A stretch of 37,387 nucleotides of DNA from Urechidicola sp. (GTDB lineage Bacteria > Bacteroidota > Bacteroidia > Flavobacteriales > Flavobacteriaceae): contig JAQRMW010000048.1 in NCBI GenBank assembly GCA_028599075.1, forward strand, positions 1 to 37,387. The letters are read 5' to 3'. A model generated the notes under the pieces. The model did not search any database, was not told where the DNA came from, and saw only the letters and a program-made list of their open reading frames with translations. Below are positions 1-37,387 of this stretch, piece by piece. The first letter of the stretch is position 1. The number at the start of each line of letters is the position of its first letter. The translations under genes and the position numbers were made by a program.

Positions 1-154
1 CACAAGTTCTTTTTACATTTAAAGGAATGTGAATATCGTTATAATTATAGAAATAAAAATTTGTATATTAGCACCCTAAAATTAATCAAAGATAACCCTC
101 TTAAGTTATCTTGAACCATTAAAAATAGTATTATAAATTTATGTTGCTTCATTT

Positions 155-1507
155 TTAAATTTGACTTTCTTTTAGTTTGTGATGTTTATTTTCGATAATC
201 CAAGTATATCCAATACATAAAATAGATAAAATACAAGCTGCTACAAGTAGTCTAAAACTACTATCCCACCCAAAATTATCAATTAAATATCCCATTACAA
301 TATTTGCTGTTAGTGCTCCTCCTAAATAACCAAACAACCCTGTGAATCCTGCTGCAGTTCCTGCAGCATTTTTTGGAACTAAATCTAAAGCTTGCACACC
401 TATTAACATTACAGGCCCATAAATTAAAAACCCAATAGCTACCAAAGCAATATTATCTATCATAGGGTTACCTACTGGGTTTTTCCAATACACTACAACA
501 GCGATTAACACCAATACCATGTAAATGATACTTACAGGGGCTCTTTTTCCTTTAAACCATTTATCACTTACAATTCCTGCTATGATGGTCCCAGGAATTC
601 CTGCCCATTCGTATAAAAAATATGCCCATCCTGTTTCACTTAAAGAGAAACTCTTAACCTCTTTTAAATAAGTTGGCGCCCAATCTAGCACACCATATCT
701 TACTAAATACACAAAGACATTAGCAATGGCTATAAACCATAATAATTTGTTTTTAAAGACATATTTTACAAAAATTTCTTTGGCAGAAATAGGCTCATTT
801 TGATTAACTCCGTCAATCTCTTCTGGATAATCATTTGTATATTCTTCTATTGCTGGTAAGCCAACTACCCCAGGTCTATCTCTCAAAGTCAAGTAAATAA
901 TTGCTGCAATAAAAACAGCAATCATCCCCGGAACATAAAATTTGGCATGCCAATCATTAAAAACAGCAACTCCATAAATAGCCAGAGGACCAATTAATCC
1001 ACCACCTATATTATGAGCGGTATTCCAGAGGGACATTTTTGTACCCCGCTCTCTAATTGAAAACCACTGTACCATAATTCTTCCACTTGGAGGCCAACCC
1101 ATCCCTTGAAACCAACCGTTTAACAATAACAATATAAACATGATGGTTACAGATGATGTTGCAAAAGGAAAAAAGCCCATCGAAATCATTATAATTCCTG
1201 ACATCAATAATCCTATCGGCATAAATTTACGAGCATCGCTCCTGTCAGAAACATTACCCATTAAAAATTTACTTAATCCGTATGCTATTGCAACTCCAGA
1301 TAAGGCAAATCCTAAATCTAATTTTGAAAATCCTTGTTCAATTAAATCTGGCATCGCCAAAGCGAAATTTTTACGAACCAAATAATAACCTGCATACCCT
1401 ATAAAAATTCCAAAAAATACTTGCCAACGCATTTTTTTATAGGTAGCGTCAATTTTGTTTTTTGGAAGTAATGGTTTATCTAAAGGAGATTTTAAGAATT
1501 TAAACAT
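155..1507 (-). CDS. glpT: Glycerol-3-phosphate transporter, GlpT-type MFS antiporter
   Basis: 450-residue inner-membrane protein of the major facilitator superfamily with about twelve hydrophobic segments. The family exchanges external glycerol-3-phosphate for internal phosphate. The residues known to bind substrate in E. coli GlpT are present at matching positions: Arg45 in YYLVRKNF, His165 in WNTAHNIGGG, and Arg270 in YLVRYGVLDW (Arg269 in E. coli). The first MFS loop carries the expected GNVSDRSDARK motif. It lies 60 bases downstream of glpD on the same strand, so uptake and oxidation of the same substrate are probably cotranscribed. A related organophosphate antiporter (UhpT-like) is possible, but the glpD neighbour favours glycerol-3-phosphate. 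Confidence 0.92.
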   Translation of the reverse strand: MFKFLKSPLDKPLLPKNKIDATYKKMRWQVFFGIFIGYAGYYLVRKNFALAMPDLIEQGFSKLDLGFALSGVAIAYGLSKFLMGNVSDRSDARKFMPIGLLMSGIIMISMGFFPFATSSVTIMFILLLLNGWFQGMGWPPSGRIMVQWFSIRERGTKMSLWNTAHNIGGGLIGPLAIYGVAVFNDWHAKFYVPGMIAVFIAAIIYLTLRDRPGVVGLPAIEEYTNDYPEEIDGVNQNEPISAKEIFVKYVFKNKLLWFIAIANVFVYLVRYGVLDWAPTYLKEVKSFSLSETGWAYFLYEWAGIPGTIIAGIVSDKWFKGKRAPVSIIYMVLVLIAVVVYWKNPVGNPMIDNIALVAIGFLIYGPVMLIGVQALDLVPKNAAGTAAGFTGLFGYLGGALTANIVMGYLIDNFGWDSSFRLLVAACILSILCIGYTWIIENKHHKLKESQI

Positions 1508-1567
1508 AGTTTTACTTTGAAATTAAAAGATTGAATGATTGAATAATTAAAGTTTGAATCATTTAAA

Positions 1568-3136
1568 TTAATTTAAAATATATCCTTGAGCAAGCTCATT
1601 AAATTTTTGAATTTCTACAGTTTTCCATTCACTATCATAACCTAGCTGATGTGCAATAATATCTGCCACCATTGGTGCCATTCTTAAACTTTCTTTTGCG
1701 TCTAAAAATAAAGATCTTGTTCTGCGTGCTAATACATCTTCAATTGTCCTAGCGTATTCATTCTTTACTGCCCAAACTACTTGTGCTTTATTAATTTTCA
1801 AACTTTTGCTCACCCAATCTTCTAATTCCGGATTTAAAGAAATTAGTTTTTCTATCTCTACAGCATCAGAACCATAAAAATACAAATAGTTATCATAATC
1901 AATATCTTGCTTATAACCGTGTATGTGTAAATTTTCAGTTATACTTTTACTTTGAGGAAGGTTTGCTATTGTTGCTAACTTATTTACTGCATCTTCACCC
2001 ATCTCACGATAGGTAGTCCATTTGCCTCCTATTATTGATACTAAATTTGAACTTGATACAACAATTTTATGTTTTCTAGAAATCTCTTTTGTCTTTCCAT
2101 TAGCACCTTTCTTTGGCGCTGCCAAAGGTCTTAACCCTGCAAATACACTTTTAACATCTGCACGTGTTGGTTTACCTTCTAAATATCTACTTGCTGTTTC
2201 TAAAATAAAATCTACCTCATCGTCTGTTGCTTTTGGTTCGATAACAGCTTTGTCTTTTGGTATGTCAGTAGTACCTACAATTACTTTATCGTGCCATGGC
2301 ACTGCAAACAAAACTCTTCCGTCTCTTGTTTTAGGAATCATTAAAGCATAGTCAGATTGTAGAAATTTTTTATCTAGTACCAGATGTACTCCTTGACTTG
2401 GTTTTACTATATGCTGTGCTTTTGTATTGTCTTTTTGGATTAAATTATCAACAAAAACACCCGTAGCATTTAAAACTACTTTAGCATTTATAGCGTATTC
2501 TTTTCCTGATTCTTGGTCTTGAGCAATTACTCCACAAATTTCACCTTCTTCTTTTATGAAATCTTCAACTTTCATATAATTTAATGCAACACCGTCATTC
2601 TCTAGTATTGTCTGTACCAAATTAATCCCTAATCTAGCATCGTCAAATTGACCATCATGATATTTAATACTTCCTCTTAAGTTTTTTTTCTTGACTGTAG
2701 GAATCTTATTAATAGTTTCTTCTCGAGAATAGGGAATAGATTTTCCAAATCGAAGTCCTCTTGCTAACAAATCGTAAATAGTTAATCCAATGGTGTAAAA
2801 TGGTTTGTACCACCACTTATAAGAAGGGATTAAAAAAGAAATATTCTTCACTAAATGAGGTGCGTTTTTAAACAAAATACCTCGTTCTCTTAAAGCTTCT
2901 AGTACTAAAAATATATCTCCTTGAGCTAAATATCGCACACCTCCATGTACAAGCTTGGTACTTCGGCTCGAAGTACCTTTAGTAAAATCAGACTGTTCTA
3001 AAAGTAATGTCTTGTATCCTCTGGTAGTTGCTTCGAGTGCTGCCCCCAAACCAGTTGCTCCACCTCCAACAATAACAATATCCCAATCATTTTTTTTTGA
3101 TTCAATTTTTGATACTAATTGTTCTCTTGTAAGCAT
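1568..3136 (-). CDS. glpD: Aerobic glycerol-3-phosphate dehydrogenase (FAD-dependent)
   Basis: 522-residue flavoprotein of the GlpD/GlpO family, within the usual 500-560 range. It oxidises sn-glycerol-3-phosphate to dihydroxyacetone phosphate and passes electrons to quinone at the inner face of the cytoplasmic membrane. The N-terminal Rossmann fold shows GGGATG at residues 24-29 followed by an acidic strand end (LLLEQ). RSTKLVHGGVRYL near residues 58-70 is the family signature around the flavin. A second conserved block (GGKWTTYREM) and the C-terminal DAO-C domain follow. It is the first gene of the glpD-glpT pair. No glpK or glpF lies in the window, so the pathway entry must be encoded elsewhere or rely on imported glycerol-3-phosphate. 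Confidence 0.95.
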   Translation of the reverse strand: MLTREQLVSKIESKKNDWDIVIVGGGATGLGAALEATTRGYKTLLLEQSDFTKGTSSRSTKLVHGGVRYLAQGDIFLVLEALRERGILFKNAPHLVKNISFLIPSYKWWYKPFYTIGLTIYDLLARGLRFGKSIPYSREETINKIPTVKKKNLRGSIKYHDGQFDDARLGINLVQTILENDGVALNYMKVEDFIKEEGEICGVIAQDQESGKEYAINAKVVLNATGVFVDNLIQKDNTKAQHIVKPSQGVHLVLDKKFLQSDYALMIPKTRDGRVLFAVPWHDKVIVGTTDIPKDKAVIEPKATDDEVDFILETASRYLEGKPTRADVKSVFAGLRPLAAPKKGANGKTKEISRKHKIVVSSSNLVSIIGGKWTTYREMGEDAVNKLATIANLPQSKSITENLHIHGYKQDIDYDNYLYFYGSDAVEIEKLISLNPELEDWVSKSLKINKAQVVWAVKNEYARTIEDVLARRTRSLFLDAKESLRMAPMVADIIAHQLGYDSEWKTVEIQKFNELAQGYILN

Positions 3137-3224
3137 TGTGCAATTTTTTCTAAAATCTTCTATTTAGAAGTAATTCATTCAAAAGTAATCAAATAATATG
3201 TTAACTTATAGTACTTTTACAACT

Positions 3225-3857
3225 ATGAAAAATATTATTCTTTTTGTACTAACAATTGTTTTGCTAATTTCTTGTGGGCAAGAAAAAGTGTTCAAAGAAA
3301 AATGGATAAAAGAGCAAGCTCCTAAAACATTTAAAGCACGTTTTGAAACCACTCAAGGAGATTTTGAAATTACTGCAATTAGGTCATTATCACCAAAGGG
3401 TGTGGATAGATTGTACAAACTTATTAAACACGATTTTTATACTGATATTGCTTTGTATAGAGTCTTGCCAAAATTTGTTGTTCAGTTTGGAATTCATGGA
3501 GATTCAATAGCGAATTCTAATTGGGAAAAGTATAAAATACCTGACGAACCTGTTTTACATAAAAACGATTCTATGACCATTGCTTTTGCAAGAGGTGGAG
3601 TAGAAACACGTACCACGCAGCTCTTTATCAACATGAAGGATAATCATAGATTAGACGAATTGGAATATTCTGGTGTAAAAGGATTTACAGTAATAGCAAA
3701 AGTAACAAGTGGCTTTGAAACCATCCACAAATTTTATGCAGGTTACGGACCAGCACCTGCAAACAGACAAGATTCTATATACATAAAAGGGAATGATTTT
3801 TTAAAACGGAATTACCCAAAGTTAGATTATATCAATAAAGCTTACATCATTAAATAA
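3225..3857 (+). CDS. Cyclophilin-type peptidyl-prolyl isomerase lipoprotein
   Basis: I place the start at the second ATG (3225), because it begins a clean lipoprotein signal: a Lys, a hydrophobic run, then LLISCGQ with the lipobox Cys. An upstream ATG at 3198 would put nine non-signal residues in front. The mature part (about 190 residues) has the cyclophilin fold features: FETTQGDFEITAIRSLSPKGVDRLYKL (shown in part as TQGDFEI), a YRVLPKFVVQFG block, and FAR-GGVETRTTQLFIN resembling the FARGG...NSQFFI region. It would act on proteins in the periplasm or at the outer membrane. The stop codon overlaps the start of the next gene (TAATG), so the two are translationally coupled. The isomerase activity is inferred from the family; several active-site positions differ from E. 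coli PpiA. Confidence 0.82.
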   Translation: MKNIILFVLTIVLLISCGQEKVFKEKWIKEQAPKTFKARFETTQGDFEITAIRSLSPKGVDRLYKLIKHDFYTDIALYRVLPKFVVQFGIHGDSIANSNWEKYKIPDEPVLHKNDSMTIAFARGGVETRTTQLFINMKDNHRLDELEYSGVKGFTVIAKVTSGFETIHKFYAGYGPAPANRQDSIYIKGNDFLKRNYPKLDYINKAYIIK

Positions 3858-4480
3858 TGCACACAATTTTAGACATAGATAATTGGAATAGGAAAGATCA
3901 TTTTAACTTTTTTAAACAATTAGAAGAACCTTTTTTTGGCGTTTGCGTCACTATTGATTGTACTACTGCTTTTAAAAAATCTAAAGTTGAAGGTCAATCT
4001 TTTTTCTTGTCCTATTTACACAAAACGCTAGTAGCTGTGAATAGTGTTGAATGTTTTCGCTACCGAATTTCTGGAGACGATATTTTTGTTTATGACCAAA
4101 TTGATGCCTCACCAACTATTGGAAGACCAGACGGCACTTTTGGTTTCTCGTACATGAAATATCATAAAGATTTTAAGAAATTTGAAATTGTAGCAAAAAA
4201 AGAAATCGAACGCGTTAGCAACAGTACAGGGCTTGAGGTTGCCGTTTCTGGAGAAAATGTTGTACATTTTTCTTCATTACCATGGTTAGATTTTACATCA
4301 TTCTCTCATGCGCGTAGTTTTACATTTCCAGATAGTGCACCTAAAATATCGTTTGGAAAAATGACAGAAAACAATGGAAAAAAATCATTTTCTGTTTCTA
4401 TTCATGTTCATCACGGACTTGTTGATGGCTTTCATGTAGGTCAGTTTGTTGAGAAGTTCCAAGAATTGATGAATGCCTAG
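3857..4480 (+). CDS. CatA-fold acetyltransferase (chloramphenicol acetyltransferase-like)
   Basis: 207 residues, matching the 205-220 of trimeric chloramphenicol acetyltransferase (CAT). The catalytic signature HHGLVDGFH near the C-terminus supplies His186 as base and Asp190 as the structural Asp. Family features include FRYRI (usually FRM/FRY), DQIDASPT and a beta-rich core. These enzymes transfer acyl groups from acyl-CoA to a hydroxyl on a small molecule. Many chromosomal flavobacterial members are not associated with resistance, and nothing here shows which substrate is used. It starts on the stop codon of the cyclophilin lipoprotein gene, and its last 83 bases overlap the 3' end of the convergent adenylating-enzyme gene. 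Confidence 0.85.
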   Translation: MHTILDIDNWNRKDHFNFFKQLEEPFFGVCVTIDCTTAFKKSKVEGQSFFLSYLHKTLVAVNSVECFRYRISGDDIFVYDQIDASPTIGRPDGTFGFSYMKYHKDFKKFEIVAKKEIERVSNSTGLEVAVSGENVVHFSSLPWLDFTSFSHARSFTFPDSAPKISFGKMTENNGKKSFSVSIHVHHGLVDGFHVGQFVEKFQELMNA

Positions 4481-5816
4481 GGTAATTTTTTAAATACGTA
4501 TTCTCAACCTCTTTTTTCTTACCAGAACCCAACAATGGTATTCCATCGACATATTCAATTTTTACTATAGCATCGTCTCCCAATACTGATTTATATTCAG
4601 CAATTAATGCATCTTCTTGCTCTACTTTTTTATCAGTATTTAGTTTTAAAATGTATTCTTTCTCACCACATTGTACAAATTGAAATTGTTTAAAATCACC
4701 ATACTTTGCCATATAAGAAGATATTTGTGAAGGCAATATTTCTCCTTTTGTATTTAGAATTAAATCTAACTTTCTTCCTTCTACATTTACTAAAAAAGGC
4801 TCTTCAACACCTTTGTTGTTTTTTACAATTTCTAATTGCCCAACATCACCAGTGTCATACCTTATTAGTGGTACAGCATAATTAAATAAATCGGTAACTA
4901 CGATTCTGCCATAGGTGCCATGAGCTACAGGAACATCTTTATTCATGTCAAATATTTCGATGAAAAAGCTACCTGAATTAATTTTAAAATACCCTGTTCT
5001 ATTGATATCTTCTTGTGCCATGATTCCCAATTCCATAGTAGAATATCTAGACACAATGGTTGTTTTAAAATACTTTTTAACTGACTCTTTGGTGTAATCA
5101 TTCAATCGCTCTGACATAGCAATTATAGAATTAACGTTGCAATAATTCATTGGTTCAGCATTAGTTCTATCAAGGTGCTTACAGATTCTTTCAAAGGCTG
5201 ATGAATAGCCCAACAACCCAGTTTTACAATCTTGTTTAACCTCTGCCATCATCTTATCAATTCCCTCTTCATCCAATCCCAAAACACTATAATAGCAGGT
5301 ATTTCTTATCCAGCTTTTTACTCTTATTTCTGGCCATAGTTTAAAATAAATTAGTTTTTGACCTAAAGTAAAATTAGCGCGTTCACCTAAATAAATAACC
5401 TCAGCATTATGCCTTAAACATTTTTGTTTGTTATGCAATGTTACAAAAGGGACTCCAGTAGAACCACTTGTAGAAACTTCGTGATTCTTTTTATTTTTAT
5501 ATGTTGATGATAAAAAATCAGAAAAATTATCAGCAATAATATTTCGATCTGTCACAGGAAAATCTGCAATTGAATTATAATTTTTGTATTGTTCAAAATA
5601 GCTACAAGTAGTTACAGCATGATGAAGAATATCGTTTAAATAGCTAGCTCTTTTTTGAATTGCGTTTTCAGAACCATAATGTTGCATCACAAATTTAATG
5701 TCATCATAATGTCTTTTTACACGTATACCTTGTAAAAGATCTAACAATTTATAAGAGAGGTTTCGAAGCCTTTCTAGCGCACTATTAAAGTTAGGTATAG
5801 ATAAGTTATTTTTCAT
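4398..5816 (-). CDS. PaaK/CapK-like adenylate-forming enzyme
   Basis: 472 residues of the phenylacetate-CoA ligase / CapK superfamily of AMP-forming enzymes. The phosphate-binding loop STSGSTGVPF lies near residues 113-122. SRYSTMELGIMAQE corresponds to the middle adenylation motif, YDTGDVGQLE holds the Asp that binds the ribose, and GRKLDLIL begins the C-terminal subdomain. CapK-like relatives are usually found in polysaccharide clusters, but this copy stands alone, so the acid it activates is unknown. The final 27 codons (about residues 446-472) run antisense through the 3' end of the CAT-like gene and are hydrophilic without family character, so the tail may be a recent extension. Confidence 0.8.
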   Translation of the reverse strand: MKNNLSIPNFNSALERLRNLSYKLLDLLQGIRVKRHYDDIKFVMQHYGSENAIQKRASYLNDILHHAVTTCSYFEQYKNYNSIADFPVTDRNIIADNFSDFLSSTYKNKKNHEVSTSGSTGVPFVTLHNKQKCLRHNAEVIYLGERANFTLGQKLIYFKLWPEIRVKSWIRNTCYYSVLGLDEEGIDKMMAEVKQDCKTGLLGYSSAFERICKHLDRTNAEPMNYCNVNSIIAMSERLNDYTKESVKKYFKTTIVSRYSTMELGIMAQEDINRTGYFKINSGSFFIEIFDMNKDVPVAHGTYGRIVVTDLFNYAVPLIRYDTGDVGQLEIVKNNKGVEEPFLVNVEGRKLDLILNTKGEILPSQISSYMAKYGDFKQFQFVQCGEKEYILKLNTDKKVEQEDALIAEYKSVLGDDAIVKIEYVDGIPLLGSGKKKEVENTYLKNYPRHSSILGTSQQTDLHESHQQVRDEHE

Positions 5817-5928
5817 AGCAGTGAATCATCTAAGTTTTTTTTAACTTAAAGTAGCTACTAAATTATAAATGTTCCTTTCAAAAAAATATGATTTTTATCA
5901 TACTAGGCTTTAGAATTATTAATAAAAA

Positions 5929-5956
5929 AAAACGCTCTCATTTCTGAGAGCGTTTT
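5929..5956 (-). terminator. Rho-independent terminator of dnaK
   Basis: A perfect 12-base inverted repeat (5929-5940 and 5945-5956) with a four-base loop. On the minus strand the hairpin is followed by a run of T (5922-5930 read in reverse), 22 bases past the dnaK stop codon. Confidence 0.9.
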
Positions 5957-5977
5957 AAGCTATTAAGATTAGAAAAA

Positions 5978-7888
5978 TTATTTCTCCTCTTCTACCTCTT
6001 CAAAGTCAACATCTTGCACATCATCTTCTGATGATCCTGACGTATCACCTTCTGGTTGTGCACCTGCAGCACCAGCCTGTGCTTCTTGAGCAGCTGCTTG
6101 GAATTCTGCAGCAGCACCTTGCAATGCTGTATTTAACGCTTCGACAGCAGTATCAATTGCTGTAATATCTTTTGCTACATGTGCAGTTTTCAACTCAGTC
6201 AATGCGGCATCGATTGGCGCTTTTTTATCTTCTGGAAGTTTACCTTCTACCTCTTTCAATTGTTTTTCTGTTTGAAAAATCATTTGATCTGCAGTATTCA
6301 ACTTTTCAGCAGTTTCTTTCAATTTTGCATCTGCATCTGCATTTGCTTCAGCATCTGCTTTCATTTTTTGAATTTCCTCATCAGTCAATCCAGAAGAAGC
6401 CTCGATACGGATATTGTGTTCTTTTCCTGTACCTTTATCTTTTGCCATTACATGGATGATACCATTGGCATCAATATCAAAAGTCACTTCAATTTGAGGG
6501 ATTCCTCTACCTGCTGGTGGAATTCCATCTAAATGGAAACGACCAATCGTATTGTTGTCTGCAGCCATGGCACGCTCACCTTGTAATACGTGAATCTCTA
6601 CCGATGGTTGATTTGCAACTGCTGTTGAAAATACTTGTGATTTCTTAGTTGGAATCGTAGTATTTGCATCAATCAATTTTGTCATAACATTACCCATGGT
6701 TTCGATACCTAATGATAACGGGGTCACATCTAATAACAATACATCTTTTACATCACCAGTTAAAACTCCACCTTGAATCGCTGCACCTACTGCAACAACC
6801 TCATCAGGATTAACTCCTTTTGATGGTTTTTTTCCGAAGAATTTCTCAACTGCTTCTTGCACTACAGGAATACGAGTTGATCCACCTACTAAGATAATTT
6901 CATCAATATCAGATTTTGATAAACCTGCAGCTTTCAATGCAACCTCACATGGCTTTATTGTTCTCTTTACTAAATCGTCAATCAACTGCTCAAATTTTGC
7001 TTTTGTCAATGTACGTACCAAGTGTTTTGGTCCGCTTGCTGTTGCAGTAACATACGGCAAGTTAATCTCAGTTTGAGCAGAAGAAGATAATTCTATTTTT
7101 GCTTTTTCAGCTGCTTCTTTTAAACGCTGTAATGCCATAGGATCTTCTCTCAAATCCATATTTTCTTCAGCCTTAAATTCTTCGGCTAACCAGTTAATAA
7201 TTTTACCATCAACATCATCACCACCTAGATGTGTGTCACCATCAGTTGCTAATACTTCAAAAACACCATCTCCTAATTCTAAGATAGATACATCATGTGT
7301 ACCTCCACCAAAATCAAAAACAACAATTTTTTGATCGTCGTGTTTTTTATCCATACCATAAGCCAACGCTGCTGCTGTAGGCTCGTTAATGATACGAGAA
7401 ACTTTTAATCCAGCAATTTCACCCGCTTCTTTTGTAGCTTGTCTTTGTGCATCATTAAAATATGCTGGCACCGTTACAACTGCTTCAGAAACATCGTGAC
7501 CTAAATAGTCTTCTGCTGTTTTTTTCATTTTTTGCAATACCATTGCTGATATTTCTTGTGGCGTATATAAACGGCCATCAATATCAACACGTGGCGTGTC
7601 ATTATCTCCTTTTACTACTTTATAAGGAACACGTTTAATTTCTTTAGAACATTCTGAGAATTTGTTTCCCATAAAACGCTTGATAGAATAAACTGTTTTT
7701 AACGGATTTGTTACCGCTTGTCTTTTTGCTGGATCACCAACTTTTCTATCGCCACCTTCAATAAAAGCAACAATAGAAGGTGTAGTTCTTTTACCTTCTG
7801 CATTAGGAATTACAACTGGCTCATTACCTTCCATTACAGAAACACAAGAGTTTGTAGTACCTAAATCAATTCCGATTATTTTACTCAT
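5978..7888 (-). CDS. dnaK: Molecular chaperone DnaK (Hsp70)
   Basis: 636 residues, the normal length for bacterial Hsp70. The ATPase domain opens with [10 protein letters not shown] (residues 6-15) and continues with [21 protein letters not shown] and the adenosine-binding VGGSTRIP. The substrate-binding domain begins after the linker [16 protein letters not shown]. The C-terminal lid ends in a disordered Gly/Ala/Gln stretch and a strongly acidic tail. It folds nascent and heat-damaged proteins in the cytoplasm together with DnaJ and GrpE, neither of which is in the window. It stands as a single transcription unit with its own terminator, and its upstream region holds a sigma-54-like promoter and repeated TGTCAT boxes, consistent with stress regulation. 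Confidence 0.98.
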
Positions 7889-7946
7889 AATTTTTTATTT
7901 TATATTTTTATTACTGTGTTGTATTTTTTTATTCGGTAGATACAAG

Positions 7947-7962
7947 TCAATCTTTGTGCCAA
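7947..7962 (-). promoter_or_regulatory. Sigma-54-like -24/-12 promoter of dnaK
   Basis: Read on the minus strand this is TTGGCACAAAGATTGA. It matches the -24 box TGGCAC exactly, and GG-N10-GA differs from the expected GG-N10-GC by one base. The implied start site leaves a leader of roughly 45-50 bases before the dnaK ATG. The call rests on the motif alone. No good TAnnTTTG vegetative promoter is visible at a similar position. Confidence 0.45.
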
Positions 7963-7973
7963 CAGATTTTTTA

Positions 7974-8049
7974 TGTCATCTTGTCATAATTCAAAAACCG
8001 CGACAAACTTTATGTCATTTATTTGCTGATATAATTGTTAAAAATGACA
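7974..8049. promoter_or_regulatory. Cluster of TGTCAT boxes between dnaK and the serine dehydratase gene
   Basis: TGTCAT occurs at 7974-7979, 7982-7987 and 8013-8018, and its complement ATGACA at 8044-8049. The first two are direct repeats eight bases apart and lie about 12-27 bases upstream of the sigma-54-like dnaK promoter. The last two form an inverted pair. The arrangement suggests binding of a regulator, either an activator of dnaK or a stress repressor. No regulator is identified. Confidence 0.4.
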
Positions 8050-8076
8050 TTGATATTTTACAATAACATATATTTG
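8050..8076 (+). promoter_or_regulatory. Bacteroidota-type promoter of the serine dehydratase gene
   Basis: TTG at 8050-8052 and TATATTTG (TAnnTTTG, the -7 box) at 8069-8076, separated by 16 bases. Transcription would start near 8083. This excludes the in-frame ATGs at 8035 and 8044 and supports the start at 8104. Confidence 0.55.
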
Positions 8077-8103
8077 TCTTCCAAAAAACAACACGCTTTT
8101 AAA

Positions 8104-9528
8104 ATGGAATGTATCTCAATTTTTAATATGTTGAAGATAGGTATTGGCCCTTCAAGCTCTCATACATTAGGACCTTGGAGAGCTGCCGAAGAATGGATAC
8201 ATACTTTAGAGAATTCTAATATTTTAAATCAAGTCACCTCAATTAAAGTTGATTTATACGGCTCACTATCCTTAACAGGAAAAGGGCATGCTACCGATTT
8301 AGCCATTCAATTAGGATTGACGGGATCTGATCCAGAACAAATTCCTGTAGATGATATTAAACCGATAATTGATAACATCAACAAATCACAACAAATAAAA
8401 ATCAATGGTAAATATAAAATTGATTTCAACTCAAAAGAAGCTATTGTTTTTAACCGAGACTTTTTACCTTTTCATTCAAATGGATTAAAATTTTCAGCAT
8501 TTAAAAATGACTCTTTAATATCATCAGAAATTTATTACTCTATTGGTGGTGGGTTTGTAGTTCAAGAAGAACATACTGGCGAAAAAGAAAAAGCAGTAAT
8601 ATATAGTAGTTTCCCATACCCAATTCAGACTGCAAAAGAGCTAGAAAAATATTGCCGAGAAAAGCAACTCAAAATATCAGATATCGTTTTAGAGAATGAA
8701 AAATCACTAAGAACTAATTCTAAAATCGATGCTGAGATTCAACGAATTTGGGATACTATGTTAGAGTGTATGTATATAGGTTGCCATACCGAAGGCAAAC
8801 TACCTGGAGGTTTAAATGTACGTCGTCGCGCTTATGACATACATCAAAAATTAAAAGGAGAAACTCCTTATACCAATCACAAAGAATGGGTTGTCTCTAT
8901 TAGAAATACTGAAGTAAAATTCAGACAAATATTAAAATGGGTAAGTTGTTTTGCATTGAGTGTAAATGAGGTGAATGCATCCTTGGGCAGAGTTGTAACT
9001 GCACCAACCAACGGAAGTGCTGGCGTGATACCAGCAGTATTAATGTATTATTTGGTAATCGAAAACCACAAAGCAGACTTTAAGCATATCAAACAATTTT
9101 TATTAGTTGCAGGAGAAATTGGTAGCATCGTTAAAAAAGGTGCCACTATTTCGGCAGCAATGGGAGGTTGTCAAGCAGAAATCGGAGTTTCATCAGCGAT
9201 GGCTGCTGGAGCATTAACCGAATTGTTGGGCGGAACTCCAGAGCAAGTTATGATTGCAAGTGAAATTGCTATGGAACATCATTTAGGATTAACTTGCGAC
9301 CCTATCGGGGGCTTGGTTCAGATACCGTGTATCGAACGAAATGCTATGGGCGCCATAAAAGCAATTAATGCAGCAGAATTGGCATTAGACACAGATTCTC
9401 ATAATATTAAAGTGCCTTTTGATAAGGTAATAAATACTATGTGGGAAACTGCAAAAGACATGCATACTAAATATAAAGAAACATCTGAAGGCGGTTTAGC
9501 AGTTAGTGTGAATATTGCTGACTGTTAA
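8104..9528 (+). CDS. sdaA: L-serine ammonia-lyase, single-chain iron-sulfur type
   Basis: 474 residues from the chosen start. Longer readings from 8035 would begin upstream of the predicted promoter. The enzyme deaminates L-serine to pyruvate and ammonia in the cytoplasm. The N-terminal domain opens with [11 protein letters not shown], the hallmark of the SDH beta domain, and the catalytic alpha domain follows. Three cysteines fit the 4Fe-4S ligands: Cys356 (MGGCQAEIG), Cys398 (LTCDPIGG) and Cys409 (IPCIE). Their spacings of 42 and 11 equal those of the Legionella type 2 enzyme as I recall it. [12 protein letters not shown] is also conserved. It is divergent from dnaK and has its own promoter. 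Confidence 0.95.
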
Positions 9529-9539
9529 AAAGCTAGATG

Positions 9540-9559
9540 TTCGGTGACGGATGACCGAA
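9540..9559. repeat. Small inverted repeat after the serine dehydratase gene
   Basis: TTCGGT (9540-9545) and ACCGAA (9554-9559) enclose eight bases. There is no T run, so a terminator role is doubtful. It may be the remnant of an interspersed element. Confidence 0.3.
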
Positions 9560-9619
9560 ATTAAAAGCTGATTTGTTTAAGAAATAAAAAACTGAATACT
9601 GAGACTGAATACTAAAAAC

Positions 9620-10441
9620 ATGACTATTAACTGTAACGGAAAATTAATCGACTTATCTACGCCAAAAGTAATGGGGATTTTAAATCTCACTCCCGATTCT
9701 TTTTTTGATGGCGGTAAGTATACATCCGATTTAGATATCCTAAATCAAGTTGAGAAAATGTTAGGTGATGGTGCCACTTTTATCGATATAGGCGCCTACT
9801 CATCTAGACCAAATGCAGTTCACATCTCTGAAGATGAAGAGTTAAAACGACTATTGCCTAATATCGAAATCATTTTAAAAAAGTTTCCAAAAACTCTTAT
9901 TTCTGCTGATACCTTTAGAAGTAATGTTGCTACCGAAAGTGTAAATTTAGGAGCATGTATGGTAAATGATATTTCTGGCGGAACATTAGATGAGAACATG
10001 TTTAAAGCCATTGGCAAGTTACAAGTGCCTTATATTTTGATGCATCTAAAAGGAACTCCACAAAACATGCAGAAAAACCCTACTTATGATAATGTAGTGA
10101 GAGATGTACTCAACTATTTTTCGGAAAAAGTAGCACTGCTAAGAAAAGAAAAAGCGAATGATATTATTTTAGATGTAGGCTTTGGCTTTGCAAAAACTTT
10201 GGAACACAATTATACATTACTCAAAAATCTAGAACATTTTAGTATACTAGAATTGCCTATACTAACTGGTATATCTAGAAAGTCAATGTTGTACAAACAA
10301 CTAAATACAGTTGCTAATAATGCATTGAATGCAACTACAGTTGCAAACACTATCGCTTTACAAAAAGGTACAAATATCTTGAGGGTACACGATGTAAAAG
10401 AAGCAATGGAGGCTATAAAGGTGGTAGGCAAAATTCAATAA
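9620..10441 (+). CDS. folP: Dihydropteroate synthase
   Basis: 273 residues, the usual length. It condenses 6-hydroxymethyl-dihydropterin pyrophosphate with p-aminobenzoate in folate synthesis. Conserved elements in order are GILNLTPDSFFDGG (residues 19-32), DIGAYSSRP (usually DIGGxSTRP), SADTFRSNVA, VNDISGG, DVGFGFAKTLEHN (usually DPGFGFGK), GISRKSM and the terminal RVHDV. The replacement of Pro by Val in the DPGFGFGK block is common among flavobacterial copies as far as I recall. cdaA begins 52 bases downstream on the same strand, an arrangement widely kept in Bacteroidota, so the two are probably cotranscribed. Confidence 0.95.
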   Translation: MTINCNGKLIDLSTPKVMGILNLTPDSFFDGGKYTSDLDILNQVEKMLGDGATFIDIGAYSSRPNAVHISEDEELKRLLPNIEIILKKFPKTLISADTFRSNVATESVNLGACMVNDISGGTLDENMFKAIGKLQVPYILMHLKGTPQNMQKNPTYDNVVRDVLNYFSEKVALLRKEKANDIILDVGFGFAKTLEHNYTLLKNLEHFSILELPILTGISRKSMLYKQLNTVANNALNATTVANTIALQKGTNILRVHDVKEAMEAIKVVGKIQ

Positions 10442-10493
10442 TAATGAAACGAAACAACGTGGATAATTTTAGTACATTTACAAAAAACAATTT

Positions 10494-11267
10494 ATGCTAG
10501 ACTTTTTAGACTATTCCTTTCTAGATATTTTAGATGTAGTACTTGTCGCCATTTTACTCTATTATATTTATAAATTACTAAGAGGCACAGTTGCTATCAA
10601 TATTTTTATTGGAATTACGATTATTTTTTTGATTTGGAAAATTACAGTGGCTCTTGAAATGGAAATGCTCAGTGGAATTTTAGGCACACTTGCTGGTGGT
10701 GGTATTGTAGCATTAATTGTTGTTTTTCAACAAGAAATTCGTAAATTTTTATTGATGTTGGGCACGACCAATTTCACTTCTAAACGCAATTTTTTAAAGC
10801 AATTGAAATTTGTAAAGTCCGAAGAACATATTGAAACAGATGTTGAAACAATTATCAATACTTGTGAAGCTATGGGCAGAATAAAAACTGGTGCTTTGAT
10901 TGTTTTTGAACGAAATCAAAAGTTAGATTTTGTAAAAACTACTGGGGATGCAATGCATGCCGAAGTAAACAAACCTATTCTAGAAAGTATCTTTTATAAA
11001 AATAGCCCATTACATGATGGGGCTATTATCATTAAAGGCAACAACATTATTGCCACTCGAATTATCTTACCACTATCTGACAAAAACATTCCGGCTAGAT
11101 TTGGATTGCGCCATAGAGCTGCTATTGGTATTTCAGAAAAAACAGATGCCTTGTGTTTAGTAGTTTCAGAAGAAACAGGAAAAATATCTTATATAAAAGA
11201 CGGGGAGTTTGTGTTGTACGAAGATGACTTTAGCTTGATAGAAACCTTGAAAAGTGACCTTACGTAA
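10494..11267 (+). CDS. cdaA: Diadenylate cyclase CdaA (c-di-AMP synthase)
   Basis: 257 residues. Three membrane segments near residues 12-28, 33-53 and 60-78 precede the cytosolic DisA_N domain. The catalytic DGA motif lies at residues 175-177 (HDGAIII) and the RHR motif at 206-208 (GLRHRAAIG). The enzyme makes the second messenger c-di-AMP from two ATP and acts at the inner face of the membrane. In Firmicutes the gene sits with cdaR and glmM and controls potassium and wall homeostasis. Here the partner is folP, and no cdaR is present. The targets in this organism cannot be read from the window. Confidence 0.95.
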   Translation: MLDFLDYSFLDILDVVLVAILLYYIYKLLRGTVAINIFIGITIIFLIWKITVALEMEMLSGILGTLAGGGIVALIVVFQQEIRKFLLMLGTTNFTSKRNFLKQLKFVKSEEHIETDVETIINTCEAMGRIKTGALIVFERNQKLDFVKTTGDAMHAEVNKPILESIFYKNSPLHDGAIIIKGNNIIATRIILPLSDKNIPARFGLRHRAAIGISEKTDALCLVVSEETGKISYIKDGEFVLYEDDFSLIETLKSDLT

Positions 11268-11306
11268 GACTTAAGACCGCTTCGCTGTTAGACAAAAGAT
11301 AAAAGA

Positions 11307-11702
11307 CTAATTTCTTTGATATTCAGATTGAAACCCATCAGAAACATTATAGTCATACAATATTAAATCATTGCCATCCAATACAATACGTTGATCAAAT
11401 ATTTCATTTTCATAAATAATCAAATCATCATAACCGCCATAAGGTGAATTTACTTGATCAATTGTATAATTCAATTCTGCAACAAGCTCACCATCAACAT
11501 ATTTTTTTATAATATTATTAGTAATAATAATTGATCGCTCTTCACCAGTTGATTCTGGTGTATAATACCAGCCACCAATACCCCCTGAAGTTTCGATCCA
11601 ATTCCATTCTCCAATTAATTTTGAATTGATATTTGAATCATCGTCATTAGTACATCCTACTAATAAAGTAATTGCTAATAGTAATAAAAAGTGCTTTTTC
11701 AT
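11307..11702 (-). CDS. Small putative surface lipoprotein
   Basis: 131 residues from the ATG at 11702. This start gives a textbook lipoprotein signal (MKKHFLLLLAITLLVGC), whereas the longer frame from 11795 runs into the ABC transporter gene. After the lipidated Cys comes TNDDDSN; acidic residues at this point match the lipoprotein export signal described for Bacteroidota and suggest surface display. The mature part holds GEWNWIETSGG and a series of short beta strands, reminiscent of the small lipocalin-like lipoproteins of flavobacteria. I do not recognise a specific family. It lies 70 bases downstream of the exporter gene on the same strand. Confidence 0.75.
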   Translation of the reverse strand: MKKHFLLLLAITLLVGCTNDDDSNINSKLIGEWNWIETSGGIGGWYYTPESTGEERSIIITNNIIKKYVDGELVAELNYTIDQVNSPYGGYDDLIIYENEIFDQRIVLDGNDLILYDYNVSDGFQSEYQRN

Positions 11703-11772
11703 ATTATATAGTTTATTATATAGATACCAAGACATAGTAAAGGTTGCGTTTGCTGATACAAAAAGTAATTTA

Positions 11773-13524
11773 CTAACTCGCAAATTGCATATCATACAAA
11801 TTGCTATAGTAGCTTTTATTTGCCAACAACTCTTTATGTGATCCTTGCTCTACAATCAAACCTTTATCCATTACAATAATTTTATCAGCCTTTTTAATGG
11901 TTGTTAAACGATGTGCAATAATTATAGATGTTTGGTTTTGTGTGATTTTGTCCGTTGCTTTTTGAATCAGTTGTTCAGAAAAAGAATCGATACTCGAAGT
12001 TGCTTCATCTAAAATTAAAATACTCGGATTGCTAATATATGCTCTTAAAAACGAAATTAATTGACGCTGACCTGAGGATAACATTACCCCTCTTTCTTTT
12101 ACATTATAATGATAGTCATTTGGTAAAGTCATGATAAAATCATGGATTCCTATTTCTTTGGCAGCAATTTTAACTTGCTCTAACGGAATCTCTTTATTCA
12201 ATACAATATTCTTATAAATAGTATCAGAAAACAGAAATACATCTTGTAAAACAATTGCTACATTTTTACGGAGTGTTGGGATAGTATACTTACTGATATT
12301 CTCATCATCAACTTTTATTTGCCCTGAATTAATTTCATAAAAACGATTGATTAAGTTAATAATCGTTGTTTTACCAGCACCTGTTGCACCAACAATTGCC
12401 ACGGTTTCTCCAGGTTTCACATCAAAAGAGATACCTTTTAAAACTTCTTCATTTTTTATATAACTAAACCTAACATCCTTAAAAGAAATTTTTCCTTTAA
12501 AATGTGATGCTTCGATACTTCCTTTATCTTCTATCTGACTTTCGGTATCGAGCACTTCAAAAATACGCTCACCAGCAACAATTCCCATTTGCATAGTATT
12601 GAATTTATCAGCAATTTGACGTAGGGGCCTGAACAACATTTGTGAAATCATAATAAAGAAGAAAATATCTTCAATTTTAGTTTCACTGCCTATGGCAATT
12701 ATTTCGATTCCTCCAAACCATACAATAAATCCTAAAGCAATTGAAGTTAACACCTCAGCAATCGGAAAGAAGATTGAGTAATACCAAATAGTTTTTACCC
12801 ATGCCGTTTTGTGCTTATCGTTTATTTCTTTGAAGGTCTCTAATTCAATCTTTTCTCGATTAAACAATTGTAAAATTTTCATACCAGTTACCCGCTCCTG
12901 AACAAATCCGTTCATGCTTGCAGCGTGTGAACGAATTTCTTTAAAGGAAACCTTTACTGCTTTTTGAAATAGTTTTGTGGCATAAATCAAAATAGGCAAG
13001 ACAATCAAATTAATAATGGCCAATCTCCAATTAACTGCAATCATAAAAATAACAGCAACTAACATGGTGAGTAAATCACTAATAATCATAAAAAAACCTT
13101 GACCAAAAAAATCTGCGATACGCTCTACATCGGTTACAACTCTAGTTACTAATTGCCCTACAGATGACTTATCAAAATAACTCATTTTAAAATTCATCAT
13201 ATGATTGTAGAGTTTCATCCGGATATCTTTGATAATGGTAAAACCCAATCGATGTGCAGAATAAATAAAAAATAATCGTGTTACGGTTTCTAACAATAGT
13301 ACAGAAAACATGATTAAAATAATATTCAATAACCCATCTGCATCTTTTAATGTAATGTAATTCCCAACAATATATTTTAAAAAAAGTGGTCTAAGAATAG
13401 TAAGAAATGACAACAAAATAACTGAGAACAAAGTCAAAAATAATTGCGTACGATATTTTTTGGCAAATTCCATTAACCTTCCAAATACTTTTACATCAAA
13501 AACTTTTACCTGTTCTTTACTCAT
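11773..13524 (-). CDS. MsbA-type ABC exporter, fused membrane and ATPase domains
   Basis: 583 residues, the standard length of a half-transporter that works as a homodimer in the inner membrane. The first 310 residues hold six membrane helices. The nucleotide-binding domain shows Walker A GATGAGKTT, the Q-loop VLQDVFLFSDT, signature LSSGQRQLI, Walker B ILILDEATSS and the H-loop IIAHRLTTI. Such proteins flip lipids, lipid A precursors or drugs. The substrate is not evident, and an MsbA role would be a guess. The gene starts six bases after the truA stop codon, so the two are almost certainly cotranscribed. Confidence 0.92.
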   Translation of the reverse strand: MSKEQVKVFDVKVFGRLMEFAKKYRTQLFLTLFSVILLSFLTILRPLFLKYIVGNYITLKDADGLLNIILIMFSVLLLETVTRLFFIYSAHRLGFTIIKDIRMKLYNHMMNFKMSYFDKSSVGQLVTRVVTDVERIADFFGQGFFMIISDLLTMLVAVIFMIAVNWRLAIINLIVLPILIYATKLFQKAVKVSFKEIRSHAASMNGFVQERVTGMKILQLFNREKIELETFKEINDKHKTAWVKTIWYYSIFFPIAEVLTSIALGFIVWFGGIEIIAIGSETKIEDIFFFIMISQMLFRPLRQIADKFNTMQMGIVAGERIFEVLDTESQIEDKGSIEASHFKGKISFKDVRFSYIKNEEVLKGISFDVKPGETVAIVGATGAGKTTIINLINRFYEINSGQIKVDDENISKYTIPTLRKNVAIVLQDVFLFSDTIYKNIVLNKEIPLEQVKIAAKEIGIHDFIMTLPNDYHYNVKERGVMLSSGQRQLISFLRAYISNPSILILDEATSSIDSFSEQLIQKATDKITQNQTSIIIAHRLTTIKKADKIIVMDKGLIVEQGSHKELLANKSYYSNLYDMQFAS

Positions 13525-13530
13525 CTTTAG

Positions 13531-14277
13531 TTATAATTCTGGATATACAATTTTAGTTAAAAACAATCCTCTTGCAGGAACTGAAAACCCTGCCTCACTC
13601 CTATTTTCACTTTCTATAATTTTTTTAAACGCATTTAGTGAGGTTTTATTTAATCCTACATTTATCAATGTCCCAACAATTGCTCTCACCATATTTCTTA
13701 AAAACCGGTTTGCGCTAATATGAAAAGTCAATACATTATTTTTCAAGACCCAATTAGCTTCAGTAACATCACAATCAAAGGTTTTTATATCAGTCATCGC
13801 TTTTGAAAAACATTTGAAATTCGTGTGATTCAGTAAAATAGCAGAAGCTTCATTCATCTTATCTACATCTAATTTTTGATGAAACAATTGCCAAGTTGTC
13901 TCTAACAAGAAAGGATTACGCCCTACATAAATTCGATATTCATAACTCCTGCTAGTCGCATCAAAACGAGCGTGCATTTTATCAGTAACCTGCGAAATTG
14001 TTTTGATTACTATATCATCAGGCAAATAAGAGTTTAACTTAAATAAAATAACCTCAATATCAAATGGGACTTCAATATCAAAATGCGCAAACATTTGCTC
14101 AGCGTGCACACCAGCATCGGTACGTCCTGCCCCCATAATGTTGATTTTACACTTGAGCAATTTAGTTAAGCCCTCATTTATTTTTTCTTGTACAGAAATT
14201 GCATTGGGCTGATATTGCCAACCGTGATAATGGGTTCCTTTATATGAAAGTTCTAAAAAATATCTCAAGAGAATCAC
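13531..14277 (-). CDS. truA: tRNA pseudouridine synthase A
   Basis: 248 residues, typical for TruA, which converts uridines 38-40 in the anticodon arm of many tRNAs. The catalytic Asp is residue 54 in GAGRTDAGVHAE. YKGTHYHGWQ near the start and FLRNMVRAIVGTLI in the C-terminal half are further family blocks. It is the first gene of a probable truA-exporter unit and is divergent from the phosphoesterase gene, with a 73-base spacer that contains imperfect GAAGTTAGAA-like words. Confidence 0.96.
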   Translation of the reverse strand: MILLRYFLELSYKGTHYHGWQYQPNAISVQEKINEGLTKLLKCKINIMGAGRTDAGVHAEQMFAHFDIEVPFDIEVILFKLNSYLPDDIVIKTISQVTDKMHARFDATSRSYEYRIYVGRNPFLLETTWQLFHQKLDVDKMNEASAILLNHTNFKCFSKAMTDIKTFDCDVTEANWVLKNNVLTFHISANRFLRNMVRAIVGTLINVGLNKTSLNAFKKIIESENRSEAGFSVPARGLFLTKIVYPEL

Positions 14278-14350
14278 TTATTTTTGTGGGATACAAATAT
14301 AATACAATTGTTTAAGTACAAAGTACGAAGTTAGAAATACGAAGTTTTAA

Positions 14351-14848
14351 ATGAAAAAGATTTTACTCCTTTCTGATACTCATAGCTATATTGACAATCA
14401 AATTTTAAAGCATGTAAAACAAGCTGATGAAGTTTGGCATGTAGGTGATATTGGTGATATCAAAGTTACCGATACTATCAAAAATCTAAAACCCCTTAGA
14501 GCTGTTTATGGAAATATTGATAATACAGAGGTTCGGTCAGAATTTCCGTTAGATAATAAATTTACCTTAGAAGATACATCTGTTTGGATGACTCATATTG
14601 GAGGATATCCCAATCGATATGATTTTAGAATTCGTGAAGAGATTAAAAACAATCCACCAAAAATTTTTATAAGTGGGCATTCGCATATATTAAAAGTACA
14701 ATTCGATAAAAAATTAAACCTACTACATCTCAATCCTGGCGCTGCAGGTAAAAATGGTCAACATCAAGTAAGAACAATGCTTCGCTTTGTAATTGATAAG
14801 GATGTTGTTAAAGATTTAGAAATTATTGAATTAGAGAAAAGAGTTTAA
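14351..14848 (+). CDS. YfcE/MJ0936-type metallophosphoesterase
   Basis: 165 residues of the small calcineurin-like phosphoesterase family. The two-metal centre is visible: LSDTHSYID (Asp8, His10), VGDIGD, YGNIDN, THIGG and SGHSHILK. Relatives hydrolyse phosphodiesters such as bis-p-nitrophenyl phosphate or cyclic nucleotides in vitro, with no agreed physiological substrate. A cdaA gene lies a few kilobases away, but nothing shows that c-di-AMP is its substrate; known c-di-AMP phosphodiesterases are of other families. It stands upstream of the M4 peptidase gene, which has its own promoter. Confidence 0.9.
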   Translation: MKKILLLSDTHSYIDNQILKHVKQADEVWHVGDIGDIKVTDTIKNLKPLRAVYGNIDNTEVRSEFPLDNKFTLEDTSVWMTHIGGYPNRYDFRIREEIKNNPPKIFISGHSHILKVQFDKKLNLLHLNPGAAGKNGQHQVRTMLRFVIDKDVVKDLEIIELEKRV

Positions 14849-14854
14849 TGATTG

Positions 14855-14886
14855 TTTGTTTATAAGCATAAAATATCTTATTTTAG
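14855..14886 (+). promoter_or_regulatory. Bacteroidota-type promoter of the M4 peptidase gene
   Basis: TTTG at 14855-14858 and TATTTTAG at 14879-14886 (one mismatch to TAnnTTTG), 20 bases apart. Transcription would start near 14893. This rules out an upstream ATG at 14856 and supports the start at 14907. Confidence 0.5.
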
Positions 14887-14906
14887 CAAAAAAAACTATC
14901 ATTAAA

Positions 14907-17486
14907 ATGAAACAACTTTTAAAAACCACCTTACTATTTGCTCTTTGGGTAGTTAGCATTGCTATGAATGCCCAAAATTCTAGAGACGCTATTCAGGTTC
15001 TAGAACAACAAACTGATGCGAAAGTTACCATCAACGAAAATTTTGGAACTGCCGAATTTGTAAAGTTCCAGCTAGAAAGACCTTTAAACCTTCAAGGGAA
15101 TACGGTACAAGACAAAACATCTTCGTTTTTAGCACAACATAAAGCTATTTACAATCTTAACTCTATAGAAGATTCTTTTGGAAATTTTGAAGTTAAAACT
15201 GACAATTACGGATTAAAAAATGTAGAACTAAAACAACTGTATAAAGGAGTTCCTGTTTTTGATGGAGTGTTGAAATTTCATTTCAATAGAGAAAATAAAT
15301 TAACAGCTATCAATGGTAACTTTATACCTGATATTAAGCTAAATGAAGTTCCTTCATTAAACAGATCTGAAGTAAATGCAATTGCATTAAGAGAAGTTGA
15401 GAATCAAAATATCAATAATTCTGGAATAACTTTACAAGTTATAAGTTCTGATTTATATGTATTTCAAAAAGGATTGGTACAAGGCTATTTTGGCGGGAAC
15501 TTTTTGGTATATAGAATAGAAGTTAGAAACGATGTTGATGTGAGAGAATTTTTATTTATTAATGCTCACGATGGGAGTCTAGTTGAACAATTTACAGGTA
15601 TGGCACATGCACTCGACCGTATTGTATATGAGAACAATACAAGTAATACTGTTTGGCAAGAAGGCGATGCTTTTCCAGGATCATTAGACCAATGGCAACA
15701 AAATGAAGTTGAAACTTCTGGACATATGTATCACTTTTTTAATAATGCTTTTGGCTATGTATCTTATGACGGGGCAGATGCACAAATGGTTACAATTAAT
15801 AACGACCCTAATATTAATTGCCCAAATGCCCAATGGACCGGAAGTGTTACTAGATATTGTACAGGTACAGCAACTGATGATATCATTGCTCATGAATGGG
15901 CACATGCCTATACCCAGTATACAAATAATTTAGTCTACGCATGGCAATCTGGAGCAATGAATGAAGCATATTCAGATATTTGGGGAGAAACAATTGATCT
16001 ACTAAATGGATATGAGGATGATGGTGAAAATTTATCATTAAGAACTAGTTGTGGGTCATCTGATAGATGGATGCAAGGTGAAGATGCTTCTAGTTTTGGT
16101 GGTGCTATTAGAGATATGTGGGATCCAACTTGTAAAGGTGGTCCTGGTAAGGTTACAGACGCGCAATATTGGTGCAGTACAACTGATGGTGGTGGTGTTC
16201 ATACAAATTCTGGAATTCCAAATCACGCCTATGCCTTATTAGTTGATGGGGGTACTTATAATGGACAAACAATAAGTGGTTTAGGATTTACTAAAGCCGC
16301 TCATATTTTTTGGAGAGCCCAAAGTGTTTACCTTACCTCGACAAGTGATTTTAATGCTTTGGCTGATGCTTTAGATGCTGCTTGTGCTGATTTAGTTGGG
16401 ATAAATTTAGAAGGACTATCAACAACGATTACACCTGCTGGGTTATCTGGAGAAATTATTACTGCTGATGATTGTAATCAAGTTGCAAATACACTTTTAG
16501 CTGTTGAATTAAGATTAAATCCTGATGGGTGTCTTTTTGGAGATATTCTAGCGGCAGATACCGACCCTCTTTGTGAGGCGGCAACAACTAATAATGTGTT
16601 TTTTGAAGATTGGGAATCTGGTATAGATGGTTGGACATTTGAAAACATTCCTGTAAATGCTAGTACTTGGACTACAAGAAATTGGCATATCCCATCTAGA
16701 GACCCCCTTCCAGATGGTAGACCAGGAAGTGGTATTTATGGACCAGACCCAATAAACGGTGATTGTGCTAGTGATTTAGAAAATGGGATTATTAGATTGC
16801 AAAGCCCTTTAATTACAATACCTAATGAAACAGGAAAATATGAATTGAGTTTTAATCATTATGTATATACAGAACAAAGTTGGGATGGAGGAAATCTAAA
16901 ATATAATTTAGACAGTAGTGGATGGCTAATAATACCTGCATCTGTCTTTACAGTAAATCCATATAATAGTTCTTTACAAACCGTTGCAGCTGGTAATGAC
17001 AATCCAATGGCGGGTGAGGCTGCTTTTACAGGAGGAAATACGACTCCAAATGGTAGTTCTGGTGGAAGTTGGGGACAAAGTACTATTGATTTATCTTTAT
17101 TAAATGTCAATGCAAATTCAACAATTCAATTTAGATGGGAAATGGGTACAGATGGTTGCAATGGAGCTGATGGCTGGTATTTAGATGAAATATACCTGTA
17201 CAATTGTGCAGCATCTTTGTCAGTTAATAACTACGACCAAATGATTGATGGTGTAACTATTTATCCAAATCCTACTCAAGGGATTGTTACCATTAAAAAA
17301 ACAAATGACGTACAATTAACAAAAGTACAGGTGCTTGATTTAAATGGACGAGTTCTAAAAAATATAGACCTCAGCGATATGCAGGCAGAAAGAAATTTAG
17401 ACATTCAAAATTTGGCTTCAGGAGTTTACTTTGTTAAAGTTACAAGTAATAATAGTACTGGAGTAATGAGATTGATTAAAAAATAG
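14907..17486 (+). CDS. Secreted M4 (thermolysin-like) metallopeptidase with T9SS sorting domain
   Basis: 859 residues from the ATG at 14907, which begins a good signal peptide ending near MNAQ. A propeptide of FTP/PepSY type (about residues 50-220) precedes the peptidase domain. Zinc is bound by HEWAH (His329, His333) and by Glu353 in NEAYSD. The 20-residue gap between the second His and this Glu equals that of thermolysin (His146-Glu166). His432 in VHTNSGIPN matches thermolysin His231. A region near residues 565-770 (WESGIDGWTF onward) resembles a jelly-roll or MAM-like binding domain. The last 75 residues, from VTIYPNPTQG to MRLIKK, are a type A T9SS sorting domain. The protein is therefore expected outside the cell as a degradative protease. 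Confidence 0.94.
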   Translation: MKQLLKTTLLFALWVVSIAMNAQNSRDAIQVLEQQTDAKVTINENFGTAEFVKFQLERPLNLQGNTVQDKTSSFLAQHKAIYNLNSIEDSFGNFEVKTDNYGLKNVELKQLYKGVPVFDGVLKFHFNRENKLTAINGNFIPDIKLNEVPSLNRSEVNAIALREVENQNINNSGITLQVISSDLYVFQKGLVQGYFGGNFLVYRIEVRNDVDVREFLFINAHDGSLVEQFTGMAHALDRIVYENNTSNTVWQEGDAFPGSLDQWQQNEVETSGHMYHFFNNAFGYVSYDGADAQMVTINNDPNINCPNAQWTGSVTRYCTGTATDDIIAHEWAHAYTQYTNNLVYAWQSGAMNEAYSDIWGETIDLLNGYEDDGENLSLRTSCGSSDRWMQGEDASSFGGAIRDMWDPTCKGGPGKVTDAQYWCSTTDGGGVHTNSGIPNHAYALLVDGGTYNGQTISGLGFTKAAHIFWRAQSVYLTSTSDFNALADALDAACADLVGINLEGLSTTITPAGLSGEIITADDCNQVANTLLAVELRLNPDGCLFGDILAADTDPLCEAATTNNVFFEDWESGIDGWTFENIPVNASTWTTRNWHIPSRDPLPDGRPGSGIYGPDPINGDCASDLENGIIRLQSPLITIPNETGKYELSFNHYVYTEQSWDGGNLKYNLDSSGWLIIPASVFTVNPYNSSLQTVAAGNDNPMAGEAAFTGGNTTPNGSSGGSWGQSTIDLSLLNVNANSTIQFRWEMGTDGCNGADGWYLDEIYLYNCAASLSVNNYDQMIDGVTIYPNPTQGIVTIKKTNDVQLTKVQVLDLNGRVLKNIDLSDMQAERNLDIQNLASGVYFVKVTSNNSTGVMRLIKK

Positions 17487-17500
17487 ATAATTCAACTCTA

Positions 17501-17538
17501 AAAAAAGCTGTTTAGAAACTACTCTAAACAGCTTTTTT
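17501..17538. terminator. Bidirectional terminator between the peptidase and the histidine kinase
   Basis: A perfect 16-base inverted repeat (17501-17516 and 17523-17538) with a six-base loop. The A run on one side and the T run on the other let it end both convergent transcripts. Confidence 0.92.
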
Positions 17539-17556
17539 ATACCATAAGAATCAAAT

Positions 17557-19422
17557 TTATTTTGGAACAGGCAACTTCATATAAATATGTGTTCCCATTT
17601 CTTTGGATGATTTTATTTCAAAAATTCCATCCATCATTTTAACCCTAGCTTCGATTTGTGGCAACCCGAGTCCAACATCATATTTTGCCCTAACTTTATT
17701 TATATCGAATCCTTTTCCGTTATCAATAATTTTAATTTTAAAATACTTCTCATTATCCTTTAACAGTATTTGGGCTTCGGTAGCATCACTATGCTTAATA
17801 ACGTTGTTTACTAATTCATCAATAATACTATGGATTTTTATTTCGAAATCGCTGCTATAGCGTTGAATATTTTCAGATTCACATTTGAAAGATAATTTAG
17901 AGTTTGAATATTTTTCGCACAAATCATCCATGGCAAAACCCAACCCAAACTTCATTAAGACTGGTGAGATAAGTTGGTGAGATAAATCACGAATTTTATC
18001 TCCTGCTTCTTCTACAATCGCTTGTGATTTAGAAATCTCTTCTGGTGCATTTTCTTTAAGCTCAATTTTAGCAGCCTGTAAATGCAATCCTGCTGAAGAT
18101 AATAAAGCACTTACACTATTGTGCAAAATTTCGGCTATTTGCTGACGTTCCGTCTCTTTTCCATCAATGGTTGCATTTAATATTTTTATCTGAGCTTCAG
18201 TATTTAATTGTTCAATCTCTCGTTCTTTTACCAAGGTTTCTTTTTGTAAAACCAATAACTTCTTTTCTCTTTTAACTTTTTGACCTCTATAAAATAACCA
18301 TACAAAAAGTAACATAACTGTTGTTGATACACCTACTATATAAAGCCACAGCTCAGCATTTTTCCGTTTATTTTTTTCAATTTCGGCTAGCTTTTCTTTT
18401 TTAGCAAAATTATATTTTGCTTCAATTTCAACATATTCTTTTTGAGCAGTCTCTTCAGATAATTCATATGCTAAAGCCACAGATTCAGTCCTAAAATCAT
18501 ACGCGTTTTTATAATCACTTATATGAGAATATGATTGAGCCAAGTTCGCTAAAAAAATTCGTTTCGATTTACGCGCCATATAACTCTTCCCATTTTCTAC
18601 TAGTTTTAAACCCCTACTATAATATGCGATAGATTTATTATAATCTTGTTTTTTCCAATTTAGTGCACCCATAATATTCAAGGTATTTACCATTGAAATT
18701 GAATCTGCACTATTTTCCCAAATTTCTAATGCCTTTTGCCCAAAATACTCTGCCTTTTCAAAATTATCTTCATAATAATTAAAGGCATTCCGTGCATCGT
18801 ACACATATCCTAATATGGTTTTATCTTTTTTCTTTTTTGGAAAATAACTTGTTGCTACGCCCCAATAATGATTTAAACTATCCTTGTGAATTTGCATCTT
18901 TAAAGTATCCTTTTCTTTCTCAGAAAGCAATGCTACATACAACCTATAATGCTGATTTCCGACACCCAAACTACCTTTACTAACTTCTAGAGAATCGTTA
19001 AATTGAAAACCGTATGAATATACCATTCTAAAATACTTGATCGCTAATGAATGCTTTTTCAATTTAGAAAACCCACTCCCTATTTCATAAGCATACTCAG
19101 CCTTGTATCTCGTTTTTTGATTTTCTTTAATCTGAGATAAACCATTTAATAGTATTTCTAAAGCAATATCATCTTTATTTTGTGCCATATATAGAATTGC
19201 TTCAGTAAAGTCAATAGCTAACTTTACAGAATCTATTTGGTATTGAGGAGTTTCTTTTAAAGAATCAACTAGTTTTTCTGCAACTAAGTAATCTTCTATT
19301 TTAATATACTCATTTACAACGCCTATTAACGAGTCTGTTTTTGTTAAGTTTTGTGCAAATGAAATAGTAGCATTGATAAATATCAATGCTACTATTAAGG
19401 ATTTTGAAAAGAATGATTTCAT
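17557..19422 (-). CDS. TPR-containing sensor histidine kinase (NarX-like HisKA_3 class)
   Basis: 621 residues. A signal peptide (to about residue 24) is followed by some 310 residues of tetratricopeptide repeats that should lie in the periplasm. A membrane helix near residues 358-380 comes next, then a basic coiled coil. The phosphoacceptor is His434 in AEILHNSVSALL, in the HisKA_3 position. The ATPase domain has an N box (DELVNNVIKHSD), IIDNGKGFD and GLGLPQIEARV. It should phosphorylate the LuxR-type regulator encoded upstream in the same operon. The signal sensed by the TPR domain is unknown. A 97-residue protein is encoded between the two. Confidence 0.92.
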   Translation of the reverse strand: MKSFFSKSLIVALIFINATISFAQNLTKTDSLIGVVNEYIKIEDYLVAEKLVDSLKETPQYQIDSVKLAIDFTEAILYMAQNKDDIALEILLNGLSQIKENQKTRYKAEYAYEIGSGFSKLKKHSLAIKYFRMVYSYGFQFNDSLEVSKGSLGVGNQHYRLYVALLSEKEKDTLKMQIHKDSLNHYWGVATSYFPKKKKDKTILGYVYDARNAFNYYEDNFEKAEYFGQKALEIWENSADSISMVNTLNIMGALNWKKQDYNKSIAYYSRGLKLVENGKSYMARKSKRIFLANLAQSYSHISDYKNAYDFRTESVALAYELSEETAQKEYVEIEAKYNFAKKEKLAEIEKNKRKNAELWLYIVGVSTTVMLLFVWLFYRGQKVKREKKLLVLQKETLVKEREIEQLNTEAQIKILNATIDGKETERQQIAEILHNSVSALLSSAGLHLQAAKIELKENAPEEISKSQAIVEEAGDKIRDLSHQLISPVLMKFGLGFAMDDLCEKYSNSKLSFKCESENIQRYSSDFEIKIHSIIDELVNNVIKHSDATEAQILLKDNEKYFKIKIIDNGKGFDINKVRAKYDVGLGLPQIEARVKMMDGIFEIKSSKEMGTHIYMKLPVPK

Positions 19423-19441
19423 TCTTTAAAGATACATTTTT

Positions 19442-19735
19442 TTATGGGTTAATTTCTATAATAGGGCCTTCTTCATTGGCGCCTTCTATTCCCTTTGCGG
19501 CTACATTTCCTTGATTTTGAAAAAACTGAACTTTTAATGGACCTGTTATTTTATAAGTTTTATTATTATCACCACCAGGTAATTTACCATCTTCGGTTAA
19601 GTCAATTTTATTAAGATCACCTACTTGAGAGTAAGATACTTTAACTCCTTTAGCTACTTTAAATTTTAGGGTGTAATCTTTTGTAAGTCCATCATACTTA
19701 CAAGATAAGTCATAAGACACTAACATGTTTGCCAT
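19442..19735 (-). CDS. Unrecognised 97-residue protein within a two-component operon
   Basis: I do not recognise this protein. It has no signal peptide and no membrane segment, and the sequence alternates hydrophobic and polar residues in the way of a small all-beta protein (for example YTLKFKVAKGVKVSYSQVG). It has one Cys, no obvious metal site, and ends EEGPIIEINP. The ATG at 19735 is 11 bases after the response-regulator stop, and the kinase gene starts 19 bases after its own stop, so all three are probably one transcript. A second ATG at 19726 could also serve. It could be a cytoplasmic partner of the pair, or an unrelated passenger. Confidence 0.7.
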   Translation of the reverse strand: MANMLVSYDLSCKYDGLTKDYTLKFKVAKGVKVSYSQVGDLNKIDLTEDGKLPGGDNNKTYKITGPLKVQFFQNQGNVAAKGIEGANEEGPIIEINP

Positions 19736-19746
19736 AATATATAATT

Positions 19747-20412
19747 TTAGATTAATTGATTTTTATGCGCATATAATGCCAAACCTACAACATTTTTTAC
19801 TTTTAATTTTTTGATAAGATTTTTACGGTGAGTTTCTACAGTATTAACAGCGATATTAAGTGATGCTGCTATTTCGTTAGAACTGTATTCGCTAGAAATT
19901 AATTTTAAAATTTCTTTTTCTCGATTGGTCAATGAGCCAAAAAATGCGCCTTCGCTCAAATTATCTTCCCTACTACCACCATCAGAAAACAAGGACAATA
20001 TCCGTGTTTGGATATTCTCACTAAAATATTGTTCTCCTCTGCTAACAGTTTTAATGGCTTCAACAATTTGTTCGGCTGCACATTTTTTAGCTAAAAAACC
20101 TTTCGCGCCAATTTTCAACACTTCTTTAACTAGTTTTATATCGTCATAGCTGGACAATACTACTACAAAAGGTCTAGATTCGCGATTCTTAAAATATTGC
20201 AAAACCTTAATTCCATCAACTTTTGGCATATTAATATCCAATACTAAAACATCAGAGGTATTTGTTTGATACCAATCGATAACTTCTTCTCCGTTCAACG
20301 ATTCGCCAACAACTTCAATCTCTTTTTCTGTTTTAAGTACTGCTTTTATTCCATCAATTAATACTTTATGGTCATCTGCAATATGTACTTTTATCTTTTT
20401 CAATTTTCCCAT
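19747..20412 (-). CDS. NarL/FixJ-type response regulator
   Basis: 221 residues. The receiver domain has acidic Asp13-Asp14, the phosphorylated Asp59 in LVLDINMP, Ser/Ser in VLSSYDD and the conserved Lys in FLAKK. After a linker, the LuxR-type helix-turn-helix domain begins at LTNREKEILKLIS and includes SSNEIAASLNIAVNTVETH. It is the first gene of a regulator - small protein - kinase operon and should bind DNA as a dimer when phosphorylated. A perfect inverted repeat 57-74 bases before its start could be an operator. Confidence 0.95.
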   Translation of the reverse strand: MGKLKKIKVHIADDHKVLIDGIKAVLKTEKEIEVVGESLNGEEVIDWYQTNTSDVLVLDINMPKVDGIKVLQYFKNRESRPFVVVLSSYDDIKLVKEVLKIGAKGFLAKKCAAEQIVEAIKTVSRGEQYFSENIQTRILSLFSDGGSREDNLSEGAFFGSLTNREKEILKLISSEYSSNEIAASLNIAVNTVETHRKNLIKKLKVKNVVGLALYAHKNQLI

Positions 20413-20468
20413 AACAAACTTATTACATATATAAACATTCTACAATACCTACTTTCCGTGATTTTTAT

Positions 20469-20486
20469 CTAACGGTTTTCCGTTAG
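20469..20486. repeat. Perfect inverted repeat upstream of the response regulator gene
   Basis: CTAACGG (20469-20475), TTTT, CCGTTAG (20480-20486). It has no T run and is separate from the nearby DUF4293 terminator, so it could be a protein-binding site for the NarL-type regulator. This is inference from position and symmetry. Confidence 0.35.
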
Positions 20487-20502
20487 TTAGTAAATTTACA
20501 AT

Positions 20503-20533
20503 AAAAAAACCACCTGTCCATGACAGATGGTTT
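20503..20533 (-). terminator. Terminator of the DUF4293 gene
   Basis: Twelve-base stem (20507-20518 with 20522-20533) that has one G-U pair in the minus-strand RNA, followed on that strand by seven T. It lies 30 bases past the DUF4293 stop codon. Confidence 0.8.
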
Positions 20534-20563
20534 CTAAACACTAAATATACTAAGATATTCGTA

Positions 20564-20998
20564 TTACCTTATCCTATCTACAGATTTTACAAGGTCTTCA
20601 TCTTTCTTAATAGCCTTGTTTGCCAACACTAGCAAAACAATTGTAATTAAAGGAAGTGCAGACCCAATACCTTTCTCAGAAATAAAAATTTCTCCAGATA
20701 AACTTTGCAAATGAATTACAAGCAATACCAATATAATAAGGTTAATCAAAATATTAATACGCCCAAATACAAACTGAGTTTGTCTATTTTTAAATTTAAA
20801 AATAGTAATTAATGAAACCAATACAGAAAGCCCAAATAAAACTGGTAAACTCTTTATATCCCAAGAATTGGCATTCAATAAATTATATACATATATATTT
20901 ACTCCTTCTAAATTTTTCCATAAATTAAAAAAAATAGGAAGTACGCTCATAACAAGCAATGCAATCGTTAAATATAATGTTTGAATTCTTTGAATCAT
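20564..20998 (-). CDS. DUF4293 family membrane protein
   Basis: 144 residues starting MIQRIQTLYL, a start characteristic of DUF4293 proteins of Bacteroidota. An upstream ATG at 21022 lies inside the predicted -7 promoter box and is rejected. Four hydrophobic segments are visible, near residues 6-22, 48-65, 79-96 and 108-126, so it is an integral inner-membrane protein. Its function is unknown. The position divergent from rho is, as far as I recall, widely kept in flavobacteria, which hints at a housekeeping role but does not show one. Confidence 0.85.
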   Translation of the reverse strand: MIQRIQTLYLTIALLVMSVLPIFFNLWKNLEGVNIYVYNLLNANSWDIKSLPVLFGLSVLVSLITIFKFKNRQTQFVFGRINILINLIILVLLVIHLQSLSGEIFISEKGIGSALPLITIVLLVLANKAIKKDEDLVKSVDRIR

Positions 20999-21019
20999 TA
21001 ATAACTCTATTGAGAGCAG

Positions 21020-21027
21020 CAAAGGTA
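21020..21027 (-). promoter_or_regulatory. -7 promoter box of the DUF4293 gene
   Basis: TACCTTTG on the minus strand matches TAnnTTTG exactly. The implied leader is about 15 bases before the ATG at 20998. The -33 box is weak (a TTG 23 bases upstream). Confidence 0.5.
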
Positions 21028-21072
21028 CTTTAATCTTTTTAGGATAAAAACAATAATATTCATTTTATTTTA

Positions 21073-21080
21073 TATATTTG
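21073..21080 (+). promoter_or_regulatory. -7 promoter box of rho
   Basis: TATATTTG matches TAnnTTTG exactly. It would give rho a leader of about 105 bases. No clear -33 box is seen. The leader is A+T-rich, and I see no strong hairpin in it. Confidence 0.45.
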
Positions 21081-21192
21081 TCATCTCTTCTGATAGAGAA
21101 TTGCAATACAGCAATTTAATTCATACAAAACAAATCATATTATTTATTGTTTTCTTATAACAGAATAATTTTATTAATCATAATCCTACATA

Positions 21193-22842
21193 ATGTTTGA
21201 AATTTCAACACTCAAGAGTAAATCTCTTGCAGAACTACAAGAAATTGCGAAAAATATTGGAATCCCAAAATTTAGTCAATTAAAAAAATTAGATTTAGTA
21301 TATCAAATACTAGATCATCAAGCTGCAAATCCTGTAGCAAAAAAAACGAGTACCGAAAAACCTAAGCGAAAAAGAATTGCTAAGCCTAAGAACGAATCTA
21401 AGGAGTTGGTAGCAAAAGAAGTTCTTCAAAGTCAAAGTGAATCGGTTCAAAAAGAGCCTCAAGAAAAGAAAGAAGCTCCTCAAAAAGTGGCAAAAAAACC
21501 ACTACCAAAAAGAGTAAAAAAAGAAAAACCTAAACAACAAGCAGCGAAACCTGCAGCTGATGTAGAAATTAAAGAAACTCCAAAAGTTACCACTGAAACT
21601 TCAGAAAATAAAGAGCAAAAAAATAAACCTCAGCAAAAACAAGAGAGATCTAACAATAAACCAGATCACTCTAAAAACAAAAAGCAAGGGTTTAAGAAAA
21701 ATGGAAACCGATACAGAGATCCTGATTATGAATTCGACGGAATTATAGAAAGTGAAGGTGTTTTAGAAACCATGCCAGATGGTTATGGGTTCTTGAGATC
21801 TTCTGATTATAACTACTTATCATCTCCTGATGATATTTATGTTTCTCAATCTCAAATAAAATTATTTGGATTAAAAACAGGTGATACTGTTAAAGGAAAT
21901 GTTCGCCCACCAAAAGAAGGTGAAAAATATTTTCCGTTGATTAGAGTATCAAAAATAAATGGTTTAAATCCGAATGTTGTTCGTGATAGAGTTGCTTTTG
22001 AGCATTTAAAACCTTTGTTTCCAGATGAGAAATTAAACATCGAAACAAAAAATCATTCAACAAGAGTGATTGATTTATTTGCGCCTATAGGTAAAGGACA
22101 ACGTGGTATGATTGTATCACAACCTAAAACTGGTAAAACTATTTTGCTAAAAGATATTGCCAATGCCATTTCTCAAAACCACCCAGAAGTTTATCAAATT
22201 ATTTTATTGATTGATGAGCGACCTGAAGAGGTTACAGATATGCAGCGTAATGTAAAAGGTGAAGTTGTAGCATCTACTTTTGATGAGCCTGCTGATAAGC
22301 ACGTACGTGTTGCCAATATTGTTTTAGAAAAGGCAAAAAGATTGGTAGAGTGTGGACATGATGTTGTTATCTTATTAGATTCTATTACACGTTTAGCGAG
22401 AGCTTACAATACGGTAGCTCCTGCTTCTGGTAAAATTTTATCTGGTGGTATTGATGCCAATGCGTTACACAAACCAAAACGTTTCTTTGGTGCTGCTCGT
22501 AATATTGAAGGTGGTGGGTCTTTATCTATTATAGCAACTGCATTGACAGATACTGGTTCTAAAATGGATGAAGTTATCTTTGAAGAGTTTAAGGGAACTG
22601 GTAATATGGAATTGCAATTGGATAGAAATATCTCTAACCGTAGAATTTATCCTGCTGTTGATTTAGTAAAGTCTAGCACAAGAAGAGATGACTTATTACT
22701 AGATGAAAAGGCATTACAACGCATGTGGGTATTAAGAAAGTATCTTGCTGATATGAATCCTATTGAGGCGATGGAATTCTTAAACGACAGAATGAAATCT
22801 ACTTTAAATAATGATGAATTCTTATTATCGATGAATCGTTAA
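21193..22842 (+). CDS. rho: Transcription termination factor Rho with long disordered insert
   Basis: 549 residues, about 130 more than E. coli Rho. Residues 1-45 form the SAP-like Rho_N domain ([19 protein letters not shown]). Residues 46-175 are an insert of mostly Lys, Glu, Pro, Gln and Asn with no hydrophobic core. The cold-shock RNA-binding domain follows (about 178-253: [15 protein letters not shown]). The RecA-like motor has Walker [11 protein letters not shown] near residue 310 and Walker [18 protein letters not shown], with the Q-loop/R-loop region [13 protein letters not shown]. It terminates RNA synthesis as a hexameric helicase. Long inserts at this point are usual in Bacteroidota; that of Bacteroides thetaiotaomicron has been reported to drive phase separation. 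Confidence 0.98.
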
Positions 22843-22863
22843 ATAAAAAGTTTATACAATATT

Positions 22864-22892
22864 AAAGAGGAGCAAATTGCTCCTCTTTTTTT
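22864..22892 (+). terminator. Rho-independent terminator of rho
   Basis: Stem 22864-22874 with 22878-22888 around a three-base loop, followed by a T run to 22892. It lies 22 bases after the rho stop codon. Confidence 0.9.
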
Positions 22893-22941
22893 GTTGAGAC
22901 ATTTTAAAACTGTAATCTCTGTTACAAAAAACAACGCATAA

Positions 22942-22971
22942 AAAAAGAGAATGGCAAACCATTCTCTTTTT
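22942..22971 (-). terminator. Terminator of the ppiD-like gene
   Basis: Perfect 13-base inverted repeat (22942-22954 and 22959-22971) with loop CAAA. The stem itself supplies the T-rich end on the minus strand. It also has T on the plus side and could act in both directions. Confidence 0.85.
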
Positions 22972-22994
22972 AATATCTTAAAGAAAATTATCTG

Positions 22995-25103
22995 TTAATA
23001 GATACTAGCTCTATAATCTTTAATTTCAGAAGTTTCTTTTAAAGCTGTATATAATTGTGATGATCTACCTTTATATTTTGTAGCGATTCTATTACGGAAC
23101 ACATCATAATTATCTAATTCTGTTGGCAACTCTTTAGAAGTAACTTTAATAGCAAAAACTCCTTTTACACCTTCTAAACCAACAATTACTTTTCCTTCTG
23201 CTGCAGTTGACATAGCTCCTACAATTGCAGGTTCATTACCTACTCCAGAAATTGTAGGGCTTGCTAAATTTACATTCGTTGCAGTTTTTATACTTACCGA
23301 ACTAGCATTAGCTATATCTTCTAAAGTAGCACCATTTAACTTTTTATTTAAAATTTCAGCTTTCTTTTTTCTGATTAAAATTGGCTTGATTCTAGAAGCA
23401 ACATTATTAACTGTTGCAGTACCTTCTTTTGTTTTAGATGATAAAACCGCTACAACAAAACCATTGTCAACATCAAAACGTCTAACATCATTAACCTCTG
23501 TATCTTCTTCAAAAGCCCAACGAACAATATTTCTATTATTACCTTGTAACCCAGGAACATTCTCTGCTAAAGCTTTAACACCATTTGCAGGTAAAGGAAC
23601 GTAATTATTTTCTTGAGATAGCGCGTTAAAATCTGCACCCTCTGTTAATTTAGAAGCAAAAATCTCAGCATTTTGGTAAAACTGCGCTTCTGTTTCTTCT
23701 GATGCTTCAATCTTTCTAGAAACTGTAGCTAGCTTCACTGTTTTTTGAATATTCTTTTGATCAGTAATTTTTACAATGTGGAATCCAAATGCTGTTTTCA
23801 CAATATCCATATCACCTTTCTTGTTCAAGAATGTATAATCACCAAATTCTGGAACCATAGCGTTACGCGTGTACCAATCTAATTTTCCTCCTTTATCAGA
23901 GTTTGATTTATCTACTGAGAATTCTTTGGCAATTGCATCAAATTTAGATCCATTACTTTTTAATACAGTTAATAAACTATCTGCTGTTTTCTTAGCCTCA
24001 ACTTCAGTTTGTTTTGTATCGGGGCCTGCTGATTGCGAACCTAAATAAGAAATCAAAATATGGCTAGCTGATACCGAATCTGGTAATTGCTTAACTGCTT
24101 CTACCTTAGAAATTTTATAATAACCCGCATCTTCATAAGTACCAACAACATCACCAACATTTGCATTCATCATAGCGTCAACTTGATCTTTTGGCAACTG
24201 ACTACTATATGAAAAGTTAGTATTTAATGCAGTATCAGAATTAACATCATCAACAAAATTAGCATTATTTTCTGCTGATTTAAATTCTTCAATGTATCCG
24301 TCTAATTCTTCTTTTAAAGCATCTTTATCTTTTTTAGAAGCTACAACAGTAAACTTCACATACTTTAAGTCTCTAGATTCATCTACTTCAAATTCTTTTT
24401 TATGCTCATTGATATAATTTTGATAATCTTTGTTCGTGATTGTAATTAAACTATCAGCAACAGAAGCATATGGTAAGTATACATATTGAGAAGTGATGTT
24501 GGTATTATTAAATAAATAATCTCTTTTACCCTCTTCTAAAGTTGCTCCCAATCCTGCATTAACTAGACTTGTATATGAGGTCTGTACAACTCCTTGTCTT
24601 ACTCTTCCTTCATAGCTCAACCAACTATCCCAACGTGCTTTTTCATCAGAACCTTTTAGAGCACCAATAGCATCTTCTCGCATATTTGCAATATATTCTT
24701 TTACTTTTTCTTCATCAAAAAGACCTACTTCGTTTTGAAAAGAAGGGTCGCTTTGAAAATTTGGATTTGATATAAGGTTCTCCCATACATCATTCTCTCC
24801 TACTACAATTCCAGCCAATTCTAACTGCTCTTTAAAAACACGCTCTCTAACAAACCCATCCCAAACAGCATTTAAAGTTTGTATATCTGAGATGCTACTA
24901 TTAGATCTCGATTTATAAACTTCTAGTATTTGACTAAATTCTTCTCTACTAATTTCTTCTCCATTAATTTCTCCTACAACATCCATTCTAGTAGGGCCTC
25001 CATTTTTGTTTATTGCATCACCAATAACAAAAGCAAAAAGTGCCATACCAATAATTAATATTAGGATAAATGTTCTCTCTCTAATTTTTGATAAAATCGC
25101 CAT
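22995..25103 (-). CDS. ppiD: PpiD/SurA-like periplasmic peptidyl-prolyl isomerase
   Basis: 702 residues. One N-terminal membrane anchor (about residues 11-30, ILILIIGMALFAFVIG) leaves the rest in the periplasm. A SurA_N-like chaperone domain follows, then a parvulin domain near residues 345-460, opening with SASHILISYLG and including GGKLDWYTRNAMVPEFGDY and TAFGFHIVKI. The C-terminal region (about 480-700) has repeated helical segments. It helps fold secreted and outer-membrane proteins at the translocon exit. Length and layout match flavobacterial SurA/PpiD proteins rather than E. coli PpiD (623). It ends a run of envelope genes on this strand but is separated by 95 bases, and TACTTTCG at 25128-25135 may be its own -7 box. 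Confidence 0.9.
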   Translation of the reverse strand: MAILSKIRERTFILILIIGMALFAFVIGDAINKNGGPTRMDVVGEINGEEISREEFSQILEVYKSRSNSSISDIQTLNAVWDGFVRERVFKEQLELAGIVVGENDVWENLISNPNFQSDPSFQNEVGLFDEEKVKEYIANMREDAIGALKGSDEKARWDSWLSYEGRVRQGVVQTSYTSLVNAGLGATLEEGKRDYLFNNTNITSQYVYLPYASVADSLITITNKDYQNYINEHKKEFEVDESRDLKYVKFTVVASKKDKDALKEELDGYIEEFKSAENNANFVDDVNSDTALNTNFSYSSQLPKDQVDAMMNANVGDVVGTYEDAGYYKISKVEAVKQLPDSVSASHILISYLGSQSAGPDTKQTEVEAKKTADSLLTVLKSNGSKFDAIAKEFSVDKSNSDKGGKLDWYTRNAMVPEFGDYTFLNKKGDMDIVKTAFGFHIVKITDQKNIQKTVKLATVSRKIEASEETEAQFYQNAEIFASKLTEGADFNALSQENNYVPLPANGVKALAENVPGLQGNNRNIVRWAFEEDTEVNDVRRFDVDNGFVVAVLSSKTKEGTATVNNVASRIKPILIRKKKAEILNKKLNGATLEDIANASSVSIKTATNVNLASPTISGVGNEPAIVGAMSTAAEGKVIVGLEGVKGVFAIKVTSKELPTELDNYDVFRNRIATKYKGRSSQLYTALKETSEIKDYRASIY

Positions 25104-25198
25104 TTTGTGTTCTTTTAATTTAGTGTGCGAAAGTACAATTAACTATTGAAAAATAAAAGGGAAAAACTTATAAAATATTAAGTGTGAAGTGCCTGAAT

Positions 25199-26452
25199 CT
25201 AAAGTCCTTTAGAGAGTACTTTTAAGTAAATCTCTTCAATTTTAGAAGTCGATGCTTTTAAAATGGTGAACTGATAGTTTTCAATTTCTATGACTTCATC
25301 TTGCAAAGGAATGTTTTCAGAATATTCTACAATTAATCCGCCTAAAGTTTCATATCCTTCATCTTCTGGCAAATTAATTTGGTAAGTATCATTAATATAA
25401 TCTATTTCTAAGCGAGCTGAGAACTCAAACTCACGGTCATTAATTTTATTTTCGGTTAATGCCACAGTATCGTGTTCATCTTCAATTTCGCCAAATAACT
25501 CTTCTACAATATCTTCAACAGTCATAATACCCGATGTGCCGCCATACTCATCTAAAACTACCGCTACACTTTTTTTCTTTTTGGTCAAAACATTCAGCAC
25601 ATCATTAATCATCATACTCTCTGGGATAAACTCAACTAGAAGTAAAACTGAGCGTAGAGATTTAGGTTTTTTAAACATATCAAAAGCATGTACATAACCA
25701 ACAATATCATCTAGAGAATTTTTGAAAACAATAATTTTTGAAAACCCAGTTTTTACAAATTTATCTCTAACATTATTAATTGTTTCTCTAATATCAACAG
25801 CCAAAATTTCTGTTCTAGGAATCATTACTTCTCTAGCCTTAACATCATTAAACTCTAATGCATTTTGAAACATTTGTATTTCAGAATCTACATCTTTAGT
25901 TTCGGTTTTTTCTAACTGCTCGGTAATGTAACTTTCTAATTCAGCTTTACTAAATTCTTTTTGTTCGATATCTGGTTTTGTATTTAAAAATACCCTTAAA
26001 ATAAAATCAGAAATAGCTGTAATTCCTTCAGATAAATAATGAAATAGCACATAAAAAAAGTAAGCAGGTATTGCAAATATTTTTAAGCTCTCATCGGCAA
26101 AAATCCTAAAAATTGCTTTTGGTAAGAATTCGGCAGTTACCAGAATAATAATTGTTGATATTGTTGTTTGAGTCAATAAAGTTAATAGTGGGTTTAAATC
26201 TAAAAACTGTACGATAAACTCGCCCATAAAGAAGCTATAAATCACCAATGCAATATTATTACCCACAAGCATTGTCGTAATAAATTTTGATGATTTTAAG
26301 GTGAGTTTTGCTAAAATTTTGGAAGTGAACCCCTCTTTTTTCTTTTCGATTTCGATATGCATTTTGTTTGCTGATACAAACGCTATTTCCATCCCCGAAA
26401 AAAAAGCTGATGCTAAGATTGATAATATTATTACAACAATCTGAACTTCCAT
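25199..26452 (-). CDS. CorC/HlyC-type CNNM-CBS membrane protein
   Basis: 417 residues. The N-terminal DUF21/CNNM domain (about residues 1-180) has three to four membrane segments, starting IVVIILSILASAFFSGMEIA with the conserved Ser-Gly-Glu region. A tandem CBS pair (about 195-320) contains VMIPRTEILAVD and ends in VVLDEYGGTSGIMTVEDIVEELFGEI. The CorC_HlyC domain occupies the last 80 residues (GYETLGGLIVE). Members are implicated in magnesium or cobalt efflux. The older name hemolysin rests on weak evidence. GldE, a gliding paralogue, is possible but normally lies next to gldD, which is not here. It starts directly on the stop of the small membrane protein. Confidence 0.88.
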   Translation of the reverse strand: MEVQIVVIILSILASAFFSGMEIAFVSANKMHIEIEKKKEGFTSKILAKLTLKSSKFITTMLVGNNIALVIYSFFMGEFIVQFLDLNPLLTLLTQTTISTIIILVTAEFLPKAIFRIFADESLKIFAIPAYFFYVLFHYLSEGITAISDFILRVFLNTKPDIEQKEFSKAELESYITEQLEKTETKDVDSEIQMFQNALEFNDVKAREVMIPRTEILAVDIRETINNVRDKFVKTGFSKIIVFKNSLDDIVGYVHAFDMFKKPKSLRSVLLLVEFIPESMMINDVLNVLTKKKKSVAVVLDEYGGTSGIMTVEDIVEELFGEIEDEHDTVALTENKINDREFEFSARLEIDYINDTYQINLPEDEGYETLGGLIVEYSENIPLQDEVIEIENYQFTILKASTSKIEEIYLKVLSKGL

Positions 26453-26653
26453 TTATTTCTTTTTATTGAAATACTCTTCTCTTCGAATTCTTGTTCTTCT
26501 ACGGAAGAAAAACATAAAGACAGCTAAGACCATAAATATTATATAAAAATACAGTCTATCCCCATCAGATTTCCATGAATTGAAAGCTTCAACTCCAAAA
26601 ACAACTGCGATTATTAAATAACCTATTTCAAATATTTTTCCAATTTTATTCAT
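26453..26653 (-). CDS. Small two-segment membrane protein
   Basis: 66 residues with hydrophobic stretches at about residues 9-24 and 34-50 and a strongly basic tail (RRRTRIRREEYFNKKK) that should lie in the cytoplasm. Its ATG overlaps the lptC stop (TAATG), and its stop abuts the start codon of the CorC-like gene. This tight packing argues strongly for a real, translationally coupled gene. I do not recognise a named family. The position suggests a link with envelope biogenesis or with the CNNM protein. Confidence 0.75.
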   Translation of the reverse strand: MNKIGKIFEIGYLIIAVVFGVEAFNSWKSDGDRLYFYIIFMVLAVFMFFFRRRTRIRREEYFNKKK

Positions 26654-27210
26654 TACTTATCATTTTCGTTTAAATATATATTACCTCTAATATTTTTAGC
26701 AATAAATGTTTCTAAATTTTCACTTGCATCAAACCCAATACCATGAATTGTATCTGTTAAAGTATATAATGTAAATGCTTTTTCTGTATAAAAATACTTT
26801 GTTTTTTGATCCCAAAAAAGCTGTTCAGTCATCAGCTTTTTATGCTCTAAATAGTTGTTTATAACTACATGGCCTCTAATTTCAGAATTGCTTGTCTTAC
26901 TATAAATAATTGCATAATTACCTGTAACAACAATTGAGTCCATGTTTTCATCAAGAGTAACTATTCTTACACCCTCAGGAAATTCTGAATATGGATGGTT
27001 TTCGCGATTGCTAAAATTATGCAATAGAGGAGCTTGCAGCTTAGAAGTTACAATACCAGAATCTGTATATATATTATTGATATCAGTAGCAATACCAATA
27101 GGTAAATTTTTGTCTGCTAATAAATCTCTAATTTCCTGTGTACTATTGCCACAAGAAAAAAGCATTGCAGTCATAGAAATAACTGCAATGCTTTTTATTA
27201 TAGTCTTCAT
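26653..27210 (-). CDS. lptC: LPS export protein LptC (lipoprotein form)
   Basis: 185 residues from the ATG at 27210, which starts a lipoprotein signal (MKTIIKSIAVISMTAMLFSC). The frame extends to 27228 but adds only six residues. The body has the LptC/OstA-like beta-jellyroll pattern: SGIVTSKLQAPLLHNF, EFPEGVRIVTLDE, NYAIIYSKTSNSEIRGHVVI and WDQKTKYFYTEK with GIGFDASENLE. LptC bridges the inner-membrane LptBFG complex to periplasmic LptA in LPS transport. E. coli LptC is anchored by a helix instead of a lipid; the lipoprotein form is common in Bacteroidota. Upstream neighbours are a TPR protein and an outer-membrane protein, all on one strand. Confidence 0.87.
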   Translation of the reverse strand: MKTIIKSIAVISMTAMLFSCGNSTQEIRDLLADKNLPIGIATDINNIYTDSGIVTSKLQAPLLHNFSNRENHPYSEFPEGVRIVTLDENMDSIVVTGNYAIIYSKTSNSEIRGHVVINNYLEHKKLMTEQLFWDQKTKYFYTEKAFTLYTLTDTIHGIGFDASENLETFIAKNIRGNIYLNENDK

Positions 27211-27257
27211 AAATTTAGTCAATGTCATACAACAAATGTACTAAATAAATTGCTTTA

Positions 27258-28619
27258 TTATCTAACTCGAACCTTAACAGTTTCACCAATCCAGCAACCT
27301 ACTTTAAAAGTATCTCCTTCTTTAACTCCTTCGTTAAAAATCATTGATTTTGATGGAATGTTAGCTTTATAACTCTTAATGTATTTTCTAGCTTTTGAAG
27401 CAATACTTGGATCAACTTTTACAGCTCTTTCTGCTTTATTTAAAGCTGCAACATATACCATACGTTTAGAAAACTCATTTTCACCACAACTGTTTGCACT
27501 ATTTGCATACATAGAAGCAATCAATAAATATGCTGCACCATTACTTGGATTGTTTTTAATGGCATTATTTGCATATTTTCTTGCTTTACTTTTTTGACCT
27601 TTTTTATTATAATCTTGTGCGATAGTTAATAAGTATTTAGATTTTCTTACAGGGTCAATTTCTAATTCAATTGCTTTTTCACGCATTTCTAGAGCCTCGT
27701 TAGTTTTACCATTATCTTCTAAAATACCAGATAAGAAAATATATGCATTTGAAGACGGATCTGCTAAAGCATATGCGTGAGCTAACTCAACATATAAATG
27801 GTCGTCAGTACATTCTTTTCTAAACATTCTAGACACTGCTCTTTTTAACCATTGGGCATTGTTTTTGTTTGCTTCAAAATCTCTTCTATATAAAGGAGCT
27901 AATCTATCACAAGTTAATAGCTCTTCAATTTTAGCATCTAAACCACCTTTTACAATACCAATATTTTTTAAAGTTGCCTCTGCAATTCTTTTAGACTTAG
28001 CTTCTTTTGAACTTAAGGTTGCACCACCTTCTTCTTTAGAAATTAGCTTACTTAATCTTAATTGATATTTTTCTGTTTTTTTATCTTGTGCATCATTAAT
28101 ATCATCATAAGTGTCTAATATTTTTTGCACATCAATTTCTTTATTTCTTTCTAGTACTACATCAAAATACATGTAGATATTTTTTGCAGACATTGCTGTG
28201 GGATCTGCTTGATATGCTTTATGTAAAATTTGATAAACTTGCTCTTTTGTTACTCCATTTTTATCTAAGAAAGAGGCAAAATCGCTGTACACTTTTCCAT
28301 CCCCCTTAGGGAAATATAATAAACGTTGATCTACAATCTTACTCATCAATCTAATTCCTTCTTCTTTTTGCCCTTTTTCGATCATATCATCTACAATCTT
28401 ATAGCCTAATTTGTAAATATTTACAGTTAATTCAGCACAATTTTCCATTAGGTTATCTAATCGAGGTTTTGCAGCGTCAAAGTTTTTCCCTTGAATTTCA
28501 CCTTTAAACAAATTGTATTCAATAGTACAATCTTGTTGGCTCATTTCTGCCTGAGCGTTAACATTAATTCCTCCAATTAATAGAAATAATCCTACAACGA
28601 TGTGTGTAACTTTCTTCAT
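27258..28619 (-). CDS. Secreted tetratricopeptide-repeat protein
   Basis: 453 residues with a signal peptide (to about NVNAQ, residue 22). The remainder is almost wholly helical, with TPR-like repeats; the clearest are ALADPSSNAYIFLSGILEDNG and KARKYANNAIKNNPSNGAAY. The C-terminal end changes character to beta (EGDTFKVGCWIGETVKVRVR). Four to five cysteines lie in the helical part, including CTDDHLY. No enzymatic motif is visible. It is the gene between an outer-membrane protein and lptC, 14 bases after the former, so it probably acts in the periplasm as a scaffold in the envelope. The exact role is unknown. Confidence 0.8.
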   Translation of the reverse strand: MKKVTHIVVGLFLLIGGINVNAQAEMSQQDCTIEYNLFKGEIQGKNFDAAKPRLDNLMENCAELTVNIYKLGYKIVDDMIEKGQKEEGIRLMSKIVDQRLLYFPKGDGKVYSDFASFLDKNGVTKEQVYQILHKAYQADPTAMSAKNIYMYFDVVLERNKEIDVQKILDTYDDINDAQDKKTEKYQLRLSKLISKEEGGATLSSKEAKSKRIAEATLKNIGIVKGGLDAKIEELLTCDRLAPLYRRDFEANKNNAQWLKRAVSRMFRKECTDDHLYVELAHAYALADPSSNAYIFLSGILEDNGKTNEALEMREKAIELEIDPVRKSKYLLTIAQDYNKKGQKSKARKYANNAIKNNPSNGAAYLLIASMYANSANSCGENEFSKRMVYVAALNKAERAVKVDPSIASKARKYIKSYKANIPSKSMIFNEGVKEGDTFKVGCWIGETVKVRVR

Positions 28620-28633
28620 TTTATTTATTTTAA

Positions 28634-29911
28634 TTAATTAATTTGTCTTCTATTAAACCACTTATCTCCAAATGCAAGAGCAACTCTAAAGTTAAAATAA
28701 CTCTCTTTAGTTAAGCCATTACTTGTGGTTCCTAATTGACCATATTCAAAACTTGTGTCTATTTTAGAAAACCTTCCTATTGGTAAACCTAATCCAAAAG
28801 ATATGCCATAATCATTTATTGAAGTAAATTCTGAACCTGTGTCAGAGCCATTTACCATAATACCCGTATTTTCTAATCTAACACCTGCCCTATAAGACAC
28901 TCTTTGCCAATAACTTGAAATTGAATTATACCTAGGCACATAATACCCACCAATGGCAAATTTACTTGCATTATCATATTGTAGTTTTGGATTATGACCT
29001 ACAAGGTTACCGTTTATCTCAATAGGATCCCTAAAACTATAGTCAACCGCAACTGACCATTTTAGTGGATTGCCTATACTAACTCCTAAATTTGTTTTTA
29101 AAGGTGTTCTATAAATACCTTTACTTCTTACATCTAAAATTGTATCTCTAGGGCTTTCAGCTCCAGATAATGAAACCGAATACAAATATTCATCTGCATC
29201 TGTTTCCAAATCATTTTCAAACTCAATTGAAGTTCCTAAATTAACAAATAAACTCGGTTTAATCTCCTTTTTATATATTACACCTGCTTTTAACCCAAAA
29301 CCATTAGCACCGCCCTCAATTTTATATTTGGTTGCTAAATGAATATCTCTTGTTTGAGAAATAACAGATTTTTCTGTTTTACCAAAAATATATTTCCCTT
29401 CTATTCCTAAACTCAAATTTTTAATTACTTCATATCCCAATCCAAAGAAAACACGATTAGAACCTCCGTCTCCTTCGTATAAACCAGCCTGAATTAATTC
29501 ATCATTTTCATCATAAGTATTCTCTGATATCGTATAGCCTATTGTTGAATTCTGTTGCAATCCAAAAGCAAAACCAGCCTTATCTCCCAATGGAATTCCC
29601 ATTCCTAAGTATGACAAATAAGCATTAGATGAATTATCACTCCCATTATCGTCATTAAACCAAATCGCTCTATTCTCGGCAGCTACAGTATATCTTATAA
29701 GCGTAAATGAAGCATATGATGCTGGATTTGAAAAGCTTAGTTGACCATTAAGACCCGCAGTGCCTATACCTCCCATACTCATCTCTTCAACTGTTTTCGA
29801 CTCTATTTCAGTTCCAATCCCTAAAGCTGAATAGGGCGATGAATCTGCTTTTTGCGCAAAACTTTGAACGCAAAATAAAATGGTAATTACTACCGATAAA
29901 TTCTTAATCAT
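28634..29911 (-). CDS. Outer-membrane beta-barrel protein, FadL-like architecture
   Basis: 425 residues with a signal peptide ending near SFAQ (residue 19). The mature N-terminus DSSPYSALGIGTEIESKTVEEMSMGGIG (key residues YSALGIG, MSMGG) is typical of flavobacterial outer-membrane proteins related to the FadL/PorV group. The rest shows alternating beta strands with aromatic girdle residues, such as NLSLGIEGKYIFG and WSVAVDYSFRDP, and a last strand SYFNFRVALAFGDKWF. Specific transport substrate unknown. Its first eight bases overlap the end of coaX, which ties it to that transcript. Confidence 0.78.
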   Translation of the reverse strand: MIKNLSVVITILFCVQSFAQKADSSPYSALGIGTEIESKTVEEMSMGGIGTAGLNGQLSFSNPASYASFTLIRYTVAAENRAIWFNDDNGSDNSSNAYLSYLGMGIPLGDKAGFAFGLQQNSTIGYTISENTYDENDELIQAGLYEGDGGSNRVFFGLGYEVIKNLSLGIEGKYIFGKTEKSVISQTRDIHLATKYKIEGGANGFGLKAGVIYKKEIKPSLFVNLGTSIEFENDLETDADEYLYSVSLSGAESPRDTILDVRSKGIYRTPLKTNLGVSIGNPLKWSVAVDYSFRDPIEINGNLVGHNPKLQYDNASKFAIGGYYVPRYNSISSYWQRVSYRAGVRLENTGIMVNGSDTGSEFTSINDYGISFGLGLPIGRFSKIDTSFEYGQLGTTSNGLTKESYFNFRVALAFGDKWFNRRQIN

Positions 29912-30638
29912 TCTTACTATTATAAATCAAAATCATATTCAAGCCTTCCAATAAAAAAATTGGATTGGCAAATATGCCATTTTTTAATCGTTTTGCCAAG
30001 AAATTTGTGTCTCCTCCTGTTAAAACAACTGTTAATTTTTTATATTGTTCTTTATATTGACTAATTATTGAATTTATTTCAGCCAAAACACCATTTACAA
30101 TTCCAGAGTGTATGGATTCTTCGGTAGTTTTACCAATTATACTTTTTGGATATGTAAGACCTAGTAATGGCAGCCTATCTGTAAACTTATTTAAAGATTT
30201 ATAACGCATTTTAACTCCGGTAGTAATAGCACCACCAAGATAACTTCCATTCTCATCAACAAAATCATAGGTTATACAAGTGCCTGCATCAATAACTAAA
30301 ACATTTTTACTTGGATATTTAGAAACTGAGGCAGCAGCAATTGCAATTCTATCAACTCCTAAAGTTTGTGGGGTACCATATAAATTATTAAAAGGAACTT
30401 GTGTAGTATGTGATAGCAAAATTAAATGTGGTAACACTTTTTTAATTTCAGACAACTCTGCCTCCGAAAAAATTGCCACAGAAGAAATTATTGACTGATC
30501 AATTAAAAAGTCTTTTTTTATTTTTTTCAATTCAATTAGCAATAAATCTTTTTTACAGACAGTGTTAAACATAAGTTCACTATCCTCAAAAACAGCGAGT
30601 TTTACTTGTGTATTTCCTACGTCTATTATTAAATTCAT
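29904..30638 (-). CDS. coaX: Type III pantothenate kinase
   Basis: 244 residues of the CoaX family, which phosphorylates pantothenate with ATP in the first step of coenzyme A synthesis and is insensitive to CoA feedback. The ASKHA-fold signatures are present: DVGNTQVKLAVFE (residues 6-18), the substrate motif GTPQTLGVDR, VLVIDAGTCITYDFVD and GGAITTGVKMR. It needs a monovalent cation in characterised members. It is first in the run coaX, outer-membrane protein, TPR protein, lptC, small protein, corC-like. TATTTTTG at 30658-30665 (minus) is a possible -7 box. The tRNA-Phe promoter diverges from it. Confidence 0.95.
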   Translation of the reverse strand: MNLIIDVGNTQVKLAVFEDSELMFNTVCKKDLLLIELKKIKKDFLIDQSIISSVAIFSEAELSEIKKVLPHLILLSHTTQVPFNNLYGTPQTLGVDRIAIAAASVSKYPSKNVLVIDAGTCITYDFVDENGSYLGGAITTGVKMRYKSLNKFTDRLPLLGLTYPKSIIGKTTEESIHSGIVNGVLAEINSIISQYKEQYKKLTVVLTGGDTNFLAKRLKNGIFANPIFLLEGLNMILIYNSKND

Positions 30639-30687
30639 TTACTCAAAAAATAAAGTTCAAAAATACAAATGATTTTTTAGTTTTTGT

Positions 30688-30719
30688 TTTGATTAGTTTA
30701 AAAATTACTTCTATATTTG
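30688..30719 (+). promoter_or_regulatory. Promoter of tRNA-Phe
   Basis: TTTG at 30688-30691 and TATATTTG at 30712-30719, 20 bases apart. This is a near-ideal Bacteroidota -33/-7 pair. Transcription would begin about ten bases before the mature tRNA. Confidence 0.8.
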
Positions 30720-30737
30720 CACCCGCAATTAAGCAAT

Positions 30738-30810
30738 GGTACCTTAGCTCAGTTGGTAGAGCAATGGACTGAAAATCCATGTGTCCCTGGTTCGATTCCT
30801 GGAGGTACCA
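30738..30810 (+). tRNA. tRNA-Phe (GAA)
   Basis: 73 bases. The acceptor stem pairs GGTACCT (30738-30744) with AGGTACC (30803-30809), followed by discriminator A. The D arm contains GCTCAGTTGGTAGAGC, the anticodon loop is CTGAAAA within stem ATGGA/TCCAT, and the T arm contains GGTTCGATTCC. The CCA end is not encoded. It has its own promoter and terminator. Confidence 0.98.
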
Positions 30811-30813
30811 CTT

Positions 30814-30848
30814 AAAAACCTTATAAACATTGAGTTTATAAGGTTTTT
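30814..30848 (+). terminator. Terminator of tRNA-Phe
   Basis: Perfect 14-base inverted repeat (30814-30827 and 30835-30848) with a seven-base loop and a following T run, starting four bases after the tRNA. Confidence 0.9.
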
Positions 30849-30909
30849 TTTATTTTAGAACAACAATAAGATTGACAGCAACCAATCTTAATTTAATATA
30901 ACTTCTTAA

Positions 30910-31761
30910 TTAAGGGCGACTAAAAGTAAAGTCATGCATTTTTAAATGCTTAATTAAATCGCCATTAGCATATACTAAGTCAATATCCATTTTTAAATAA
31001 TAATCACCACTAGAAAAATTAAATTCATTGTAAGGCATAAAGTTTTCAGAATCTGAATAAACCGCATTTTCATACCCAGGTCTTAAACTATCTTCTATTC
31101 TTAATTCTCCTTTATCATTACTGTACCTATAACTTGTTGAAGATAAAAACTCGCCTTCAGCGTTTATAAACCTAATAATCATATAGCATAATTTTCCTTC
31201 CATTTTACGAATAGTAAATTTTGTATGAATACGCATCCCGTATTCACTATCATCATTATACACATCATAGTCTATCCATACTTTATCAAATTCAACTTCA
31301 ACATCTTCGGGGTGATAATAATTATCATTTTCAGAAACTTCTATATCATAAAAATCCCAACAACCACTACCCTCACAATTCACTTCTGTCATTGAATATA
31401 TTTTTTCTAAATCATCAATCTTATTAAAATACAGCTTAAACTCTTTAGACTTATTTGCTTGTAAATCTAATGAACCAAAACCACCACTATTTGGGCCATC
31501 CCACCCGTCTTGTTTTATAAGAGCAAATCTATTCCCCTTGAAATCACTTAATATAAATGGACTATCATCTTCAGGGGCATGCAATGTTAAACCAACAGTA
31601 GAATTAGTCTTGGCATTAATTACAACGACAGTATAATCACTAGAATTATAAATATTTATTATTTTAAGGTGGTCTGTTGTTGAGCGCCCAACTTCAACAT
31701 TTTTTTGTGCATTCATCTGTAATGCAAATAGGGCTAGAAATAAAATAAGTAGTTGTTTCAT
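30910..31761 (-). CDS. Unrecognised secreted protein
   Basis: 283 residues with a clear signal peptide (MKQLLILFLALFALQMNAQ). The mature chain is beta-rich and acidic, with many Asp, Tyr and Ser residues. A CEGSGC pair near residue 130 could form a disulfide. Late segments such as GDYYLKMDIDLVYANGDL suggest an Ig-like or jelly-roll second domain. There is no T9SS sorting domain and no lipobox, so a periplasmic location is most likely. I recognise no family. It stands alone between tRNA-Phe and the class V aminotransferase gene. CGAATATA at 31783-31790 reads as TATATTCG on the minus strand and may be its -7 box. Confidence 0.75.
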   Translation of the reverse strand: MKQLLILFLALFALQMNAQKNVEVGRSTTDHLKIINIYNSSDYTVVVINAKTNSTVGLTLHAPEDDSPFILSDFKGNRFALIKQDGWDGPNSGGFGSLDLQANKSKEFKLYFNKIDDLEKIYSMTEVNCEGSGCWDFYDIEVSENDNYYHPEDVEVEFDKVWIDYDVYNDDSEYGMRIHTKFTIRKMEGKLCYMIIRFINAEGEFLSSTSYRYSNDKGELRIEDSLRPGYENAVYSDSENFMPYNEFNFSSGDYYLKMDIDLVYANGDLIKHLKMHDFTFSRP

Positions 31762-31828
31762 ATAGTTTGGAATTTAGTTTAGCGAATATACTTTTTTTTA
31801 CACAAAAAAATTGCATTGAAAATAAAAA

Positions 31829-31863
31829 ATCCGTAGGCTTCTTATAAAAAGAAACTTACGGAT
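31829..31863 (-). terminator. Terminator of the class V aminotransferase gene
   Basis: Fifteen-base stem (31829-31843 with 31849-31863), one mismatch or wobble region, loop of five bases, followed on the minus strand by a T run (31823-31829 reversed). It probably ends the his-thioesterase-aminotransferase transcript. Confidence 0.82.
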
Positions 31864-31901
31864 GCTATACTAATAAAATTTACTTGTTTCGCTAATACTA
31901 A

Positions 31902-33371
31902 TCAATTAAACCAATTATGTGCCAAATCAGTTTCATAAGATTGAGGCTCTACAAAAATAAATTCATTGCTAACAGCTTCAAACTTATAATCTTTAGCCCA
32001 CTCTTTATGATTCTCAGCCACCTCTTTTATAGCCGTACAAATAATTTCAATTTCTTGAGTGGTCATTGTTGGGTGAATAGACATTCTAATCCATCCCGGG
32101 CGCTCAATCAAACAACCATCTAAAATTTGCTTTTCAATTTCTTTAGATGTTTGCTGATCTACATGTAACAAAAAATGCCCGTAAGTACCCGCGCAAGAAC
32201 AGCCTCCTCTGGTCTGAATCCCATAGCGGTCATTTAATAATTTTACAATTAAATTATAATGCGCATCATCTATAAAGAAAGAGAATATTCCTAAACGGTC
32301 TGTATGTCTTTTAGCTAGTAAATGTAAATTTTTAATTTTTGAGAGTTCATTAAAAACAATTGAATTCATTTCATTTTCACGATCATGAATATTTTGAGTT
32401 CCCATTTCTTCTTTTAACTGAATAGAAAATGCAACCCTAATAGTTTGCAAAAATCCTGGAGTCCCTCCATCTTCTCTAGTTTCAATATCCTCAATATAGT
32501 CATGGTCTCCCCATGGATTTGTGTATAAAACTGTACCTCCACCTGGGTTGTCTGGCACTAAATTTTTATATAATTTTTTATTAAAAAGCAATACTCCCGA
32601 TGAACCTGGACCTCCTAAAAATTTGTGTGGCGAAAAGAAGATGGCATCTAAATATGCTGACGCATTCTGAGGATGCATATCAATATCAACATAGGGTGCC
32701 GAACATGCAAAATCTACAAAACAAAGTCCGTTGTATTGATGTACCAATGTCGCTACACCATGGTAATCTGTTTTAATACCTGTTACATTAGAACATGCGG
32801 TAACTGAAGCTATTTTTAGTGGAGTAGCTTCATATTTCTTGAGTAATAACTCAAAACTTTTTAAACAAATTAAACCTTCTTCATCACAAGGAATCACCTC
32901 AACCCTAGCAATCGTTTCTAACCAAGATGTTTGATTGGAGTGATGCTCCATATGCGATATAAAAACCACAGGACGCAAATCTTCTGGTATCTCTGTATGC
33001 TCTTTTAAATTTTCTGATATTTTTAATCCTAAAATGCGCTGAAATTTATTGACTGCCCCCGTCATTCCAGAACCTGTAACAATTAAAACATCATCTTTAT
33101 TTGCCCCAACATGACTTTTGATTTTATTTTTTGCAATGTGATAAGCATGCGTCATTACAGAACCTGTTGTAGAAGTCTCGGTATGTGTGTTTGCCACAAA
33201 AGGCCCAATATCATTCAACATTTTATCCTCTAATGGACGATACAATCTACCACTCGCAGTCCAGTCGGCATAAATAATTTCTTGCTCACCAAATGGCGAT
33301 TCAAATTTTTGACCGATGCCAACAATGTTATTTCTGAATTTTTGAAAGTACTTTTCTAAAGAAGTTATCAT
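31902..33371 (-). CDS. Class V aminotransferase, cysteine desulfurase-like
   Basis: 489 residues from the ATG at 33371; an ATG six codons earlier is less likely. It is a fold-type I PLP enzyme. The PLP-binding Lys is in FFSPHKFLGGPGSSG. Other family blocks are VTGSGMTGAVNKF, ISHMEHHSNQTSW, FVDFACSAPYVDID and the C-terminal RGGCSCAGTYGHFLL, where a Cys could act as the persulfide carrier. At nearly 490 residues it is longer than IscS or SufS (about 400), so NifS-like desulfurase is only one option; related selenocysteine lyases or isopenicillin-epimerase-like enzymes are others. It follows the thioesterase gene by 59 bases at the end of the his transcript. Confidence 0.8.
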   Translation of the reverse strand: MITSLEKYFQKFRNNIVGIGQKFESPFGEQEIIYADWTASGRLYRPLEDKMLNDIGPFVANTHTETSTTGSVMTHAYHIAKNKIKSHVGANKDDVLIVTGSGMTGAVNKFQRILGLKISENLKEHTEIPEDLRPVVFISHMEHHSNQTSWLETIARVEVIPCDEEGLICLKSFELLLKKYEATPLKIASVTACSNVTGIKTDYHGVATLVHQYNGLCFVDFACSAPYVDIDMHPQNASAYLDAIFFSPHKFLGGPGSSGVLLFNKKLYKNLVPDNPGGGTVLYTNPWGDHDYIEDIETREDGGTPGFLQTIRVAFSIQLKEEMGTQNIHDRENEMNSIVFNELSKIKNLHLLAKRHTDRLGIFSFFIDDAHYNLIVKLLNDRYGIQTRGGCSCAGTYGHFLLHVDQQTSKEIEKQILDGCLIERPGWIRMSIHPTMTTQEIEIICTAIKEVAENHKEWAKDYKFEAVSNEFIFVEPQSYETDLAHNWFN

Positions 33372-33430
33372 CAGATTAATTTTATACAAAAGTAAAAAAT
33401 AAAAAGGATGCTTTTAGCTTAAATATATTT

Positions 33431-33841
33431 TTATTCGACAGATAACAATTCTAAAACATCTTCTCTAATTCTTGTTGGTTTTCTTGTCTTTAAATCAAAC
33501 AAGCACCAAGTAGAAACAGCTTTACATAGCAAATCATCACCTTTTAAAATATTCACATACCGTTCAGATTTCACACCTTTAGATTCACCAACCCACGTTT
33601 GGGTTGTAATTTCATCTCCTAAAAAAGCTTGACCAATATAATCTATCTCATGTCTCAGACACACCCAAAAATACTTGGCATTAATTTCGTTATTCGATAA
33701 AATTGCCCAATGTTTTTCTGAAGCGTCATTAACCCATTGCAAATACACCACATTATTTACATGGTTTAATTCATCAATATGATGCGATTCAACTTTTAAC
33801 GAATAGCTATGCGTAACGGTATTTTCTGGAACTGTCTTCAA
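33431..33841 (-). CDS. Acyl-CoA thioesterase, 4HBT hot-dog family
   Basis: 136 residues, the usual length of 4-hydroxybenzoyl-CoA thioesterase-like proteins. HHIDELNHVNNVVYLQWVND (His, Asn and Asp key) is the N-terminal catalytic block, and the Asp follows the first helix as in the family. RHEIDYIGQAFLGDEIT and AVSTWCLFDLKTRKPTRI complete the hot-dog fold. It hydrolyses an acyl-CoA or acyl-ACP whose identity cannot be seen. The start codon is one base past the hisIE stop, so it is cotranscribed with the his genes although it has no known part in histidine synthesis. Confidence 0.87.
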   Translation of the reverse strand: MKTVPENTVTHSYSLKVESHHIDELNHVNNVVYLQWVNDASEKHWAILSNNEINAKYFWVCLRHEIDYIGQAFLGDEITTQTWVGESKGVKSERYVNILKGDDLLCKAVSTWCLFDLKTRKPTRIREDVLELLSVE

Positions 33842-33842
33842 T

Positions 33843-34436
33843 TTATTTTTGTCTGGTTTTTAAAACTTCTACAATATCATTTAATTTAAACCCTTTGGCT
33901 TGCAACAAAATTAAGTAATGAAAAAGTAAATCTGCCGATTCATTTAAAAATAAATCAGCATCATTATCTTTCGCTTCAATCACAACCTCAACAGCTTCTT
34001 CACCAACTTTCTGTGCTATTTTATTGATTCCTTTTTTAAATAGTGATGCTACATAAGATGAATCATCTAAGTTTTCCTTTCTATTTTTAATAGTATTCTC
34101 TAATGTTGATAAAAATCCATATTCCTGAATATTATCTTTTCCCCAACAACTATCTGTTCCTTTATGACAGGTTGGTCCTTTCGGAATGGCTTGAATTAAC
34201 AACGTATCATTATCACAATCATTTTTAATAGAAACCAATTCTAAAAAGCTACCACTTTCTTCTCCTTTTGTCCAAAGTCGTTGTTTGCTTCTGCTAAAAA
34301 AAGTTACACTATTTGTTGTGATGGTTTTATCAAACGATTCTTGATTCATATAGCCCAACATCAACACATTCTTTGTACTTGCATCTTGAATGATGGCTGG
34401 TACTAGTCCTGTTTGCTTATCAAAATTTATATCCAT
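33843..34436 (-). CDS. hisI: Bifunctional phosphoribosyl-AMP cyclohydrolase / phosphoribosyl-ATP pyrophosphatase
   Basis: 197 residues from the ATG at 34436. The frame continues upstream to 34493 through low-complexity TTG/GTT-rich sequence that is not part of the family, so the internal ATG (MDINFDKQTGLVPAIIQD) is chosen. The N-terminal HisI domain has MLGYMNQESF, TFFSRSKQRLWTKGEESG and the zinc-binding GPTCHKGTDSCWG. The C-terminal HisE domain has KVGEEAVEVVIEAKD and ESADLLFHYLILL. It catalyses steps two and three of histidine synthesis. Last his gene of the operon. Confidence 0.96.
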   Translation of the reverse strand: MDINFDKQTGLVPAIIQDASTKNVLMLGYMNQESFDKTITTNSVTFFSRSKQRLWTKGEESGSFLELVSIKNDCDNDTLLIQAIPKGPTCHKGTDSCWGKDNIQEYGFLSTLENTIKNRKENLDDSSYVASLFKKGINKIAQKVGEEAVEVVIEAKDNDADLFLNESADLLFHYLILLQAKGFKLNDIVEVLKTRQK

Positions 34437-34511
34437 TTTTTTTTGTTGATTGTTGTCAGTTGATTGTTGCTGGTCTAAACTAATAACCAACAACCATTTT
34501 CTACCAACTAT

Positions 34512-35267
34512 TTATAATCTCACTTTAATTCCTTGGTTATTTAATTCATTTTTCAAATCTACTATCTCAATTTCTTTAAAGTGAAAAACACTCGCAGCTA
34601 ATGCAGCATCCGATTTTCCTTCTTTAAAAGTATCAACAAAATGCTGTATTGTTCCTGCACCACCACTTGCAATAATTGGAACATTTACTGTCTCTGATAA
34701 CTTTTTTAATGCATCGTTAGCGAACCCATCTTTTGTCCCATCATTGTTCATAGAGGTAAATAGTATCTCTCCTGCTCCGCGCTTTACCCCTTCTTTTACC
34801 CAATCAAACAAATTGAGTTCGGTTTCTACGCTACCACCAACCAAAAAAACTTTCCATTCTCCATCAATCAACTTTGCATCGACTGCCAATACAATACATT
34901 GACTCCCAAATTTATTCGCTAAATCATTAATCAATTGCGGATTTTTTACTGCAGATGAATTGATAGAAACTTTATCTGCTCCTGCCCTCAATAACATATT
35001 TACATCTTTTATGGATGAAATTCCTCCACCAACCGTAAACGGAATATTTACTTTTCGAGCAACTTTCTCTACCATATCTAACAAAGTTTTTCTCCGTTCT
35101 TTTGTGGCAGTAATGTCTAAAAACACCAATTCGTCAGACCCTTCTTTTGAATATCGCGAAGCCAATTCTACAGGATCTCCAGCATCCCTTAATCCCACAA
35201 AATTGACACCTTTTACGGTACGTCCATTTTTGATATCTAAACACGGTATGATTCTTTTAGTTAACAT
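34512..35267 (-). CDS. hisF: Imidazole glycerol phosphate synthase, cyclase subunit
   Basis: 251 residues, standard for HisF. The TIM barrel carries the catalytic Asp11 in [18 protein letters not shown] and the second Asp in VLAVDAK near residue 130. Phosphate-binding turns FTVGGGISS and ASGGAGT are intact. It uses ammonia from HisH to convert PRFAR into imidazole glycerol phosphate and AICAR. It is 75 bases upstream of hisIE and 70 bases downstream of hisA; that second spacer is filled with imperfect TTAGAAGTTA repeats. Confidence 0.97.
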
Positions 35268-35337
35268 AATACTAAAATTAGAAGTTAAAAATTAGAAGTT
35301 AGAAGCACATTCAATTCGTACTTTTAACTTCGAAAAT

Positions 35338-36093
35338 CTAACTTTGATTTATTATATAATTTTCTAATTGCTTTAAGCTGATTCTGTTTTCATAAATAGC
35401 TTTTCCAATAATTGTCCCTTCACAACCTAAGGCTGCTAATTTTGGCAACTCTTCAAAGGTTGAAATACCTCCGGATGCAATTAGTTTTAACGGATGAGAT
35501 TTCTCACATTCGTTCGAAATGACACACTGCTCCAACATCTTTTTATACAAATCAAAAGAGGTACCCTGTAACATTCCATCTTTAGAAATATCAGTGCAAA
35601 TCACATATTCAACTCCTTCTTTTTGATAGTTCTGAACAAACGGAATCAATTCTTTGTCCGATTCTTCTAACCACCCACAAATAGCAATTTTTTCATTGTT
35701 GCCATCTGCTCCTAAAATAATTTTATCACTCCCATATTTTGCAATCCAACTTTTAAAAATTGCTGGATTCTTTACTGCGATACTTCCACCAGTAATTTGA
35801 TTTGCTCCAGATTCAAAAGCAATTTTTAAATCTTCGTCTGACTTCAAACCTCCTCCAAAATCAATCTTTAAATTGGTTTGAATTGCTATTTGCTCTAACA
35901 CTTTATGATTCACAATATGACTCGCTTTTGCTCCGTCTAAATCAACTAAATGTAAATACTCAATTCCATGCGCTTCAAATTCTTTGGCAACCTCAATTGG
36001 ATTTTCATTGTAAATAATTTTGGTATTGTAGTCGCCTTTTGAAAGACGTACACACTTACCTTCTATAATATCTATCGCTGGAATAATTCTCAT
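35338..36093 (-). CDS. hisA: Phosphoribosylformimino-5-aminoimidazole carboxamide ribotide isomerase
   Basis: 251 residues against roughly 240-246 for most HisA. The TIM barrel has the catalytic Asp8 in [15 protein letters not shown], the second Asp in [13 protein letters not shown] and phosphate turns DFGGGLKS and ASGGIST. It isomerises ProFAR to PRFAR. Residues about 189-200 ([11 protein letters not shown]) do not look like the family and are encoded by what appears to be a short interspersed repeat inserted in frame just before the KLIASGG strand. The ATG overlaps the hisH stop by one base (TAATG). The insertion sits in the loop before a barrel strand and may be tolerated. Confidence 0.95.
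35494..35527. repeat. Interspersed repeat within hisA
   Basis: On the minus strand this reads GTGTGTCATTTCGAACGAAT followed by GTGAGAAATCTCAT. The GTCATTTCGA...GAGAAATCTCA pattern matches a repeat I know as frequent between genes in flavobacterial genomes. Here it lies inside an open coding frame. The family assignment is from memory, and no second full copy is in the window. Confidence 0.6.
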
Positions 36094-36731
36094 TATAATT
36101 CAATAAAATTCTTTAATATCTGTTCTCCTACCTCACTGCTTTTTTCTGGATGAAACTGACATGCATAAAAATTATTCTTTTGAATTGCACCTGCATATTG
36201 CACTCCGTAATCAGTCAAAGCGATAGAAAATTCATTTTTAGGAACATAGTAACTATGCACATAATACACATACGAATCTGCGAGAATATTTTTAAACAAA
36301 TCTCCTTTTAAATGATTGATAACATTCCAACCAATCTGCGGCACTTTCAATTGCGTATCAAATTTCAACACATCAACAGGAAAAATATTTAAACAGTCTG
36401 TCTTGTTTTCTTCTGAAAAACGGCACATCAATTGCATGCCTAAACAAATGCCAAGCACAGGTTGTTTTAAGTTTGGAATTACTTTTCCCAATCCGAATCT
36501 CTTAATTTCTTCCATAGCACTTTTGGCCTCACCAACTCCAGGGAAAATCACCTTATCTGCTGACTTGATAACCTCGGCATTATTTGAACAAATAGCCGAA
36601 TAACCCAACCGTTCCAAAGCAAATTGAACCGACTTAACATTGCCTGCGCCATAATCTATAATCACTAAGCCTTCACCAACTCCACCAATGGGGGGAGGTT
36701 TTGATTCGCTATTTATTTTTTGTGTATTCAT
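36093..36731 (-). CDS. hisH: Imidazole glycerol phosphate synthase, glutaminase subunit
   Basis: 212 residues. The class I glutamine amidotransferase triad is visible: Cys96 in [10 protein letters not shown], and His194 and Glu196 in CQFHPEKSS. HisH usually begins within two or three residues of VIIDYGAGN, but here that motif starts at residue 23. The extra N-terminus contains [13 protein letters not shown], encoded by a repeat element. An alternative GTG start at codon 23 would remove the extension, leaving a 190-residue protein. It supplies ammonia to HisF, and its stop overlaps the hisA start. The dehydratase gene hisB upstream is truncated. Confidence 0.95.
36666..36701. repeat. C/G-rich interspersed repeat at the 5' end of hisH
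   Basis: On the minus strand it begins AAACCTCCCCCCATTGG and ends GTGAAGGCTTA. It matches the element at 36810-36845 at 24 of 36 positions when that copy is read on the plus strand. Both belong to the CCTCCC...GGGAGG class common in Bacteroidota. Confidence 0.65.
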
Positions 36732-36754
36732 TTAATTCTATTTCCAAAACTATA

Positions 36755-36781
36755 CCTACAAGGTTTTTGAAACCTTGCAGG
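36755..36781. repeat. Palindromic interspersed repeat in the hisH-hisB spacer
   Basis: CCTACAAGGTTT (36755-36766), TTG, AAACCTTGCAGG (36770-36781), with one mismatch in twelve pairs. The form ACAAGGTTTTGAAAACCTTGT is a repeat I recall as very frequent in flavobacterial intergenic regions. It would fold into a strong hairpin in the operon transcript. Confidence 0.65.
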
Positions 36782-36809
36782 AGATTATTTAACTCCTGTT
36801 TTTTTAATA

Positions 36810-36845
36810 AAACCCCTTCCCTTTGGGAAGGTTGGGATGGGCTTT
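36810..36845. repeat. C/G-rich interspersed repeat next to the hisB stop
   Basis: AAACCCCTTCCCTTTGGGAA onward to GGGCTTT. It is the second copy of the element at 36666-36701, in opposite orientation, and directly abuts the stop codon of the hisB remnant (36844-36846). Confidence 0.65.
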
Positions 36846-37273
36846 ATAACATACCTTTTGTTGATGGCAAAATCATTTTTTCTGAATCTCTTTTTACTGC
36901 CATTTTAATCGCTTTTGCAAAGGCTTTAAATATTCCTTCTATTTTGTGATGTTCATTATCACCTTCTGCCTTAATATTCAAGTTACATTTTGCCCCATCA
37001 GTAAATGATTTAAACAAATGCAAAAACATTTCTGTTGGCATTTTCCCAATCATTTCACGTTTAAAATCGGCATCCCAAACCAACCAATTTCTACCTCCAA
37101 AATCTATAGCAACTTGTGCTAAACAATCATCCATTGGTAAACAGAATCCATACCTCTCTATTCCTAACTTATCTCCAAGAGTAGTAGCAAAAACCTCACC
37201 CAATGCAATCATTGTATCTTCAATGGTGTGATGTTCATCAACCTCTAAATCGCCTTTTACTTTAATAATTAAA
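36844..37273 (-). pseudogene. hisB: Truncated imidazoleglycerol-phosphate dehydratase (HisB C-terminal part)
   Basis: About 143 codons of the dehydratase domain remain: [14 protein letters not shown] with its metal-binding His pair, [25 protein letters not shown], a second HH motif ([19 protein letters not shown]) and the normal ending LPSTKGML. Flavobacterial HisB is usually a two-domain protein of about 375 residues; the phosphatase half and the first 40 or so residues of the dehydratase are absent. Homology stops at 37273, where codons for LIIKVKG meet foreign DNA, and the frame closes at a stop 37297-37299. An ATG at 37212 could start a 122-residue piece, but this lacks the first His motif. 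The break coincides with the start of an insertion sequence. Confidence 0.88.
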
Positions 37274-37387
37274 GGTTCAAGATAGTTTAGGGAAATTTAT
37301 ATCTTTGTAAATTATTGAGAAACAATGAAGAACAAGTATATTTTCCGTTCCCGAATTTCTGAGAAGAAATTTAGACAAATTTTAAAG
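37274..37387 (+). mobile_element. Left end of an IS1595-like insertion sequence
   Basis: The interruption of hisB begins with GGTTCAAGATAG at 37274; IS1595-family ends commonly begin with GG. A -7-like box TATCTTTG lies at 37300-37307, 18 bases before the transposase ATG. The preceding eight bases (37266-37273, TAATTAAA) would be the target duplication if the other end were visible. The element runs off the window. Confidence 0.7.
37325..37387 (+). CDS. Transposase N-terminus, IS1595-like (partial)
   Basis: 21 codons from the ATG to the window end: MKNKYIFRSRISEKKFRQIL then K, open to the right. This matches my memory of the N-terminus of IS1595-type transposases from Bacteroidota (NKYxFRSxISExKFRxI), where a helix-turn-helix segment follows. 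Too little is present to see the catalytic residues. The direction is opposite to the his genes. Confidence 0.68.
   Translation, partial: MKNKYIFRSRISEKKFRQILK

Follow-up and report, generated by a model that had tools for sequence, protein, structure and literature searches.

We propose with high confidence that an insertion sequence of the IS1595 family has transposed into the dehydratase half of hisB in this Urechidicola strain, within a burst of insertions seen in its genome and in none of the relatives searched, and that histidine synthesis has most likely been lost. The window analysed (37,387 nucleotides) is the whole of contig C235, one of 291 contigs in an assembly of 3,355,316 bases (95.03% complete, 0.36% contamination), its right edge being the contig edge. 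The interruption is visible at that edge, and the other half of the gene was located on contig C252.

Interruption of hisB

The original prediction placed the end of HisB homology at 37273 and the start of an element at the next base, and both positions proved exact to the base by the PF00475 match and the sequence itself; the first bases of the element, from 37274, read GGTTCAAGATAG. The C-terminal piece of HisB in the window was 93% identical over 142 amino acids to HisB of the relative L129, and, of the 80 best records kept from at least 590, the top titled ones, Winogradskyella ludwigii and the Flavobacteriaceae MAG SW_4_35, were each 93% identical to it. Three things had been expected elsewhere, namely the missing portion of hisB, the element's far end and another copy of the flanking eight bases, and all were found at the start of C252. 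This contig begins with the far end of the element (1-116), which is followed by TAATTAAA (117-124), the remaining dehydratase, the phosphatase, hisC, hisD and hisG. The gene resumes exactly where it stops in the window: protein P0001 of C235 ends in ...NMDLI, and protein P0002 of C252 starts with LIIK.... Both pieces align to the one-piece HisB of L129 (85% identity for the C252 piece, with the window piece as given above), on which they overlap by the duplicated residues only. When C252 and C235 are joined, the gene order is hisG-D-C-B-H-A-F-IE, as in L130, L134 and L138, the three displayed loci that hold all of these genes. Of all the element ends collected, one left and one right carry the tag TAATTAAA; hisB has its parts on either side of one insertion with its target duplication. 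Both junctions, the duplication, the gene order and the end counts show that hisB is interrupted by a real insertion. We infer a complete copy of the element inside hisB; its interior was not found in the assembly. The features of the window are collected in Table 1.

Table 1. Features at the two edges of the window and in its his genes (window coordinates)
Feature	Position	Strand	Basis
Right end of another element copy, tag ATTAAAAA	1-117	-	left edge of window
hisIE, frame unbroken, uncertain start (comparison over 196 aa from an internal start)	33843-34493	-	reading and relative matches
hisF, 251 aa, unbroken frame	34512-35267	-	reading and relative matches
hisA, 251 aa, unbroken frame	35338-36093	-	reading and relative matches
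hisH, 212 aa, unbroken frame	36093-36731	-	reading and relative matches
hisB dehydratase C-terminal part, 142 aa, without its start	36844-37272	-	PF00475 positions 22-144, E 9.8e-48
8-base direct repeat TAATTAAA, target duplication; other copy C252:117-124	37266-37273	.	carried by a single left end (of 50) and a single right end (of 53)
Insertion sequence left end, 114 bases, truncated by contig edge	37274-37387	+	40/40 scored candidates match
TATCTTTG, putative -7 box for transposase	37300-37307	+	sequence read
Transposase start, encodes MKNKYIFRSRISEKKFRQILK	37325-37387	+	ATG frame open to contig end

A PF00475 profile search of the strain's own genome found two places only, the window piece (profile positions 21-144) and C252:121-183 (profile positions 1-21), and no second hisB in the 3.36-Mb, 95%-complete assembly; because the assembly is 95% complete, an unassembled second copy is possible. 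The split gene and the absence of another copy in the assembly support the earlier claim that hisB was lost by insertion. Relatives do carry intact copies: PF00475 matched in 11 of 13 other members of the genus, the two exceptions being 69% and 78% complete.

Identity of the element

The 40 matches to the 114-base left end (40 scored candidates) cover 113-114 bases at 100% identity. As predicted, TATCTTTG, which we take to be a Bacteroidetes-type -7 box, precedes an IS1595-like transposase frame whose stub is 77% identical over residues 3-24 to the transposase of L108. The right end of the element encodes KFFLHLKECEYRYNYRNKNLYISTLKLIKDNPLKLS and then a stop, and 25 of 36 residues (69%) at this C-terminal end match the end of the L113 transposase. 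L113, from genome G047, contains a complete 740-bp relative (1501-2240) with GGTTCAAGA ends and the 8-bp repeat TAAAATAA on both sides; its transposase of 230 amino acids scored 174.2 bits against NF033547 (cutoff 75) and 95.7 bits against PF12762 (cutoff 27). The DDE_Tnp_IS1595 domain was thus scored in the relative, the strain's own protein being seen at its two coding ends only. The element has terminal inverted repeats (left GGTTCAAGATAGTTTAGGG, right GGTTCAAGATAACTTAAGAGGG) whose first 11 bases are identical and which match at 15 of the first 20 positions ungapped. Continuation of the transposase frame beyond 37387, another expectation of the original prediction, was seen at the far C-terminal end, and the interior was not found in the assembly: the own genome gave no PF12762 match at E 0.001, and the relative's transposase matched only 50 N-terminal stubs in it. 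The L113 protein has no match to a zinc-finger family in Pfam at E 0.1, and the own protein is visible for about its first 22 and last 36 residues. Members of the IS1595 family are reported usually to have 8-bp target site duplications, and the IS1016 group within it is described as being without the N-terminal zinc-finger domain (PMC8101967). The assignment to a short IS1595-family insertion sequence is supported, and the element is probably about 740 bp long by analogy with L113.

The element was sought in other genomes as well. Among 397 family genomes (our own and 396 others, taken from a larger group; best two candidates scored in each), the left end matched at E 1e-8 in its own genome only. 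In a set of 60 relatives that includes the own genome (at most 14 candidates scored in each), G047 gave 11 distant matches and four other genomes gave short ones. The short matches, in G003, G011, G014 and G029, spanned 22-41 bases with E above 1e-4 and were discarded as chance. The G047 element, whose left end is also seen in L108, resembles ours in its terminal GGTTCAAGA, in having an 8-bp repeat and in its transposase (77% at the start, 69% at the end). Ten of its left ends match from the first base, but DNA identity over them is only 71-74%. Its host, with a genome of 1.9 Mb, belongs to the same order as the window's host but to a different family, and gave no PF00475 match. No copy was found in viral contigs with an exact 30-base pattern, or in plasmids and phages by distant blastn at E 1e-5.

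ISApl4, an IS1016-like member of the IS1595 family and one of the closest known systems, is described as a short element with A/T-rich 8-bp direct repeats and 39 copies in AP_123, with ends that map to multiple draft contigs and with the C-terminal motif ECEFRFN (PMC12561309). Our element is alike in shortness, in its A/T-rich 8-bp repeats, in its tens of copies and in having its ends on many draft contigs; at the C-terminus it has ECEYRYN in place of ECEFRFN, and a DESYFG motif is present in the relative L113. The two differ in their inverted repeats (GGTTCAAGATA... here, GGGGCTGTACTAGA in ISApl4) and in their hosts, and the interior is not seen in our case. In a literature search limited to titles, which does not bear on whether the element has been published, no title was found that names the element interrupting hisB.

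Copies, target duplications and contig breaks

Element ends were collected with exact 30- and 31-base patterns, from which diverged copies would escape, and 103 ends were obtained, 50 left and 53 right. The first 100 bases are identical in all 50 left ends and in 50 of the 53 right ends. Distinct left-end tags recurred at right ends most often when eight bases were compared (26/43, as against 14/41 for seven bases and 5/47 for nine), so that an 8-bp target duplication, as in the IS1595 family, was found. In offset windows the sharing of 8-base tags averaged 0.2 with a maximum of 2, compared with the 26 observed. Stricter nulls were added because the targets are AT-rich: shuffled tags gave a mean of 5.5 and a maximum of 10 against the same 26, and a position-composition model gave 8.4 left-right pairs expected by chance against 28 observed. 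No partner was found for 17 of 43 left and 25 of 51 right tags; one of the latter is ATTAAAAA, carried by the copy at the left edge of the window, which none of the 50 left ends shares. The insertion sites number 75 if every one of the 28 pairs is genuine, and more if some pairs arose by chance; counting every right end as a separate insertion gives at least 53. A burst of at least 53, and perhaps at least 75, near-identical insertions is thereby indicated in this genome. The near identity of the ends, together with a left-end match confined to the own genome among the 397, suggests that the lineage has undergone this burst recently.

None of the 103 ends is more than 224 bases away from the end of its contig. 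The element part plus the longest flank common to another copy came to 120 or 121 bases at most ends (35/50 left, 36/53 right), some sums being lowered by nine analysed stretches that end 4 to 11 bases before the contig end. Such stops are expected when a repeat halts an assembler whose word length is about 121. About 18% of the contig ends of the assembly (103/582) are attributable to this one repeated element, which is a clean case of a young insertion sequence expansion. Two right ends, L069 (C97, 1-189) and L106 (C290, 1-224), continue for about 72 and 106 bases, respectively, before passing into other sequence; these are perhaps nested elements, maybe other insertion sequences.

At 45 of the 103 ends the element abuts an open frame of 100 codons or more, compared with 70% for 1,030 points drawn at random from these flanks. 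Either selection or a preference for AT-rich targets may account for the scarcity of insertions in long frames, to which the his genes are exceptions. Separately, a gene that reads as pyruvate carboxylase-like appears to be split between L067 (C89) and L045 (C85), with 8-base tags that differ by one base. Pairing by tag is thus no proof by itself: some of the pairs may be spurious, or certain repeats may have been altered.

Other apparent lesions of the his operon

Contig C252 (L023) carries at 3258-4059 a hisG frame of 265 amino acids (PF01634 and PF08029) that starts beside another right end of the element; HisG of L129 has 286 amino acids at the same place. The element also interrupts hisG near its beginning, and the 8 bases adjoining it at this junction contain an in-frame stop. 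The corresponding codon is sense in 52 pattern matches among 80 relative loci, a pattern that cannot match a stop and shows that intact forms exist, not how frequent the stop is. By its 8-base tag the hisG insertion could be paired with none of the 50 left ends, and PF01634 found no credible second hisG in the assembly (a match on C31, at E 0.19, falls under the cutoff). In addition, the phosphatase part of hisB (164 amino acids) is read in another frame than the dehydratase part, with a run of A at 339-343 of L023. One frame of at least 350 codons covers hisB in 91 of 92 relative loci, the exception, L119, being truncated by a contig edge. The frame break may be an error, decay or coupled translation; a TTG where the parts overlap could serve as the start of the second.

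The genes downstream of hisB had been described as intact, and the frames of hisH, hisA, hisF and hisIE are indeed unbroken. For these four together with hisD and hisC, no internal stop was found, and at least 90% of the length aligned in 72-78 of 80 relative loci. These unbroken frames agree with the suggestion of a recent event, but that suggestion understates the damage: with a second copy in hisG and the frame break in hisB, the operon looks like a pathway in decay and not like one with a single lesion.

Alternative explanations

A contig edge or misjoin at a repeat had been raised as a competing explanation, in which hisB would be intact in the cell and the element wrongly attached. The contig edge is real and a consequence of the repeat; the window does end in a repeat whose ends all lie close to contig ends, and most of these obey the 120- or 121-base rule of a repeat graph. 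A misjoin, however, would not flank one gene on both sides with eight identical bases. By the position-wise composition of the 53 right-end tags, any one right end would read TAATTAAA with a probability of about 0.002, and the one that does so here is also joined to the remainder of hisB. Since both the duplication and the continuation of hisB match, we regard a misjoin as highly improbable. It is somewhat less improbable, though still unlikely, that the population is mixed, with the insertion in some cells and an intact hisB in others. The smallest contig among those examined, 3,007 bases, would suit a metagenome bin with a length cut. No uninterrupted hisB was found in the assembly, however, and an intact allele, if common, would normally have been assembled in one piece. 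The insertion is presumably carried by most of the cells.

The order of events is a separate matter. The operon may already have been dead through the hisB frame break or the hisG lesion when the element entered an unneeded hisB, a sequence of events to which we give a real but minority chance. The same element cuts hisG beside an in-frame stop, and the two parts of hisB are out of frame, whereas a single open frame spans both in 91 of 92 relative loci. Against this, miscalled bases in the A run could explain the frame break, or it is perhaps tolerated because of the possible TTG start; the other his frames are unbroken, so the loss does not look old. In the preferred explanation, transposition into hisB within the burst, a short IS1595-family element would have entered the dehydratase half of the gene and duplicated its 8-base target TAATTAAA. 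The insertion would belong to a burst that is present in the own genome and absent from the relatives searched, and an assembler stalling at the repeated element would have divided hisB between C235 and C252. With the further copy in hisG and the hisB frame break, histidine synthesis would most likely be lost.

Predicted consequences for histidine synthesis

HisG catalyses the first step of histidine synthesis, and this step and the imidazoleglycerol-phosphate dehydratase step of HisB are both required. Since no second credible copy of hisG or hisB was found, histidine auxotrophy is the best prediction and is likely, as judged from pathway knowledge and the missing second copies. The transposase is oriented opposite to the his genes, away from those downstream. 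No exact outward TAnnTTTG motif, which we assume to be the promoter consensus, was found in the 114 element bases nearest the genes or in 173 bases of hisB. With the transposase facing away and no such motif, reduced expression of hisH-A-F-IE is plausible.

When such an element inserts into a his gene, auxotrophy and polar effects are to be expected, and insertional inactivation of amino-acid biosynthesis genes is known; loss of a biosynthetic gene in this way is an ordinary, well-known kind of gene loss. What differs here is that one element occurs twice in one operon, amid a genome-wide burst. The finding gives an otherwise uncharacterised strain a testable nutritional prediction, namely a requirement for histidine. 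More tentatively, and at rather less than even probability, a newly acquired IS1595-type element with about 75 insertions may be eroding biosynthesis in one Flavobacteriaceae lineage, its his operon having been struck at least twice independently. If this is true, the lineage would recently have moved to a niche that supplies histidine, such as a host or a dense community, with the remnants of the pathway not yet deleted.
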